A DNA stretch of 64,000 nt from Methylobacter sp. KS41 (lineage in GTDB: Bacteria; Pseudomonadota; Gammaproteobacteria; Methylococcales; Methylomonadaceae): the NCBI GenBank assembly GCA_002862125.1, contig PHSP01000004.1, positions 62,001-126,000 on the forward strand, written 5' to 3'. The notes beneath the pieces are model-generated. The model ran no database searches, was not told the origin of the DNA, and was given only the letters and a program-made list of their open reading frames with translations. A program made the translations under genes and the position numbers. Below, piece by piece: positions 1-64,000 of this stretch (position 1 is the first letter of the stretch; each line of letters begins with the position of its first letter).

Positions 1-303
1 AACCAACAGACCGATTGGAATCATGCCGCTATTGAATAATTCAATAATTCCGCCGGCAATGGTATGCGGATCGCCTACGCCAAATTGATTCACGTTCATA
101 ATGGGAAAAATATTGGCGGGAATATAAAGAAAAAAACCACTGAACAACAATGCGGTGGTGCGTTGCAAACTATGTGGGCGTCGTCCATGCAGGAGACTGT
201 CACATCGCGGACAAGTTGCCGGATGATCAACTCTTTTGACCAAATAACCACAGTCGTGGCAGCGTATAAACCCTTGAGCGAGGGCATTTGTTTTAGCATT
301 CAT
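1..303 (-). CDS. PqiA-family membrane protein, second half (partial, runs off the window start)
   Basis: The first 101 residues are visible and the 3' end lies outside the window. The N-terminus carries a zinc ribbon (C15-x2-C18 and C31-x2-C34), followed by a hydrophobic segment at about residues 47-68 ending in the PANIFPIM motif typical of paraquat-inducible protein A. The ATG at 303 overlaps the stop of the upstream PqiA-like gene by 11 bp, so the two are probably translationally coupled. In E. coli PqiA one polypeptide carries two such zinc-ribbon/membrane modules; here the modules are on two genes. PqiA-type proteins are inner-membrane partners of MCE-domain proteins (PqiB) that move lipids between membranes, and a PqiB-like gene would be expected further downstream, outside the window. 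Confidence 0.8.
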   Translation of the reverse strand, partial: MNAKTNALAQGFIRCHDCGYLVKRVDHPATCPRCDSLLHGRRPHSLQRTTALLFSGFFLYIPANIFPIMNVNQFGVGDPHTIAGGIIELFNSGMIPIGLLV

Positions 304-922
304 GATTATCCTTCTTACGCAATTGCTCGATGCGTTGCCAGAATAACCCGCTATCCAGACCGCTGGTTAGCATGGTTGTTATAATGATCAGGGCGATAAA
401 AGCATAGAGGCCCCAGCCGAATTTGAGTGGCGCGATGGCCATAAGCTTAACGCAAGCAACAATGATACCCAGCAAATAAACCTCAAGCATCACCCATTCA
501 TCCAAATGCAGCATCCAGCGCATCCACATCGCTAAATTACGATTGGGACGATTAAAATAAAGGTGACCGCTGATCAGTAAAGATAAACTGATATGCACCA
601 GGGGAAACAAAACGCTGGCCAAAAATACAACGATAGCAACTGCCACCATACCGTCGTTAAATAAAGCCAGAACCCCGGACATCAATAGGCCTGTATTGAC
701 ATTGCCCAAGACTGTTATACCCACCATTGGCAAAAAATTAGCGGGGAAAAATAATATAAACCCCGCAATAGACAAGGCGAAGGTGCGCTCAACACTTTGT
801 TTATGCGGACGCGACAGCAACAAGCCACAGCGCGGACAATGGGCTTTTTCGCCAATTTTTGGCTGAGCAGGCTTAAGTAATAAATCGCACTCAGGACAGG
901 CATCAAAGTTTGTGCTATTCAT
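293..922 (-). CDS. PqiA-family membrane protein, first half
   Basis: A protein of about 209 residues with an N-terminal zinc ribbon (CPECD and CPRCG) and four hydrophobic segments, the first containing PANFLPMV. This is the module architecture of paraquat-inducible protein A. The frame stays open upstream to a GTG at 973, but the ATG at 922 sits just ahead of the zinc ribbon as in the family and is preferred, although no strong ribosome binding site is visible. The gene is followed with an 11-bp overlap by a second PqiA-like module at 1-303. The likely role is as an inner-membrane subunit of an MCE-type intermembrane lipid transport system, inferred from the family. Confidence 0.8.
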   Translation of the reverse strand: MNSTNFDACPECDLLLKPAQPKIGEKAHCPRCGLLLSRPHKQSVERTFALSIAGFILFFPANFLPMVGITVLGNVNTGLLMSGVLALFNDGMVAVAIVVFLASVLFPLVHISLSLLISGHLYFNRPNRNLAMWMRWMLHLDEWVMLEVYLLGIIVACVKLMAIAPLKFGWGLYAFIALIIITTMLTSGLDSGLFWQRIEQLRKKDNHEC

Positions 923-1106
923 GACTTTAGTGGAAAGGTGCGGCAAAAGGCGTCTCTCTTGTAATTTGTACACAATGCATGGTATGACAAATCATACTGG
1001 ATGGGTAAGAAAAAAATGACAACCCTATTAAAAAGCAGCGCCGCAACTATGAAATGAGCCAGAAAAAACCAGAAGACAATAAACCCGGTACAATCCTCTG
1101 GACAAT

Positions 1107-1142
1107 AAAAAACCCACTAAGCCTCTGACTTGCGGGTTTTTG
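1107..1142 (-). terminator. Rho-independent terminator downstream of tRNA-Ser
   Basis: Read on the minus strand, an A-rich run and ACCCGC pair with GTGGGT followed by a T-run, giving a hairpin just beyond the 3' end of the tRNA. The plus strand also ends in a T-rich run, so the element may work in both directions. Confidence 0.6.
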
Positions 1143-1172
1143 ATGTTATTTGTATCTCGTTAACGCTTAAGG

Positions 1173-1260
1173 TGGCGGAGAGAGAGGGGTTCGAACCCTC
1201 GATACGTTGCCGTATACACACTTTCCAGGCGTGCGCCTTCGACCACTCGGCCATCTCTCC
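1173..1260 (-). tRNA. tRNA-Ser (GGA anticodon)
   Basis: The minus strand begins GGAGAGATGGCCGAG and reads through anticodon GGA (CTGGAAAG) to a long variable arm, a GGTTCGAACC T-loop and the acceptor TCTCTCC, then G and an encoded CCA. Length is 88 nt including CCA. The 7-bp acceptor stem pairs perfectly, and the class II variable arm is what serine tRNAs have. It reads the UCC and UCU codons. Confidence 0.95.
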
Positions 1261-1343
1261 TGCTTATTCCCAAACACTGCGCATGAGAGCCGCTAAGGAT
1301 ATTACAGATTGAACTTTGTTGCAATTACTTTTAACCAGCGTGT

Positions 1344-3263
1344 TTAACCGGCGCTTTCTTCCGTCAGTGCTTCCAGCTCATTCCAGCGTGCATAAACTTG
1401 CTCCAGACTCGCTTCTATTTCTTTCAATTCATCCAAAGTCTTGGCAATAACCATCGGTTCTTTTTTATAAAAAGCTGATGAACTGATTTGCTGTGTTAAC
1501 GCCGTTTGCCTTGCTTCCAATTCATCGATCATTTCCGGCAATTTATTCAGCTCCTGCTGGTCTTTAAAACATAATTTTTTCTTTTTAGCGGTGGCGGGTT
1601 TTTCCTGTTTTGGCGCCTCCACTGTCTTGTTTATCGCGGCGGCGGGTTTGTCCTGTTTAGTCTGTTCAATGTGTTTAACATGGTTCATCCAATCCGTGTA
1701 ACCGCCAACATACTCATCGACATCGCCTGAACCATCAAGAACAAATACTGAGGTCACTACGTTATCCAGAAAGGCCCGGTCGTGGCTTACCAGCAATAAA
1801 GTGCCGTCATAAGTCACCAGTTTTTCTTCCAGTAGCTCCAGGGTTTCCAAATCCAGATCATTAGTGGGCTCGTCCATGACGATAAGATTCGCCGCCCTGG
1901 TAAATAGCCGCGCCAACAACAAGCGGTTCTTTTCACCGCCCGATAAACTTTTTACCGGCGACCTAGCCCTGGCAGGCGCAAACAGAAAATCTCCCAGATA
2001 CGACATCACATGACGCTTGTTGCCAGCAATTTCGACAAAATCATTCCCATCAGCAACGGTATCGGCAACAGTCATATCAGGATCGAGCTGATCGCGTAAC
2101 TGATCGAAGTAGGCAATTTCAAGCTTAGTGCCCTGCTCTACCGTGCCGCTGTCCGGTTCCAATTGCTTTAGCAGTAGTTTCAATAAGGTTGATTTACCGG
2201 CGCCATTTGCGCCAATCAAGCCGATTTTGTCGCCGCGTTGAATCAGTATTGAAAAGCGCCTGATAATTTGTTTGTCGGCATAACCAAAGCAAATATCATC
2301 AACTTCGATAACCTTTTTACCCGACGCGTCGCCTCTTTCCAATGCCAATCTAGCCGTACCCTGCTGTGTGCGCCTTTGCGCCCGTTCGTTGCGCAATTTT
2401 TCCAGCGCTCTGACACGGCCTTCATTTCGCGTACGCCGTGCTTTTACGCCCTGCCTGATCCAGACCTCTTCATCCGCCAGTTTCTTGTCAAACTCAGCAT
2501 TTTGATTGGCTTCGTCTTCAAGAGCGGCAGCCTTGCGGGTCAAATAATCGTCATAATTGCCTGCCCATGACACCAGATTGCCGCGGTCCAGATCAACAAT
2601 CCGGGTCGCCAGCTTTTGCAGGAATGCCCGGTCATGAGTGACAAATAACACTGCACCCTGAAAATTCAGCATTTGCTCTTCCAGCCAGGTAATACTTTCA
2701 AAATCCAGATGGTTGGTTGGCTCATCAAGCAGCAACACTTCCGGCTCTATGACCAATGCTCTAGCCAAGGCTACGCGCCGCTTCCAGCCACCCGATAAGC
2801 CGCTGATTTTTAATTCCCCAGGCAAATCGAGTTTGCTTAAGGTTGTTTCAACCCGTTGTTGAAAGTGCCAGCCATTGTGCGCCTCAAGCTTATGCTGCAA
2901 ATCGCCCATCTCATTTAACGCCTTGTCATCATCATAATCCATGGCTAAAGTCAGCGCATGGTAACGGGTAATCCATCCTCCCAACTCACCCAAACCACCA
3001 GCAACCGCATCGTAAATAGTTGCTTCTTCCGGCAAATCGGGTGATTGTTCCAGCCACGCGAGCCTTAATTCCGGTTGCCGCCAAATATCGCCGTGATCGG
3101 GAAGCACATTTCCGGCAATAATTTTCATTAAAGTTGATTTACCTTCGCCATTGCGGCCTAACAGGCCAACCCTTTCGCCGGCATCCAGCTGAAAGTTGGC
3201 ATTTTTTAATAAAGCGTGAGTTCCATAAGCGATGGAGATGTTGGTTAAACGTAATAAGGGCAT
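1344..3263 (-). CDS. uup: ABC-F family ATPase Uup
   Basis: A 639-residue soluble protein with two ABC ATPase domains. The Walker A motifs are GRNGEGKST (about residue 37) and GANGAGKST (about residue 352), the signature motifs are LSGGWKRR and LSGGEKNR, and the Walker B motifs are LLLDEPTNHLD and IVMDEPTNDLD. A charged linker separates the domains, and the last 90 or so residues are Lys/Glu-rich and likely coiled coil. That C-terminal domain separates Uup from EttA and YheS. Uup-type proteins lack membrane domains; they act on ribosomes and influence branched DNA intermediates and precise transposon excision. It is a stand-alone gene directly upstream of tRNA-Ser on the same strand. Confidence 0.92.
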   Translation of the reverse strand: MPLLRLTNISIAYGTHALLKNANFQLDAGERVGLLGRNGEGKSTLMKIIAGNVLPDHGDIWRQPELRLAWLEQSPDLPEEATIYDAVAGGLGELGGWITRYHALTLAMDYDDDKALNEMGDLQHKLEAHNGWHFQQRVETTLSKLDLPGELKISGLSGGWKRRVALARALVIEPEVLLLDEPTNHLDFESITWLEEQMLNFQGAVLFVTHDRAFLQKLATRIVDLDRGNLVSWAGNYDDYLTRKAAALEDEANQNAEFDKKLADEEVWIRQGVKARRTRNEGRVRALEKLRNERAQRRTQQGTARLALERGDASGKKVIEVDDICFGYADKQIIRRFSILIQRGDKIGLIGANGAGKSTLLKLLLKQLEPDSGTVEQGTKLEIAYFDQLRDQLDPDMTVADTVADGNDFVEIAGNKRHVMSYLGDFLFAPARARSPVKSLSGGEKNRLLLARLFTRAANLIVMDEPTNDLDLETLELLEEKLVTYDGTLLLVSHDRAFLDNVVTSVFVLDGSGDVDEYVGGYTDWMNHVKHIEQTKQDKPAAAINKTVEAPKQEKPATAKKKKLCFKDQQELNKLPEMIDELEARQTALTQQISSSAFYKKEPMVIAKTLDELKEIEASLEQVYARWNELEALTEESAG

Positions 3264-3510
3264 TTTTGAAGTTCTTTAGATTGTAGAGAGGAGTTACAGG
3301 AGCATTATATAGAACAATAGACCCGCCTTTATCACAAAGTGAGAAAAAACCACCTAATTTGAGGATAAGTTTTGTTTATCCAGATTGAGAGAGAACGCTC
3401 AAATATGTAAATATTGTCTCTGCAAACCGCATTTTGCGGGCGAGTTTATTTGTCCCCGGAATAATCGAAAAACCGGCGGGCAAACAAGCGCTGCTTCAAC
3501 TGTCAGTTAT

Positions 3511-4584
3511 TTACGCCAGCATCGGATAATCGGTATAACCTTTTTCATTGCCGCCATAAAACGTAGCAGGATCAGGGTCGTTTAAAGGCGCGTTTAGCTT
3601 AAAACGTTCAACAAGGTCTGGGTTGGCTATATACAATTGCCCAAAAGCGACGGCGTCCGCCATGCCTTGAGCTATGACTTCCTCGGCGCGCGCCTGGTCA
3701 TAACCGCCGCACACTATCAGGGTTCCGTTATAAGCTTTGCGCAGAGCATCAAGATTGACGGCATTAGCGCCGTGCCTGATATCACCTTCCAGCGCATCGA
3801 CTATATGCAGATAAGCCAGTCCAAAGCGATTCAACTCCTCCAGCAGATAAACGAACATCAATTCCGGAGCGGAATCAGTCATGTCATTAAATGTGCCGCT
3901 GGGTGAAAGGCGGATGCCAACACGTTCCGCACCCCAGACAGTTACTACCGCCTCAGTCACTTCAAGGAGGAATCTGGCCCGATTTTCCAATGTGCCGCCA
4001 TAGCTGTCAGTGCGCTTATTGGCGCCGTCGCGCAAAAACTGATCCAGTAAATAGCCATTGGCGCTGTGTATTTCGACGCCATCAAAGCCTGCATCCAGAG
4101 CATTTTTTGCTGCTTGCCGGTAATCTTCCACGATACCCGGAATTTCATCCGTTTCCAAAGCGCGTGGAGTTACAAACGGCTTCATACCATGAGGCGTAAC
4201 AGCGTCACCTTTCGGTGTTATTGCGGATGGCGCTACCGGTAACTGACCACCATGAAAATCGGGATGGGAAATACGGCCGACGTGCCATAATTGCAGGAAA
4301 ATATGACCATTTCTTACATGGACGGCCTCGGTTATTTTTTTCCAACCCGCCACTTGCAATCCGTTATAAATACAGGGCGTCGCCGGATAACCAACGCCTT
4401 GCGGCGATATTGGCGTCGCCTCGGAAATTATCAATCCCGCGCTGGCCCGTTGCGCATAATAACTTGCCATCAGCTCGGTAGGTATGTTGTCAGGCGCACG
4501 CATCCGAGTCAGCGGTGCCATCACGATGCGATTAGGTAATTGATAGGGGCCGATATTAACCGGTGTTTGCAGTTTTGTCTTCAT
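3511..4584 (-). CDS. nemA: Old Yellow Enzyme family alkene reductase (NemA-like)
   Basis: A 357-residue FMN flavoprotein. It has the family start (LPNRIVMAPLTRMRA), the active-site region DGVEIHSANGYLLDQFLRD, the NKRTDSYGG motif and the C-terminal phosphate-binding CGGYD. Length matches N-ethylmaleimide reductase, which uses NADPH to reduce activated C=C bonds and nitro groups such as N-ethylmaleimide, nitroaromatics and nitrate esters. It is monocistronic in the cytoplasm, with no TetR-type nemR gene next to it. Family membership is clear; the physiological substrate cannot be read from sequence. Confidence 0.88.
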   Translation of the reverse strand: MKTKLQTPVNIGPYQLPNRIVMAPLTRMRAPDNIPTELMASYYAQRASAGLIISEATPISPQGVGYPATPCIYNGLQVAGWKKITEAVHVRNGHIFLQLWHVGRISHPDFHGGQLPVAPSAITPKGDAVTPHGMKPFVTPRALETDEIPGIVEDYRQAAKNALDAGFDGVEIHSANGYLLDQFLRDGANKRTDSYGGTLENRARFLLEVTEAVVTVWGAERVGIRLSPSGTFNDMTDSAPELMFVYLLEELNRFGLAYLHIVDALEGDIRHGANAVNLDALRKAYNGTLIVCGGYDQARAEEVIAQGMADAVAFGQLYIANPDLVERFKLNAPLNDPDPATFYGGNEKGYTDYPMLA

Positions 4585-5058
4585 GGATCAATTTATGATT
4601 TCAATTAAAATCTGATTATATTAGGCGGGATTAGAGAACTTCCATTTCCTTATAATCCTGAACAACTTATTTTCCTTAATCATTACCGAGAATGAAAACT
4701 TCCGGATTACTGTACCTCCTACTTTTGGAATATATTCAAGGTTCAGGACAATAGTTTATTGATAGCTACGATAGCTGATACTGCTTCAAACTGCATCAAT
4801 TTTTCATAACAAGCATATATCCCTGTTAGCATTATCGCCCAATAAAAAGCCGAGTTCCAGTTGGAATATTAACCTTTTCTTCCTTGAATTCAGAACAAAG
4901 TTATCGCATCCGTGCGGGAACAGTCAACTCAGGGCAGGATTACTTTGAGCAGTAATGCCCTTTGTCCATACGGATAATATAAAGTAGAATCGTCCATGGA
5001 AAAGCTTGTATGCTAATGAGCCATTTGTCCAAGCGGTTTTATCAATATACACGAAGGT
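4585..5058. other. Intergenic region with no recognised gene
   Basis: This 474-bp AT-rich stretch lies between two divergently oriented genes (the alkene reductase on minus, the pentapeptide protein on plus). It must hold both promoters. I see no convincing open frame, RNA gene or repeat. Confidence 0.5.
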
Positions 5059-5064
5059 ATGCAC

Positions 5065-5841
5065 ATGAAAATTTATTTTTACTGGCTGGGGATGTTGGTA
5101 GCGTTGTTTTGCATGGAGGCATGGAGCGCTGATCTTGACCGGCCTGAAGTAGAAAAACGTCTCGCCAATGCAGACAAAGCGCATCCTGCGGACTTACGCC
5201 GAAAGGATTTGACGGATCTGGATTTATCCAGCCTGGATTTTAAAATAGCTGACTTGTGGGGCTCGGATTTACGCCGGTCAAATTTAAGCAACAGTGATTT
5301 GTCCGGCCTGAATCTGGATTTATCGGTGCTGTCGAAAGTCAACTTTTCTAACGCCAATCTATCCAATACCAGTATTTTTGGCGTGCACGCAGGCGGGGCG
5401 AATTTTACTAACGCAAACCTGAACGGCAGCCGGTTTATCGGGGTAATGGATCGCGCCAACCTGTCCCGCGCCAATCTGTCTCATGCAAACTGGGGCGCTG
5501 ACATGAAAAACCAGTCCATGGGTTTGATGCGGGCAAGTTTGAATAATGTCAATTTATCGGGAGCCAATCTTTCCCATGCCAATTTTGACCGCGCGGTGAT
5601 GCGGTTTGCAAATTTTTCCGGGGCCAATCTCCAAAACGCAGTATTTTTTGGCGTTGACCTGTCAGGGGCTGATTTTTCGGGAGCTAATTTGTCAGGCGCC
5701 GATTTATCAGGGACTACGCTCGAAGAAACTAATTTTGCCGGAGCGGATCTGGCTGGCGCTCGATTTGCCGGCATTAAAGATAAATCAAAATTAAAGGGAT
5801 TAAATTCCAGCAAACATCTTGATACTGCGATTATTGATTGA
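5065..5841 (+). CDS. Secreted pentapeptide-repeat protein
   Basis: About 258 residues. The N-terminus is a Sec signal peptide (MKIYFYWLGMLVALFCMEAWSA) with cleavage expected near A-D. From about residue 45 to 245 the protein is made of tandem A(N/D)LXX pentapeptides (for example ANLSNTS, ANLSGAN, ADLSG), which fold as a right-handed quadrilateral beta-helix. An ATG also exists at 5059, but the GAAGG at 5053-5057 is only 1 nt from it and 7 nt from the ATG at 5065, so the latter is chosen. The function is unknown. Secretion argues against a Qnr-like gyrase role in the cytoplasm and suggests a structural or scaffold role in the periplasm or outside the cell. Confidence 0.85.
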   Translation: MKIYFYWLGMLVALFCMEAWSADLDRPEVEKRLANADKAHPADLRRKDLTDLDLSSLDFKIADLWGSDLRRSNLSNSDLSGLNLDLSVLSKVNFSNANLSNTSIFGVHAGGANFTNANLNGSRFIGVMDRANLSRANLSHANWGADMKNQSMGLMRASLNNVNLSGANLSHANFDRAVMRFANFSGANLQNAVFFGVDLSGADFSGANLSGADLSGTTLEETNFAGADLAGARFAGIKDKSKLKGLNSSKHLDTAIID

Positions 5842-5962
5842 TGCTAAAACACGAAAAAAAATAGTAGTCTTAAAAATGACTCATTATTAATCCGGTTTCG
5901 CGGTTAATTAAAAGTTTTTAATATCCCAAGCTACCTGCTTGATAATGATTAAATTAACCTAT

Positions 5963-6208
5963 CTAAGCGGACTGCCCAATGATAAGGCTTGCAAACTTGA
6001 CCCATTCTTCCGGATCTTCTTCCACTCTCGCCTGATGCGAGGGAGCGGATAAATGCAACGCCACAAGTTTTAGCCTTAACAACTCTCGATTCAACTCCCA
6101 TTCCCTGATTTCTTCCGGCTTTATCAAAGTAAGCTCCCCATTCAACTGGTTCTCGAATTCAACCATCTCTTCCGATAAACTACCTTCAATTAAAATCGTA
6201 TCCGACAT
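5963..6208 (-). CDS. Small acidic protein of unknown function (81 aa)
   Basis: An open frame of 81 codons with normal composition (Glu/Leu-rich, no membrane segment), mostly predicted helical, ending ...WVKFASLIIGQSA. I do not recognise the family. It sits alone between the pentapeptide gene (convergent) and gnnB-like. Coding status rests on its amphipathic, acidic composition and on the lack of a competing frame. Confidence 0.5.
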   Translation of the reverse strand: MSDTILIEGSLSEEMVEFENQLNGELTLIKPEEIREWELNRELLRLKLVALHLSAPSHQARVEEDPEEWVKFASLIIGQSA

Positions 6209-6521
6209 CTTTTATCACCGGTATCTGTAATTTCAAATTAGAAAAAATAGAACAACTTTCAAAATTACCACAAACTGCGATAAATTATCAAGACCAAACC
6301 TTAACACTACAAAAACGAACGGTAGTCCCGTTAACAAATATTTCTTTTTTCAAGGTCCGCAGGCATGATTGCCGCCAGCATGCCAACCATAAGCGATTCC
6401 ATATTACCCGGCATAAAAGGCGCGGCTACTGACTTGTAAAGCTCAACATAACACTGAAAGCTGGATACGCCCAATAATCATACATAGCGTACCGTGAAAC
6501 ACATTATACAACTCTTTGCAG
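6209..6521. other. Intergenic region with no recognised gene
   Basis: This 313-bp stretch lies between the 81-codon gene and the end of the gnnB-like gene, both on the minus strand. I see no credible frame. It likely carries the promoter of the small gene and the terminator of the gnnA/gnnB pair. Confidence 0.4.
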
Positions 6522-7610
6522 TCAGACACTCCTGATAACCGCCACAATCTCCCTGACAGCATCATCTTCAAGAAAAGGACAAATCGGTAATGAAAAGCAA
6601 TGGGACGACACGGATTCTGTGACGGGCAGGCTTAACCCCGCGCACTCATCTTTAAACACATTTTGTTGATGTAAAGGAACGGGATAATAAATGGCGCAAG
6701 CAATTTGCCGCTCCTGCAAAGCGACTAAAATGGCGTCACGACGATCGCTCAACACAGTGTATTGATGATAAACATGCTCGCCCAGATTATCTTCATAGGG
6801 GGTAATCAGCGGTAAATCCGCCATCAGTTCCGAATAAAGATGAGCAACATGACGCCGCGCCTGATTGTATTGGTCGATGCGTTTTAATTTGGGTCTCAAG
6901 ATGACCGCCTGCATTTCATCAAGACGGCTGTTATAGCCAATCACATCATGGTAATAACGCACATCCGAGCCATGATTACGCAGTTGTTTAATTTTTGCCG
7001 CCGTTTCGTCAGAGTTAGTTGTCACTAAACCGCCATCTCCGAACGCGCCCAGGTTTTTACTGGGAAAAAAACTAAATCCCGCGGCATGACCTATCGCTCC
7101 GGTTTGTTTGCCATTGATGCTGGCGCCAAACGACTGGCAACAATCTTCAATCAGTTTTAAATTGTATTGCTCGCAGATCTGCTCAATTTCAGTCATGTCC
7201 GCTGGTTGACCAAACAAATGCACGGGCATGACCGCTTTTGTTTTTGAGGTAATGGCTTTTTCTATGGCTTCCGGTGCAATATTGAATGTTCTGGGATCTA
7301 TATCAACAAAAACAGGAATTGCGCCGACATATTTAATAGCTTCCGCGGTAGCAATAAAAGTGAATGCGGTGGTAATCACTTCATCGCCAGCGCCTATGCC
7401 TTCAGCGATTAATGCCAGATGCAGCGCGTCTGTGCCTGAAGCAACGCCTATCGCATGCTTAACGCCCAGATATTCAGCCGTTTCCTGCTCAAAAGCCTGG
7501 ACATTCGGGCCCAATATAAAGGCGCAGTTTTCTATTGTTTCAGCCAGTCCGCGCTCGACTTCATCTTTGATTTCTGCATATTGAGCCTTCAGGTTTACCA
7601 TCGGTATCAT
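6522..7610 (-). CDS. gnnB: DegT/DnrJ/EryC1-type PLP aminotransferase, GnnB-like
   Basis: A 362-residue sugar aminotransferase. It has VASGTDALHLAL (PLP phosphate pocket), the EDCCQSFGA region with the ring-stacking and Asp residues, and the Schiff-base lysine in FFPSKNLGAFGDGG (about residue 185). AAGG upstream supports the ATG at 7610. The gene lies 53 bp after a Gfo/Idh/MocA oxidoreductase on the same strand. This oxidase/transaminase pair is the arrangement of GnnA/GnnB, which convert UDP-GlcNAc into its 3-amino analogue so that lipid A carries amide-linked rather than ester-linked acyl chains at position 3. WbpE/WlbC-type enzymes of UDP-diacetamido-uronic acid synthesis are close relatives and remain an alternative. 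The aminotransferase family is certain; the specific assignment is an inference. Confidence 0.6.
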   Translation of the reverse strand: MIPMVNLKAQYAEIKDEVERGLAETIENCAFILGPNVQAFEQETAEYLGVKHAIGVASGTDALHLALIAEGIGAGDEVITTAFTFIATAEAIKYVGAIPVFVDIDPRTFNIAPEAIEKAITSKTKAVMPVHLFGQPADMTEIEQICEQYNLKLIEDCCQSFGASINGKQTGAIGHAAGFSFFPSKNLGAFGDGGLVTTNSDETAAKIKQLRNHGSDVRYYHDVIGYNSRLDEMQAVILRPKLKRIDQYNQARRHVAHLYSELMADLPLITPYEDNLGEHVYHQYTVLSDRRDAILVALQERQIACAIYYPVPLHQQNVFKDECAGLSLPVTESVSSHCFSLPICPFLEDDAVREIVAVIRSV

Positions 7611-7633
7611 GTTGTTGCCTTTTATTTAAGTGC

Positions 7634-7647
7634 AGAGACGCGTCTCT
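7634..7647. repeat. 14-bp perfect palindrome between gnnA-like and gnnB-like
   Basis: AGAGACGCGTCTCT lies in the 53-bp gap between the two genes. A related but imperfect copy (AGAGATGCGA ... TCGTATCTCT) lies after speD near 38294-38317, so this looks like a dispersed repeat rather than a gene-specific operator. Confidence 0.5.
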
Positions 7648-7663
7648 ACGAATGAAAATGTCT

Positions 7664-8599
7664 TTATTTATCGCCCAACAACCGGGTGATCTGTATCGCT
7701 GTCGCCAGGGCTCGCCGTCCCGCCTCACCGGAAACCAGCGGATTTTCACCGGTTTGAATGCAGTTTACGAAATGTTTAATTTCTTCCAGCAGTGCGTCAC
7801 CGCTTTCAAAAACGGATTCTTCCGTTTCAATTTCAGGAATACCGGGAAACATTTCATTTTTGCCCGTGCGGTATTTGGTCAAAACCCGGTTTTGAAAATC
7901 AACGGAAATGTAAGAACTAGGTCTGAATAGCCGCATTTTGCGCTCCATCTTCATGCTAATCCGGCTGGCTGTCACATTTGCCACGCAACCATTTTTAAAT
8001 AGCAGCCTGGCATTGGCAATATCGGTACCTTGAGTGAGCACTGCCGTGCCGCTGGCATCAATACGCTCAACTTCTGAATCCACCAACGCTAAAATAATAT
8101 CGATATCATGAATCATTAAATCGAGAACTACGCTCACATCATTTGCCCGGGGATTAAATGGCGACAAACGATGGGATTCGATAAACAGGGGTTTTTCGTC
8201 TTTATCCAAACCGAGAACCGCCGGATTAAAACGTTCCAGATGCCCCACCTGTAAAATCAGATTGTTACGCTTGGCAATGGCTATTAACTCATCGGCCTCT
8301 GCAACCGTCACAGTAACCGGTTTTTCAACCAATACATGAGCCCCCGCATTTAGAAAATCTTTAGAGACGCAATGATGCAGCGTGGTAGGAACAACAATGC
8401 TGACTGCATCGACTTCGCCCAACAGGGATTGGTAATCAGTTAATGCTCTCGCGCCATGTTTTTCAGCAACGGCTTTTGCCGCCGCCTCGTCAATATCGGC
8501 CACGGCAACCAGTTCACATTCAGGCAGGGAGGCATATTTCTCTGCGTGGAATTTGCCTAAATAACCGGTGCCGATCACAGCGCATTTTATTTTTTTCAT
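7664..8599 (-). CDS. gnnA: Gfo/Idh/MocA-family NAD(P)-dependent sugar dehydrogenase, GnnA-like
   Basis: A 311-residue protein with an N-terminal Rossmann motif (GTGYLGKFHAEKYA), the family's catalytic EKP motif (HVLVEKPVTV, about residue 93) and a catalytic-site HD (DLMIHDIDIIL, about residue 165). It is short for the family, as GnnA is. It precedes the GnnB-like aminotransferase with 53 bp between them. The pair would oxidise C3 of UDP-GlcNAc and then transaminate it. Orthologues are described from Acidithiobacillus and noted in Methylococcus and Leptospira, where lpxA usually lies nearby; no lpxA is in this window, which lowers certainty. The alternative is a WbpB/WlbA-like UDP-GlcNAcA 3-dehydrogenase. 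Confidence 0.6.
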   Translation of the reverse strand: MKKIKCAVIGTGYLGKFHAEKYASLPECELVAVADIDEAAAKAVAEKHGARALTDYQSLLGEVDAVSIVVPTTLHHCVSKDFLNAGAHVLVEKPVTVTVAEADELIAIAKRNNLILQVGHLERFNPAVLGLDKDEKPLFIESHRLSPFNPRANDVSVVLDLMIHDIDIILALVDSEVERIDASGTAVLTQGTDIANARLLFKNGCVANVTASRISMKMERKMRLFRPSSYISVDFQNRVLTKYRTGKNEMFPGIPEIETEESVFESGDALLEEIKHFVNCIQTGENPLVSGEAGRRALATAIQITRLLGDK

Positions 8600-8843
8600 T
8601 AGCTTAACTTTACATTGGGTTCAACTTAACCTTAAAGGTAATCGGATAAATAGAAATTATCAGCGCATACCTGTCCGGGATAGGATAAAGCCGATTATTG
8701 TAATCCATCAAAAACTATTCAGAAACTTTTGTGGATTTGATCGCTGAAATCGCTGTTCAGAAAACATATTGTTTAAAAATAATTGCCGGGAAGAAGTTTT
8801 TCTAATATGATGAACCTACTGAACGTTTGTTAGGTGAATTTTT

Positions 8844-9428
8844 TTGACATCAAAAGAAAGAATATTAAGTACAGCGATTGTTTTGTTCGCACAAAAAGGC
8901 TATTCGGGATTATCGATGAGACAGCTGGCTCAAGCAGTAGATATGAGCGTGGCGGCTATTTATCATCATTTTCCCGATAAAAACGCGCTTTATCTCGAAG
9001 CGGTTCGCTATGCTTTTTCAGACAAAGAACAAGTTTTTGCCCAAGTATGGGAGTCCGGCTGTCCGGCTGAAGAAAAGTTGGCAAGATTTGTCCGCTCACT
9101 GATTGATGTGATGCTTAAAGATCCGGATTTCCATCGCTTGATGCAGCGCGAGATTCTGGAAGCCGATCCCGAAAGAATGCAGCTACTGGCTCAAGGCGTC
9201 TTCAACCGCCAGTTTTGTTTATTGATGCAACTGTCCGCTGAATTGGCTCCTGAGCAAGACACTCATTTAGTCGCTACGTCTGTAATAGGTTTGGCCAAGT
9301 ATTATATTGAGTACCAGCCCTTATTCAAAAACTTTCCCGGCTGGAAGCCCGAATACGAAACGCCGGAAGTTGCCGCAGCGCATATTACTGAATTATTGTT
9401 ATATGGTTTAAGAGCAAAGGCCAAATGA
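8844..9428 (+). CDS. TetR-family transcriptional regulator of the RND efflux operon
   Basis: 194 residues. The N-terminal 50 form a TetR DNA-binding domain with helix-turn-helix (LSMRQLAQAVDMSVAAIYHHFPDKNALY); the rest is the helical ligand/dimerisation domain. Translation starts at TTG 8844, supported by TAGGTGA upstream. The stop overlaps the ATG of the outer membrane lipoprotein gene (ATGA), so the regulator is the first gene of the efflux operon. It most likely represses its own operon until an exported compound binds. The inducer is unknown. Confidence 0.88.
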   Translation: MTSKERILSTAIVLFAQKGYSGLSMRQLAQAVDMSVAAIYHHFPDKNALYLEAVRYAFSDKEQVFAQVWESGCPAEEKLARFVRSLIDVMLKDPDFHRLMQREILEADPERMQLLAQGVFNRQFCLLMQLSAELAPEQDTHLVATSVIGLAKYYIEYQPLFKNFPGWKPEYETPEVAAAHITELLLYGLRAKAK

Positions 9429-11020
9429 AAAAAATAGCCGGTCATTTACAATCAACCTCATCCATTAACAAACCCGGCTTGAGAACGATTGCCCTTTGCT
9501 GCGCATTAGTCACGATGCTGTTTTCCGGTTGCATGCTGGGACCCGATTTCACCAGCCCTAAAAGCCCGGACACAGAAATCTATTTGCCCGGTGAACCGTC
9601 AAATCGTATTAGCACAGTATCTTCGCCGTCAGGCGCTGCTCAGACCATAGCTCTGGGAAGAGATATTCAGGGGCAGTGGTGGACGCTTTTCCGCTCCCCG
9701 CAATTAACAAGATTAATTGAAAAGGCCATGAAGCATAATCCCGACTTGCAGAGCGCTTTATCGGCATTGAAAGTTGCTCAGGAAAACGCTTCTGCGCAGC
9801 AGAGTTCCTTATTCCCTGCGGTCGACGCATCATTCGCACCAAAACGTCAAAAATTTTCCGGTTCGCAGTTTGGCAGACCTGGCACAGGAGTTCCTGCATA
9901 CAATCTCTATACTGCATCGGTCCAGGTTAGCTATACACTGGACGTTTGGGGGGCCATCCGGCGCCAGATCGAGGAATTCGAGGCCCAGGCGGAGTATCAG
10001 CGCTTCCAGCTGGAGGGCGCTTTCCTGACCCTGGCGTCAAACGTTGTTACCACTGCAATACAGGAAGCTTCTTTAAGAGCCCAGATTCAAGCGACTCAGG
10101 AAATAATAACTGCTCAAACCCAGCAACTTGACCTGGTCAAGCAACAGTTCGAATTGGGGGGGGCATCAAAAGCCGATGTTTTGTTACAGCAAACCACGCT
10201 GGAACAGACACGCTCGACCCTGCCTCCGTTACAGCGGGATTTGGCTCAAACCCGCCATCGTTTGACGGTATTAACCGGCGAACCGCCCAGCACTGATCTG
10301 GCCGCTAAATTTAATCTCTCTGACCTGCATTTGCCGGAACTATTACCGCTCAGTCTGCCATCCAAACTGGTTCAACAACGTCCCGATGTACGCGCGCAGG
10401 AAGCGCTGTTACATGCCGCCAGCGCGCAAATTGGTGTCGCTACCGCCAATATGCTGCCTGATTTCACCATTAATGCCAATGCAGGCACCATCGCCACCAA
10501 GATAGGCGATTTGTTTGTTCCCGGCAGCGCCATCTGGAGTTTCGGCGGAAACCTCCTACAGCCTGTCTTTCATGGCGGACAACTAATCCACCAACGGAAG
10601 GCTGCCCTGGCGGCTTATGAACAGGCGGCGGCACAATACCGGAGCACTGTATTACAGGCCTTTCAAAACGTCGCCGATACCTTGAGCGCCCTGGAGTTCG
10701 ACGCCGCCGGATTGAAAGCACAGGATACCGCCGCACAAGCGGCGCTGGATAGCCTGGAGCTGACTCAAATGCAATACCACATAGGCGCTGTCAGTTATCT
10801 GCCTCTGCTTATCTCGGAGCGTAACTACCATCAGACACGCATTACCCAGACAGCAGCGCGAGCCAGACGCTATGCCGACACCGCTGCCTTGTTCCAGGCG
10901 CTTGGCGGCGGCTGGTGGAACCGTAAAGACTTATCTGCAACCCTTATAACAGAGCAACAGAAGGAACAAAAGAAGGACCGATGTTTCTTTTGCCTTGACC
11001 TTTTAACCTCTATTTTTTAA
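9425..11020 (+). CDS. RND efflux outer membrane lipoprotein (NodT/OprM family)
   Basis: 531 residues. A signal peptide with lipobox LFSGC (lipidated Cys36) is followed by the family start MLGPDF, two OEP repeats with long coiled-coil segments (for example around residues 95-125 and 195-260) and the GGGWW motif near residue 495. After that motif there is a Lys/Gln-rich tail of about 35 residues ending FCLDLLTSIF, longer than usual. It forms the trimeric TolC-like channel of the tripartite pump encoded by the next two genes. The ATG overlaps the tetR stop. Confidence 0.92.
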   Translation: MKKIAGHLQSTSSINKPGLRTIALCCALVTMLFSGCMLGPDFTSPKSPDTEIYLPGEPSNRISTVSSPSGAAQTIALGRDIQGQWWTLFRSPQLTRLIEKAMKHNPDLQSALSALKVAQENASAQQSSLFPAVDASFAPKRQKFSGSQFGRPGTGVPAYNLYTASVQVSYTLDVWGAIRRQIEEFEAQAEYQRFQLEGAFLTLASNVVTTAIQEASLRAQIQATQEIITAQTQQLDLVKQQFELGGASKADVLLQQTTLEQTRSTLPPLQRDLAQTRHRLTVLTGEPPSTDLAAKFNLSDLHLPELLPLSLPSKLVQQRPDVRAQEALLHAASAQIGVATANMLPDFTINANAGTIATKIGDLFVPGSAIWSFGGNLLQPVFHGGQLIHQRKAALAAYEQAAAQYRSTVLQAFQNVADTLSALEFDAAGLKAQDTAAQAALDSLELTQMQYHIGAVSYLPLLISERNYHQTRITQTAARARRYADTAALFQALGGGWWNRKDLSATLITEQQKEQKKDRCFFCLDLLTSIF

Positions 11021-11078
11021 ACAGATTTAAAACGTAGCGACTATTTATGATTGAACAAAACTCAGGCAGGAAACAAAA

Positions 11079-12209
11079 ATGATTAAACGCATGATCATTA
11101 TGCTCATCGTGGCTGGTTTGGCGCTCGGAGGTATTTTTGGTTTCATTAGCTTTAAAGGCCGCATGATTAAACAAGCCATGCTGTCTCAAGGGCAGCCATC
11201 GCAAACCGTTTCCACGACAACGGCCAAATATCTGGAATGGCTGCCGGAACTGGAAGTAGTCGGCACCTTGACTGCTGTTCAAGGCACGGATTTGAGCACT
11301 GTTGTCTCGGGAATTGTTGATGAAATTTTCTTCCAGCAGGGCGACTACGTAAAAACCGGCACCCCCCTGCTGAAACTGCGCGCTGCCGACGACATTGCCA
11401 AACTGCAATCATTAAAAGCTGCTGCGGAACTGGCCAATATTACTTATTTGCGCGATCTGGAGCAGTTCCGGGTTAAGGCAGTCAGCCAGCAAACACTCGC
11501 CGTAGACAAAGCGAACTATGACGCTGCTGTCGCCAATGTCGCACAACAGCAGGCATTGCTGGATTACAAAACAATTCGCGCACCCTTCTCCGGCCAGCTG
11601 GGAGTCCGGCTTGCGAATCTCGGCCAAGCCCTTCAAGCGGGCACGGGAATAGGCACGATACAAGCGCTGGACACTATTTTTGCCGACTTTTATCTACCCC
11701 AGCAAGCATTATCCACGCTCAAAATTGGTCAAACCGTGACGCTCAAAACCGACACCTATCCTGGGCAGCATTTCACCGGAAATATCAGGGTAATTAATCC
11801 AAAAGTTGACGTTAATACACGCAACGTATTGATCAGAGCCTTGCTAAATAATCCTGAACACAAGCTTCTGCCAGGAATGTATACCACCGTGGATGTTGCA
11901 ATCGGACAAACACAGCGGTTTATCACTCTGCCTCAAACCGCCATCGCCTTTAACCCGTACGGTTCAATTATCTATCGAGTGGAAAACAATGGTCAGGACG
12001 AAAAAGGAAATCCTAAACTTATAGTTAAACAAAGCTTTGTTACCACAGGCGATACGCGTGGCGACCAAATCGCAATTCTTCAGGGAGTTAATGAAGGGGA
12101 AACAATAGTAACTTCCGGTCAATTAAAACTGCGCAATGGATCGCCTGTGGTAATCAACAATTTGGTGCAACCGAGCAACAATCCGGCACCGCAAATCAAA
12201 GACCAATAA
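11079..12209 (+). CDS. RND efflux membrane fusion protein (HlyD/AcrA family)
   Basis: 376 residues. A single N-terminal hydrophobic anchor (residues 4-25) with no lipobox suggests an uncleaved inner-membrane anchor. A biotinyl-lipoyl-like half follows (VSGIVDEIFFQQGDYVKTGTPLLKL), then a helical hairpin, the second lipoyl half (IRAPFSGQLGVRLANLGQAL), a beta-barrel and a membrane-proximal domain (TSGQLKLRNGSPVVI). AGGAAA precedes the ATG. It bridges the permease and the outer membrane channel. The gene is 58 bp after the channel gene and 6 bp before the permease gene. Confidence 0.93.
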   Translation: MIKRMIIMLIVAGLALGGIFGFISFKGRMIKQAMLSQGQPSQTVSTTTAKYLEWLPELEVVGTLTAVQGTDLSTVVSGIVDEIFFQQGDYVKTGTPLLKLRAADDIAKLQSLKAAAELANITYLRDLEQFRVKAVSQQTLAVDKANYDAAVANVAQQQALLDYKTIRAPFSGQLGVRLANLGQALQAGTGIGTIQALDTIFADFYLPQQALSTLKIGQTVTLKTDTYPGQHFTGNIRVINPKVDVNTRNVLIRALLNNPEHKLLPGMYTTVDVAIGQTQRFITLPQTAIAFNPYGSIIYRVENNGQDEKGNPKLIVKQSFVTTGDTRGDQIAILQGVNEGETIVTSGQLKLRNGSPVVINNLVQPSNNPAPQIKDQ

Positions 12210-12215
12210 TCCGCC

Positions 12216-15200
12216 ATGAATTTAACTGATATTTTTATCCGCAGGCCCGTTCTGTCTACGGTAGTCAGCGTAATGCTGCTAGTATTGGGTTTGCGTTCCC
12301 TGAACAGTTTGCCAGTCTTGCAATTTCCGTACACAGAAAACGCCATAGTCACTATCAGCACAACCTATTACGGTGCCGATCCGGACATTATCGCAGGCTT
12401 TATCACGACACCGCTGGAAAATGTTATCGCCCAGGCTAATGGTATTGATTACCTCACATCGACCAGCCTGAGCGGCGTCAGCACTATAACCGCCAACCTG
12501 CGGCTCAATTATGATCCGGATAAAGCCTTGACCGAGATCAATACCAAAGTGAGTTCAGTGCTTAATCAGCTGCCGCCGCAATCGCAACGACCAGTCCTCA
12601 GCGTACAAATCGGCGAAACCATCGACGCAATGTACATAGGCTTTTCCAGCGATGTCCTTCAAGCCAACCAGATCACCGATTATCTGCTGCGCTCGGTACA
12701 GCCCAAATTACAGACCGTTGAGGGTGTCCAGACAGCGGAGTTATTGGGCAGTAAAAACTTTGCTTTGCGCGCCTGGCTAGACCCCAACAAATTGGCCGCC
12801 TATGCCCTCACCGCATCCGATATCAGCACAGCGCTGGCAAAGAACGATTATATTTCCGGACTGGGAACAACCAAAGGCCAGATGGTGCAAGTAAACCTGA
12901 AGGCATCAACGAGTCTGCATTCACTCGAAGAATTCAAAAATTTAATTCTCAAACAACAGGATGGAGCTATTATCCGGCTGAAAGATGTGGCTAATGTCAC
13001 TCTTGGCGCGGATGACTATGAAACCAGCGTCTCTTTCGACGGCAACAAGGCGGTTTATATCGGCCTTCAACTTGCTCCCAGCGCCAATTTGCTTGAAGTT
13101 ATCGGCAGAGTGCGTGAAATATTTCCGGATATTCAAGCCCAATTACCGACAGGTATCAGCGGTAAAATTGTTTACGATTCGACAAAATTTGTTAATAGTT
13201 CCATTGATGAGGTTACACACACCCTTATAGAAGCCTTGCTGATTGTTACTGTTGTGGTATTTGCCTTTCTTGGTTCGCCGCGTTCGGTACTCATTCCTGT
13301 CATAGCGATTCCACTTTCCCTGATCGGCACGTTCACTATGATGCTGATATTTGGTTTCTCCATCAACTTGCTGACTTTGCTGGCGCTGGTGCTCGCTATC
13401 GGACTGGTGGTTGACGACGCCATCATTGTCGTTGAAAACGTCAACCGGCATCTTGAAAATGGCATGCAACCAATTCCGGCCGCTTTACTGGCGGCCCGGG
13501 AACTAACCGGCCCTATCATCGCCATGACGGTTGTGTTGATCGCTGTCTATGTCCCTGTCGGCTTTCAAGGCGGATTGACCGGCGCCTTGTTCACTGAATT
13601 TGCATTTACTGTAGTTGGCGCGGTAACCATATCCGCTATTGTGGCGCTAACGCTGTCGCCAATGATGTGTTCCCGCCTGCTTAAACCGCACACTAATGTG
13701 CGTAGCGGCTGGGAAGAGCGCATCGTCGATTTTATAGACCGGAACTTTGAACGCCTGAGCAAGGCCTATTCGCGCATACTGAATGGAACTCTCAACTATT
13801 TGCCGGTCACCATGGTCTTTGCCTTCATCATCCTCGCCAGTATTTATTTTCTTTATGGCAGCTCCAAAAGCGAGCTTGCTCCGCAGGAAGATCAAGGCGT
13901 TATTCTTGCCCTGTCAACGGCAGCACCGGATTCCACGCTCCAGCAACGTCTGATTTATGCCAGGCAGGTTTATGAAAAATTCATAAAGCACCCGGAAGAT
14001 GATCACGTTTTTCAACTGGATACCCCAGGGCGGTCTATCGCGGGCATGGTTCTCAAACCGTGGAATGAACGAAAACTCACCGCGACGGAACTGCAGCCAG
14101 TGATTCAACAGGAAATGAATGAAATTGCCGGGGTACGCGCCGCTGTTTTCCAGCCGCCGTCATTACCCGGCAGTAGAGGTCTTCCCGTGCAGTTCGTGAT
14201 CGGCACCACTGAGTCATTCGATCAATTGAACACAGTGGCCCTGCAATTTATGCAGGAAGCGCAAAAAAGCGGCGCCTTTATATTCCTGGACAATGACCTA
14301 AAATTCGACCAGCCGCAATCACAAGTGAAAATTGACCGCAATACAACCGCTCTTCTGGGATTGACTATGCAGGATGTAGGGTCGTCTCTGGCATCCATGC
14401 TGGGAGGCGGCTATGTCAACTATTTCAGCATGTCGGAAAGATCCTACAAAGTCATTCCTCAAGTACAGCAAATTTCCAGACTCAATACCGATCAGTTGCG
14501 TAACTATTACATTCGTGCGGCAAACGGAACAGCGATTCCCCTTTCCACCATCGCGACAATCAACACCGAAACCGTGCCGCAATCATTGAATCATTTTCAG
14601 CAATTAAATGCCGCCACTATTTCCGGCGTGCCTTTTCCCGGCATCACGCAGGGTGACGCCATCAATTCATTGAAGGAAATCGCCAAGAAAGTGCTACCCA
14701 AGGGCTATTCAGTTGACTACGCAGGGCAGTCGCGGCAACTGGTCAGTGAATCCAGCGGTTTTATTTTTACTTTCCTGTTCGCTTTGATCATTATTTTTCT
14801 GGCATTGGCCGCGCTCTTCGAAAGCTTCCGGGATCCGCTGATTATTCTGGTGTCCGTGCCTATGTCCATCGCCGGCGCGCTTATCTTCATCGCTTTAGGC
14901 ATTGGTGAAGCGACGCTCAATATCTACACAGAAGTCGGACTGGTCACATTAATGGGCTTAATCAGTAAGCACGGCATCCTGATCGTCGAATTCGCCAACA
15001 TCAAGCAAATGGAAGGCCTGTCCAAACGTGAAGCAATACAGAGTGCGGCGGATATCCGCCTACGACCGATTTTAATGACCACCGCAGCGATGGTGCTGGG
15101 CGTTTTGCCGCTGATTTACGCAACCGGCGCAGGCGCGGTGTCGCGTTTCAGTATAGGACTTGTCATAGCTGCCGGCATAGCCATAGGCACATTGTTCACG

Positions 15201-15272
15201 CTATTCGTTGTTCCTGCGGTGTACCTCCTGATTGGACAGAACCATTCCAAGTTAGCTGCGAATGACATGTAG
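12216..15272 (+). CDS. RND multidrug efflux permease (HAE1/AcrB-MdtB-like)
   Basis: 1018 residues and twelve transmembrane segments, with the start NLTDIFIRRPVLSTVVSVML typical of HAE1 permeases. The proton-relay pair D400-D401 is present in TM4 (GLVVDDAIIVVENV). Two large periplasmic loops lie after TM1 and TM7. It exports hydrophobic compounds at the expense of the proton gradient, together with the two preceding products. Substrates cannot be deduced. The gene closes the tetR-led operon. Confidence 0.94.
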   Translation: MNLTDIFIRRPVLSTVVSVMLLVLGLRSLNSLPVLQFPYTENAIVTISTTYYGADPDIIAGFITTPLENVIAQANGIDYLTSTSLSGVSTITANLRLNYDPDKALTEINTKVSSVLNQLPPQSQRPVLSVQIGETIDAMYIGFSSDVLQANQITDYLLRSVQPKLQTVEGVQTAELLGSKNFALRAWLDPNKLAAYALTASDISTALAKNDYISGLGTTKGQMVQVNLKASTSLHSLEEFKNLILKQQDGAIIRLKDVANVTLGADDYETSVSFDGNKAVYIGLQLAPSANLLEVIGRVREIFPDIQAQLPTGISGKIVYDSTKFVNSSIDEVTHTLIEALLIVTVVVFAFLGSPRSVLIPVIAIPLSLIGTFTMMLIFGFSINLLTLLALVLAIGLVVDDAIIVVENVNRHLENGMQPIPAALLAARELTGPIIAMTVVLIAVYVPVGFQGGLTGALFTEFAFTVVGAVTISAIVALTLSPMMCSRLLKPHTNVRSGWEERIVDFIDRNFERLSKAYSRILNGTLNYLPVTMVFAFIILASIYFLYGSSKSELAPQEDQGVILALSTAAPDSTLQQRLIYARQVYEKFIKHPEDDHVFQLDTPGRSIAGMVLKPWNERKLTATELQPVIQQEMNEIAGVRAAVFQPPSLPGSRGLPVQFVIGTTESFDQLNTVALQFMQEAQKSGAFIFLDNDLKFDQPQSQVKIDRNTTALLGLTMQDVGSSLASMLGGGYVNYFSMSERSYKVIPQVQQISRLNTDQLRNYYIRAANGTAIPLSTIATINTETVPQSLNHFQQLNAATISGVPFPGITQGDAINSLKEIAKKVLPKGYSVDYAGQSRQLVSESSGFIFTFLFALIIIFLALAALFESFRDPLIILVSVPMSIAGALIFIALGIGEATLNIYTEVGLVTLMGLISKHGILIVEFANIKQMEGLSKREAIQSAADIRLRPILMTTAAMVLGVLPLIYATGAGAVSRFSIGLVIAAGIAIGTLFTLFVVPAVYLLIGQNHSKLAANDM

Positions 15273-15691
15273 CCCGTTGAATATCCACAGGCTTTCAAAC
15301 AATTAATTTCTAAGCCGTTGGTTATGAATCCATACACTCAGCGCTAGAACGCGTTTTTCATGCTTTAAAAACTCCTCCATCTCCAAGGTACGCAACGCGT
15401 ACCTTGTATTTCCTCGCGCTGCCAAATAAACTGCAAAAAAACGGAATCCGCACATCCCTGACCAGATTGAATCCATTCAACGCTTTGTGTCCGCCTTAAC
15501 CGGCGGCACGTTAGCTGAATCATTTTATCTGCCAAGGTCCGGCTCGATTTATCCCAGCATTAGTAACTCTTGATGATTTTAGATATACTTCAAAAACTGA
15601 TTTTTAATATTTCCACAATTATTTGCATGAACAAATTAAAAATTAGGCCTTCGATAGCCAGTTATCGTAAAAATAAAACAGATAGGTCTTT
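15273..15691. other. Intergenic region with a palindromic repeat
   Basis: A 419-bp AT-rich stretch between the efflux operon and the PAS/GGDEF/EAL gene. It holds the hairpin repeat at 15385-15405 and presumably the operon's terminator and the next promoter. No credible gene was seen. Confidence 0.5.
15385..15405. repeat. Hairpin repeat, GGTACGC-type
   Basis: The 9-bp arms AAGGTACGC and GCGTACCTT surround AAC. Two related hairpins (GGTACGC-GAT-GCG(T/C)ACC) occur at 60649-60665 and 61237-61255, so this is a small dispersed repeat family. Confidence 0.6.
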
Positions 15692-18600
15692 ATGCAAGAC
15701 GTAATTGATTTTTTATTTGGCGCCAAGGGAATGATGCCGCTTGGCTACAGTTTTCAGTGGAATCGTTTCTTGTTATGGTTATTTGCTATATCGAATGCTG
15801 TCATAGCGGCATCCTTTTTTTCCATTTCATTTGCTTTGAGCATTCTTGTCTACAAACGTAAAGATATTGATTTTAAATGGATGTTCACATTGTTTAGCGC
15901 CTTCTTTTTTACCTCTGGCATTACACACGCATTATCTGTCATTACTATCTGGAATCCTGTTTACGGCTTGGCTGCTATAGCCGGAGCATCCACTGCAATT
16001 GTTTCAGCTGTAACAGCCATCCTTTTATGGCCGCTGATTTTAAAAGCTTTACACTTACCCAGGCCATCCAGCTTGTTATTGGCGAATAAAAAGCTTGAGG
16101 ACGAAATCCTTGATCATAAACAAACGAAAGCGCAATTAATCCTTCTCAACTCGGAACTGGATCGACAAGTTGAGTTAAGGACCCGGGAATTGCAAGCGAG
16201 TGAATCCCTTTTGCGTAAAAGCCTGATAAGTAGCGGCATTGGTTCTTGGGAAGCTGATCTTGTTAAAAATAAACAGACTTGGTCAGATAATTGTTTCACA
16301 TTACTTGGAATCCCTGCCCTGCAGAGACCAACGTGGGATGATTTTCTGGCAGTGGTGCACCCGGAAGACAGGCAGCAAATAATTGATTTAACGCATTCGC
16401 ATTCGGAGTCCAAGACAAATTATGATGTGGAATACCGTTTAATCACAACAAATGGAAGCATGCGCTGGATGCGTTCCGCCTGGCAAATTGAATATGACCC
16501 GGCGGGCAAGCCTTCAATATTGCGAGGCATAGTGCAGGATGTTACCGGGCGCAAGCTGTCTGAACAAAAAAATCAACAACTGGCTAATATCCTTGAACAT
16601 TCGATCAATGAAATTTATATCATAAACAATAAGACACTGCATTTTGAACATGTTAATCAAGGCGGTATAAATAATTTAGGCTATAGCCTTGATGAACTTA
16701 AAAACATGACAATGCGCGACATTAAACCCGTGTTTGACAGTTTATTTTTCAATGAATTAATCGGCCAGTTATTAAATGGCGTAAAAGACCGGGTAATTTA
16801 TGAAACTACATTTCAACGTAAAAATGGCACATGCTACCCGGTTGAAATCTGTCTGCAATTTTTTCGAAATGATCCACTTTACCTAGTTGCTATCTGCCTT
16901 GATATTAGCGAACGCAAAGCAATGGAACGCAGTTTGGTGGATAAACACAATTTGTTGCTCGATATGATTAACAATATTCCGGATTATATTTTCTACAAAA
17001 ATACAGAGAGCGAGTATTTGCTATGTAATAAACCGGTCGCAAACTATTTTAACCGGCCCCTTGAAAAAATCATTGGACATAATGATTTTGATTTGATTGA
17101 TCCAGCCACGGCCCAATGTTTCAGACAGCACGATGTTTCTGCCATGGCTCAAGACAAGGTATGCATTAACGAGGAGCTTATTACTCTTCCGGATGGAAAA
17201 GAAGTGTTATTGGAAACACTCAAAACACCATTAAAAGATAACGACGGCAATGTGTTAGGCTTAATCGGCATCGGACGCGATATTACCCAGCGTAAGATGC
17301 ATGAAGAAAAAATTAACATCCTGAGTAATTTCTACGCCATTCTCAGCAAGATTAACCATGCCATTGTGCAAATTAATAACGAAAAGGATTTATTTTCCAC
17401 CGTTTGCGCCATCACGGCGAATCTACAGCAGGTAAATATGGTCTGGATCGGTCAACCGGATGCTCTTTCCGGCCTATTCGTTCCGGTTGCCGTGGAAGGC
17501 AAGAGTAAGGATTATGTAACTGGCCTGGTCGTTTCTGTCGATCCTGATATACCGGAAGGCCAAGGACCAACCGGGATTGCGTATCGTGAAAAGCAAATTG
17601 TAACGGTTAATGACTTTCAAGCCGACCACAGTACATCACCCTGGCATGATAATACCGAAAGACATTTTGATTGGGGGTCGAGTTGCGCAATTCCCGTTTT
17701 GCGAAATCAGGAGCCTTATGCGGTGCTTAATGTTTATAGTAACAAAAAAGATTTTTTTGACGCAGATGTTCTGAAGTTGATGGCAGAGTTAAGTATTGAT
17801 CTGTCCTTTGCGCTGGATTTTTACGCTCATGAAACGGCTCGCAGGCTTGCTGAAGAAAAGCTCGAATTATCAGCCAAGGTATTCAGCCAAAGCAAGGAAG
17901 CCATAATGATTACTGATAAAAACAATCACATCATTTCTGTAAACCGGGCATTTACCACTGTCACCGGCTATGAAGAACCGGAGGTATTGGGTGAAAACCC
18001 GAAGATGCTTGCTTCCGGACTGCATGATAAAGAATTCTTCCGGATAATATGGGAAACCTTGCTAGTCGACAATTTTTGGCAGGGCGAACTGTATAACCGC
18101 CGCAAAGACGGGACGATCTACCCTGAATGGTTAAGCATTAGTGTTGCGCGCGACGAAAACGGAAATATTGTTCATCATATTGCAATTTTTACAGATGTTA
18201 CCGAACATAAAGCCATTGAACAACAGCTCGAACATTTGGCTCATTACGATTCCTTGACCAACCTGCCCAATCGCCTGCTGCTCAAATCCCGGGTAGATTA
18301 TGAATTAATTGTCTCTGAACGGCATAAAACATCTTTTGCATTGTTATTCATTGATTTGGATCACTTTAAAAATATTAATGATTCCTTGGGACATACTATT
18401 GGCGATCAGGTTTTGGTTGAAGTAGGGAGGCGATTGCTAGCCTGTGTTCGTGATTCGGATACCGTAGCCCGGTTAGGCGGCGATGAATTCAATATTCTGC
18501 TCCCGGATTGTAACGGGATTAGCGCAGCCATTGTCGCCAACAAAATAATCGACTCACTGACTGAGTCTATTCTTTACCAAAGCTATCGTTTGCATATCAC

Positions 18601-19534
18601 CCCCTCGATAGGTATCAGCCTTTATCCTGACAATGGCGACAGTTACGAAAACCTGTCTAAAAATGCCGATACCGCGCTATATCAAGCCAAAAAACTCGGC
18701 CGCAATCAATTTCAGTTTTTCACGCACAGCATGCAGCAACAGTCGCTAAGACGCATGGAAATTGAACATGATCTAAGACAGGCCATTTCACGCAATGAAT
18801 TGATGGTTTATTTTCAACCTCAAATCAATACGCAAACCTGGAAAATCATTGGCGCGGAAGCTTTATTGCGCTGGCGACATCCTGTTCATGGCATGATTCC
18901 ACCCGCTGAATTTATACCCGTGGCTGAGGACTGTGGATTAATCTTGCCGATTGGGGACTGGGTGCTTGAACAATCAATTGCCCAAGCCAGACAATGGCAT
19001 GATGCCGGCTTCCCTTTAACGATTGCCGTTAATCTTTCGTTAGCGCAATTTAGAGCTAAAACCTTATTTGAAAAAGTAAAACAAACCCTGGATTGCTTCC
19101 GGATGCCGCCGCAATTTCTTGAATTGGAACTGACTGAAAGTATTGCCATGCAGAATGCTGAAATGGCAATAGAAATTACTCACCAATTAACCGGACTCGG
19201 CATTAAACTTTCAATTGATGACTTTGGCACCGGGTATTCATCATTGAATTACCTGCAACGCTTTTCATTAGATAAACTTAAGATAGATCAATTATTTACG
19301 AGGAACATGACCAGCAATACAGAAAGTGAAAACATAGTGGATGCCATTATCAGCCTGGCAAAAAGTCTTAATTTAAAAACCATTGCTGAAGGTGTTGAAA
19401 CCGCGCAGCAACTGGATATGTTAAAGCAAAAAAACTGTGATGAAATTCAAGGATATTATTTCAGCAAGCCGATTCCTGCCGGCGAATTTATAACATTAAT
19501 GAAGAAAGGCTTTAAACCACCTGCACCTGGCTAA
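15692..19534 (+). CDS. Membrane PAS/GAF/GGDEF/EAL c-di-GMP protein with an ethylene-receptor-like sensor domain
   Basis: 1280 residues. The order is three transmembrane helices (about 20-110), a coiled coil (about 125-165), three PAS domains (about 175-530), a GAF domain (about 545-710), a PAS domain (about 725-850), a diguanylate cyclase domain with an intact GGDEF at 929-933 and a phosphodiesterase domain with an intact EAL at 1056-1058. Both enzymatic motifs look competent, so it could make and degrade c-di-GMP, one activity being controlled by the sensors. Residues 35-79 align without gaps, at a constant offset of 10, to the Arabidopsis ETR1 ethylene-binding domain. W63, F68, F71, G76, T78 and H79 are kept, but ETR1 D25, Y32, P36 and C65 are replaced by N35, F42, S46 and S75. 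Copper-dependent ethylene binding is therefore doubtful. AGG precedes the ATG. Confidence 0.9.
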   Translation: MQDVIDFLFGAKGMMPLGYSFQWNRFLLWLFAISNAVIAASFFSISFALSILVYKRKDIDFKWMFTLFSAFFFTSGITHALSVITIWNPVYGLAAIAGASTAIVSAVTAILLWPLILKALHLPRPSSLLLANKKLEDEILDHKQTKAQLILLNSELDRQVELRTRELQASESLLRKSLISSGIGSWEADLVKNKQTWSDNCFTLLGIPALQRPTWDDFLAVVHPEDRQQIIDLTHSHSESKTNYDVEYRLITTNGSMRWMRSAWQIEYDPAGKPSILRGIVQDVTGRKLSEQKNQQLANILEHSINEIYIINNKTLHFEHVNQGGINNLGYSLDELKNMTMRDIKPVFDSLFFNELIGQLLNGVKDRVIYETTFQRKNGTCYPVEICLQFFRNDPLYLVAICLDISERKAMERSLVDKHNLLLDMINNIPDYIFYKNTESEYLLCNKPVANYFNRPLEKIIGHNDFDLIDPATAQCFRQHDVSAMAQDKVCINEELITLPDGKEVLLETLKTPLKDNDGNVLGLIGIGRDITQRKMHEEKINILSNFYAILSKINHAIVQINNEKDLFSTVCAITANLQQVNMVWIGQPDALSGLFVPVAVEGKSKDYVTGLVVSVDPDIPEGQGPTGIAYREKQIVTVNDFQADHSTSPWHDNTERHFDWGSSCAIPVLRNQEPYAVLNVYSNKKDFFDADVLKLMAELSIDLSFALDFYAHETARRLAEEKLELSAKVFSQSKEAIMITDKNNHIISVNRAFTTVTGYEEPEVLGENPKMLASGLHDKEFFRIIWETLLVDNFWQGELYNRRKDGTIYPEWLSISVARDENGNIVHHIAIFTDVTEHKAIEQQLEHLAHYDSLTNLPNRLLLKSRVDYELIVSERHKTSFALLFIDLDHFKNINDSLGHTIGDQVLVEVGRRLLACVRDSDTVARLGGDEFNILLPDCNGISAAIVANKIIDSLTESILYQSYRLHITPSIGISLYPDNGDSYENLSKNADTALYQAKKLGRNQFQFFTHSMQQQSLRRMEIEHDLRQAISRNELMVYFQPQINTQTWKIIGAEALLRWRHPVHGMIPPAEFIPVAEDCGLILPIGDWVLEQSIAQARQWHDAGFPLTIAVNLSLAQFRAKTLFEKVKQTLDCFRMPPQFLELELTESIAMQNAEMAIEITHQLTGLGIKLSIDDFGTGYSSLNYLQRFSLDKLKIDQLFTRNMTSNTESENIVDAIISLAKSLNLKTIAEGVETAQQLDMLKQKNCDEIQGYYFSKPIPAGEFITLMKKGFKPPAPG

Positions 19535-19583
19535 TTAATCCTGGTTATTCTGTAATGGTCAACAAAAACCGGACACTTTGTCA

Positions 19584-20007
19584 GGGCGCTTTCAGTGCAA
19601 AAGGCGCCGACTTAGTCACGGTGACCAATGATGCCTACATCAACTCCGGCACGGTTGTGGACTTGCTCTTCAAGATCAAGCAAGAGCACGCCGGCATCCC
19701 ATTGACACTCGTCATGGACAACGCCCGTTACCAACGGTGCAACAAGGTGACGGAGCAAGCCAAAGCGCTGGGCATCGACATCCTTTTCCTACCCCCTTAT
19801 TCGCCTAATTTGAACTTGATTGAGCGTTTATGGAAGTTCACCAAAAAGAAATGCCTTTACAATCGCTATCACGAGACATTTTGCCATTTCAAGGAAGCCA
19901 TCGACGACTGCCTTAGTAAGGTAAAATCCACTTTCAAGGAACAAGTAAAAACACTTTTAAATCCAAAATTCCAGCTCTTTGAAAAATCCGCAGGCGTGAC
20001 CGCGTGA
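19584..20007 (+). pseudogene. IS630 transposase, C-terminal remnant
   Basis: Encodes the last 141 or so residues of the IS630 transposase, including the catalytic Asp of VMDNARYQR and the Glu of NLIERLWKF. It lacks the N-terminal helix-turn-helix and the first catalytic Asp, so it cannot be active. The frame happens to be open from an ATG at 19555 in unrelated flanking DNA. Confidence 0.92.
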
Positions 20008-20013
20008 GGTATA
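19584..20013 (+). mobile_element. IS630-family element, 3' fragment (left copy)
   Basis: 430 bp matching 27821-28250 of the intact element with one visible difference (T at 19962, C at 28199). It includes the right inverted repeat, ending GAGGTATA. The 5' 60% of the element, including the left inverted repeat, is missing. The near-identity implies recent duplication or conversion. Same orientation as the intact copy, with the arsenic genes between. Confidence 0.93.
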
Positions 20014-20212
20014 CATACGGCCATGGATTGCATTTTCTGAAAGTCCTCACCCCAGTCCTATCTTTGAGGGAAATTGGGGCGTTTGGTTTGAACCGAACAC
20101 AAAAGTTAGCTTTAACGCCCCTAAAGCGACGTTCGACGTAATTCTATTTGACTGTCTGTCGTTCAATGCGAGCTTACTTATCCTGCAAGCCAACCGCCTA
20201 ATGGTTATAAAA

Positions 20213-21082
20213 TCATATTTCGGAGACTGCTTCCTTCGTGGCCACCGCATAGATGACATTCGTCGTAATGGCGACCACCTGATTTTCGTCAAGATGTGAC
20301 AAGTTTTTCTCGCGTACATGAACCAAGGTTTCCGCATCAAGTTGCGCAAGCGTACCCCGATAGCCGCTGCCCATGGCAATAGACCACCAGTCCTCAGGCG
20401 AATTCAACGGATGCGTACCGGTTTCCGCCACGATGTTGTCGGTAAGTACTCCAGCCTCGGCGAGCATTTCGCGCAACCCGGACGGCTCTGAAATGCGATC
20501 CCAGGGATTGAAGTTCCGGTGAAGATCGGGGCGCACCATGCCAATGGCATCCCAGAAGGCGCTATTGGCCGGCTCGAAAAGGTCGGGGCCCCAGGTAGTT
20601 ATGGCCAGTCTGCCGCCGGGCCGAACTATGCGCCATAATTCCCTGACCGCTGCGGTCATATCGGGAACGAAGAAGACGCCGAATACGCAAACAACCGCAT
20701 CGAAACTGGCGTCCGGATAGCCCAAATCAAGCATGTCGGCGACTCGGAATTCGATGTTTTCAAGGCCTCTGGCCTCCGCCTTGGCTAAAGCCAAGGCAAT
20801 CAGGCGTTCGGCAAGATCAGCCGCCACCACTTTTCCATCGGGTCCAACCTGTTCGGCAGCAGGCAGTGCGGAACCTCCGCTGCCGGAACAGACATCCAGA
20901 ACCCGTTCCTCCGGACGCAAATCGATGCGTTCGATAGTTTTCCGGCCAAAGCAGTGCCAGAAGGCACTGACCGGGTGGTCGAAATAGTCGGCTGCCGTAT
21001 TGTAAGTCATCGCGGCTTTGGCTTTGGCTTCTTCAAGGTCATTCATGGACGTCTCGCTGTAAATATTCGGTCGATAGATCAT
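20213..21082 (-). CDS. Class I SAM-dependent methyltransferase at the end of the ars operon
   Basis: 289 residues with a UbiE/COQ5-like fold: motif I VLDVCSGSGGSALPAAE, a motif II acidic residue in VVAADLAERL, motif post-I FRVADMLDLGYPDASFDAVVCVFGV and motif III LRELWRIVRPGGRLAITTW-type sequence. It lacks the conserved Cys set of arsenite methyltransferase ArsM, so arsenic methylation is not supported. An internal ATG at 21046 is an alternative start. It lies 108 bp after acr3 on the same strand and is probably the last gene of the ars transcript. The substrate is unknown. Confidence 0.75.
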   Translation of the reverse strand: MIYRPNIYSETSMNDLEEAKAKAAMTYNTAADYFDHPVSAFWHCFGRKTIERIDLRPEERVLDVCSGSGGSALPAAEQVGPDGKVVAADLAERLIALALAKAEARGLENIEFRVADMLDLGYPDASFDAVVCVFGVFFVPDMTAAVRELWRIVRPGGRLAITTWGPDLFEPANSAFWDAIGMVRPDLHRNFNPWDRISEPSGLREMLAEAGVLTDNIVAETGTHPLNSPEDWWSIAMGSGYRGTLAQLDAETLVHVREKNLSHLDENQVVAITTNVIYAVATKEAVSEI

Positions 21083-21190
21083 TGCGGTAACTCTTATGGG
21101 GTGGTTTAACCCAACTCAGACAAATAGCAACATTGTCGATTCTACCAGTATGGCCATCATCTTCACGGAAGGTGTAGCCGATTTCTGAGG

Positions 21191-22426
21191 TTATTTCGGT
21201 TCTTCCTGTGCATCCAGGGTCTCATGGACGCAATGGGGGCAATAATAGACTTCTTGATCAACCAGCCGAGCCCGGAACAATGGCTTGGTGCCTCCTGCCC
21301 GTCCACACGCCACACAACGGATAGGCGTGAAGTATTTTTTCTTGAAGTAAAGGGCTACGTTGACCAAACCGATCAATACCGGAACCTCTACCAGAGGACC
21401 TATCACCGCAGCGAATGCCTCACCCGACTGAAGACCAAAAACCGCCACTGCCACGGCGATAGCCAGTTCGAAGTTGTTGCTGGCAGCGGTGAACGACAGC
21501 GTGGCGCTAATGCGATACCCGGCTCCGGCCTTGGCCGACATGTAAAAAGTGACCAGGAACATGAGTACAAAATAAATCACCAGCGGAATAGCGATACGCA
21601 CCACATCCAGAGGGAGCTGCACGATATATTCACCTTTGAGGGAAAACATCACCAGGATGGTAAATAGTAGAGCAATGAGGGTGATGGGGCTGATTTTGGG
21701 GATAAACTTTTCTTCATACCACTCTCGGCCTTTCTGCCTAACCATGACAAAACGGGTCAGCATACCGCCGAAAAAGGGAATTCCTAAATAAATGAGTACA
21801 CTTTCGGCAACTTGAGACATGGTAATCCGGACTTCCAGTCCGGAAGCGATTCCTAACCAGTCGGGTAGGACGGTCACGAAAATATAAGCATAGACAGAAA
21901 AGAACAGCATCTGGAAAATGGAGTTGAATGCCACCAGTCCGGCGCAATATTCCGTATCACCTTCGGCCAATTCGTTCCACACCAGAACCATGGCAATGCA
22001 GCGGGCCAGACCGATGATAATCAGCCCCACCATATATTCAGGATAGTCCCGGAGGAAAATAACCGCCAGCGCGAACATCAGGACGGGGCCGATAATCCAG
22101 TTCTGGATCAGGGATAGCGACAGAATCTTGAAGTTTTTGAAGACTTGGGGCAATTCCTCGTAGCGTACCTTGGCCAGTGGCGGATACATCATCAGGATGA
22201 GGCCAATGGCAATGGGAATGGACGTAGTCCCCACCTGAAAATGGGTCAGCCATGTAGTAACGCCGGGGATGAAGTTACCCACGGCCACACCACTCGCCAT
22301 CGTCATGAAAATCCACAACGTTAGAAACCGTTCCATGAATCCCAATCGTTTGGGGGCCGCGTGGGTTGAGCCTACTCCGGGTCGATCGTTAGTCTGTCCT
22401 GATTTATGGGGATTTTGTTTGCTCAT
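21191..22426 (-). CDS. acr3: ACR3-family arsenite efflux permease with a C-terminal zinc-ribbon-like tail
   Basis: 411 residues with about ten transmembrane segments. The ACR3 signature, including the functionally important Cys in TM4 ([16 protein letters not shown]) and [15 protein letters not shown], is present. AAGGAG precedes the ATG. ACR3 exports arsenite using the membrane potential/proton gradient and can couple to ArsA. ACR3 proteins usually end soon after TM10; here about 42 residues follow with two Cys pairs, C371-x2-C374 and C396-x2-C399, in a spacing that resembles a zinc ribbon or a thiol As(III)/metal site. It is part of the ars operon after arsI. Confidence 0.93.
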
Positions 22427-22517
22427 GGATTTGCTCCTTAGGTTTGTAAAAGGGTAGCCGTACCAACCCGATCCTCTGGGTATCGGTTAATTTCGAGGTC
22501 GAAGGCAAGCCATTGGG

Positions 22518-22964
22518 CTACTCCGATGGTGTTACCGATTCGGACGGTTTACAGCAGGTCGAAACGGGTTCAAGTTGTATGACCGAGTCTTCGCCGAACA
22601 TCGGGATAGCATTCAATGAGTGGAAGGCTTCCCAAGCGATGCCTTGAGGATCGACTGTCCAGTATTTGTCGGATTGGGCATAACAGCAGGCAGCCTGTTT
22701 TTGGGGTGCAATGGGTAGGGCCGCAGTCGTCAGTCCCTGTTGCACCGCTTCCAGTTCTGCACCCGATTCAACCTGTATCCCCAGATGATCGAGTCCAGGT
22801 TTTTGTCCTCGGTTGGAGATGGCGAAGTTTATATGCGGATCGTCCAGCACCCACTTGGCATAATCGGCTTCGCAAACACTGGGCTCAGTTTGGAATAACG
22901 CCGTGTAGAAGCGGATATTCTCTTCGAGATCATTGACGGCGATGTGGATATGGAATCGCTTCAT
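22518..22964 (-). CDS. arsI: ArsI-type C-As lyase (VOC/glyoxalase fold)
   Basis: 148 residues of the vicinal-oxygen-chelate superfamily. Candidate Fe(II) ligands H5, H60 (LDHLGIQV) and E112 (WEAFH) are in place. The vicinal Cys pair C93-C94 (ACCYAQSDKYW) matches the pair that binds trivalent organoarsenicals in characterised ArsI. A further CC pair lies near the C-terminus (TCCKP). ArsI uses Fe(II) and O2 to split methylarsonite or trivalent aromatic arsenicals to arsenite. The close relative CadI is the alternative name, but the ars operon context favours ArsI. The arsenite formed would leave through the adjacent ACR3. Confidence 0.85.
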   Translation of the reverse strand: MKRFHIHIAVNDLEENIRFYTALFQTEPSVCEADYAKWVLDDPHINFAISNRGQKPGLDHLGIQVESGAELEAVQQGLTTAALPIAPQKQAACCYAQSDKYWTVDPQGIAWEAFHSLNAIPMFGEDSVIQLEPVSTCCKPSESVTPSE

Positions 22965-23014
22965 AGCGAATGCTCCGATAAGTTAATTTCAGTGAAATTT
23001 GTAGGCTGCCGACT

Positions 23015-23524
23015 TTAGGCGCCCATTTCATGCACAAGACCAATGTCGTCGATGTGGCGTTTAATAGTCATCGCGTCTAATTTGTCGATCGGCAGGCTGC
23101 AAAATAGCGATAGTCGCCGCTTGAGCAATAAATAAGTAGTAAAGAAGGCTTTTTGCTTTTCCTCGACGGTTCTGAAGAACCTTACAGAATCCTCGGTCCC
23201 CCATTGTGCCTGCATCGGCTGACCGGGCCAAACCGGGCAAGGTTCGTCAGCGGTTTTGTCGCAGACTGTGAAAATGAAATCAAAGCGCGGCGCACCGTGT
23301 GCGATGAATTCATCCCAATGTTTGCTGCGCAGACCGACTGTATCGTAATTGAGGCTTTGCAGCAGTTGGATGGCCAGGGGATTGACTTGACCGATGGGGT
23401 GACTGCCGGCACTAAAAGCTCGAAACCATCCGTTACCCATCTGATTCAGTATGGCTTCAGCCATGATGCTGCGAGCCGAATTCCAGGTACAGATAAACAG
23501 AACGCTGTAGGTTTTTTGAGCCAC
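23015..23524 (-). CDS. arsC: Arsenate reductase ArsC, LMW phosphatase-like (second copy)
   Basis: 169 residues of the thioredoxin-coupled ArsC family. The P-loop C12-x5-R18 reads CTWNSAR, and the redox relay cysteines C88 and C96 lie in VCDKTADEPCPVWPGQP. The family usually has Gly where Trp14 stands, an unusual substitution in the catalytic loop. Start GTG at 23524, 9 bp after the arsA stop. It reduces arsenate to arsenite. A second arsC lies at 25708-26187 in the same operon; the two are distinct in sequence, not a recent duplication. Confidence 0.9.
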   Translation of the reverse strand: MAQKTYSVLFICTWNSARSIMAEAILNQMGNGWFRAFSAGSHPIGQVNPLAIQLLQSLNYDTVGLRSKHWDEFIAHGAPRFDFIFTVCDKTADEPCPVWPGQPMQAQWGTEDSVRFFRTVEEKQKAFFTTYLLLKRRLSLFCSLPIDKLDAMTIKRHIDDIGLVHEMGA

Positions 23525-23532
23525 TTCAGCGT

Positions 23533-25311
23533 TCAGGATTGATTCGATCGGTCACCGGCCAATTCAAGCAAGCGTGTAACGCCCACCGGCTCTTCCTTAA
23601 GCAGTGGTACCACCGCATAACGTTGGGCATGCAATGTGGCGACGGCATTGATCTCGCGTAGTTCATTGGCGGCGCGCTGGCGCAGCAAAGGCGATTTGGC
23701 AGCAGCTGCGGCAACACTGGTATTGATGATCCAGGCCCAAGGTTCGATGCCTGCACGTCGCAAGTCAACTTGCAAGCTCGCGGCCTCCAGAACCGGCGTG
23801 GTTTCGGCCAGGGTGACAATCAGCACTTTCGTCTGTTTAGTGTCCTGCAATTGCATCATCGGCGTGGTGTAGTGCAGGCCGGAACTGCCTATCTGGCGCG
23901 ACACTTCACGGTGATAAGCGCCGGTCGCATCCAGCAGCAGCAAGGTGTGTCCGGTGGGGGCGGTATCCATCACCACGAACTTCTTGCCGGCCTCGCGGAT
24001 AATGCGGGAAAACGCCTGGAACACGGCGATTTCCTCGGTACAGGGCGAGCGCAGGTCTTCTTCCAGCAGTGCTCGGCCTTGTGCGTCGAGTTTTGCGCCT
24101 TTGGTCTTCAAAACATGTTCACGGTAATGCTCGATTTCGGCGACTGGGTCGATGCGGCTGACGGTCAGGTTGTCGAGTGCGCCATTCAGCGTTTCGGTCA
24201 AGTGAGCAGCCGGGTCGGAGGTCGTGAGATGCACGGGCAGTCCGCGATGCGCCAGCTCGACAGCGACTGCTGCCGCCAGCGTAGTTTTGCCGACGCCGCC
24301 TTTGCCCATTAGCATCACCAAGCCATGACCGTCTTTGGCAATGTCATCGACCAGTTCGGAAAGACTGGGTTCGTCGAGCTCGATGGGGGAATCTACCCTG
24401 ACGTGCCCTTGCATGGGTGTGTCAACCAGCAGTTGGCGCAGGGCATCCAGCCCAACCAGATTGAATGACTTAAGCATGACCTCATCACAGGGCAATCCCT
24501 TCAAAACTTCGGGAATATTGCTGAGGGCGGTCTGTTCACGTTCATGAATAGCAGCGGCCAATGGGTCATTGTCGGCCTCCGTGCGAGGCAGGATACCGTT
24601 GATGACCAGATACTGATGCTGAAAGCCAATCGCAGTCAGTTCTTCATGCGTGCGTGCGACTTCGCGCAAGGTGGCTTGCTGGGCGCGGGCCACCAGAATC
24701 AGCCGGGTACGGGTCTCATCGGCTAGCGCATCCACTGCCGCCTTGTATTGCTCCCGCTGCTTTTCCAGACCGGCCAGCGGGCCGAGACAAGACGCATCGC
24801 CTTTGCCTTCTTCAAGAAAGCCGCTCCAGGCGCCGGGCAGTTGCAACAGGCGAATGGTATGGCCGGTGGGTGCAGTATCGAAAACGATGTGATCATAGCC
24901 GGCGGTCAGCGCCGAATCGGTGAGTAGTGCGGTGAATTCATCAAACGCCGCAATCTCGGTCGTGCAGGCGCCGGACAGTTGTTCTTCGATACCTTTCACC
25001 ACCGCTTCGGGCAAAATCCCGCGTACCGGACCGACGATGCGATCGCGATAGGTCTGAGCCGCTGCTTGCGGATCGATCTCCAGCGCCGCCAGACCCGGCA
25101 CGGTCGGGATAGCAGTGATCCGGTTGCCGATGCTGATACCGAATACTTGACCGACGTTAGAGGCCGGGTCGGTGCTGACCAGCAACACCTGCCGCCCGGA
25201 ATCCGCCAACTGTATGGCCGTGGCGCAGGCAATCGAGGTCTTGCCGACGCCGCCCTTGCCGGTAAAAAACAGGAAGCGAGGCGGCTGGTCGAGAAATTTC
25301 ATGTCAGGCAT
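23533..25311 (-). CDS. arsA: Arsenite-translocating ATPase ArsA
   Basis: 592 residues in two homologous halves, each with a GKGGVGKT P-loop (about residues 18-25 and 335-342) and a DTAPTGHT signature. Metalloid-site cysteines appear in SGACTTEIAAFDEF and RSPCTEEIAVFQAF, matching C113 and C422 of plasmid R773 ArsA. It is a soluble ATPase that receives As(III) from ArsD and energises the efflux permease. The operon here has ACR3 rather than ArsB, so coupling to ACR3 is inferred. Lies 21 bp after arsD. Confidence 0.96.
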   Translation of the reverse strand: MPDMKFLDQPPRFLFFTGKGGVGKTSIACATAIQLADSGRQVLLVSTDPASNVGQVFGISIGNRITAIPTVPGLAALEIDPQAAAQTYRDRIVGPVRGILPEAVVKGIEEQLSGACTTEIAAFDEFTALLTDSALTAGYDHIVFDTAPTGHTIRLLQLPGAWSGFLEEGKGDASCLGPLAGLEKQREQYKAAVDALADETRTRLILVARAQQATLREVARTHEELTAIGFQHQYLVINGILPRTEADNDPLAAAIHEREQTALSNIPEVLKGLPCDEVMLKSFNLVGLDALRQLLVDTPMQGHVRVDSPIELDEPSLSELVDDIAKDGHGLVMLMGKGGVGKTTLAAAVAVELAHRGLPVHLTTSDPAAHLTETLNGALDNLTVSRIDPVAEIEHYREHVLKTKGAKLDAQGRALLEEDLRSPCTEEIAVFQAFSRIIREAGKKFVVMDTAPTGHTLLLLDATGAYHREVSRQIGSSGLHYTTPMMQLQDTKQTKVLIVTLAETTPVLEAASLQVDLRRAGIEPWAWIINTSVAAAAAKSPLLRQRAANELREINAVATLHAQRYAVVPLLKEEPVGVTRLLELAGDRSNQS

Positions 25312-25332
25312 AGCGGTTTTTCCAAAATGGGT

Positions 25333-25689
25333 TTAGCAGCATTTACTGCCGCTACAGCAAGCAGCCTCGGATTTTTCTTCGACTTGAGCTATTCCGGCCC
25401 AGCGTGCCAATTCGGCTCTATTCGGATAGCGACCCGCCAAGGCCACTTCATTGTCGACCAGAATCAACGGCAGAGCTTCAGCTCCGGAACGCTCCAGAAA
25501 ACCTTTCACGACCGGGTTTTCGGCAAAAGCCATCGGTTGCTGAGCCAGGTTGAAGCGCTCGATTTGTGCGCCGTTTTGCTTGGCCCAATCGACATCGGCA
25601 GAAAAGCCGACCAATTGCTGATCGACGTCCACGCCGCAGACGCCAGTGCTGCAACACAAGGCAGGGTCAAATACTTGAATGTTTGTCAT
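25333..25689 (-). CDS. arsD: ArsD arsenite metallochaperone
   Basis: 118 residues with the three vicinal cysteine sites of ArsD: C12-C13 with C18 (CCSTGVC), and C111-C112 and C117-C118 at the extreme C-terminus (CCSGSKCC). It hands As(III) or Sb(III) to ArsA and also acts as a weak trans repressor of ars operons. Positioned between arsC and arsA, as usual. Confidence 0.95.
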   Translation of the reverse strand: MTNIQVFDPALCCSTGVCGVDVDQQLVGFSADVDWAKQNGAQIERFNLAQQPMAFAENPVVKGFLERSGAEALPLILVDNEVALAGRYPNRAELARWAGIAQVEEKSEAACCSGSKCC

Positions 25690-25707
25690 GAGGGTTTTCC
25701 TTAAAGT

Positions 25708-26187
25708 TTAGGGTAATAAGGTGCCTATGCGATCCAGTTCCGCTTTCAGGCGTTTGTGGTCGTTTTGTAATTCGTTGAGCGGTAGCGCCAGAAAGGTTTC
25801 AATGCGGTAACGCAGAATGCGATAGGCGGTCATGAAAGCTGCATCGATTTCGGCATCGGTGCCGTCGACGTGGGCCGGGTCTTCGACACCCCAATGGCTG
25901 CGCAGCACCGGACCGAGATAAACCGGACAGGTTTCGTTGGCGGCGTTGCCGCAGACACTCAGCACGATATCGGGTGTTACTGGCAGGTCGTTCCAGGATT
26001 TACTGTAGTAGCCTTCGGTAGAAATGCCTTCCCGCTCCAGCAACGCCAGAGAGCGCGGATGCACCTGGCCGGTCGGTTTGCTGCCGGCACTCATCGCCCG
26101 CCAACCGGACGGTGCAAGATGGTTGAAAGTGGCTTCACCGAGAATGGAGCGGCAGGAATTACCCGTACAAAGAAAAAGTACATTCAT
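25708..26187 (-). CDS. arsC: Arsenate reductase ArsC, LMW phosphatase-like (first copy)
   Basis: 159 residues with P-loop CTGNSCRS (C7-x5-R13) and downstream cysteines in VCGNAANETCPVYLGP. The form is canonical compared with the copy at 23015-23524. Its start overlaps the arsR stop by 4 bp (ATGA), so it is translationally coupled to the regulator. Converts arsenate to arsenite for export. Confidence 0.92.
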   Translation of the reverse strand: MNVLFLCTGNSCRSILGEATFNHLAPSGWRAMSAGSKPTGQVHPRSLALLEREGISTEGYYSKSWNDLPVTPDIVLSVCGNAANETCPVYLGPVLRSHWGVEDPAHVDGTDAEIDAAFMTAYRILRYRIETFLALPLNELQNDHKRLKAELDRIGTLLP

Positions 26188-26567
26188 AAATAAGCGTCTA
26201 TTTGGTCTATTTGAGGGGTTGAAAGAGTCGTTTCACTGTCACAACGGTCCGATGCTGAATTGCTCTCAAAGCAATGCTCAGGATGGCCGGTACAGCATTC
26301 GGCGGTCAGATAAACAATCAGTTCCTGCATGATGGGCAGATTGGCGCGATAGCGCTGGTAGCGGCCTTCCTGGGTAACATTGAGCAAACCGGCCTGAGTC
26401 ATTGCTTTAAGATGAAAAGAAAGGTTGGTGGGCGGCAAAGCCAGCAGCGTTGAAATTTCCCCGGCAACCAGGCCGTTGGGGGCATTTTTAACCAGCAGCC
26501 GAAACACATCCAGCCTGACGCCGGAAGCCAACGAATCAAATAGTGTTGTTGCAAGTTTTTTATCCAT
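26184..26567 (-). CDS. arsR: ArsR-family repressor heading the ars operon
   Basis: 127 residues with a winged helix-turn-helix (LVAGEISTLLALPPTNLSFHLKAMTQAGLL). The metalloid-sensing cysteines are not in the DNA-binding helix but after the core, in AECCTGHPEHC, as in the Acidithiobacillus-type ArsR where a C-terminal Cys triad binds As(III). A Ser/Thr-rich tail follows. It is the first gene of the minus-strand operon and is presumed autoregulatory. Confidence 0.9.
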   Translation of the reverse strand: MDKKLATTLFDSLASGVRLDVFRLLVKNAPNGLVAGEISTLLALPPTNLSFHLKAMTQAGLLNVTQEGRYQRYRANLPIMQELIVYLTAECCTGHPEHCFESNSASDRCDSETTLSTPQIDQIDAYL

Positions 26568-26579
26568 AAATCAATTATA

Positions 26580-26591
26580 CAATAATTATTG
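26580..26591. promoter_or_regulatory. Candidate ArsR operator (12-bp perfect palindrome)
   Basis: CAATAATTATTG is a perfect AT-rich dyad 12 bp upstream of the arsR start at 26567, within the 163-bp divergent promoter region. ArsR proteins bind AT-rich dyads at such positions. The site is inferred from symmetry and place only. Confidence 0.35.
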
Positions 26592-26730
26592 AAATATAAA
26601 AAAATAGTGGCAAATTTTGTTTTCAGTAGGCCGGTATATTTTCATTCGTTAGCTATTCATTTCGAATCAAAAGTTGAACTGCTAAATATTCTAATATATG
26701 CTTATCCGTATAATTATAACTGAGTTAAAA

Positions 26731-27054
26731 ATGATGTCACCAGCTTTCTTTTTTAAATGTTTGTCCGATGAAACGCGTCTGCGTTGCGTCGTTTTGCTGC
26801 AGAAGCAGGGTAAGCTTTGTGTCTGCGAATTAAAAGCGGCACTGGATTTGTCTCAGCCTAAAATTTCCAGGCATTTAGCGTTACTACGCCAGTGCGGATT
26901 ATTACTGGATAGTCGTGAAGGGCAGTGGGTTTTTTATCAGATCAACCCGAAACTGCCTGACTGGGCGTTTCCGTTGCTGGAAAATACTTTGGCAGCGGTC
27001 GACCACGACGAGCAGTTTAAAAACGATCTGGAACGCCTGCAAAACATGGAATAA
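26731..27054 (+). CDS. arsR: Second ArsR-family regulator, divergent from the ars operon
   Basis: About 107 residues. The winged helix-turn-helix carries the classical As(III) sensor C30-V-C32 (KLCVCELKAALDLSQPKISRHLALL), unlike the other ArsR in the island, whose cysteines are C-terminal. The frame is open from an ATG at 26698, but the tandem ATGs at 26731/26734 follow a GAG and fit the family N-terminus (FFKCLSDETRLR). No ars gene follows it on its strand; the IS630 element begins 72 bp downstream. It shares the divergent promoter region with the operon. Confidence 0.88.
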   Translation: MMSPAFFFKCLSDETRLRCVVLLQKQGKLCVCELKAALDLSQPKISRHLALLRQCGLLLDSREGQWVFYQINPKLPDWAFPLLENTLAAVDHDEQFKNDLERLQNME

Positions 27055-27126
27055 AGGCCGGATATGGCCATGTGTTTCTAATTTTTTTGGAAAAATATCA
27101 TCTTATTCATATGTCACTTTAATAGG

Positions 27127-28250
27127 TATACTCCATGCGGCCATTTTTGCGGAAAATGAACCGGGTATAATAGCCAAATTTAAACACAAAACCTGACATG
27201 CTAAAGATCGAGTTTACCGAAAAAGCCATAGACGAAGTGTATCAACAATTCATGGAGCATCCATCAGGAGTGACCAAGAAAAAACTGCATGTCGTATACC
27301 TCAAAGCATTGGGCTTATCGCATAAGGAAATCGAACGCATTGCCCGTACCAGCGCTGACAGTGTGACGCGCTACCTGAAAGATTATAACGCGGGCGGCTT
27401 AGCTGCCCTGGGTGTATCGCGCACTCACCGTCCGGTCAGTTCATTGCAGCCTTATCACGATCAAATTAAGTCGCACTTTTTAAAACAGCCGCCTCATACC
27501 GTCTCCGCGGCGTCTCATGAAATCGAGGCGCTGACCGGGATCAAATTAGGCCCCAGCGCCTGCCGTGACTTCATGCGCAAGCGCCTTGGCATGAAGTTCC
27601 GCAAAATGGCGGTTATCCCGGCAAAAGCCGACCCAAAAAAGCAGGCCGAGTTCTTAAACAACCAACTTGAGCCCTTGTTGGAAGAAGAAAAACAAGGCCG
27701 GCGCAAGGTCTTCTTCGTTGACGCCGCGCACTTTGTCATGGGCGCTTTTTTGGGAATGCTTTGGTGTTTTGAGCGGCTGTTTCTCAAGTCATCCAGCGGG
27801 CGTAGACGTTACAATGTCCTGGGCGCTTTCAGTGCAAAAGGCGCCGACTTAGTCACGGTGACCAATGATGCCTACATCAACTCCGGCACGGTTGTGGACT
27901 TGCTCTTCAAGATCAAGCAAGAGCACGCCGGCATCCCATTGACACTCGTCATGGACAACGCCCGTTACCAACGGTGCAACAAGGTGACGGAGCAAGCCAA
28001 AGCGCTGGGCATCGACATCCTTTTCCTACCCCCTTATTCGCCTAATTTGAACTTGATTGAGCGTTTATGGAAGTTCACCAAAAAGAAATGCCTTTACAAT
28101 CGCTATCACGAGACATTTTGCCATTTCAAGGAAGCCATCGACGACTGCCTTAGTAAGGTAAAATCCACTTTCAAGGAACAAGTAAAAACACTTTTAAACC
28201 CAAAATTCCAGCTCTTTGAAAAATCCGCAGGCGTGACCGCGTGAGGTATA
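27127..28250 (+). mobile_element. Intact IS630-family insertion sequence
   Basis: About 1.12 kb bounded by TATAC at each end. The outer 26 bp form imperfect inverted repeats (18 of 26 positions match: left TATACTCCATGCGG, right complement TATACCTCACGCGG). The TA at the borders fits the TA target duplication of this family. It carries one transposase gene and a 430-bp near-identical partner fragment at 19584-20013. Confidence 0.88.
27198..28244 (+). CDS. IS630-family transposase
   Basis: 348 residues. The N-terminal helix-turn-helix region (ALGLSHKEIERIARTSADSVTRYLKDY) is followed by the DDE core: first Asp in VFFVDAAHFVMG, second in LVMDNARYQR and Glu in NLNLIERLWKFTKKK. The frame is complete and the catalytic triad present, so it is likely active. 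Starts 67 bp inside the left end. Confidence 0.95.
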   Translation: MLKIEFTEKAIDEVYQQFMEHPSGVTKKKLHVVYLKALGLSHKEIERIARTSADSVTRYLKDYNAGGLAALGVSRTHRPVSSLQPYHDQIKSHFLKQPPHTVSAASHEIEALTGIKLGPSACRDFMRKRLGMKFRKMAVIPAKADPKKQAEFLNNQLEPLLEEEKQGRRKVFFVDAAHFVMGAFLGMLWCFERLFLKSSSGRRRYNVLGAFSAKGADLVTVTNDAYINSGTVVDLLFKIKQEHAGIPLTLVMDNARYQRCNKVTEQAKALGIDILFLPPYSPNLNLIERLWKFTKKKCLYNRYHETFCHFKEAIDDCLSKVKSTFKEQVKTLLNPKFQLFEKSAGVTA

Positions 28251-28537
28251 ACAGCAAGGCGCTATTTACAATCCATTGAAATAAACCTTAACATAGACAC
28301 TAACATGCGTTTTCGTAACATTGGACTTCAGGAACCAAGCACGGTTCACCAAACTACCCCAGCCGGCAATTCACACCTGACGGTTTTGGCATGCACCGGC
28401 GAAATGTCAGCGGCAAGGCAGCGCTTCCAAGACGATTGCCTTTGACTCCTGCCTTGGCTGTGAAGACCCGGAGCTTACGGACCTATGACGTTTTTGCCTA
28501 ATCCCTATTTGTTCACACTTCATTTCCAGCACACATT

Positions 28538-29332
28538 ATGAAATCAACAGCCAAAATTATTGCCGGTTTAGCCGTGACGGGTTTACTCGGAGCATGTTCC
28601 GTACACAAACCCCCTGCCGCAACCGCCGCTTCCGTCAAACCCCGTGTCCAGGCCAGCCGGAAAATATATTACATCCCGACTCCCCCTCTGCCCGGCCAAT
28701 GGACAGTGGCGGATATTCTGCAAGCTTACGGAGCATACGCGACACGCAAACTCAAACCCTATTTCGATAAGGCCAAAGTGTCCTACCCCCCGCGGGAAGT
28801 TACCTTAATCGCCTTGAAACAGGAAAAGAAATTGGAACTATGGGCCAGAGACAGCGGCGGGTTCCGCTTCATCCGCGACTATTACATAATGGCCGCCAGC
28901 GGCGCGGCCGGCCCCAAACTGCGCCAAGGCGACAGACAGGTGCCGGAAGGCATTTACCGCATCGCAGGGCTGAATCCCAACAGCCATTACCACTTGTCGA
29001 TGAAAATAAATTACCCCAACGAATTCGACCTCTTCCATGCTTTGGAAGAAGGACGCACCGATCCGGGGTCAGATATTTTCATCCATGGCAAAACCGCCTC
29101 TATCGGTTGTCTGGCCATGGGCGATGAAGCGATTGAGGAGCTTTTCGTCCTCACCGCGCAAACTGGAGCTGAGAATGTAAAAATCGTGATTGCCCCGCAC
29201 GACCCCAGGGCTTACCCTCTGGAGGCTGGCGACGGCGAACTTCCTGAATGGACCCCGGAGCTTTATTCGATCATCTCCAATGAAATCAAAGCTTTGTCAC
29301 CTTTGTTAAAGTCTGCAAAAACCGGGTTCTGA
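28538..29332 (+). CDS. L,D-transpeptidase-like lipoprotein (YafK family)
   Basis: 264 residues. A signal peptide with lipobox LLGAC (Cys20), a Pro/Ala-rich linker, then a YkuD-type catalytic domain with the family motif H183-G-x3-S-I-G-C191. The length and the long insertion before the motif match YafK/DpaA rather than the peptidoglycan cross-linking YcbB. DpaA-type enzymes cleave the bond linking Braun-type lipoprotein to peptidoglycan. High GC compared with the flanking non-coding DNA. It stands alone between the IS element and the cobU cluster (convergent). Confidence 0.85.
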   Translation: MKSTAKIIAGLAVTGLLGACSVHKPPAATAASVKPRVQASRKIYYIPTPPLPGQWTVADILQAYGAYATRKLKPYFDKAKVSYPPREVTLIALKQEKKLELWARDSGGFRFIRDYYIMAASGAAGPKLRQGDRQVPEGIYRIAGLNPNSHYHLSMKINYPNEFDLFHALEEGRTDPGSDIFIHGKTASIGCLAMGDEAIEELFVLTAQTGAENVKIVIAPHDPRAYPLEAGDGELPEWTPELYSIISNEIKALSPLLKSAKTGF

Positions 29333-29588
29333 CAATCAGGACTCGATTTTATTAGCAACACTCACCGGGAAAACCGCGCTTTTCCACAGGCATCCTGACT
29401 GTTTGCGCTAACCCGACCGACGTGCTAACCAACACTAGCCTGGGATCGCGCCGGGTTCTACCGCGAAAACTCATTAGGTGCAAAGCCGCAAAAATCAGCT
29501 TCACGCGAATGCCATAAACTGCTTATATTGCAACAAAAACCTGAAAGGAGCCTACTTTGCGAGCGCTTTTTCTGATGTGGAATACTTG

Positions 29589-30086
29589 CTATTTCATGCG
29601 TATTTTTAAGCCTGCGCTGCAAAAGTACGCCTCATGACAATACTGCCCCATCAACTGCGCAGCTTTACCGGATAGATCAACAAACTGCCGTGTTAACGCA
29701 TTATCAGCGATGATCCCTAAACCGACTTCATTGTGCACCAGAACCATATCGCACGGCAACCGCAACACTGCTTCCAGTTCCCGCAAAATATCAGCTTCCG
29801 GGATTCGATGATACAGCAGATTGTTAAGCCACATCGTCACACATTCTATCAATACCGGATGACGGCATTTTTCAAGGGCTTCAAAAAGTTTTACCGGCTC
29901 TTCAAGAGTCACGAAAGAATTTTTACGGCGTTGTTGGTGCATGAGGACCCGGGCTTGCAATTCATCATCAAAAAATTCGGTCGTTGCCAGATAGCGAGGC
30001 TTCTCGGTGCCGGAACGCTCCAGAATATAAGCTTCCGCCAGCCTTGATTTTCCGCTTTTTACGCCGCCTATAAAAAGTGTTTTCAT
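29589..30086 (-). CDS. cobU: Adenosylcobinamide kinase/guanylyltransferase CobU
   Basis: 165 residues from the ATG at 30086, which places the P-loop GGVKSGKS at residues 7-14 as in the family; upstream codons to 30128 are unlikely to be used. LIECVTMWLNNLL and VHNEVGLGI are family signatures, the latter near the nucleotide site. It phosphorylates adenosylcobinamide and transfers GMP to make AdoCbi-GDP for CobS. Last gene of the minus-strand cobS-cobC-cobQ-cobU cluster. Confidence 0.93.
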   Translation of the reverse strand: MKTLFIGGVKSGKSRLAEAYILERSGTEKPRYLATTEFFDDELQARVLMHQQRRKNSFVTLEEPVKLFEALEKCRHPVLIECVTMWLNNLLYHRIPEADILRELEAVLRLPCDMVLVHNEVGLGIIADNALTRQFVDLSGKAAQLMGQYCHEAYFCSAGLKIRMK

Positions 30087-30194
30087 GTAAGACTTGCTCT
30101 TTGTATCCGATAAGCTCGTAACCATCAAATTAGCCCCTCTTATAGGGGAGCTTACCCAAAGCCATGTTGGTTAGATAGGTCAATTCAAATACTT

Positions 30195-31595
30195 TCAATC
30201 TGCCTGTAGCGTTCGCAAAATAGCAGCCGTATCCAGATTTTCCAGCACCATATCGGCAAAACCCTGGATTTGCTCTTCACGATAGAGACCATAGTTAAAA
30301 CCCTCATACTGAGGATTAATGGCTTTAAAATAATCAGTCCTAAAAGCGTCATCGTCAAAAACACCATGAACGTGTGTACCGGTAAAAAGTCCGCCTTGAT
30401 AAAACAATGGATACTTATCCATGCGTCCGCAATGGATTTCATAACCTTTTATTGCCGTGTACGAAAACAGCTGATAATACCCGCGCTGGAGTATTTTAGG
30501 AATTTGATAGATGACAATATCATCAATAAAGCCCAGTCCCGTTTCAATGCTGGCAATGTCATGTTCCAGTGCATCGGGATCATGAAGGCTTTGGCAGAGC
30601 ATTTGATAGCCTCCGCAAAGCCCGAACACCGGCTTATTAAACTTCTGGAGTTCGTTAAACAAGCCCTGCTCTTTTAGCCATTGTAAATCACGGATTACGG
30701 TTTTGCTGCCGGGTAACAGCACCATATCAAAGTTATTCAGCGAACGAAAACCATGAATCAATTCAACATCAAGCTCGGTATCCGCGATCAGGACGTCGAG
30801 ATCGTTATAATTGCTCAGCCCTGGATAAGCGATAACCGCAACCCTGATTTTTACATCGCCTTGGCGCTGGTGATAATTCCTCAGAGACTGGGAATCCTCC
30901 ATATCAATATTCAAACGCTGAAAAGGCAGCACGCCTAAAACCGGCACGCCAAACCGGTCCCTGATAATCTTTTCGCCTTGATCAAAAAAAAGCCGGTCAC
31001 CGCGAAATTTATTGATTACGACGCCGGCTAGATTGCTGCGCATGACCGGATCCATCAATGCCATGGTGCCATAGATTGAAGCAAACACCCCTCCCCTCTC
31101 TATATCGGCTATTAAAATATTTTTTGTGTTGAATGTCTTCGCAATAAATGTATTCGATAGATCTTTCTCCAGCAGGTTTAATTCCACAGGCGAACCCGCG
31201 CCTTCAGCGATGACCAGATCGTAATCTTGCAGCAAGCGAGAGAACGCCTGTTGTACCTGAAGTTTCAACCCATCGATTTCATCATAATAGTCCGCTATGG
31301 TTTGTTTCTTATGCACCAGCCCATTCACTATCACTTGCATGGAACCGTTGCCATGCGATTTTAGCAATACCGGATTAAACAAATAACTGGGTTCCACGCG
31401 TGCCGCTTCCGCCTGTAAACATTGAGCCCTTGAAATTTCACGGCCTTCCTGAGTAACCGCTGAATTATTAGAAATATTTTGCCCTTTAAATGGCGCGACT
31501 TTTAAACCCTTGTCGGAAAAAATACGGCACAAAGCCATCACCAGGCTAGTTTTACCCGCATCCGAACCGGTGCCAAAAACAGCTAATGGCTTCAT
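30195..31595 (-). CDS. cobQ: Cobyric acid synthase CobQ/CbiP
   Basis: 466 residues from the ATG at 31595, chosen because GGGA lies just upstream and the P-loop GTGSDAGKTSL then falls at residues 7-17. The synthetase half is followed by a glutaminase domain with nucleophile Cys in VFGLCGGYQML and a C-terminal HGVFDDDAFR. Using glutamine and ATP, it amidates four carboxylates of adenosylcobyrinic a,c-diamide. A frame stays open for 50 codons upstream but has no family similarity. Confidence 0.94.
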   Translation of the reverse strand: MKPLAVFGTGSDAGKTSLVMALCRIFSDKGLKVAPFKGQNISNNSAVTQEGREISRAQCLQAEAARVEPSYLFNPVLLKSHGNGSMQVIVNGLVHKKQTIADYYDEIDGLKLQVQQAFSRLLQDYDLVIAEGAGSPVELNLLEKDLSNTFIAKTFNTKNILIADIERGGVFASIYGTMALMDPVMRSNLAGVVINKFRGDRLFFDQGEKIIRDRFGVPVLGVLPFQRLNIDMEDSQSLRNYHQRQGDVKIRVAVIAYPGLSNYNDLDVLIADTELDVELIHGFRSLNNFDMVLLPGSKTVIRDLQWLKEQGLFNELQKFNKPVFGLCGGYQMLCQSLHDPDALEHDIASIETGLGFIDDIVIYQIPKILQRGYYQLFSYTAIKGYEIHCGRMDKYPLFYQGGLFTGTHVHGVFDDDAFRTDYFKAINPQYEGFNYGLYREEQIQGFADMVLENLDTAAILRTLQAD

Positions 31596-31974
31596 AGTTA
31601 ATCCCTTTTTATCATTAAATGTAACGCATTGAATTGCATCGTATCTCCGGCAATTGTCTCTTGGTTGACCGGGGCAGGCTTTCTCGCCCATTAAACTTGA
31701 ACCCGCAATCAGGATATAGTAACTTCGTCTTGAAACGTTCAGCAAGCAGACAAATAACCAGTGTATTTTTTAAAGCAAAAGGCGCTGGGCGATTATCTAC
31801 TTCCTCAAAACCATCACGAACTTGCATCAAAGTATATGACGATTCCAAAAACGCCTGTAATAATAGCCATTACCATGATTTGTTAAAAGAGCAAATTAAC
31901 CTGCCCTTAATAAAACTTCCCCAAACAAACCGGAAGTCCGCACGAAATGATCAATATTATCTCCGAGTTGCCAT
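31596..31974. other. Intergenic region upstream of cobQ
   Basis: 379 bp between cobC and cobQ. Two overlapping open frames of 77 (minus) and 118 (plus) codons exist, but neither looks like a known protein and their composition is not convincing. I searched for a cobalamin box and found only a weak resemblance near 31660-31685, not enough to call a riboswitch. Confidence 0.4.
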
Positions 31975-32547
31975 TCATAAATTGATATAGTTTATGTAAG
32001 TGAAATCATCGAGATGCTGAATCTTATGTACAGAACCCAAGTCGACTTGAAATTGAAATGCATTGGCGGGAGGCAATTTTAATATGTGTGCTAACAAGGC
32101 GCGAATAACGCCTGCATGAGTTATTATTAAAATCTGTTCTGACGCAGGCTTTTTTCTACATACCATATCCTGCCAAAACGATCCGGCTCGCTGACATAAA
32201 TCGATAAAACTCTCGCCATTGGGCGGCGCGCCATCAACAAAGTTGTCCGTCCACTGCTGTAATACAGTGGGATCAATCTCATTAAAACGTTTACTTTCCC
32301 AATCGCCAAAATCAAGCTCCATTAACCGAGCATCGGTTATCACATTATCAGAAAGCTTTTCAGCCAATTTTACACAACGTGTTAACGGACTGCTAAATAG
32401 CAGGCTATTGGCTTTAAGCCCGGGTAATTTTTGTTGCAGTTCATGGGCTTCTTCGGGAAAACTTTTCGCCAGCGCGACATCGCTTTGGCCATAACAAAGT
32501 CCTTTATGCGTGTCAGTTCTGGTGTGGCGAATTAAATAAATGTCCAT
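31975..32547 (-). CDS. cobC: Alpha-ribazole phosphatase CobC (histidine phosphatase family)
   Basis: 190 residues from the ATG at 32547, which places the phosphohistidine motif LIRHTRTD at residues 5-12. The second catalytic His is in ILIITHAGVIRALLAH. Removes phosphate from alpha-ribazole-5'-phosphate or from adenosylcobalamin-5'-phosphate. The start overlaps the cobS stop by 16 bp, confirming coupling and function by context. Confidence 0.9.
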   Translation of the reverse strand: MDIYLIRHTRTDTHKGLCYGQSDVALAKSFPEEAHELQQKLPGLKANSLLFSSPLTRCVKLAEKLSDNVITDARLMELDFGDWESKRFNEIDPTVLQQWTDNFVDGAPPNGESFIDLCQRAGSFWQDMVCRKKPASEQILIITHAGVIRALLAHILKLPPANAFQFQVDLGSVHKIQHLDDFTYINYINL

Positions 32548-33278
32548 AAAGCACTGACGCTTAGATAAAAAACCGTTTCTGCAATTTGCTGACTTGCACC
32601 CAGACAATCCCCTGTATAACCGCCGATATGGCGATAAAAATAGCGGCCCAAATACCAATTAACAGCCAACACTGGAAAAATAGCCAACAAACACAAGGCG
32701 GGCAGTAATATCAAAGGTAAAAATGCTGTAATAGCGGCAACAGCCAATTCCTGAATATTGGGCTGGTAAACCGCGCCGGCCGACTTGCTGTCATTGTTGC
32801 GAGCGTAACTATAACGCTGCATAAGCAACAGCGGAGGCAACCGGCTGATACTGTTCCCAGTCAATAATACCAAAGGCGCGGCGGCCGGTAACATATCTGC
32901 AAGCAAGCTGATCTTCAACAAAAAAAGCAGCAACAATCCCAGAATCCCATAAACTCCGATACTGGAATCTTTCATGATCTCCAGGATACGATGCTTGCCC
33001 CAGCCGCCGCCAAATCCGTCACAAACATCTGCAAAACCGTCTTCATGGAAAGCGCCGGTCAGGAAGACTGCAATAATAAAAGCCAGTATTACCGAGGTTT
33101 CTTGCGGCCACAGTATATCAGCCAGATAAAAGCATGCAGCCGTGACGCTTCCAACCACCCACCCGACCAGCGGCAAATAAAGCACGGCTTGAGGCAATTT
33201 CGTGTAATCCTGTGATTGCAGGACAGGCAAGCGGGTATAAAAACTGAGAGCCAACAGAAATTGTTTTAGTTTGGGCAT
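32532..33278 (-). CDS. cobS: Adenosylcobinamide-GDP ribazoletransferase CobS
   Basis: 248 residues, strongly hydrophobic with six or so membrane segments. The CobS hallmark GAFHEDGFADVCDGFGGG contains the Asp-rich active site and PLVGWVVG is near the N-terminus. Joins AdoCbi-GDP from CobU with alpha-ribazole at the inner membrane. First gene of the minus-strand cluster. Confidence 0.95.
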   Translation of the reverse strand: MPKLKQFLLALSFYTRLPVLQSQDYTKLPQAVLYLPLVGWVVGSVTAACFYLADILWPQETSVILAFIIAVFLTGAFHEDGFADVCDGFGGGWGKHRILEIMKDSSIGVYGILGLLLLFLLKISLLADMLPAAAPLVLLTGNSISRLPPLLLMQRYSYARNNDSKSAGAVYQPNIQELAVAAITAFLPLILLPALCLLAIFPVLAVNWYLGRYFYRHIGGYTGDCLGASQQIAETVFYLSVSALWTFI

Positions 33279-33967
33279 TGCTTAACTTTGGGCAGATGAA
33301 TTACCGCACTGATACAATTTAGCTTCAGTTATGATTGAGCTTGCTTGGCTGCGAAGCCGAGAATTTTATCATCCAAGTAGTGAGAAAAGCTTGTAAACAG
33401 CGTTATGGTCAAATTTAATTTCTGTGATATTTGATAGCATCATGACATTACGAATATCTTGATGATATTTTCCAGTAGATTTACCGGTTCTGCAAATAGT
33501 AAAAGTTTCTTCCTTCCAATCAACAAACCACAACAAGCTGCTACACAAAGCCATTGTCATCTTGCAAACACGCATAACCAGTACATTTTTTTCATGTTCA
33601 ATTAACAAGAACAACTAAAGGTTTTTTACCAGAATCTGACACGAACAGTCTGAACCGCTCAAAACTAATTCTGGTAAAGACAAATTACCATTATTATCAA
33701 TTGATTGTAATATCTAACTAGTTTTTGCGTTAGCTATTTTCAGACTAAAAATGCAATTTTTGATTGCTGTCACGCTCTTGCCATAATCTTTAATTAATAT
33801 CGCAGCCTCTTTTCTTTGGCCGGATTTTCATGAATAAAGAACCCGATAATCAGTTTGCCAGGTTCCAATTTTCATGAGTTAAAAATTGCTAAAGTTGAGA
33901 GATTGTGAATTGTTTTAAAGGGTTTTCAATATATTAAATTTTGCTTGTATAAGTTTGAGGAAACAAC
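33279..33967. other. Long intergenic region, no assured gene
   Basis: 689 AT-rich bases between cobS (leaving leftward) and the phosphoesterase gene (rightward). An 81-codon frame on the minus strand (33369-33614) has no recognisable domain and no good ribosome binding site. Otherwise it appears to be promoter and spacer DNA. GAGGAAA at the right end is the ribosome binding site of the next gene. Confidence 0.45.
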
Positions 33968-35800
33968 ATGAAAAGATTAAAAAAGCTTACCGCGTTAGGG
34001 GTCAGTGTTACATTGTTAAGCCCCTATTGCGCTGTAGCGGCGCACTCTCATCAAGAAAGAGATAGAGATACCGAAACTCCAATTGAGCACTTAATTGTTA
34101 TAGTCGGCGAGAATCACACTTTCGATAACCTGTATGGGGCCTATCAGCCTAAGCACGGGCAAAAAATTTCGAATCTGCTTTCCAAAAAAATTATTAATCA
34201 GGATGGAACGCCAGGTCCAAATCATAGTTTGAGCGCGCAGCAACAAGCGGACGACTATAGTGTCGATGGATACACGTTTACTCCCGCTAAAACAGGTCCT
34301 TATGCAACTTTGCCTCAGCCGCAAACAACATACGCGACTGGCTTGCCTGCTGGCGTGCCAGATGCCCGTTACCCCAGCAACCTGCCAAACGGTTCGTTCC
34401 AGCTTACCAATCCGAATGCGCCTGTCACATCGCACTTCGGCGATCCGATGCACCGTTTTTTCCAAATGTGGCAACAGACGGATAAAGGTAAAAACGATCT
34501 TTTTGTATGGGTTGACCAAACCGTTGGTATCGGTAGCCAAAACTACTTTCCCGGCGGCCCCATACCGGATCCTTCCATCTTAAAGGTTAATACCTTCCAG
34601 GGCGGAGAAACCATGGGTTTCTTTAATATCAGCACTGGCGATGCTCCAGTATTCAAGCAATTGGCTGACGAATTTGCTATTAGCGACAATTACCACCAGT
34701 TCATCATGGGCGGCACCGGCGCCAACTTTATTTCATTGGTGACCGGCGACGTTGGGTTTTACACACAGAATGGTCAAGCCGCTGTACCGCCCGCCAATCA
34801 AATAGAAAATCCCAATGCCTTGCCTGGTTTTAATAATTATTATACCCAGGATGGCTACTCCGGCGGCTCCTATGTGAATTGCGCTGACCGTACACAACCC
34901 GGTGTAGATAACATCCGCAGCTATCTTGATACCAAGAAGACTTTCAAGAACGGCAACTGCGCGGCTGGGAACTATTATTTGGTTAACAACTACGGTCTTG
35001 CATACGATACCTTGGGGAATTTGAAACCGTTCGATCCTAACGCGGCGTACAATCCTCCAGCGCAATATCCTAAGACAATTTTGCCGCCGCAGACTATTCC
35101 AACAATTGCCGACGCATTGTCAGCCAAAGGCATTTCCTGGAAATATTATAGCGGCGGACGCAATCCGGATAATACGACAACAAATGAGTATTGCGGTATC
35201 TGTGATCCGTTAACAGGCTTTAGATCGATCATGACGACTGAACTAAGGAAAAACCTGCAAGGCATGGATGCTTTTAACGCGGATGTTCTTTCTGAAGATA
35301 CGCTGCCGTCGGTTTCCTATATCCGTCCGTTTGAAAGTCAGGCTGGCCACCCGGCAAACGCCACGCTTCCTGATTTCGAGATGTTCGTTATGGGTATTGT
35401 CAACAAAGTCAAGGCTAATCCAGGGCTATGGAAAAAAACAGCTATTTTGGTTACCACGGACGAAGGCGGCGGTTACTATGATTCCGGTTATATCCAACCT
35501 ATCGACTTTTTCGGCGACGGAACCCGTATCCCGTTTGTGGTTGTATCTCCTTGGGCCAAGAAAGGACACATAGATCACAATTATAGCGATCATGCTTCAA
35601 TTCTTAAGTTCATTGAAAAAAACTGGGGACTGCAACCGCTATCTAAGCGTAGCCGTGACAATCTGCCGAATCCTGTGCATGGCAAGTCATCGAATTTTTA
35701 TGCGCCTAGCAATGCGCCGGCAATTAGCGATCTGACTAATTTGTTCGATTTCGAACAAGAAGTCAAAGATGTTAAAGACGTTCAAGAAAATGATGGTTGA
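33968..35800 (+). CDS. Secreted phosphoesterase (phospholipase C/acid phosphatase AcpA family)
   Basis: 610 residues. A Sec signal peptide (to about A25) is followed by the phosphoesterase-family start IVIVGENHTFDNLYG; the ENHTFDN motif (E48-N54) corresponds to the ENRSFD motif, with Thr51 in the nucleophile position. Further metal-site motifs are TTDEGGGYYD and DHASILKFIEKNWGL. GAGGAAAC precedes the ATG. Members hydrolyse phosphodiesters or phosphomonoesters outside the cytoplasm. This protein lacks the C-terminal repeats of haemolytic phospholipase C, so a plain phosphatase or phosphodiesterase is as likely. It is followed by a strong terminator at 35939. Confidence 0.87.
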   Translation: MKRLKKLTALGVSVTLLSPYCAVAAHSHQERDRDTETPIEHLIVIVGENHTFDNLYGAYQPKHGQKISNLLSKKIINQDGTPGPNHSLSAQQQADDYSVDGYTFTPAKTGPYATLPQPQTTYATGLPAGVPDARYPSNLPNGSFQLTNPNAPVTSHFGDPMHRFFQMWQQTDKGKNDLFVWVDQTVGIGSQNYFPGGPIPDPSILKVNTFQGGETMGFFNISTGDAPVFKQLADEFAISDNYHQFIMGGTGANFISLVTGDVGFYTQNGQAAVPPANQIENPNALPGFNNYYTQDGYSGGSYVNCADRTQPGVDNIRSYLDTKKTFKNGNCAAGNYYLVNNYGLAYDTLGNLKPFDPNAAYNPPAQYPKTILPPQTIPTIADALSAKGISWKYYSGGRNPDNTTTNEYCGICDPLTGFRSIMTTELRKNLQGMDAFNADVLSEDTLPSVSYIRPFESQAGHPANATLPDFEMFVMGIVNKVKANPGLWKKTAILVTTDEGGGYYDSGYIQPIDFFGDGTRIPFVVVSPWAKKGHIDHNYSDHASILKFIEKNWGLQPLSKRSRDNLPNPVHGKSSNFYAPSNAPAISDLTNLFDFEQEVKDVKDVQENDG

Positions 35801-35938
35801 AACTCACCGGAACAATGATTAAACCAATGACTTCTGTCTCGATGAAAGTTTGGCGCTGGAATAGTGCATACGCGTAACTGTTACCAGCCACAAGGCTAAA
35901 TCAATCAAGACAGGAAATGAGGTTTAAATGTTAATCCA

Positions 35939-35966
35939 GGGAAACTGATGCGTCAGTTTCCCTTTT
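35939..35966 (+). terminator. Strong Rho-independent terminator
   Basis: A perfect 10-bp stem GGGAAACTGA/TCAGTTTCCC with a TGCG tetraloop, followed by TTTT. It lies 139 bp after the phosphoesterase stop. Confidence 0.9.
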
Positions 35967-36150
35967 CCTTATTATGGTGACCTGCTGTCAATTGGCCGGT
36001 AAAACAGGTGATCTTTTGCAATAGAAAAAGAGTAATCCTTAACAAATCGTATTTTTCAAGCCGGCTTTAATCGATATGGCTCCTGTCCAAGAAAAATAAT
36101 AAGGCTGCCCATGAGCAAAACATCAAGCGCATCCGTTCAAGCGGCGTATT

Positions 36151-36642
36151 TCAGAAGGGATTTGTTGGACCTTTCCAGTCTACATTCGCACGAGGGATCG
36201 CCCTGGCCAAGGCGCTCTCGGCTTCCCTCCAGCCTTCGCAGATGTTCCGTCCCCTGCGGCCTCGAGTCAGATTGATCAGACATTTGGCTTTGGCATAAAT
36301 CATAAAGAACAGAAGAATCAATCGTTGTTTCCATGGGGGAACCGGTAAACGGCTGCATATTAACTTGTCGTCGTACAAGCCCCCGTCTATCATTCCAACA
36401 GATCCAAAGGCATGAATTTTTACCTTTTCACCCGCAGGAAGGCGCGGGCCGAGCACTACCGCATCCAGCAGATCGCCGTCAAGTCCGATGAAGGCAGGAA
36501 CGGAGCCGTAGTTGAACGGACAGGGAACGGGAGAAATAAAATCCAACTTTCCGGTGGAGCCTCGTTTCAAAAAACTGCCGCGTGGTATCTCGATGATCAC
36601 CTCAACCAGAGGGGCTTCTTTGCGCATATCGTAACTTCTCAT
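36151..36642 (-). CDS. Inorganic pyrophosphatase family protein (divergent)
   Basis: 163 residues with the family I pyrophosphatase pattern: EIPRGSFLKRG, KLDFISPVPCPFNYGSVPAF, and the metal-binding D-x-D-x2-D (GLDGDLLDAVVLGPR). The C-terminal third is less typical, with a hydrophobic stretch LILLFFMIYAKAKCLI where the family has a helix and a basic end. Shorter than E. coli Ppa (176 aa). It probably hydrolyses pyrophosphate, but as a divergent paralogue it may have another phosphate substrate. Confidence 0.72.
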   Translation of the reverse strand: MRSYDMRKEAPLVEVIIEIPRGSFLKRGSTGKLDFISPVPCPFNYGSVPAFIGLDGDLLDAVVLGPRLPAGEKVKIHAFGSVGMIDGGLYDDKLICSRLPVPPWKQRLILLFFMIYAKAKCLINLTRGRRGRNICEGWREAESALARAIPRANVDWKGPTNPF

Positions 36643-37035
36643 TTAGCCACAGGTTGCCGATGCCCGAATCAAGGCAGATAACGGCGAAATTTTTTCAACC
36701 GGCAAAATGCTCTTGGGAATGCTCTTTCCTCAAGCTAATGCCAAACCGGAACTTTGTATGTTAGATAGATCTTCGTCAAGCTGGCGAAAGTATTCCATCA
36801 CTTTCAGCCCGCATCGCCGTTTATTTTTTGTTATTTTTACCTAATCCCGGAGCTTCACTCGCTGAGGTTTTTGCGGGGCGGCAGCCATGGTTTGTTGAAG
36901 ACACGCAGCGGTTCGTACTGGTCGTCTTTGATAGGTTTTAAGGCATGAAAAACGGTAACAAATATTTAACATTGAAAACTCTATCAATGCTTAATTATAT
37001 GCTACTCTATGCGTCATTTTAACCGAGGAAAGCAA
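36643..37035. other. Intergenic region, nothing recognised
   Basis: 393 bp between the pyrophosphatase-like gene (leftward) and the OsmC-like gene (rightward). It must contain their divergent promoters. GAGGAAA at 37024-37030 is the ribosome binding site of the OsmC-like gene. Confidence 0.45.
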
Positions 37036-37455
37036 ATGCAAGCAACAGTCAAATGGGTCGACGGCGTTATGTTCGTCGGCGAAACCGGCAGCGGCCACGC
37101 GGTAGTCATGGACGGGCCGCCTGACCATGGCGGCCGTAATATGGGCATGCGGCCAATGGAAATGGTTTTATTGGGTGTTGGCGGCTGCTCGTCTTTTGAT
37201 GTGGTGCAGATTTTACAAAAAGGCAGAAATGACATTGTTAATTGCGTTGCGGAAATTTCTGCAGAGCGGGTTGACGCTGTGCCGAGTGTGTTCAGCAAAA
37301 TTCATTTGCATTTTATCGTCAGCGGTCATGGTTTAAAAGAATCGGCGGTTGAGCGGGCAGTTAAATTATCGGCAGAAAAATATTGCTCAGCGTCCATTAT
37401 GTTAGGTAATGCGGGGGTAGAAATTACCCATGATTTTGAAGTTATCGAGGTTTAA
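37036..37455 (+). CDS. OsmC/YhfA-family protein
   Basis: 139 residues from the ATG at 37036, which has GAGGAAA upstream (an ATG at 37009 lacks one). The paired cysteines of the OsmC fold are in [11 protein letters not shown] and [10 protein letters not shown]. Most like YhfA-type members found beside metabolic genes rather than the peroxidase Ohr. Its role may be thiol-based peroxide or sulfur chemistry. The stop is 5 bp from the speD start, so the two form an operon. Confidence 0.85.
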
Positions 37456-37460
37456 GAGTT

Positions 37461-38276
37461 TTGAACAAGTTGCAATTACACGGCTTTAACAATTTAACAA
37501 AGTCACTTAGTTTTAACATATACGACATTTGTTATGCGCCCGCTGAACAACAGCAGGCTTATATTGAATATATTGATGAAGCGTATAACGCCGACAAATT
37601 GACTCAAATTCTTAAAGATGTTGCCGAAATTATCGGCGCGCAAATTCTTAACATCGCTCATCAGGACTATGATCCTCAAGGCGCCAGCGTTACCATGCTG
37701 ATTTCGGAAGGCGATGTTCCGCCGCCGCCCAGCATGCATAGCCAATCGCCCGGACCTTTGCCGGAAACCGTGCTGGCGCATCTGGATAAAAGTCATATTA
37801 CCGTGCACACTTACCCGGAAAGCCATCCGGATAATGGTATCAGTACCTTCCGGGCTGACATTGATGTGTCTACCTGCGGGCGCATTTCACCATTGAAAGC
37901 GCTCAATTATCTGATTCATAGCTTTGAATCGGATGTGGTGATCATGGACTACAAAGTGCGCGGCTTTACCCGTGATATTTCTGGTAAAAAGCATTATATT
38001 GATCACAACATCACCTCCATTCAGAACTATATTGCCAGGGATACCCAGGAAAGCTATCAGATGATAGACGTGAATGTTTATCATGAAAATATTTTTCATA
38101 CCAAAATGATGCTCAAGGAAACCGAGCTGGAAAATTATTTATTTGAGAAAGAAAGCAATCTGACCGTTGCTCAAAAAAAAGAAATAGAAAAGAAGCTGCA
38201 AAGAGAAGTAGCGGAAATTTTTTATGGTCACAACTACCGGCGTAAAAAATTAAAGGTTGAAGATCAAGCCTCTTAA
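37461..38276 (+). CDS. speD: S-adenosylmethionine decarboxylase proenzyme SpeD
   Basis: 271 residues, class 1A (E. coli type) in length and sequence. Self-cleavage at K110-S111 ([13 protein letters not shown]) creates the N-terminal pyruvoyl group of the alpha chain; the conserved active-site Cys is in [14 protein letters not shown]. Provides decarboxylated SAM for spermidine synthesis. Start TTG at 37461. Confidence 0.95.
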
Positions 38277-38814
38277 AACTCTAAAGCGAGAATAGAGATG
38301 CGATTATTCGTATCTCTACAACTTCTTATGCTTTTAATTGGCGGGCAATTAACGCAATTGGATCAATAATTTCCATTTTGATGCCACGCTCTTGATCAGG
38401 CTGCATTCAGGTTCTGGCGTAGAAAAGCTGGTTAAAAACACAAATGGCGACTATAACGGGACTTAAAGTTTCAGTTAAACCAGTAGTTATTTTTCCGGGA
38501 TGGTATATAGAACACCATAGAAATAATGAAGACTAGGCTTGGGTGCTGGAACCAAAAGCTTTGCCGACTTACATCGAAAACTCTAGAAATCGAATAAGCG
38601 AAGATAACGTTAGACTGGTTTCCAATCACTTATCCAGTTATATAAGAACAACTTGCGACAAATAGCTTTTAAATGTTATTTTGAATAATTCAATTGAAGT
38701 CGCGCATAAAAAATTTTCTTTTTGAAAATTACCCCCGCTTCTCTTTATTGCACTGAATAAAAAGCTAGCCTTGCTAATTTTTTATTCAGTGCATATACTA
38801 CCCCCGTAAAACTC
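38277..38814. other. Intergenic region between speD and the cobalamin riboswitch
   Basis: About 540 bp, AT-rich, with no credible gene. It holds an imperfect AGAGATGCGA-type inverted repeat near 38294-38317, a long hairpin at 38749-38793 and presumably the promoter of the cobalamin operon near 38790-38815. Confidence 0.5.
38749..38793. repeat. Long inverted repeat just upstream of the cobalamin riboswitch
   Basis: The 15-bp perfect arms TGCACTGAATAAAAA and TTTTTATTCAGTGCA enclose a 15-nt loop that itself contains TAGC/GCTA. T-runs on both strands suggest a bidirectional terminator separating speD from the cobalamin operon, or a small mobile repeat. Confidence 0.75.
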
Positions 38815-39025
38815 GCATCAGGTATTCGTGGACAATCAGTCCTAAGAATTGAAACGGGAAGCTGGTGAGTTCGCTATAACAGCAAACAAAGCCAGCGCTG
38901 CCCCCGCAACGGTAAACAAGTAGAAGATTTGCTCAAGCCACTGTGTCAACCATGGGAAGGCGCAAATCCCGGGACATTTCCCTGCTTGCAAGCCCGGAGA
39001 CCGGCCTGAGCCGATAATCGAATTT
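38815..39025 (+). promoter_or_regulatory. Cobalamin riboswitch
   Basis: It carries the conserved blocks in order: GGGAAGCTGGTGA, GCTGCCCCCGCAACGGTAA (38897-38915), AAGCCACTGTG (38935-38945), GGGAAGGC, and the B12 box AAGCCCGGAGACCGGCCTGA (38990-39009). It lies about 170 nt upstream of cbtB and should turn the whole downstream cobalt-transport and cobalamin operon off when adenosylcobalamin is plentiful. Confidence 0.95.
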
Positions 39026-39027
39026 GC

Positions 39028-39075
39028 ACGCGGAGGGCGTTCAGATGGATTGCCCATTCCCGCGTCCGTCTTTTA
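39028..39075 (+). terminator. Possible expression-platform hairpin of the riboswitch
   Basis: ACGCGG-A-GGGC (39028-39038) can pair with GCCC-ATT-CCCGCGT (39052-39065) and is followed by CCGTCTTTT. Its position right after the B12 box fits a transcription-terminating expression platform, though the T-run is short. Confidence 0.5.
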
Positions 39076-39198
39076 GCCCCCTTCCCCGCAAATTATTTAT
39101 GTGTCTGACACAACAGGTGTTAACAGCGGCTGTCTGCGCTTGCAGACTTTCATACACCCTAGTGTTATTTTTTGCCGTCTCTTACAGAAGAAAGAAAC

Positions 39199-39399
39199 AT
39201 GTCTTCAGCACCTTTTTTAATTGATAACGCCGATGCTCAATCATCCCGTTCAGATGTCCTAAAAGATAGAATTCTACCTGCCTTGCTCGCCGGAGCGTTG
39301 GGTCTGGCGCTTCTTTATGGCGCCGGTTTCGCTGAAACGGCCCAATTGCACAATGCTGCGCATGATGGCCGTCATTCCGCCGGTTTTCCGTGTCATTGA
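39199..39399 (+). CDS. cbtB: Cobalt transporter subunit CbtB
   Basis: 66 residues with one transmembrane helix (ILPALLAGALGLALLYGAGF) and the diagnostic His-rich end HNAAHDGRHSAGFPCH, which is thought to bind cobalt. The ATG at 39199 follows AGAAGAAAG and is preferred to a TTG at 39172. First gene after the riboswitch; the stop is 1 bp from the cbtA start. Confidence 0.93.
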   Translation: MSSAPFLIDNADAQSSRSDVLKDRILPALLAGALGLALLYGAGFAETAQLHNAAHDGRHSAGFPCH

Positions 39400-39400
39400 C

Positions 39401-40117
39401 ATGCTCAACCTGTCTAATCTAAGGATGATTGCGGTCTCGGCGCTATGGTCCGGATTATGGGCGGGTTTGTTATTGACCGCCGCACAGAGCGTTCAGGTTA
39501 TACCAACCTTACTGCAGGCGGAAGTTTACGAAGAAAAAGCAGCCATTGCCAATCACATGCCTGCCGATAGCGGGATTGATCAGACGAATCAACAGGAAGA
39601 GGAAGTCTGGCAACCAAGGAACGGCTGGGAACGCACCTTTTTTACAGCGCTAGCCAATGTTAGCCTGGGCGTGGGTTTCGCATTGCTGCTGGGCGCTGCA
39701 AGCGCATTTCGCGGCGGCATCGGCAATTGGCGCAACGGCCTGTTGTGGGGGTTGGCTGGCTATGCCATCTTTTTTGCCGCGCCTTCTTTGGGCCTGCCGC
39801 CGGAAGTGCCAGGCGTCGAAGCAGCGGATCTAAAAGACCGGCAGGTTTGGTGGCTGATGACTGTATTTGACACAGCCATCGGACTTTGGCTTCTGGTTTT
39901 TTCTAAAACCGGTCTTAATAAACTATTCGGCGCATTATTACTGGTATCGCCTCATTTGATAGGAGCGCCGCAGCCGGATATGCACAACAGCGCCGCGCCT
40001 GTTGAACTGGAAAATACCTTCATCGTTGCGACGGCGGCCGCCAATGCGCTGTTTTGGCTGGCTCTGGGCGGTTTGATGGGACTATTTTCAAGAAAAGATC
40101 TGGAATTTAAGGAATAA
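39401..40117 (+). CDS. cbtA: Cobalt transporter subunit CbtA
   Basis: 238 residues from the ATG at 39401, giving the family N-terminus (MIAVSALWSGLWAGLLLTAAQSVQVIPLL-like). Five to six membrane segments, with acidic/His positions in LGLPPEVPGVEAADL. Works with CbtB to import cobalt; both are almost always under cobalamin riboswitch control. Its stop overlaps the ferredoxin-like start (TAATG). Confidence 0.93.
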   Translation: MLNLSNLRMIAVSALWSGLWAGLLLTAAQSVQVIPTLLQAEVYEEKAAIANHMPADSGIDQTNQQEEEVWQPRNGWERTFFTALANVSLGVGFALLLGAASAFRGGIGNWRNGLLWGLAGYAIFFAAPSLGLPPEVPGVEAADLKDRQVWWLMTVFDTAIGLWLLVFSKTGLNKLFGALLLVSPHLIGAPQPDMHNSAAPVELENTFIVATAAANALFWLALGGLMGLFSRKDLEFKE

Positions 40118-40428
40118 TGCGGACCCACAGCAAACATGTTTTGATGTGCGCCGGTCCACGCTGCACTGAAGGCGGCAGGCAAGCCGAAGCGATGTTTTTG
40201 AAACTCGGCGAACTTATCGATGGCCGCCCCGGCCTGAAGGTAAAACGGACCCGTTCCCACTGTTTTGCGGTTTGCAAAAATGGCCCTATCCTGGTCGTGT
40301 ACCCGGACGGCGTATGGTATCGCTGTGCCGGTGAGCCGGTACTGGAACGCATTGTCGAAGAACATCTGCAAGGCGGCAACGAAGTGAGCGAGCATATTAT
40401 CCATCGCCTGGGCGAAGGTGATGCCTGA
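40117..40428 (+). CDS. Thioredoxin-like [2Fe-2S] ferredoxin of the cobalamin operon
   Basis: 103 residues. Cysteines C11 and C16 (MCAGPRC) and C49 and C53 (CFAVC) match the four cluster ligands of thioredoxin-fold ferredoxins; C70 is extra. It overlaps cbtA upstream and cobN downstream. Related ferredoxins are common next to cobN and may supply electrons for reducing cobalt or corrin intermediates. That role is inferred from position. Confidence 0.82.
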   Translation: MRTHSKHVLMCAGPRCTEGGRQAEAMFLKLGELIDGRPGLKVKRTRSHCFAVCKNGPILVVYPDGVWYRCAGEPVLERIVEEHLQGGNEVSEHIIHRLGEGDA

Positions 40429-43400
40429 GTTTAAAACAGTGAAAGCATCGATTGCCTTACTGACCCACGCACCCAATGACTTAACCGTGCTGCATAGCGC
40501 ACTGGCGCAACTGCCTAAGGATTTCTCAAAGGTAACCGGCGTAAATTTACAGGCTCTGGAAAACGAAACGCAAATGTCCGGCTTGCTTAATCAACAACTT
40601 GATCAGGCGCGTATCATAGTGTTGCGGGTGCTGGGCCGCCTGGGCGGCATACCCGGTTTTTCGGAGTTGCTGAAACAGGCGCAAAGCCGTGGGCTGCACC
40701 TGATCGCAATCAGCGGCGCCGGCGAGCCTGACCCTGAACTGGCGGCTGCCTCCACGGCACCCGTTGATGTATTGCATCAGGCGCTCACCTATTTTCAAGC
40801 CGGGGGCAGCATCAACATGGCGCAACTGCTGCGCTATCTTTCCGATCATTTTTTGCTGACGGGTCTTGGCTATGAACCCCCAGTAGCGTTGCCGGAGCAC
40901 GGCATTTATCATCCCGATTTACCGCCGGATGCCGCTATTGATGATTGGCTGGGCATCCGGGCAGCGGAGAATCCCAGCATAGGCATCGTCTTCTACCGTG
41001 CGCACTGGATGAGCGGCAATATCCGCTTTATCGATGCCTTAATCACCGCTTTGGAAAAACTGGGCATGAATGTTTTGCCGGTTTTTACGGCGTCGTTGCG
41101 CGCGAGCGGCGATAAGGGCAACGCATTACCTACTGCATTGAGCTTCTTCAGCAGCCGTCAAGGCGCACATATCGATGTGTTGATTAACACGACGGCGTTT
41201 GCCATGGGTGAAATTACGCAGGGTGGAACAACACCCGCCGGATGGTCTGTTGCTGCGCTGGAACAACTGAATGTCCCAGTGCTGCAAGCCATCGCCAGCG
41301 GCATGATAGAAACGCAATGGCGCTTATCGCCAAGAGGTCTAAATCCCTTGGATGCCGCAATGAACGTGGTCTTGCCGGAATTTGACGGACGCATTATCAC
41401 GGTGCCGATGTCGTTCAAAACCAGAGCCGAAGGTTTTCCCAATGAGTTGATTGAATACGGCCCGGTAGCTGACCGGGTGGCGCGCATTGCTGATATCGCT
41501 GCGCGTTTTGCACGGCTCAAACGGCTCGATAATGCCGATAAACGCATTGCGTTTGTGTTTACCAACTCCAATAGCAAAGCCTCGCAAATCGGCAATGCGG
41601 TCGGCCTGGACGCTCCGGCATCGCTTATGCATATTTTGCATGCCATGCAAGCCGGCGGCTACCGCATCGATAATCTGCCGGACAACGGCACGGCGCTTAT
41701 TCACGAGTTGATAGACCGTTGCGCTTACGATAATACCTACCTCACCAGCGAACAGCTGGCCAATGCAGTAGGGCGGGTTTCAACGGCGCAATACGGCGCG
41801 TGGTTTGAGGAGTTGCCTGTAGAGATGCAGGAGAAAATGTCCTCGCAATGGGGATTGCCTCCTGGCGAAGCTTATGTGCATAACGGTCAACTGGCCTTAG
41901 CGGGCATAGAATTGGGCAACGCTATCGTTGTGTTACAGCCGCCGCGCGGTTACGGCATGGACCCGGATGCCATTTACCATCAGCCCGACTTGCCGCCGAC
42001 GCATCATTATTACGCATTATATCGCTGGCTGAAAGATGAATGGCAGGCCGACGCCATTGTGCATGTGGGCAAACACGGCACGCTCGAATGGCTGCCGGGT
42101 AAAGGCGTGGGCCTGTCGGAGCACTGTTTTCCTGATGCAGTGCTGGCCGGTCTGCCGTTATTCTATCCCTTTATAATCAACGATCCCGGCGAAGGCGCGC
42201 AGGCCAAACGCCGCGCCCATGCGGTTGTGGTTGATCATCTCACGCCGCCGATGACCACGGCGGACACTTACGGCGCATTGGCTCAATTGACGCAACTGGT
42301 GGATGAATACTATCAGGTGGAAGTGCTCGATCCGGCCAAACTGCCGCTATTGCAGCAGCAAATCTGGGAATTGGTGAAGGAAACCAATCTTGACGCTGAC
42401 TTGCAAGCCCGGTTGCTGCATGATCATCATGATCACGAGCATCAGCATCACGGTCATGAACACGATGACGATGACCCTCATCACGAACATGGGCATGACC
42501 CTCATCACGATCACGACCACGATCATCACCATGAACATCAGGAAGATGAAGGCCTGCCTGCCCTGCTGACTAAAATGGCCGGCGCCGATGTCGCCCATTT
42601 GATCGAAGATCTGGATGGTTATTTATGCGAACTGGGCGCGGCGCAAATCCGCGATGGCCTGCATATTCTGGGTCAATCTCCAGAAAACGAACAACTGGTT
42701 GATATGCTGGTATCGCTCACGCGCCTGCCGAATCCGAATATTCCCGGATTGCAGGCGGAAATAGCCAAGCTGTTCAACTTCAACATAGATGACCTGCTGT
42801 CACATCCGGGCCGTCGCCTGGAAACAGCCAATACCGCGCTTGAGCAATTGGCAGACCGGCCTTTGCCTGCCCACGCCGATGTTTTGGAAACCATTGAAAC
42901 GGTCTGCAAACAACTATTCACCGAATTGCAGACCTACGCATTCGCCGAGTCAGCTATTGATAGTGCCATTGGCAAAACCTTTATTGACAGCCAACATGCC
43001 GGGTTACGGCTGGGGCCTAACCCGGCCTACGAAATTGCCGGTTACACCGCCATCAGACAGATTCTAAGGTTTGCCTGCAGAGAGCTGGCACCCAATCTTG
43101 CCCTTGCCTCGGACGAAATCAAGAATCTGCTGCACGGCTTATCCGGCGGCTATGTACCGGCTGGCCCCAGCGGTTCCCCGACCCGGGGCATGGCGCACAT
43201 TCTACCGACGGGGCGCAATTTTTACTCGGTCGACCCGCGAAGCGTACCTTCGCAATCGGCGTGGCGGGTCGGCCAGCAACTCGCTCATGAAGTGCTGAGC
43301 CGCTATCAGCGCGAAACCGGTTCTTATCCCGAGAGCGTCGCCATCAGCATCTGGGGAACCAGCGCGATGCGCACCCATGGCGATGACATTGCGCAAATTT

Positions 43401-44437
43401 TGGCGCTGCTGGGCGTGCGCCCGCTTTGGCGCGCTGAAAACCGTCAGTTAATTGGGACTGATGTCATTCCTCTTGATCAGCTCAAGCGCCCCCGTATTGA
43501 CGTGACGACGCGCATCAGCGGATTTTTCCGCGACGCCTTTCCGCAATTAATCGATTTAATCGATGACGCCGTTAATGCCGTTATCGCGCTGGATGAACCG
43601 CTAACACAAAATTTTGTCCGCAAGCACTATCTTGCTGAATTAAGCAGCTTGACCGGCAACGGGCTGTCGGAAAATGATGCTTCCCAGCACGCAGCCTACC
43701 GCATTTTCGGGGCCAAACCCGGCAGCTACGGTGCTGGTATATTACCGCTGATTCAGGAAAAAAACTGGCAAACGGATGCCGATTTTGCCGAAAGCTATAT
43801 TAACTGGGGCGGCTATGCCTATACTCGCGACGAACAGGGGAAAGATGAACGCGAGGCGTTTCGCACCCGCCTGTCAGGCGTGCAAGTCGCATTGCACAAT
43901 CAGGACAACCGCGAGCACGATATTTTTGACAGCGATGATTATCTGCAATTTCACGGCGGCATGATCGCCACGATCCGAGCCTTGACCGGTCAGCAACCGC
44001 GCCGGTATTTCGGCGACAGCCATGACCCGTCCCGCGCTCAGGTACGGGATCTGAAAGAAGAAACCTTGCGCGTATTCCGTTCGCGCGTGGTTAACCCGAA
44101 GTGGCTGACGAGCATCCAGCGCCATGGATATAAAGGCGGCCTGGAACTGACCGCGACTGTCGATTATCTGTTCGGCTACGATGCCACCGCCCAAATCATG
44201 GATGACTGGATGTACGAGCAAGTCGCCGAAACCTATGCGATGAACCCGGAGATGCAACGCTTTCTTGAAGAGGCCAATCCGTGGGCTCAGAACGCTATCG
44301 CCGAACGCCTGCTGGAAGCCGCCAGCCGAGGCATGTGGACTGAACCCAAGCAACAGACCCTGGACGCTCTGCAAGCCATTTACTTGCACAGCGAAACCCT
44401 GCTGGAAGCGCGCGGCGAGACGCCGCGCAGCGCATGA
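40418..44437 (+). CDS. cobN: Cobaltochelatase large subunit CobN, with a His-rich insertion
   Basis: 1339 residues of the CobN/ChlH family (for example VHVGKHGTLEWLPGKGVGLS, GGYVPAGPSGSPTRG, LEEANPWAQNAIAERLLEA). Start at GTG 40418 or ATG 40421. In the aerobic pathway CobN inserts Co(II) into hydrogenobyrinic a,c-diamide with ATPase partners; the next gene supplies a Mg-chelatase I/D-like partner. An insertion at residues 668-707 has about 20 His plus many Asp, likely a cobalt-collecting loop or a low-complexity expansion. Because early-cobalt enzymes follow in the same operon, its exact role is open. Confidence 0.92.
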   Translation: MMPEFKTVKASIALLTHAPNDLTVLHSALAQLPKDFSKVTGVNLQALENETQMSGLLNQQLDQARIIVLRVLGRLGGIPGFSELLKQAQSRGLHLIAISGAGEPDPELAAASTAPVDVLHQALTYFQAGGSINMAQLLRYLSDHFLLTGLGYEPPVALPEHGIYHPDLPPDAAIDDWLGIRAAENPSIGIVFYRAHWMSGNIRFIDALITALEKLGMNVLPVFTASLRASGDKGNALPTALSFFSSRQGAHIDVLINTTAFAMGEITQGGTTPAGWSVAALEQLNVPVLQAIASGMIETQWRLSPRGLNPLDAAMNVVLPEFDGRIITVPMSFKTRAEGFPNELIEYGPVADRVARIADIAARFARLKRLDNADKRIAFVFTNSNSKASQIGNAVGLDAPASLMHILHAMQAGGYRIDNLPDNGTALIHELIDRCAYDNTYLTSEQLANAVGRVSTAQYGAWFEELPVEMQEKMSSQWGLPPGEAYVHNGQLALAGIELGNAIVVLQPPRGYGMDPDAIYHQPDLPPTHHYYALYRWLKDEWQADAIVHVGKHGTLEWLPGKGVGLSEHCFPDAVLAGLPLFYPFIINDPGEGAQAKRRAHAVVVDHLTPPMTTADTYGALAQLTQLVDEYYQVEVLDPAKLPLLQQQIWELVKETNLDADLQARLLHDHHDHEHQHHGHEHDDDDPHHEHGHDPHHDHDHDHHHEHQEDEGLPALLTKMAGADVAHLIEDLDGYLCELGAAQIRDGLHILGQSPENEQLVDMLVSLTRLPNPNIPGLQAEIAKLFNFNIDDLLSHPGRRLETANTALEQLADRPLPAHADVLETIETVCKQLFTELQTYAFAESAIDSAIGKTFIDSQHAGLRLGPNPAYEIAGYTAIRQILRFACRELAPNLALASDEIKNLLHGLSGGYVPAGPSGSPTRGMAHILPTGRNFYSVDPRSVPSQSAWRVGQQLAHEVLSRYQRETGSYPESVAISIWGTSAMRTHGDDIAQILALLGVRPLWRAENRQLIGTDVIPLDQLKRPRIDVTTRISGFFRDAFPQLIDLIDDAVNAVIALDEPLTQNFVRKHYLAELSSLTGNGLSENDASQHAAYRIFGAKPGSYGAGILPLIQEKNWQTDADFAESYINWGGYAYTRDEQGKDEREAFRTRLSGVQVALHNQDNREHDIFDSDDYLQFHGGMIATIRALTGQQPRRYFGDSHDPSRAQVRDLKEETLRVFRSRVVNPKWLTSIQRHGYKGGLELTATVDYLFGYDATAQIMDDWMYEQVAETYAMNPEMQRFLEEANPWAQNAIAERLLEAASRGMWTEPKQQTLDALQAIYLHSETLLEARGETPRSA

Positions 44438-44444
44438 GGAGATT

Positions 44445-46343
44445 ATGAATTTTCCTTTTTCCGCGATTGTCGAGCAAACGCAGTTGAAGACAGCGCTATT
44501 GCTGTGCGCCGTTGACCCGTCCTTAGGCGGCGTATTGATACGCGGCGACAAAGGCTCGGCAAAGAGTACGGCGGCCAGAGCGCTGATCGACATCCTTCCT
44601 CCCATCGAAAGGGTTGCCGGTTGCGCTTTCAATTGCGCACCCGGTTCACCCAGCGAGCACTGTGAAATCTGCAGTGAGGGCAATGCCACGGCCATAGCCA
44701 GTCCGGTGCCATTTATCACTCTGCCGCTAGGTGCAACCGAAGACCGCGTGGTCGGCACACTGGATTTACAGCAGGCGCTTAAAGGTGCGCAGCGCATTTT
44801 TCAACCGGGCCTGCTGGCAGCCGCGCACCGCGGCATACTTTATATAGACGAAGTCAATCTGCTCCCCGATCATCTGGTCGATGTGCTGCTCGATGCGGCG
44901 GCGATGGGCGTCAACTCGGTGCAGCGCGAAGGCTTGTCGGTTACTCATCCCGCCCGTTTCACCCTGATCGGCACGATGAATCTGGAAGAAGGCGACTTGC
45001 GCCCGCAACTGCTGGACCGTTTCGGCTTGATGGTCGAAGTGACCGCGCCGCGCGATAAAACCCTGCGTGCCGAGGTGGTGCGCCGGCGCATCGCCTATGA
45101 AGCCGGTCAAGCCGGTTATGCAGCCGCCTGGAGCCTGGAGCAGCAAGCGCTGCGCGAGCAGCTGGCCAATGCCCAGCGCTTGCTCCCGGAAGTGACATTG
45201 GATGACGGCCTGCTCGATCTCATCAGTCATTTGTGTTGCGAGTTTGAAGTCGCCAGCGTGCGTGCCGACATCGTTATTCATAAAGCGGCGCGCGCCTTGG
45301 CCGCCCTTGCCGGCCGGTTACAGGCCACTCCTTATGACGTGCGCGGCGCGGCGGAACTGGCATTGCCGCATCGGCGCAGACGCAAACCCTTTGAACAGCC
45401 CGGTCTGGATAAGGATCGTCTTGATGAGCTGATGCAGCAAGCCCAGCAACCAAATGAACGAGAAGACGGCTGCGACACAGACTCGGAGCTGGAAAACTCC
45501 GGACAGGACGGTGACTCAACAGACCGGCAGCAGGTTTTTGCCGCCGCTGCCTCTGGCAGCGCCCCGAGAATCACTGTAGATATAAGTGCCAGACACCCTG
45601 CCGCAGGCAAGCGCAATACGGCAACAGATGCGCCGCGTGGACGCGTGGTGCGCGCCGCGCCAAACCAAAATCCGGACAGTCTTGCGATCGGCGCGACGCT
45701 ACGCAGTGCGGCAATGCGCAATGCAGGCGGCTTTAAGGTAACGAAGCACGATTTGCATCAACAAATCCGCAGCGGTAAAAGCGCCAACCTGATTTTATTT
45801 GTCGTCGACGCCTCCGGCTCCATGTCCGCGCAACGCCGCATGGAAGCCGTCAAAGGCGCGGTATTAACACTTCTGACCGATGCCTACCAGCAGCGGGATC
45901 AGGTCGCCGTTATCTCATTTCGCGGCGAATCAGCACACCTGCTATTGCCGCCAACCCGCAGCGTTGATCTTGCCGGACAGCATTTGACCGCCCTGCCGAC
46001 AGGCGGCCGGACGCCTTTGGCGCACGCGCTGCAACTGGCACTGGAAACCCTGGATAAAACAAATGGCAATGACATGCCGCCCTTGCTGGTTTTGCTCAGC
46101 GACGGCAAAGCCAATGTATCCATAAACGATGGCGGCGACCCCTGGCAGGAGACACTAAAATTTGCGGAATTGCTCGCATATCGCAGCATCCCTGCCTTAG
46201 TGCTGGATACTGAAAGCGGTTATTTACGCCTGGGCAGAGCCCGCCAGCTGGCCAATGCGCTGGGCGCGGAATGCCTGACGCTGGAAGAGTTATCGGCGGA
46301 AAATCTGGCGCTGACGATACGCACTTGTATCAAAACAAGCTAA
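44445..46343 (+). CDS. Mg-chelatase-like ATPase, fused I and D domains (partner of CobN)
   Basis: 632 residues from the ATG at 44445, which has GAGGA upstream. An N-terminal AAA+ domain (P-loop GDKGSAKST; IDEVNLLPDHLVDVLLD Walker B; an internal Cys-rich segment CAPGSPSEHCEIC) is followed by an acidic, low-complexity linker (about 335-400) and a von Willebrand A domain with MIDAS D455-A-S-G-S (VVDASGSMSAQRR). This ChlI-ChlD fusion normally accompanies CobN in organisms lacking CobS/CobT-type chelatase subunits. It drives metal insertion by ATP hydrolysis. Placed 7 bp after cobN. Confidence 0.9.
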   Translation: MNFPFSAIVEQTQLKTALLLCAVDPSLGGVLIRGDKGSAKSTAARALIDILPPIERVAGCAFNCAPGSPSEHCEICSEGNATAIASPVPFITLPLGATEDRVVGTLDLQQALKGAQRIFQPGLLAAAHRGILYIDEVNLLPDHLVDVLLDAAAMGVNSVQREGLSVTHPARFTLIGTMNLEEGDLRPQLLDRFGLMVEVTAPRDKTLRAEVVRRRIAYEAGQAGYAAAWSLEQQALREQLANAQRLLPEVTLDDGLLDLISHLCCEFEVASVRADIVIHKAARALAALAGRLQATPYDVRGAAELALPHRRRRKPFEQPGLDKDRLDELMQQAQQPNEREDGCDTDSELENSGQDGDSTDRQQVFAAAASGSAPRITVDISARHPAAGKRNTATDAPRGRVVRAAPNQNPDSLAIGATLRSAAMRNAGGFKVTKHDLHQQIRSGKSANLILFVVDASGSMSAQRRMEAVKGAVLTLLTDAYQQRDQVAVISFRGESAHLLLPPTRSVDLAGQHLTALPTGGRTPLAHALQLALETLDKTNGNDMPPLLVLLSDGKANVSINDGGDPWQETLKFAELLAYRSIPALVLDTESGYLRLGRARQLANALGAECLTLEELSAENLALTIRTCIKTS

Positions 46344-46462
46344 CCCTCGCACCTTGGCAGATACTAGAAGTAATGTGACTAGTTATAACGCTTGAGAATT
46401 TATGATTTACAAACTAACAATTATGAAAAGGTTAATGACACCCTGGCGAATAAAATCCGGTT

Positions 46463-46504
46463 GTGGGAGCGACGCCCTCGTCGCGACGAGGGCGTCGCTC
46501 CCAC
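46463..46504. repeat. 42-nt perfect palindrome (REP-like) upstream of cbiE
   Basis: Each 21-nt arm (starting GTGGGAGCGACGCCCTCG) is the exact reverse complement of the other, with no loop. GTGGGAGCG ends are typical of REP-type repeats in gammaproteobacteria. It lies between the chelatase gene and cbiE, the largest gap (207 bp) in this part of the operon, and may act as an mRNA processing or stability element. Confidence 0.9.
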
Positions 46505-46550
46505 GAAATTTGTTAACAACTTTCACTGTAAAGATGTTTAAGGAACTGCA

Positions 46551-47246
46551 ATGATTGTCTGTATAGGCGCGGGTCCGGGTGATTTGGGATATTTGACCCA
46601 GCGCGGCGCGGAGCTGATCCGCAATGCCGACGTGGTCGCCGGTTTTGACGCCGTCGTTAACGTCATTCAAAGCCTGATTCCGGCTGCGGCGCAAACCGTG
46701 CTGATGAATTACCGCGACCAGACTGCGCAGCTGGCTCAGGTGGCCGAAGCGCATCATGCCGGCAAGCGCTGCGTGGTGGTCTTTATGGGCGACATTCATT
46801 TCAGCGGCTTTCAGTATCTGGAGCGGGTCGAGCGCGCTTGCGGGCATCAGGTGGAAACGGTGCCGGGCATATCCTCGGCGCAAATACTCGCGTCGCGCGC
46901 CAAAGTCTGTTTCGACGAAACCACATTTATTACCTTTCATCGCCGTGGCGGCCTTGAGCCTTTCAAGCGTCATCTGGTGCATGTATTGCAAGACCAGCGC
47001 AATGCCATCGTGATTCCCTGTCCGTGGGATGCAGCGCGTTCATTCATGCCCCGCCACATCGCGGCTTACTTGCTGGAAAATGGCATATCGCCAGGGCATC
47101 CGACCGAAGTATGGGAAAATCTAACAAGAAACGAAGCCGAATGGCGCGGTACGCTCGCTGACTGTGTTGATAGAGAATTCAGCGACATGAGCATTATGTT
47201 GATCCGCACCCTGAGTCCCATGTCCAGCCAGATTGAAGCGCAATGA
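46551..47246 (+). CDS. cbiE: Cobalt-precorrin-7 C5-methyltransferase CbiE
   Basis: 231 residues of the tetrapyrrole methylase fold: N-terminal [21 protein letters not shown]-site FMGDIHFSG and [13 protein letters not shown]. Length fits CbiE alone; there is no attached CbiT domain as in CobL. AAGGA precedes the ATG. The stop overlaps the cbiX/cbiC start (ATGA). Confidence 0.88.
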
Positions 47247-48901
47247 AACTCGCAGATAATCAAATCTCCCCTAACCCCTCTTTTACAAAGAGGGGGACTG
47301 ATCAAAATACTTTCGGCATCGTGGTCGCCGGACACGGCAGCCGTGACCCTGACGGCATCAAGGAATTTGAACAACTGGTTGAGTTGATCAAGGAACGCGC
47401 CCCGCAGCATATTGTCAGTCACGGCTATCTGGAATTCGCCGGCCCGACCATCGATCAAGCGGTTATCGCGCAGATAGACGCAGGCGTCAGGCGAGTGGTG
47501 ATGGCGCCCGGCGTATTGCTGGCGGCAAGCCATGCCAAGAACGATTTGCCCAGCGAGTTACTGGCTTTTGCCAAAACCCGCACTGACATCGATTTTCATT
47601 TTGGCGCGCCGCTGGGCCTGCATCCGCTGTTATTGCAAGTTGTCCAGGAGCGCATCGTCGCCGCCGAAGCCCGGTCATCGCATACCGTTCGCCGTGACGA
47701 CACCTGCCTGGTGCTGGTGGGGCGCGGCACGACGGACCCAGACGCCAACGGCGAAGTCTCCAAATTCGCCCGGATGATCGAGGAAGGCATGGGCTTTGGC
47801 GCAGCCTTCGTATGTTATTCCGGAACCGCCAAACCGCTGGTCTCGGATGGTTTGCGCAGCGCCGCTCGATTGGGCTATGCGCGACTGATCGTCGTCCCTT
47901 TTTTTTTGTTTGACGGCGTTCTGGTCAAACGGATTTATGCCGCCGCCGATGCCCTGCAGGAACGGGAGCCTGGGCTGGAAATCCTTAAAGCCGGTTATCT
48001 TGGCGTACATCCAAACGTCGCGGATGTCATCATTGCGCGGGCGCAGGAGGCGGTTGAAGGCCGCGCGGAGATGAACTGCGCACTGTGCAAATACCGGGTG
48101 CAGATTCCCGGCTTTGAAGAACAGGTCGGCGAGCCGCAACGCGCTCACCACCTTAAAGCGCGCGGTCTGCTGGAGAAAGACGTGGCGCCAGGCAATGTTA
48201 ATCCAGGATACGCCCCTTACGTGCCGCACCCGATAGAAGCCGAAAGTTTCCGTATTATCGCGGCTGGACGCGATTGGTCCGATTTTCCCGCCGCCCATTT
48301 GACTATTCTGCAGCGGCTCGTGCATACCAGCGGCGATTTTAACGCCGCCGATGATCTCTATTTTTCCGCGGGCGCGGTTGAAACCGGCATTCGAGCGCTG
48401 CTGCGCTGCAAGCGGATCGTCACCGACGTGACGATGGTGCAGACCGGCCTGAAACGCGCATTGCTGGATCAACTGGGCATCGAAACCTGGTGCGGCGTGC
48501 ATGATAACGAAACGGCGCTGCTGGCTGCCGCGCAAGGCATTACCCGTTCCGCCGCGGGAATACGCCGGGCCTGGGAAAAGTTTGGCAACGACATCGTGCT
48601 CGCTATCGGCGATGCGCCAACCGCCATCATGGAGGCGACACGCCTGATTCGCGAACATGGCTGGCGGCCTCAACTGGTAATCGGTTTGCCGGTTGGCTTT
48701 GTCGGCACCTGCGAAGCGAAAGCCGATCTCAAGCGTTGTTTGCAAGTGCCGCGCATCACCAATAGCGGAACGCGCGGCGGTTCGCCCTGGGCCGCCAGCG
48801 TGGTTAACGGTCTGATGATCGATGCGGTGAATCAGCTGGCAACAGCCGCTGCGGAGTTGTCCGAGCAAGGCGGCGGAGATAGCCGGGCTATGCTGCGCTG
48901 A
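47243..48901 (+). CDS. cbiX/cbiC: Fusion of sirohydrochlorin cobaltochelatase CbiX and precorrin-8X methylmutase CbiC
   Basis: 552 residues. Two CbiX-type chelatase repeats start at [12 protein letters not shown] (about 29) and [15 protein letters not shown] (about 153). A His/Cys linker ([13 protein letters not shown]) leads to a CbiC/CobH domain at about 335-545 ([26 protein letters not shown]-like, [13 protein letters not shown]). CbiX inserts cobalt early, into sirohydrochlorin; CbiC moves a methyl group from C11 to C12. The first 27 residues are not conserved: they translate a dispersed repeat (see 47264-47298). Start ATG overlaps the cbiE stop. Confidence 0.9.
47264..47298. repeat. CCCCTCTTT-type palindromic repeat inside the cbiX/cbiC reading frame
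   Basis: CCCCTCTTTTACAAAGAGGGG is an inverted repeat of a type found dispersed in many bacterial genomes. Its translation on the opposite strand gives the well-known [11 protein letters not shown] string. Here it sits in frame, between the start codon and the conserved chelatase domain, and adds about ten residues. Confidence 0.75.
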
Positions 48902-48920
48902 CCCGGCCTGCAGGCAATCC

Positions 48921-50066
48921 ATGGATCAAATTGAGCTGGAAAAATTTGACCTCGATGTGCTCGCGCCAAATGGTTTACGGCGGGGACGAACGACCGGAAG
49001 TTGCGCTACTGCGGCGGTTAAAGCGGCTCTGAACTTGCTGGTTCATGGGGATTATTGCACCCAGGTAGCAGTGACTTTGCCCGGTAACCATCATTATTTA
49101 GTAGTGCCGGTTCAGTCCGTGCGCTGGCTGGATGAACAGTCGGCATGCGCCGGAGTGATCAAGGACGGCGGCGATGATCCTGACAACACGCACGGCGCGA
49201 CTATTTTTGCCATGGTGAAAAAAAACCAGCTTGGCCGGGTTCGTTTTTTTGCGGGAAAAGGCGTCGGCACGGCGACCCAACCCGGTTTAAGGGTAGCCCC
49301 CGGTGAGCCCGCCATCAACCCGGTTCCGCGTATGATGATGCAACAGGCCGTCACTGAAGTGTTGGAATATGAAGCGCCAGCAGACCTGAACGCCGGTTTC
49401 GATCTCACCATCGGTTGTGAAAACGGCGAAAGCATCGCGAAAAAAACGTTTAACCCCCGGCTCGGCATAGTCGGCGGCATTTCGATTCTTGGCACGTCGG
49501 GCATAGTCGAGCCCTTGTCGCTGGCCTCGTGGATTGCCTCCATCGAAGTCTATGTGCGCGTCGCGCTGGGCGGCGGCGCGCAAAGCATCGCCTTCCTGCC
49601 GGGTAAAATTGGCCGCAAATACGCCAAAGAAACGCTCGGCCTGCCTGCGCAGCGAGCCGTGCAAATCGCCAACTTTCCGGGTGACGCGCTGGATTTTATG
49701 CAGCAAGCCTTGTCAGAAGAACAGCGCGGCCTCGATGTGCTTTGGCTGCTGGGCCATCCCGGCAAACTTGCCAAAGTGCTGGCAGGTAAGTGGGACACGC
49801 ACTCCAGCAAGAGCGGCATGGCCATGGACGCGGTAGCGGATGTAGCAGCGGAACTGGGCTTTAACGGCAATCTGGTACAGGCCATAGCCCAAGCCAATAC
49901 CGTGGAGGCGGCAATAGAAAAATTACAGCGCGAATCCGGCGCGCAGGCTTTATGGATGGAAATTGAACGGCGCATCGCCGTGCTTGTTCACGAACGGGCT
50001 CCGGCCGCAAGCCGTGTTGAAGTGCGCTTATTTAACTTGAATGGCAAAACCTTGGGAGCGCCATGA
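48921..50066 (+). CDS. cbiD: Cobalt-precorrin-5B C1-methyltransferase CbiD
   Basis: 381 residues. Family motifs include LRRGRTTGSCATAAVKAAL, IKDGGDDPDNTHGATI, GKGVGTATQPGL and LGGISILGTSGI-like. CbiD belongs to the early-cobalt (anaerobic-type) route and replaces CobF. The stop overlaps the cbiL start (ATGA). Confidence 0.95.
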   Translation: MDQIELEKFDLDVLAPNGLRRGRTTGSCATAAVKAALNLLVHGDYCTQVAVTLPGNHHYLVVPVQSVRWLDEQSACAGVIKDGGDDPDNTHGATIFAMVKKNQLGRVRFFAGKGVGTATQPGLRVAPGEPAINPVPRMMMQQAVTEVLEYEAPADLNAGFDLTIGCENGESIAKKTFNPRLGIVGGISILGTSGIVEPLSLASWIASIEVYVRVALGGGAQSIAFLPGKIGRKYAKETLGLPAQRAVQIANFPGDALDFMQQALSEEQRGLDVLWLLGHPGKLAKVLAGKWDTHSSKSGMAMDAVADVAAELGFNGNLVQAIAQANTVEAAIEKLQRESGAQALWMEIERRIAVLVHERAPAASRVEVRLFNLNGKTLGAP

Positions 50067-50860
50067 GCAAATTGGGTACATTTTGGGGTATCGGCGTTGG
50101 GCCGGGGCCTGCCGGCTACATTCCTCTGGCGGCGATTGAAGCCTTGCGCATGGCCGACATCGTGTTTGCGCCGCGCGCGACAACCTCCGGAAGCTCGGTT
50201 GCATTGCGGTGTCTTGCAGGCATAGCCATCGCGCCGGAACGGATACGGGAAATCGAGTTTAACATGGATACCGACCGCTCGGTGCTGAGCGAGCATTACG
50301 CCCGGTTGGCGGAAACAATAGCGGTCGAGTTGCGCGCAGGACTTAACGCCGCCTATCTGACCATCGGCGATACGCTCACCTACTCCACTTACGGCTATGT
50401 GCTGGCGGCCTTGCAAGAGCTGCTGCCGGGATTGCCGCAGCGCACCTTTCCCGGCATCACCAGCTATGCGGCGGCAGCGGCAGCATTGAGTTGGCCGCTC
50501 GGCGAAGGCAAGGAACGCACGCTGATTTTACCGTGCCCGGAAGATGCCGCCAGTCTGCGCTATGACATCGAAACCCATGACATTGTGGTATTGATGAAGA
50601 TCGGCAAACGCCTGCCGTGGGTATTGGATTTGCTGCGCGACATGGGCATTGCCGGACACTGCGCGTTCGCCCGGCGCATCGGCCTGGATGATGAAATGCT
50701 GTCGGCTGACCTGAGCAATTTATGCCCGACTGAAGCCATGGGCTATCTGTCCACGCTGTTAATCCGGAAAGATCCCAGAGAGAAAAGACACTCTGGTCAG
50801 GGTATCCCACCTGACGTCCTTCAGATGAATGCAAACAGGCTCCAGGAAGATTTGTCATGA
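50063..50860 (+). CDS. cbiL: Cobalt-precorrin-2 C20-methyltransferase CbiL
   Basis: 265 residues of the tetrapyrrole methylase fold with GIGVGPGPAGYIPLAA at the start, LTIGDTLTYSTYGYVL and FPGITSYAAAAAAL. The C-terminus is extended by about 30 residues (RKDPREKRHSGQGIPPD onward) beyond the usual end. Overlaps both neighbours by 4 bp. Confidence 0.9.
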   Translation: MSKLGTFWGIGVGPGPAGYIPLAAIEALRMADIVFAPRATTSGSSVALRCLAGIAIAPERIREIEFNMDTDRSVLSEHYARLAETIAVELRAGLNAAYLTIGDTLTYSTYGYVLAALQELLPGLPQRTFPGITSYAAAAAALSWPLGEGKERTLILPCPEDAASLRYDIETHDIVVLMKIGKRLPWVLDLLRDMGIAGHCAFARRIGLDDEMLSADLSNLCPTEAMGYLSTLLIRKDPREKRHSGQGIPPDVLQMNANRLQEDLS

Positions 50861-51639
50861 AAGTTTATTTTATCGGCGCCGGCCCCGGCGCTGCCGATTT
50901 GATTACCTTGCGCGGCGCGGCGATTCTGGGCCGGGTCGACATGGTGTTGTACGCCGGCTCTCTGGTGTCGAAGGATATGCTGGCGCATTGCAAAGTGGAT
51001 GCCGAAATAATCGATACCGCCCAGCTCGATTTGGAACAGCAGGAAGCCTGTTATCGACGTGCCCAGGCGCAGGGCATCGATGTCGCTCGTCTGCACTCCG
51101 GCGATCCCGCCATTTATGGCGCAACCGCCGAGCAAATGCGCCGCCTGGATGCGCTGGGCATTGCCTATGAAATCGTCCCCGGAGTATCGTCGTTTACTGC
51201 GGCGGCGGCCACTATCAAAGCTGAACTGACCAAGCCTGAAGTTTCACAAACCATCATTCTGACACGGGTTTCAGGCCGCGCCTCAGCCGTGCCGGAAAGT
51301 GAATCGATTGCGCTGCTCGCAGGACACCGTGCGACCCTATGCATTTTTTTGTCCGGCCCGCATTTGAAAAAGATTGTCGCCGATCTGCGTCTGCATTATC
51401 CCGACGACACGCCGGTCGCGTTGGTATACAGGGCAACGTGGCCGGAAGAAAGAACCCACCAGAGCACTTTAGGCCAGTTGCTTTCTGAAATCAAAAGCAG
51501 CGACTGGAATCTTACCACCATGCTCTTGGTGGGCGAAGCGCTGAGTACTCATTTACCGGCAGAATCCCGATTATATGCCAAGGATTACACGCATATTTTC
51601 CGGGTAGTGAAGAAACGCAAAACGACGACAGACGGATGA
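50857..51639 (+). CDS. cbiF: Cobalt-precorrin-4 C11-methyltransferase CbiF
   Basis: 260 residues: FIGAGPGAADLITLRGA, VLYAGSLVSKDML, LHSGDPAIYGATAEQM and VPGVSSFTAAAA are the family signatures. ATGA overlaps with cbiL upstream and cbiG downstream. Confidence 0.93.
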   Translation: MKVYFIGAGPGAADLITLRGAAILGRVDMVLYAGSLVSKDMLAHCKVDAEIIDTAQLDLEQQEACYRRAQAQGIDVARLHSGDPAIYGATAEQMRRLDALGIAYEIVPGVSSFTAAAATIKAELTKPEVSQTIILTRVSGRASAVPESESIALLAGHRATLCIFLSGPHLKKIVADLRLHYPDDTPVALVYRATWPEERTHQSTLGQLLSEIKSSDWNLTTMLLVGEALSTHLPAESRLYAKDYTHIFRVVKKRKTTTDG

Positions 51640-52400
51640 ACCGTGATACCGGTATCTGGCTGGTACGTCCGGAAAGCGAGGCGCTGGCCACGACGTTGCA
51701 AAAACAGTTGGGAGGTACGCTTTATCGGCCTTGGCTGAATCTCTCTGTCACGCAGAAAGACCAGTTTGCCGCCGCCTACCGATTGCACAAACAGTGGATC
51801 ATGATAGCGGCCAGCGGTATTGCCGTGCGTTTTCTGGATGGCTTGGCCCAGGACAAACACAGCGATCCGGCGGTAGTGGTGCTGGATGAAGCGGGGCGCT
51901 TTGCCGTTTCGCTGCTGGCAGGTCACGAAGGCGGCGCAAATCGCCTGGCTTATCGGGTCGCCAATGTTGTCGGCGCGGTGCCGGTGATTACGACGGCGAC
52001 CGAGGCATTAAAGCCTTTGGTAATCGGCATCGGTTGCCGCAAAGATGTTCCCGTTGCACGCATTACCGCCGCTGTTCAACAGGCGCTGGGTAACCGTCGC
52101 ATCAACGAAATACGCGAGATTGCAACCATAGACTTGAAAGCCAACGAGCCTGGGTTGCTTGAGTTTTGCGAGCAATACCAGCTTCCGCTGCGGGTTCTGG
52201 CTCACGAAACCGTTGCGGCGAGGGCGTGGGTAACGCAGCCATCGGACTGGGTGCAAAAAAATGTGGGACTGCCGGGCGTCTGTGAACCCTGCGCCTTGAT
52301 CGCCAGTCCGCGCGGCCGGTTAATTGTGCCAAAAGAGACATTGGATGGCGTTGCCGTGGCGGTAGTGGAAGATGACAAAAGATATGAAGAAAAGCTTTGA
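51636..52400 (+). CDS. cbiG: Cobalt-precorrin-5A hydrolase CbiG
   Basis: 254 residues. An N-terminal part (IMIAASGIAVRFL, DPAVVVLDEAGRFAVSLLAGHEGGAN) and a C-terminal CbiG domain (VIGIGCRKDVP, LKANEPGLLEF, LALASPRGRLIVPK-like) are both present, though the protein is shorter than the usual 330-350 residues. It opens the delta-lactone with loss of a two-carbon unit, a step specific to the early-cobalt route. Last gene before the inserted helicase. Confidence 0.9.
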   Translation: MNRDTGIWLVRPESEALATTLQKQLGGTLYRPWLNLSVTQKDQFAAAYRLHKQWIMIAASGIAVRFLDGLAQDKHSDPAVVVLDEAGRFAVSLLAGHEGGANRLAYRVANVVGAVPVITTATEALKPLVIGIGCRKDVPVARITAAVQQALGNRRINEIREIATIDLKANEPGLLEFCEQYQLPLRVLAHETVAARAWVTQPSDWVQKNVGLPGVCEPCALIASPRGRLIVPKETLDGVAVAVVEDDKRYEEKL

Positions 52401-52567
52401 AATGGGTTTAAACTTGCATTTGGGTCATAATAAATTTGAAGGTTCAAATAAACAAGGCTACAAGTCTTGTTACAATCCCATGATCAAATTGATGATTATC
52501 CATTAGACTTCAACGCCTTATAATCTCTGCTTTAACATTCACCCCACAGATTAAACCGGAAAAAAAT

Positions 52568-55500
52568 ATGCCCATCGAACAAGAACGACTCAGCTCGTTA
52601 ATAGAATTCGCCCAACAATCGGCGCGATTACGTGCAAAACTTGTATCTGATGTCAAACAGCACAATATTTTTCATGAATACGAGCGAGATATTGCTAATC
52701 TTCCTGGCTTAGATTTCAACGGAATTGACGATAACAAGGATGTATGGCTGGTCATTCAGCGATTACAAGAATCGCCCGCACCTTATCCAGCCAGTAATCT
52801 TTTGCGAATTTGGATTGATGTAACAAATAATCCCGCCAATGTGCCTGAGCTACGCACACATGTAACCGCAAAAACATTGCTGGAGATTGGAGCGATTGCC
52901 GCTCTGGAAACTGAGGTGAATTTTGATCCCGAACAGCTCATCTCCATTGATACATACGAACAAAAATCTACTGTCGAGGATGAATTAAAGTCGTATATTG
53001 AAAACCTCTGGAAACCATGGGCGCTTGAAGAAAAACGGCGGCGCCGGTCAATTTCTCTGTATGCCAAATTATTTACCCTGAAACAACAACTGGAGGGTGG
53101 AATTGTCGATAACCAAGTTGAATTAACTTGGGGTGCTGGAATAGCCGTATGGAATTTATCGGGCACCCAATTAACCTATCCGTTACTAACTCAGCAGGTT
53201 GAACTGTTACTTAACGAAACAACGATGGCGATTGAAATACGCCCGCGGGATATTGAACCCAAGTTGGAGTTAGATTTTTTTTCGGCCACAGATAATCCTG
53301 GGGTTTCTGCGCTGGATAAAATATCAAAAGATTTTTTTAGCGACACTTCAGTCACATTTTCACCGCTTGATTACAGTTCATTCGAGCCATTAATTCGGTC
53401 GGCTGTCATTCACCTTGATCCAAGCGGCGTCTTTTGGCCGAACCAGACAACAGCTGACGATAGAACAATTCCGCAACCGGATGAAAAACTCACAGTCACC
53501 AATACTTGGGTGTTATTTGCAAGACCACGTAGCGCCAGTTTATTTATACAGGATTTAGAGCGATTCAAGCAACAAATTGAAAATCTGAATACATTACCAA
53601 AAGCAGTCATGGCGTTGGTAACCGACCCTTCGATTACAAATCCGGAAATTTCTTTACCGGCATTTCGTGGTATATCAATGATTCATGGTAGCGGTCATTC
53701 AAACAGCTCTGCCGTGCAAGAATTATTTTTTCCAGATGCTTTCAACGATGAACAAGCTCAAATAGTCCAAAAACTCCAAGTCTACGATGGCGTCGTTGTA
53801 CAGGGGCCGCCGGGGACGGGAAAAACCCATACTATTGCCAATATCATCTGTCATTACTTGGCTCTTGGCCAACGGGTTTTGGTGACTTCAATGAAAGAAC
53901 CCGCACTCAATGTATTGAGAGAAAAATTGCCGGATAGGATTCAACCGCTTGCCATTAGTCTGCTGACTACTGAACAAGATGGTATGAAACAGTTTGAACA
54001 TTCAGTTTCCAAAATTGCTTCGGAGGTACAAGTTATTGATCGGGTGGCTTTTTCTCGGGAAATAGCGCAAATTGAAGCCAATATCGACAATTACCATGCC
54101 AAACTCGCCAAAACCGATGGTCAAATTAACGATTGGGCCATAAAAAATCTCAGTAATATCAATCTGGATGGAGAGCAGATAGAGCCTCGTGAGGCGGCTG
54201 CCGAAGTTGCAAATAATCGAGAAACCGTTGTGCGACTTGAAGATGCTATTTCCATTGGCGCGGAATTCCAGCCACGTTTCACAGATACCGATATAATCAA
54301 ACTTCGCGAATCGCGAAGGGCATTAGGTCAAGACATAGACTATCTGAATTGCAACTTACCGATGATTTCAGCTTTTCCAGATTCTCGTGAATTGCTGCGC
54401 ACCCATCAAGATTTATCCAGATACACAGAGCTTCAGTCCGAAATTGATTCCGGCGGCGTTCCATCATTGGCCAATTCATCCAAAGCCACATTTGAAGCGT
54501 CACAACTATTGTCTGAGCAAATTTCAAACCTAAAAAGGCTTCGCCAGTCGATTAGAAACGCTAATTTAGATTGGACTGAGGTAATGCTAATTCGCCTGCG
54601 CTCGAATAGAGAAAATGAAGTTTTGCAATTGTTCAACGCTCTGTCGATCGAATTTGAAACGGCTTTTGCAGAGCGCACCCAATTTTTAGCGAAGCCAGTA
54701 GAGCCTAGCGAAGGCATTGATGATCTAAATGACATTCTGATTAGTGCTATTCGCCGATGTGCAGAAGGAAAACGGCCTTTTGGCATCAGTGGAATAATAG
54801 GAAAAAACAACGAAAAACAATCTCTTAAAGCCATACGAATTAGCGGTTCTTTGCCTGCTAATCAGGACGATTGGCAACATATTCTCGCCTTTGCATCGCA
54901 TCGACGTTCTATTCGAACTTTATTAACTCGCTGGAATAGTTTGGCAAGTGAGCTTCGACTCCCTGCTATTGCTGTGGAACCTACTCAGGTAGCGGTTGTT
55001 ATCGACCAATTCAACCTGTATCGAAAGCTGGATGAAGTAGTGGCGCTTGAACACGAAATTGCAGCCAATGTGAAAACGGTCTGCCCTTCAAGGTCACAAG
55101 AAGACATCGTAAATAACCATGACGAAGCCTTGAACGAATTACAAAAGATTCTGCATCATCATTTAACCCAGCACAGGCTTGCTGATACTTGGGCGATAAA
55201 AGAACGATTTCAACAAATACTTTCTGGTTGTTCAGGTCGCATCACGATTGAGATAAAAAATTTTGTGGCTCAAACGCTTGGCAACCCTGCGGTAAACGAT
55301 GCCCGTCTGCAAGAGCAATGGTCGACGTTAATGGAGGAATTACGTCGAGTTCAAGGGCTAAATCAACATTTAGTAACCGTTGAGAGCGTTATCCAACTCA
55401 TTATCGAATCAGGCGCACCCCGTTGGGCAAATCTGCTTAGAAGTGAAGCCGTTACGTCGACAACGGACACTTTACTCCCGGATAATTGGCGGAAATTATG

Positions 55501-57211
55501 GCGTATCAATCGCCTTGCTAACTATCTTGAAACTATTGATGGGCGTGCAGAATTAAAACGGCTCGTTAAATTGCGGGCAGATATCGAAAACGATTTAGCT
55601 CGATCTTATCAAGACACAGTTGCTAAACGCACATGGCTAAAATTGGCGGAAAATGCTACACCCAGCGTCAAAGCTGCTTTGCAGGCTTATTTGGCTGCGA
55701 TAATGCGAATAGGAAGAGGCAGAGGAAGAAGGGTGCCGTTGTATCAAAGACAAGCGAGAAATGCGGCGGCGATGGCCACCCCGGCGATTCCTTGCTGGAT
55801 CATGCCTCATTACCGTGTCTCTGAATCTCTTCCTGCCGAATTTGGTTGCTTCGACCTCGTCATTATTGACGAAGCATCGCAATCTGACTTGTCGGCGTTA
55901 CCAGCGATATTTCGCGCCAAAAAAGTTTTGGTGGTAGGTGACGACAAGCAGGTTTCGCCCGATGGCTCTTTCATGGATACGCAAGCTATTCAGAACTTGG
56001 TTAACCGTTATCTGCTCGATCAATTCCCGATGTACCGTGATCAAATGACACCTGATCGATCCATCTACGATCTGTTCAAGGTGGTATTTGCCGATTCTGC
56101 CACGATGTTGAAAGAACATTTTCGATGTGTTGCGCCCATTATCGAATATTCGAAGCGAGAAGTTTATAAGCACGAGCTTAAGCCACTAAGAATTCCGAAA
56201 GCTTCAGAGCGTCTTGATCCTCCTTTGATAGATGTCATTATCGAAGATGGCTTCCGCAAAGGGGATATTAATCTGGGTGAAGCGCTTTATATCGTCAATG
56301 AAATCAAAGCTATCATTCAAGACCCTCGAATGAAGACCCGTTCTATAGGTGTGGTGTCTCTGTTAGGTGACAAACAGGCGTTAAAAATTTGGGAAATGCT
56401 CAATGCCGACGATCTCGATGAAGAGGGACTGCCGGTTGGCTTGCCTCCCGATATTATTGATCGGCATAAAATTGCCTGTGGCGATGCGCGTACTTTTCAA
56501 GGTAAAGAGAGAGACATTATGTTTTTATCGATGATTGTTTCCAAAGGAAATGCTAGTGCTTTATCACGAGATACTTTTATTCAACGATTCAATGTGGCGG
56601 CATCTCGTGCACGTGACCGAATGTATCTTGTTCGTAGTATTACAACAGACGATTTAAGTAATGCAGACTCACTACGCCGCAATTTGATTGCTCATTTTGC
56701 TGCGCCATTTGCTCAAGATGAGATTCGTGTTGAAAATCTTAAGGAGCTTTGCGAATCCGATTTTGAAAGAGAAGTGTATGACTTACTTACCGAACGTGGC
56801 TATCGTGTTATACCTCAAGTGAAATTTGGAGGTAAGGCAAACGGTTCTCATGAATTTCGTATCGACATGGTTGTTGAAGGCCATCAAGATAATCGTTTGG
56901 CTATCGAATGCGATGGTGATCGTTATCATGGGCCTGATCGTTGGGATGACGATATGCGTCGCCAGCGTATTTTGGAAAGAGCTGGATGGCGGTTTTGGCG
57001 TTGTTTTGCATCCACTTTTGTTATGCGTCGAGAAGAAGTTATTGATGATTTGCTGAAAACACTGAATGAGCTGGGTATTGAGCCGATTGGTACAGAGAGA
57101 GCAGGTCGTAGCCTTCATAGCCAACAACGTTTGTACTCAGCTTTCCCGATGAACCCAATTGATTCATTTTCACCAGAACTAGGCGAAATATCACGGCTAA
57201 ACATTGAATAA
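52568..57211 (+). CDS. Large SF1 helicase with C-terminal DUF559/Vsr-like nuclease; candidate defence gene
   Basis: 1547 residues. An N-terminal region of about 400 residues without a recognised domain is followed by an SF1 helicase core: Walker A GPPGTGKT (413-420), Walker B IIDEAS (D1101-E1102), motif around RTFQGKERDIMFLSM and motif VI NVAASRARDRMYLV. A long helical insertion (about 470-1060) splits the core. The C-terminus is an endonuclease of the DUF559/MTES_1575 type (D1433, E1447, D1449 in LAIECDGDRYHG, then the long helix with RILERAGWRFWR). Base composition is visibly AT-richer than the cobalamin genes around it. Proteins of this build are found among anti-phage candidates; no corrin function is expected. 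Confidence 0.82.
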   Translation: MPIEQERLSSLIEFAQQSARLRAKLVSDVKQHNIFHEYERDIANLPGLDFNGIDDNKDVWLVIQRLQESPAPYPASNLLRIWIDVTNNPANVPELRTHVTAKTLLEIGAIAALETEVNFDPEQLISIDTYEQKSTVEDELKSYIENLWKPWALEEKRRRRSISLYAKLFTLKQQLEGGIVDNQVELTWGAGIAVWNLSGTQLTYPLLTQQVELLLNETTMAIEIRPRDIEPKLELDFFSATDNPGVSALDKISKDFFSDTSVTFSPLDYSSFEPLIRSAVIHLDPSGVFWPNQTTADDRTIPQPDEKLTVTNTWVLFARPRSASLFIQDLERFKQQIENLNTLPKAVMALVTDPSITNPEISLPAFRGISMIHGSGHSNSSAVQELFFPDAFNDEQAQIVQKLQVYDGVVVQGPPGTGKTHTIANIICHYLALGQRVLVTSMKEPALNVLREKLPDRIQPLAISLLTTEQDGMKQFEHSVSKIASEVQVIDRVAFSREIAQIEANIDNYHAKLAKTDGQINDWAIKNLSNINLDGEQIEPREAAAEVANNRETVVRLEDAISIGAEFQPRFTDTDIIKLRESRRALGQDIDYLNCNLPMISAFPDSRELLRTHQDLSRYTELQSEIDSGGVPSLANSSKATFEASQLLSEQISNLKRLRQSIRNANLDWTEVMLIRLRSNRENEVLQLFNALSIEFETAFAERTQFLAKPVEPSEGIDDLNDILISAIRRCAEGKRPFGISGIIGKNNEKQSLKAIRISGSLPANQDDWQHILAFASHRRSIRTLLTRWNSLASELRLPAIAVEPTQVAVVIDQFNLYRKLDEVVALEHEIAANVKTVCPSRSQEDIVNNHDEALNELQKILHHHLTQHRLADTWAIKERFQQILSGCSGRITIEIKNFVAQTLGNPAVNDARLQEQWSTLMEELRRVQGLNQHLVTVESVIQLIIESGAPRWANLLRSEAVTSTTDTLLPDNWRKLWRINRLANYLETIDGRAELKRLVKLRADIENDLARSYQDTVAKRTWLKLAENATPSVKAALQAYLAAIMRIGRGRGRRVPLYQRQARNAAAMATPAIPCWIMPHYRVSESLPAEFGCFDLVIIDEASQSDLSALPAIFRAKKVLVVGDDKQVSPDGSFMDTQAIQNLVNRYLLDQFPMYRDQMTPDRSIYDLFKVVFADSATMLKEHFRCVAPIIEYSKREVYKHELKPLRIPKASERLDPPLIDVIIEDGFRKGDINLGEALYIVNEIKAIIQDPRMKTRSIGVVSLLGDKQALKIWEMLNADDLDEEGLPVGLPPDIIDRHKIACGDARTFQGKERDIMFLSMIVSKGNASALSRDTFIQRFNVAASRARDRMYLVRSITTDDLSNADSLRRNLIAHFAAPFAQDEIRVENLKELCESDFEREVYDLLTERGYRVIPQVKFGGKANGSHEFRIDMVVEGHQDNRLAIECDGDRYHGPDRWDDDMRRQRILERAGWRFWRCFASTFVMRREEVIDDLLKTLNELGIEPIGTERAGRSLHSQQRLYSAFPMNPIDSFSPELGEISRLNIE

Positions 57212-57422
57212 ATTGTCTATGAGTCGATGATAGGTGACGTAGCAACCGATTTATCTGTGCGCTTCGTACCTCGGCAACAGTTCATGCATTCCACGACTGC
57301 CTTCTGCTTCCTTATAGTCATCAGCGCGACTTCGCTTAATGTGAACCGTTTAAGTTTATAAATTTTCGTTACTAAAATATCGTGTCCTTCGTGAAAAAAA
57401 CAAACAATGTGAATATAACAAC

Positions 57423-58970
57423 ATGAAAGGTGTTTTAAATTTGGTTTCGGTAGGGCCCGGCTTTGCCGATTTGATCGTCCCGCGCGCTGAAGCGGCGTTG
57501 CGGGACAGTGATGTGATTGTCGCATATGAACTTTATCTGCGCTGGATTGAGCCTTGGCTGGCGAATAAGGAAATTCACACGCCGCCGCTGACTCAGGAAC
57601 GCGAGCGGGCCTTGCTGGCCATTGAAAAAGCCCGTAACGGCGCAAAAGTGGCGTTGATTTCCAGCGGCGATATTGGTATTTATGCCATGGCGGCGCTGGC
57701 TTTTGATGAAATGCGCGAGGATGACGAATACGACGTCAACGTGATTCCCGGCATTACCTCCGCCAGCGCCTGCGCTTCGCTATTGGGCTCGCCGTTGTCT
57801 CATGACTTCGCCACGCTAAGTCTGTCCGATTTGCTATGTCCGTGGGACTGGATTGAGCAGCGCGGCAGGCACATCGCCGAAGCCGATCTTGCCTGCGTGC
57901 TTTATAACGTGCAGAGCGCGGGCCGGTCGCAAGGCGTGTACCGCATCCTGAATATCATGCTGGAATCGAAAATGCCGCAAACCCTGTGCGGCGTGGTGCG
58001 CAATGCTTATCGACCCGGTCAGGAAGTCAGTATTTATCGTTTGGACGAGCTGCCATCCTTACAATTTGATATGCTCACCACCATCGTGATAGGCAATCGC
58101 TTTACCCGGCGTAAACGGGGATTTATCTTCACGCCGCGTGGTTATAACGCCTGGGAACCCGCTGCCGCAGAACTGGTCACACAGGATTTACCGGAGCAGG
58201 CGCTGTGGGTTTTTTCCGGCACCAGTGACGGCAATGCGCTCGCCAGCCGCCTGGCGGGGCAAGGTTATCCCGTTGTGGTCTCCACGGCCACCGGCTATGG
58301 TGGCGAGATAGCGGCCCGGCATTGCACTGGCGTATCGATATGGGTCGGACAGCAGGGCGTTGAAGCGCGCAGGCAGGCATTGCAGCATCATCAGGCGCGG
58401 GGATTGATCGACGCGACCCACCCTTACGCCAGCTTGATGTCGGAGCAATTGATGGGGCTGTCGAAAAGTCTTGGCATTCCGTATCTGCGCTATGAACGGG
58501 CCAGTTCCTTTTCAGCCGCTACCGGCCTGTTATGCGGGTCCGCGGAACAGGCGGCCGAGCAAGCCATTGCACGGGGCAAGCGCATTTTTTTGGCTACGGG
58601 CTCCAAGGATTTAGCGGCATTTCTTAAAGCGCCGGGCGCGGGAGAATGTGAATGGTTTGTACGCCTGACCCCTGAACCGGAATTTATCCAGCGCGCAATC
58701 GATTTGGGGGTGCCGCGCAGCCACATTTGCGCCATGCAAGGGCCGTTCTCGCAAGCTTTCAATGAGGCTTTGTGGCGGGATTGGGCGATTAATTGCGTCG
58801 TCACCAAGGATTCCGGCGATGCGGGCGGCTATCAGGCTAAAGCCGCCGCGGCACAGGCGCTGGCTATCCCGTTACTGGTCATTCAACGTCCAAAACTCAC
58901 CTATCCGCTGATCACTTCAAGTTTTGATGAGGTCGTCAAGCACGCACAAACATGGCAACACCCGGCATGA
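57423..58970 (+). CDS. cbiH/cbiJ: Fusion of cobalt-precorrin-3B C17-methyltransferase CbiH and precorrin-6A reductase CbiJ
   Basis: 515 residues. The first 245 or so are the methylase (SVGPGFADLIVPRAEAAL, SSGDIGIYAMAALAF, IPGITSASACASLLGSPL, LYNVQSAGRSQ). The rest is the reductase (VFSGTSDGNALASRL, GLIDATHPYASLMSEQL, FVRLTPEPEF, VVTKDSGDAGGYQAK). One polypeptide thus performs ring contraction/C17 methylation and a later reduction. The ATG at 57423 is 211 bp after the helicase stop; the stop overlaps the cobW start by 19 bp. Confidence 0.92.
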   Translation: MKGVLNLVSVGPGFADLIVPRAEAALRDSDVIVAYELYLRWIEPWLANKEIHTPPLTQERERALLAIEKARNGAKVALISSGDIGIYAMAALAFDEMREDDEYDVNVIPGITSASACASLLGSPLSHDFATLSLSDLLCPWDWIEQRGRHIAEADLACVLYNVQSAGRSQGVYRILNIMLESKMPQTLCGVVRNAYRPGQEVSIYRLDELPSLQFDMLTTIVIGNRFTRRKRGFIFTPRGYNAWEPAAAELVTQDLPEQALWVFSGTSDGNALASRLAGQGYPVVVSTATGYGGEIAARHCTGVSIWVGQQGVEARRQALQHHQARGLIDATHPYASLMSEQLMGLSKSLGIPYLRYERASSFSAATGLLCGSAEQAAEQAIARGKRIFLATGSKDLAAFLKAPGAGECEWFVRLTPEPEFIQRAIDLGVPRSHICAMQGPFSQAFNEALWRDWAINCVVTKDSGDAGGYQAKAAAAQALAIPLLVIQRPKLTYPLITSSFDEVVKHAQTWQHPA

Positions 58971-60082
58971 ATGCATTGATTCCCGTTACCATCGTCACCG
59001 GTTTTCTGGGTTCCGGCAAAACGACCCTGCTGAGCAGCTTGATTAAAGCCAGGCAGGACAGACGCCTCGCCTTGTTGATCAATGAGTTTGGTGAAGTTTC
59101 AATCGACGGCGCGCTGATGCGTGACTGCGCCGATGGCAATGAACACATCCGTATCCACGATTTTCCTCACGGCCTGATTGCCTACAGTGATGATAATTTT
59201 TTTGTTCCGGCCATGCAAGCCATTGTAGAGCGCCGCGCGCAGGTCGATCATGTCTTGATTGAAACTTCCGGTCTGGCCTTGCCCACGGCGGTTATGGAGT
59301 TATTGCAAACGCCTGAACTGGCGGAAGACTTTATTCTGGATGCGACCTTGGCGGTAGTCGATACTCCTTTATTGCTGGCTAATGAATTCGATGGGAATCA
59401 GGCTGCTTCAAGTCCCCAATCCGCTGTAGCTGCGCTGTTTGAGCAGCAACTGGAATACGCCGATGTTGTCGTCTTGAATAAAATCGATGCGCTGGATGAA
59501 GATGATTTGCTGCTGGCTGAAACGCGGGTCCGTGAGCGGGCTCCCAACGTGCGCTTCCTGGAACTGGCTTATCAGGCAAAACTGGATACTCGTCTCGCCT
59601 TGGGATTGCGTCTGCATCAACCGGCATTGACAGCGCATAGCCATCGTTTTACGCCGGTTGCCACTATGCCTGGAGATAATGCCCGCTTATTAGGCAATCA
59701 TGGCATCGTTGACGGCCATGCGCATTCAGGTCTCGCCAGTCACAGTCATGGCCTGGCAACGCACAAACATTTTCATGAACAGGACCCAGGCTGGCTGTCA
59801 TTCGTGCTGCGCAGCCAGGAACCGCAGCAGCCGGAAGCGCTAAAAACGGCGCTTGCCGAAACCGCCAAGTCGGAACCGGTGTTGCGCATCAAAGGTTTTA
59901 TTCTGACCGCTAATCCGGAGGACGCCATGCTCGTGCAAGGCGTCCGCGCCCGCATGATCATCAGCCGTTATGCTGAAAAAAAATCAGCACCGGCTTCAGA
60001 AATTGTTTTTATCGGTTATCATCTTAATCGAAATAAGGTAGCGGCGCTGTTGTCGCAAATGACGGCGACACAGTGGAAATAA
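58952..60082 (+). CDS. cobW: CobW-like COG0523 GTPase lacking the CxCC motif
   Basis: 376 residues. Walker A GFLGSGKTTL (residues 17-26), NEFGEVSIDGAL, Walker B IETSGLALP and NKID guanine motif (VVLNKIDAL) are intact, so it should bind and hydrolyse GTP. The metal-binding CxCC that normally follows Asn-Gly is replaced by L75-I-A77-Y78 (HGLIAYSDD). A His-rich segment at about 213-262 (HSHRF, HAHSGLASHSHGLATHKHFH) may supply metal ligands instead. CobW is thought to deliver cobalt for corrin synthesis. Confidence 0.87.
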   Translation: MATPGMNALIPVTIVTGFLGSGKTTLLSSLIKARQDRRLALLINEFGEVSIDGALMRDCADGNEHIRIHDFPHGLIAYSDDNFFVPAMQAIVERRAQVDHVLIETSGLALPTAVMELLQTPELAEDFILDATLAVVDTPLLLANEFDGNQAASSPQSAVAALFEQQLEYADVVVLNKIDALDEDDLLLAETRVRERAPNVRFLELAYQAKLDTRLALGLRLHQPALTAHSHRFTPVATMPGDNARLLGNHGIVDGHAHSGLASHSHGLATHKHFHEQDPGWLSFVLRSQEPQQPEALKTALAETAKSEPVLRIKGFILTANPEDAMLVQGVRARMIISRYAEKKSAPASEIVFIGYHLNRNKVAALLSQMTATQWK

Positions 60083-60148
60083 ACCCCGCAGCTCATTAGT
60101 GAATAACACTTTGATGGTCTAAGTATCTACTCAAATCATATCGCCGTC

Positions 60149-60171
60149 ATTCCGGCAGGGATTGCCGGAAT
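60149..60171. repeat. ATTCCGGCA hairpin repeat downstream of cobW
   Basis: The 9-bp arms ATTCCGGCA and TGCCGGAAT are separated by GGGAT. It is a REP-like hairpin in the non-coding stretch between cobW and the broken antitoxin gene. Confidence 0.65.
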
Positions 60172-60366
60172 CCAGAGCACAGGGATGTGCAAAACGGTAA
60201 GTGAGTTGTTAATATTGCCATCCATGGCTTCTGGATCTCGGCACAAATCTGTCTCGAATAGATTTATATTTACCCGAAGGGCGGCTGGCAGGATAGACTG
60301 TCGTGAATCCCTACAGAGATGACGGCTTCTGTAGGTATCTAATCATTTGGAGAAAAGGTTAGGATT

Positions 60367-60622
60367 ATGAAAGCTAATGAATTTGACAAACAATTTGATA
60401 AGAGAGATGACATCCTGAATGCCTTGGACTTAATCTAAGGCAAAGAGAGTTATGCAAGATCAGAAGTGTGTGAACGTTGACTTTCCTGCTTGGATGGTCG
60501 AGTCATTAGATAGAGAAGCCGACAGGGTTGGTGTAACGAGTCAGTCCATCATAAAAGTATGGTTAGCTGAACGCCTTGAAGAATTGGCTGCCAACAAAGC
60601 ATTACAGCGAACAAGCCGCTGA
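60367..60622 (+). pseudogene. CopG/ribbon-helix-helix antitoxin gene broken by a one-base frameshift
   Basis: Two frames together make one antitoxin. ATG 60367 encodes MKANEFDKQFDKRDDILNAL-DL and then hits TAA at 60436. From 60434 the next frame reads SKAKRVMQDQ and on through VNVDFPAWMVESLDREADR, VTSQSIIKVWLAERLEEL, ending at TGA 60622. One extra base at about 60433 restores the family pattern DLSKA when removed. An internal ATG at 60452 could still make a 56-residue RHH protein. No BrnT-like toxin lies upstream. Confidence 0.75.
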
Positions 60623-60648
60623 ATGCTTTACCCGCAACGCTTTGTAGT

Positions 60649-60665
60649 GGTACGCGATGCGCACC
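60649..60665. repeat. Hairpin repeat, GGTACGC-type (imperfect)
   Basis: GGTACGC-GAT-GCGCACC, one mismatch in 7-bp arms; related to the repeats at 15385 and 61237. It lies between the broken antitoxin and hicB. Confidence 0.5.
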
Positions 60666-60739
60666 TTACTTGGCTTCTATGGCTATAAACTGCCGGGAGC
60701 CTTACTTTATGGTCAAAAAAGAAAACTTGGAGAAATTAT

Positions 60740-60946
60740 ATGAGATTCAGTGTAACAATCGATCGTGACGAAGACGGTATCTGGGTCGTCGAATGTCCGG
60801 CTATCCCTGGTTGCGTTACTCAAGGTCAGACTAAGGAAGAGGCACTGGAAAACATCCGGGATGCAATTTCTCAGTGCCTTCAAGTACGTGCCGAGCTTGG
60901 GTTGCCATTGACAATTGAGACTCGCCAAGTCGAGGTGGCAGCATAA
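60740..60946 (+). CDS. hicB: HicB-family antitoxin
   Basis: 68 residues, the degenerate RNase-H-like HicB fold (RFSVTIDRDEDGIWVVECPAIPGCVTQGQTKEEAL). GGAGAAA precedes the ATG. It has no separate C-terminal DNA-binding domain, so it is a short-form HicB. The stop overlaps the hicA start (TAATG), giving a hicB-hicA order. Confidence 0.9.
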   Translation: MRFSVTIDRDEDGIWVVECPAIPGCVTQGQTKEEALENIRDAISQCLQVRAELGLPLTIETRQVEVAA

Positions 60947-61170
60947 TGTCGCCTTCGCTCCCCGTTCTCAGCGGACGCGAAGTTGTCCGTGCATTTGAAT
61001 CGTTGGGATGGCAGGTTGCGCGGCAAAGCGGGAGCCATATCATCATGGTCAAAGAGAGTGAAATGACGACGTTATCGATTCCCGACCATCGGGAAGTCGC
61101 AAAGGGAACGTTACGAAGCCTGATTCGCGCTGCTGGTATCACAGTAAGCGAGTTTATCGCAAGAACGTAA
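60946..61170 (+). CDS. hicA: HicA-family mRNA interferase toxin
   Basis: 74 residues with the double-stranded-RNA-binding-like fold and the catalytic His in RQSGSHIIM. LSIPDHREVAKGTLRSLIRAAGI is the family C-terminus. It degrades mRNA when not bound by HicB. The module sits within the cobalamin operon, between cobW and cbiA. Confidence 0.92.
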   Translation: MSPSLPVLSGREVVRAFESLGWQVARQSGSHIIMVKESEMTTLSIPDHREVAKGTLRSLIRAAGITVSEFIART

Positions 61171-61236
61171 ACAAGCCAGGTAGAGTAAGCATCTCGTACC
61201 TTTTTGAGACTTGATTTACCTGGAACGCTTTAAAAA

Positions 61237-61255
61237 GGGTACGCGATGCGTACCC
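61237..61255. repeat. Hairpin repeat, GGTACGC-type (perfect)
   Basis: GGGTACGC-GAT-GCGTACCC, perfect 8-bp arms, 21 bp upstream of the cbiA start. Same family as 15385-15405 and 60649-60665. Confidence 0.6.
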
Positions 61256-61275
61256 TACAAAAAATCTGCATATAA

Positions 61276-62583
61276 ATGAACCCTTCTGATTCAACATCAA
61301 AGCCCTGCCCCGCATTATTTATCACCGCGCCCGGTTCCAATCACGGCAAAACCACGGTTACCGCTGCGCTGGCCCGCTACCACGTCAATCAAGGGCGCAA
61401 AGTCAGGGTATTTAAAACCGGGCCGGATTTTCTTGACCCGATGATACTTGAACGAGCTTGCGGCCAGCCGGTGTATCAGCTTGATCTGTGGCTGGCGGGA
61501 GCAACCGAATGCCGGCGCCTGTTGTACGAAGCGGCGCTGGAGGCCGACTTAATCCTGATTGAAGGCGTCATGGGTCTGTTTGACGGCGACCCTTGCAGCG
61601 CCGATATTGCGGAAAAATTCTCTGTGCCGGTGCTGGCCGTGATTGACGCGGCGGCAACCGCGCAAACCCTGGGCGCTATTGCATTCGGGCTTGCCAACTT
61701 CCGGCAAGGGCTAAATTTCGCCGGGGTTTTAGCCAATAACGTCGCCAGCGCCCGCCATGCTGAAATGATCATGCAAGGCATGCCGCCGGACATTCGTTAT
61801 TTTGGAGACATGCCTCGCGACAAGCGCTTTGTTTTACCGGAACGCCATCTGGGGCTGGTGCAGGCGGAAGAAATCAGCGATCTCGATGCCCGCATATCGG
61901 CGGCGGCTTTGGCTATCGCCTCGACTAAACTTGCCGCCTTGCCGGAAGCGGTATTATTTAATCCGCCCGGATCAACTGTTCTACCGGAATTGCTTGCAGG
62001 GGTGCGTATCGGCATCGCCCGCGACAGCACATTTTCATTTATTTACCCGGCCAATCTGGATGTGTTGAGCGCGATGGGCGCTTCGCTGATATTCTTTTCG
62101 CCGTTGGCAGATGACAAGCTCCCGGATATTGGCAGCCTGTATCTGCCCGGCGGGTATCCTGAACTGCATTTAGCAGCGTTGCAGGATAATCTGGCGATGA
62201 AGACGGCGCTGCAGGAACATTTCCGGCAATGCAAACCAATTTACGCGGAATGCGGCGGCCTATTGTATTTGCTGGAATCGATCACGAATAAAACCGGTGA
62301 ATGTGGAAATATGCTTGGTTTAATCCCCGGACGGGCGGTCATGCAAAACCGCCTGCAAGGTTTGGGTTATCAGTCAGCGCCCATGCCGGGCGGAGTGTTG
62401 CGCAGCCATACCTTTCATCATTCGACGGTCGAAACATCGCTGGTCCCTATCGCCTACGGCGAACGTTTGCATAACACGTCAGCGGGCGAAGCGATTTTTA
62501 GAATAAACAATTTAACAGCCGGTTATCTGCATTGCTATTTTGCTTCGAATCCGGCTGCCGCCGCGCGGTTATTCCTTAACTGA
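61276..62583 (+). CDS. cbiA: Cobyrinic acid a,c-diamide synthase CbiA/CobB
   Basis: 435 residues. The synthetase half has P-loop APGSNHGKTTVTAAL and FKTGPDFLDPMIL and LIEGVMGLFDG. The glutaminase half has nucleophile Cys in YAECGGLLYLLE and a catalytic His in LRSHTFHHS. Amidates carboxylates a and c using glutamine and ATP. No clear ribosome binding site ahead of the ATG. Confidence 0.94.
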   Translation: MNPSDSTSKPCPALFITAPGSNHGKTTVTAALARYHVNQGRKVRVFKTGPDFLDPMILERACGQPVYQLDLWLAGATECRRLLYEAALEADLILIEGVMGLFDGDPCSADIAEKFSVPVLAVIDAAATAQTLGAIAFGLANFRQGLNFAGVLANNVASARHAEMIMQGMPPDIRYFGDMPRDKRFVLPERHLGLVQAEEISDLDARISAAALAIASTKLAALPEAVLFNPPGSTVLPELLAGVRIGIARDSTFSFIYPANLDVLSAMGASLIFFSPLADDKLPDIGSLYLPGGYPELHLAALQDNLAMKTALQEHFRQCKPIYAECGGLLYLLESITNKTGECGNMLGLIPGRAVMQNRLQGLGYQSAPMPGGVLRSHTFHHSTVETSLVPIAYGERLHNTSAGEAIFRINNLTAGYLHCYFASNPAAAARLFLN

Positions 62584-62606
62584 AACAACATACTTCAATT
62601 TATAAT

Positions 62607-63647
62607 ATGAAACACGGCGGCAATATTTACCGGTTTGCGCAGCAACTCGGCTGCGAGCCGGAACAGGTGCTGGATTTTTCGTCCAACATCAATCCGGAAC
62701 AGGCAACCGGTACGGAATTTTTGCAGCAGGTCCACCTCGGGCCTTATGCCAATCCTGATTACAGCTTGTTAAAACTGGCGCTTGAAATCCGTTATCCGTA
62801 TCCGGAGGGCGTTGATATTGAAGTATTTAACGGCGCGAGCGCGGCTATTTTTGCATTATTGAAGTGCTTGCACCCAAAAGAACTGGTTTTGTATACGCCT
62901 TTATACGGCGAATATGCGCAGATTGCCGGACAACTGGGTTGCAGAGTGCATGAGATCGACAGATTCGGCTCCTTAATGACGGCAATGCCCATGAACAGCA
63001 CGGTAATATTCGTTAATCCCGCTACCCCGGATGGCCGGCTTTACGACATGCGGGAATTATTAACGAAGTGGAAAGCGGCAAATTGCACCATCATCGTCGA
63101 TGAATCTTTCCTGGACTTTTGCGAGGCGGATTCGGTCGCCGGGCGCATTACGCAGTACGATAAGCTGTATGTGATCAAATCCCTAAGCAAGTTTTACGGC
63201 TGCGCCGGAATTCGCATCGGCTTTATTCTGGCGGCAGCTCAAGCGATCAAGGAGCTGAAACGCTTCGAACCGGCATGGAAACTTTCCAGTCTTGATATGG
63301 CTTATATGCAGCGGGCGCTGGCGAATACGGCATTTATTGAACAAACGCGGCAATTGACAACGTCCCGGCGGGAATTACTCTATGAGGCGCTGCAAGCTTC
63401 CGGCCTGTTTGAGCGGATTTATCCGGGACAGGCCAATTTTTTACTGACGAAGCTGGCAAATAATGGCGACGGTTATCAACTGCAAGAACGGCTGTCATCT
63501 TCACGGCTGTTAATCCGGGTCTGCGACAATTTTTCCGGCCTGGATAAAAGCCATGTCCGTTTCGCCGTGAAAGATGAAAACGCGATAGCACGACTTGCGC
63601 ATTGTTTAAAATCTTACGCAACTTACAGGCGGACTGATGTTTTTTGA
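62607..63647 (+). CDS. cobD: L-threonine-O-3-phosphate decarboxylase CobD
   Basis: 346 residues of the aspartate aminotransferase fold. HGGNIYRFAQQLG, DFSSNINPE, VFVNPATPDGRL-type, VDESFLDF and the PLP lysine in VIKSLSKFYGCAGIRIGF are CobD signatures. Makes (R)-1-amino-2-propanol O-2-phosphate for the nucleotide loop. The stop overlaps the cbiB start by 11 bp. Confidence 0.92.
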   Translation: MKHGGNIYRFAQQLGCEPEQVLDFSSNINPEQATGTEFLQQVHLGPYANPDYSLLKLALEIRYPYPEGVDIEVFNGASAAIFALLKCLHPKELVLYTPLYGEYAQIAGQLGCRVHEIDRFGSLMTAMPMNSTVIFVNPATPDGRLYDMRELLTKWKAANCTIIVDESFLDFCEADSVAGRITQYDKLYVIKSLSKFYGCAGIRIGFILAAAQAIKELKRFEPAWKLSSLDMAYMQRALANTAFIEQTRQLTTSRRELLYEALQASGLFERIYPGQANFLLTKLANNGDGYQLQERLSSSRLLIRVCDNFSGLDKSHVRFAVKDENAIARLAHCLKSYATYRRTDVF

Positions 63648-64000
63648 ATTGGCGATATTGGCTTATCTGACCGATATGATGTTCGGCGAATTGCCCTGCA
63701 AGCATCCGGTGGTCTTTATGGGCGATTTTATTAAAGCTTTTGAACGGCGCTTTTACAGCAACCGGATTTTACCCGGCGCAGTGCTGGTAATCAGCTTAAC
63801 CGGGTTGACGCTGTTGGTCAGTATCTCGCTGGTTTATCTGTGCGGGTTTTTGCCCGCATGGCTGTCTCTGCCGGTTTTAGCGGTAATAGCCTCAACGGGT
63901 TTGGCGATGAATATGCTACATGCCTCTGTCGCGGCGATTTTAACCAGCGAACAACCCAGACAAGCTTTAAGCCTGCTGGTCAGCCGCGATACCTGCGCAA
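63637..64000 (+). CDS. cbiB: Adenosylcobinamide-phosphate synthase CbiB (partial, runs off the window end)
   Basis: The first 121 residues are visible: ELAILAYLTDMMFGELPCKHPVVFMGDFIKAFE matches the D-x-G-P-x-HPV start of CbiB, and two membrane segments follow (about 44-85). CbiB joins aminopropanol (phosphate) from CobD to adenosylcobyric acid at the membrane. The 3' part lies beyond the window. Confidence 0.9.
   Translation, partial: MFFELAILAYLTDMMFGELPCKHPVVFMGDFIKAFERRFYSNRILPGAVLVISLTGLTLLVSISLVYLCGFLPAWLSLPVLAVIASTGLAMNMLHASVAAILTSEQPRQALSLLVSRDTCA

Follow-up and report, generated by a model that had tools for sequence, protein, structure and literature searches.

Why does a single helicase-nuclease gene stand in the middle of a run of cobalamin genes, how did it come to be there, and what might it do? 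The window, i.e., the whole 64,000-nucleotide stretch of DNA analyzed, comes from a methane-oxidizer-like bacterium. As an earlier sequence-only reading had stated, cbiG ends at 52400, the cobalamin genes restart at 57423 and one gene lies between them. We confirmed this gene as an intact ORF without internal stops, the only one separating cbiG from cbiHJ. The next gene, named cbiH in that reading, is indeed a cobalamin gene, but it turned out to be a cbiH–cbiJ fusion. The 4-bp overlaps described up to cbiG were found at four of the five junctions from 46551 onward, the remaining one being a 19-bp gap. The locus is arranged as follows:

51636–52400, + strand: cbiG, intact, left flank of the insert (CbiG_N and CbiG_C, Pfam)
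52401–52567, + strand: insert leader, 167 bp; no second genomic copy (E ≤ 0.001), no more promoter-like content than chance predicts
52568–57211, + strand: helicase-nuclease gene, 1547 aa
57212–57422, + strand: insert trailer, 211 bp; DNA similarity to relatives restarts at about 57403–57417, just 5′ of the cbiHJ start
57423–58970, + strand: cbiH–cbiJ fusion gene, right flank (TP_methylase and CbiJ, Pfam)

Our preferred reading, with a probability of roughly 0.75, is that the gene was gained horizontally, came to lie in the cbiG–cbiHJ junction and encodes a helicase-nuclease of a PDC-S37-like group that acts against phages (or plasmids) as a single protein.

The cbiG–cbiHJ junction and its transcription

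The helicase-nuclease gene was AT-richer than its surroundings, in line with the sequence-only reading. Its GC content is 0.439 and its GC3 0.377, as compared with 0.53–0.59 and 0.55–0.67 for the 11 cobalamin-region genes at 39317–60082; for the flanking genes, the contrast is 57% versus 44%. Taken alone, AT-richness is weak evidence, because the mean GC of the whole window is 0.492 and another stretch (60000–60999) drops to 0.456. The junction was also compared with that of relatives, as the sequence-only reading had proposed. In the upstream stretches examined, the gene was absent 5′ of cbiHJ in all ten relatives having cbiHJ, and cbiG directly adjoined cbiHJ in seven of them; on these grounds, an insertion is supported. 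Conservation of the gene at this place in all relatives, which would have contradicted that reading, was not observed. In three genomes from other genera the two genes overlap by 4 bp; in four congeners a spacer of 119–189 bp lies between them. At the left edge, DNA similarity to relatives extends to about 52373, within cbiG. The locus is a clean case of a single defense-type gene that entered a tightly packed biosynthetic operon, and relatives still show the junction empty or half-opened.

Several routes of insertion were considered and rejected. Terminal repeats were dismissed, as neither edge segment has a second genomic copy at E ≤ 0.001, and so was an integrase or mobility gene, no recombinase being present among the 14 neighbor proteins scanned. 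A repeat from the congeners' spacers, considered as a target, is absent from the window allowing up to three mismatches, and a degenerate form has no exact match in the host genome.

The only cobalamin riboswitch of the window at the gathering score lies 13.5 kb upstream of the gene. A hairpin separates the riboswitch-proximal block (cbtA, cobN, chelatase) from the methyltransferase block:

38803–39023, + strand: cobalamin riboswitch aptamer RF00174 (108.7 bits; gathering score 31.5)
46461–46506, + strand: strong terminator-like hairpin with a 20-bp stem and a poor T run (two overlapping sites versus 0.5 expected from shuffles)

Promoter-like matches in 52300–52700 did not exceed chance (one found, 1.3 expected). 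The B12-controlled transcription that the sequence-only reading expected, save for a promoter in 52401–52567, may or may not apply to the helicase-nuclease gene. If the gene belonged to the cobalamin operon proper, under the regulation or in the service of B12 metabolism, its place between cbiG and cbiHJ on their strand would be as expected; the upstream riboswitch and the absence of a terminator-like site at either insert edge point the same way. We nevertheless consider such a role highly improbable, because the junctions are empty in the relatives. Moreover, 12 homologue contexts from the host family (3.5 to 17 kb each) contained no match to the window's cobalamin-region proteins, and no flank family was common to more than five of 47 homologue loci.

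Domains and conserved residues of the protein

Inspection of the protein revealed a UPF1-like SF1 helicase core in two halves, AAA_11 at residues 392–554 and AAA_12 at 1175–1355 (Pfam), which agrees with the split core of the sequence-only reading. About 600 residues are inserted between the halves. Conservation was counted over 69 full-length family sequences, the window protein among them:

52568–53737, + strand: N-terminal region, residues 1–390; moderately conserved in the family
53804–53827, + strand: Walker A GPPGTGKT, residues 413–420; seven of eight positions invariant in 69 sequences, G416 in 68
53975–55747, + strand: insertion, residues ~470–1060; mostly helical, splits the helicase core halves
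55868–55879, + strand: motif II DEAS, residues 1101–1104; invariant in 69/69
56603–56620, + strand: SRARDR, residues 1346–1351; S1346, R1347, A1348 and R1351 invariant in 69/69, R1349 not
56762–57064, + strand: Vsr-like PD-(D/E)xK nuclease domain MTES_1575, residues 1399–1499 (Pfam)

We take SRARDR to be motif VI; the AAA_11 and AAA_12 halves, together with Walker A, motif II and motif VI, identify a UPF1-like SF1 helicase. Profile comparison also gave a core of the UPF1/SETX/IGHMBP2/Dna2 type. The predicted fold matched SETX, UPF1, IGHMBP2 and Dna2 with E-values of 1e-10 to 1e-8, at low TM-scores (~0.2 on the query). The N-terminal region, previously described as some 400 residues of no known identity, had no Pfam match, and an N-terminus of the DUF4011 or HEPN kind was rejected, neither giving a match at E 0.01. 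A long helix (133–176) followed by beta strands (184–226) was predicted there. A stalk and a 1B beta-barrel before motif I are a feature of UPF1-like SF1 helicases. The N-terminal fold gave no PDB match at E ≤ 0.001, the best being a weak, non-significant one to Upf1 (E 7.9e-3, TM 0.16).

The C-terminal nuclease had been called DUF559/Vsr-like. The Vsr-like assignment was borne out by MTES_1575 (Pfam PF18741; 101.3 bits versus a cut-off of 38.2), but DUF559, at 18.5 bits, stayed under its cut-off of 20.6. D1433, E1447 and D1449 were invariant in 69/69 sequences and, judging from the fold, probably form the catalytic set. The score above the curated cut-off and these conserved acidic residues place the protein among the MTES_1575 proteins. 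Both the helicase and the nuclease activities look selected, because Walker A (seven of eight positions), DEAS and the three acidic residues are invariant.

Known defense systems, neighborhoods and distribution

Among PADLOC models, PDC-S37 (PDLC05009) was the best match for the window protein, with 198 bits. Residues 396–1502 aligned to positions 298–1341 of the 1550-position profile (1044 positions), covering the helicase core, helical insertion and nuclease and omitting the first 395 residues of the protein and the last 209 profile positions. PDC-S37 is, by its name, a candidate defense family, of the single-protein type; no mention of it was found in the literature searched. It was matched by 24/24 family members (the window protein and 23 homologues, residues from ~380 on), and among the six PADLOC families listed for them its best E-value was the lowest. 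Hhe and Mokosh models were also among the family's matches.

Hhe stands for HEPN, helicase and Vsr endonuclease, the HEPN domain being a defining one. The window protein likewise joins an SF1 helicase and an MTES_1575/Vsr-like nuclease in one polypeptide, but its 153 bits are far under the NF042953 cut-off of 2000 (NCBIfam). Neither HEPN nor DUF4011 was among its 11 Pfam matches at E 0.01, where a divergent HEPN could escape. The anti-phage protein ProA (NCBIfam NF058533) gave 204 bits over residues 396–1503 versus a cut-off of 1500, the match beginning at position 654 of 1903. On the best reading of these scores, the protein appears closest to the PADLOC candidate PDC-S37, related to Hhe and ProA but outside both. 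It is an already catalogued kind of candidate defense protein; its landing site is unusual.

In PMC3710099, the MTES_1575 protein of Microbacterium testaceum is an SF-I helicase whose further domains are a Vsr-type nuclease, HEPN, transglutaminase and wHTH. Of these features, the helicase and the nuclease domain are shared by the window protein, which has no Pfam match to the other three at E 0.01. Type III-B CoCoNuTs, according to PMC11090510, are predicted to target RNA and have a CnuH helicase with a coiled-coil helical insertion and a directly fused Vsr-like nuclease; CoCoNuTs also contain McrB and McrC homologues. The helicase with helical insertion and the Vsr-like nuclease recur in the window protein, whereas its gene is flanked on both sides by cobalamin genes, with no McrB/McrC-like protein among 14 neighbors, most of them cobalamin proteins (Pfam). 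Neither a name for the clade nor an experimental paper on the family was found in the literature searched, in which subscription journals were thinly covered and which included PMC3710099, PMC10250203, PMC11090510, PMC12458937, PMC8565338 and PMC12839542.

The family was present in 12 of 201 host-family genomes, the host included (E ≤ 1e-100), in many phyla and on plasmids; one scan retained 80 loci of 99 confirmed matches. In the tree, the window copy did not group with the congener copy L074, which lies inside a starred 29-row clade. This sporadic presence and the discordant tree speak against a housekeeping role; a demonstrated role in housekeeping repair was the other outcome that the sequence-only reading had named as contrary to it. 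Phage carriage was considered and rejected: of 50,697 phage records, a single one matched, weakly and across 31% of the query. A viral contig collection contained one near-full-length relative; on a contig of this kind, a homologue had a serine recombinase and HsdM nearby. A Gracilibacteria copy is open solely if TGA, which occurs 20 times, is translated as Gly (a variant genetic code), and thus seems to have been kept functional there.

Three conjugative plasmids carried distant homologues next to methyltransferase and restriction genes, and a further plasmid had one following BREX. For homologues on chromosomes, the flanking proteins were largely ordinary, with many metabolic genes among those listed; their PADLOC maxima per family were 1/83, 2/108 and 1/56, which count members per family and not defense proteins per locus. 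No common partner emerged from 47 of the 80 loci, whose flanks supplied 252 proteins: no cluster occurred in more than five loci, and six of the seven largest clusters were confined to one genus or close kin. No defense gene was detected among the 14 window neighbors (Pfam for all 14, NCBIfam for seven). The single-gene anti-phage system of the sequence-only reading remains plausible from the PDC-S37, Hhe and Mokosh models and some neighborhoods; defense itself is what we infer.

Proposed mechanism and alternative roles

After the gene was dropped into a junction already opened in congeners, its product may act as follows. The UPF1-like SF1 motor would load onto single-stranded nucleic acid of the invader, with DNA at ends or replication forks as the likeliest substrate, and would then translocate at the expense of ATP. 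Two parts, the N-terminal region and the helical insertion of 600 residues, may detect or grip the substrate and keep the nuclease in check; once engaged, the C-terminal Vsr-like PD-(D/E)xK domain would cut. Substrate, polarity, gating and anti-phage outcome are all what we infer from the domains.

A variant of this explanation, possible though we hold it only tentatively, is an RNA-targeting effector whose motor runs on transcripts and whose nuclease cleaves RNA, causing dormancy upon infection. RNA helicases (SETX, UPF1, IGHMBP2) predominate among the best structural matches, and in Type III-B CoCoNuTs, with predicted RNA targeting, helicase and Vsr-like nuclease are fused (PMC11090510); however, the DNA enzyme Dna2 matches almost as well, HEPN is unmatched at 0.01 and the 14 neighbors include no McrB/McrC homologue. 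The resemblance of the core to Dna2, SETX and IGHMBP2, the Vsr repair fold and the often metabolic flank genes could also suit a horizontally spread, Dna2-like or Vsr-like repair or recombination enzyme without an anti-phage role. We find this unlikely in view of the patchy distribution, the discordant tree, the plasmid copies beside restriction genes or after BREX, and a best profile that belongs to a defense library. A decaying passenger, acquired and then disabled, would have parallels in relatives whose copies look broken: a stop falls within the matched part of G013, G153 is in pieces and the plasmid copy L141 is interrupted by a transposase gene. For the window gene, such decay is quite improbable: the ORF is intact across 1547 codons and is one of the 69 sequences sharing the invariant residues.

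The locus also points to a large family, whose 1500-residue design fits one construct for testing. A broader and doubtful extension would posit a clade, as yet without a name and spanning phyla, of immune proteins that combine helicase and nuclease and stand alone; it would move as single-gene cargo into core operons and rely on the transcription of these, here coupling immunity to B12 status. Some lineages would add a zinc-ribbon membrane-anchored adaptor, upstream or (N-terminal module alone) downstream of or fused to the helicase, giving a membrane-tethered form. A small zinc-ribbon companion gene is present in some relatives.

The helicase–nuclease gene in the cobalamin operon

Inspection of the window confirmed a single intact helicase–nuclease open reading frame of 1547 aa, as proposed by the sequence-only reading. 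It lies between cbiG and a cbiH–cbiJ fusion (cbiHJ), which is followed by a cobW-type gene.

Features of the cobalamin region in the window
38803-39023, cobalamin riboswitch (RF00174), 13.5 kb upstream of the helicase–nuclease gene
39317, cbtA, upstream
40418, cobN, upstream
44265, chelatase AAA/VWA gene, upstream
51636-52400, cbiG, left flank
52568-57211, + strand, helicase–nuclease gene
57423-58970, cbiH–cbiJ fusion, right flank

The gene is AT-richer, as claimed: its GC is 0.439 and its GC3 0.377, versus 0.53–0.59 and 0.55–0.67 for the 11 other genes at 39317-60082 and an overall GC of 0.492 for the whole window. The 4-bp overlaps said to run up to cbiG were found at four of the five junctions from 46551 to cbiG; the fifth is a 19-bp gap.

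The cbiG–cbiHJ junction was compared in relatives found by a cbiHJ protein search of 101 genomes. Ten genomes besides the host had a match of at least 52% identity over both the CbiH and CbiJ parts (G070 as two pieces). The helicase–nuclease query was unmatched in all ten, over stretches of about 0.9–1.5 kb upstream of cbiHJ, which upholds the proposed insertion. cbiG immediately precedes cbiHJ in seven of them, and was not found upstream in the stretches fetched from the other three (G048, G031, and G026). The spacer is −4 bp in G056, G040, and G070, all outside the genus, and 119–189 bp in the four congeners G021, G013, G019, and G034. Therefore, the 4-bp overlap is most simply the ancestral arrangement; the congeners have an opened junction, and the window holds about 5 kb at the same place. 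DNA similarity to the relatives is lost within cbiG, about 27 bp from its end, and returns 6–20 bp before the start of cbiHJ. A DNA search with the gene in the ten genomes yielded a single short match (71%), on a different contig of G013, and no second copy of either insert edge was found in the host genome. TTCGTG-type repeats were seen by eye in the congeners' opened spacers (loci L032, L033, L034, and L036).

Between the riboswitch and the gene, a hairpin with a 20-bp stem (46461-46506) gave two overlapping terminator-like sites versus 0.5 expected. It separates the chelatase gene from the methyltransferase block, and is either a terminator or a repeat element. Neither 52300-52700 nor 57150-57500 showed a terminator-like site; the former has one promoter-like match (1.3 expected) and the latter also one, on the minus strand (0.6 expected).

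Protein architecture and relation to known systems

Pfam domains of the window protein
residues 392-554, AAA_11
residues 1175-1355, AAA_12
residues 1399-1499, MTES_1575

A one-per-species genome scan gave 99 confirmed loci, 80 of which were kept, with best segments 39–54% identical. The window protein, 67 of these 80 and the plasmid locus L142 were aligned (69 full-length sequences). Most of the 13 remaining loci were truncated, either at contig ends or by stops; L072 was set aside because its organism reads TGA otherwise. In the alignment, 150 positions are invariant. They include seven of the eight Walker A residues (the eighth, G416, is kept in 68 sequences), DEAS 1101-1104, R1347, R1351, D1433, E1447, and D1449. 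Some family members are extended at the C-terminus by a stretch matching DUF3320 (below the cut-off in L062, above it in L118); the window protein has no such extension.

The predicted structure of residues 380-1547 had a mean pLDDT of 80.1 and a pTM of 0.54, so the domain placement is unsure. It matched SETX, UPF1, IGHMBP2, Sen1, and Dna2 (best E 1.7e-10). The TM-scores were low, as one would expect when a long insertion divides the helicase core. The model of residues 1-476 (mean pLDDT 78.5, pTM 0.62) shows a long helix followed by beta strands. Its best PDB match was Upf1 (E 7.9e-3, TM 0.16), a predicted likeness that is suggestive only.

The top PADLOC match of the window protein was the candidate single-protein defence family PDC-S37 (198 bits), which all 24 family members scanned also matched. 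The NCBIfam anti-phage models ProA and Hhe matched the helicase–nuclease part at about 1/7 and 1/13 of their cut-offs, respectively. These scores are far too low for the gene to be filed under either; judged by its anatomy, it would work like these single-polypeptide helicase–nucleases.

Neighbourhoods of the homologues

We collected 252 flank proteins from 47 of the 80 loci and scanned 191 of them (83 + 108); most of the other 61 belonged to genera that were already covered, and those of L072 were also among them. With the PADLOC families sorted by members (best 25 of 67 and 25 of 90), none had more than one member in the 83 or two in the 108, counts that refer to members per family and not to defence proteins or loci. 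The Pfam families were mainly metabolic (best 25 of 111 and 25 of 110); the matches listed include three phage-integrase and two AbiEii. The 56 flank proteins of 11 host-family loci matched PADLOC models of PD-T7-5, PD-T7-1, and type I restriction, one member each. For two of the closest host-family copies, ten neighbouring proteins were scanned and matched no Pfam defence family.

Plasmids yielded 398 records with a match, 24 of which cover at least 80% of the query, and seven contexts were inspected (L141, L142, and L168–L172, with L170 lacking annotation). L141, L168, and L172 each lie downstream of a methyltransferase and a restriction gene on plasmids typed conjugative; the L141 copy is split by a transposase gene. 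L171 follows BREX brxL on a plasmid typed non-mobilizable. L142 has a gene set with a DUF4194 product 5 kb away, which we take to be Wadjet-like, and L169 an AbiEii-type toxin gene at 6 kb. The one relative from a viral collection has, by eye, an apparent serine recombinase 3 kb to its left, and the gene adjoining it on the right encodes an HsdM-type methyltransferase. Thus, some homologues do lie in defence settings, the clearest cases being on mobile elements, but there is no widely recurring partner, and the window copy stands alone.

A companion gene of 169–180 aa is found immediately upstream of the helicase in three loci.

Companion gene and its N-terminal module
L066:9479-9985, companion gene
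L068:9458-9970, companion gene
L074:933-1472, companion gene
L142:12489-12665, module alone, just downstream of the helicase (tblastn E 3e-5)
L097:9701-9913, module fused at the N-terminus of the helicase ORF (domain E 4e-8; L097 outside the profile)

In L066 and L068, the companion gene stops 12 bp short of the first helicase start codon; in L074, it overlaps the longest helicase ORF at the 5' end. By eye, a CxxC..CxxC zinc ribbon and a hydrophobic C-terminus come after the conserved N-terminal module. With the L074 protein as query, no copy was found in the window's genome. The module also occurs in a gene with a DEAD/DEAH box helicase annotation on a Xanthomonas plasmid (NZ_LR828258.1:123790-124047; 35% identity, E 4e-4), and so may serve other helicases too.

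Family spread and a variant-code copy

At E ≤ 1e-100, 12 of the 201 host-family genomes, the host among them, carry the gene, two copies being partial or split; the closest other full-length one (G101) is 64% identical. At E ≤ 0.001, a loose limit that also takes in other helicase–nucleases, matches come from 18 of 101 genomes, counting the host. A quick tree of the 69 rows made a Bacteroidota MAG, a label that can be wrong for MAGs, the window's partner, with a support of 86 and long branches. The window fell in no starred set of at most half of the rows, so its exact place is unsure. The congener's copy L074 belongs to a starred 29-row clade. L074 is labelled a Crenothrix polyspora MAG, and its protein is identical to that extracted from the congener G024, indicating a Methylococcales-type host.

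Read with table 11, the copy L072 from a Gracilibacteria genome yields only a short ORF at its beginning. With table 25, no stop interrupts the matched stretch (L072:10001-14509, 1503 codons), in which 20 TGA codons are translated as Gly. The family has thus settled in a lineage that uses a variant genetic code, where the gene was retained and recoded; this fits selection for function.
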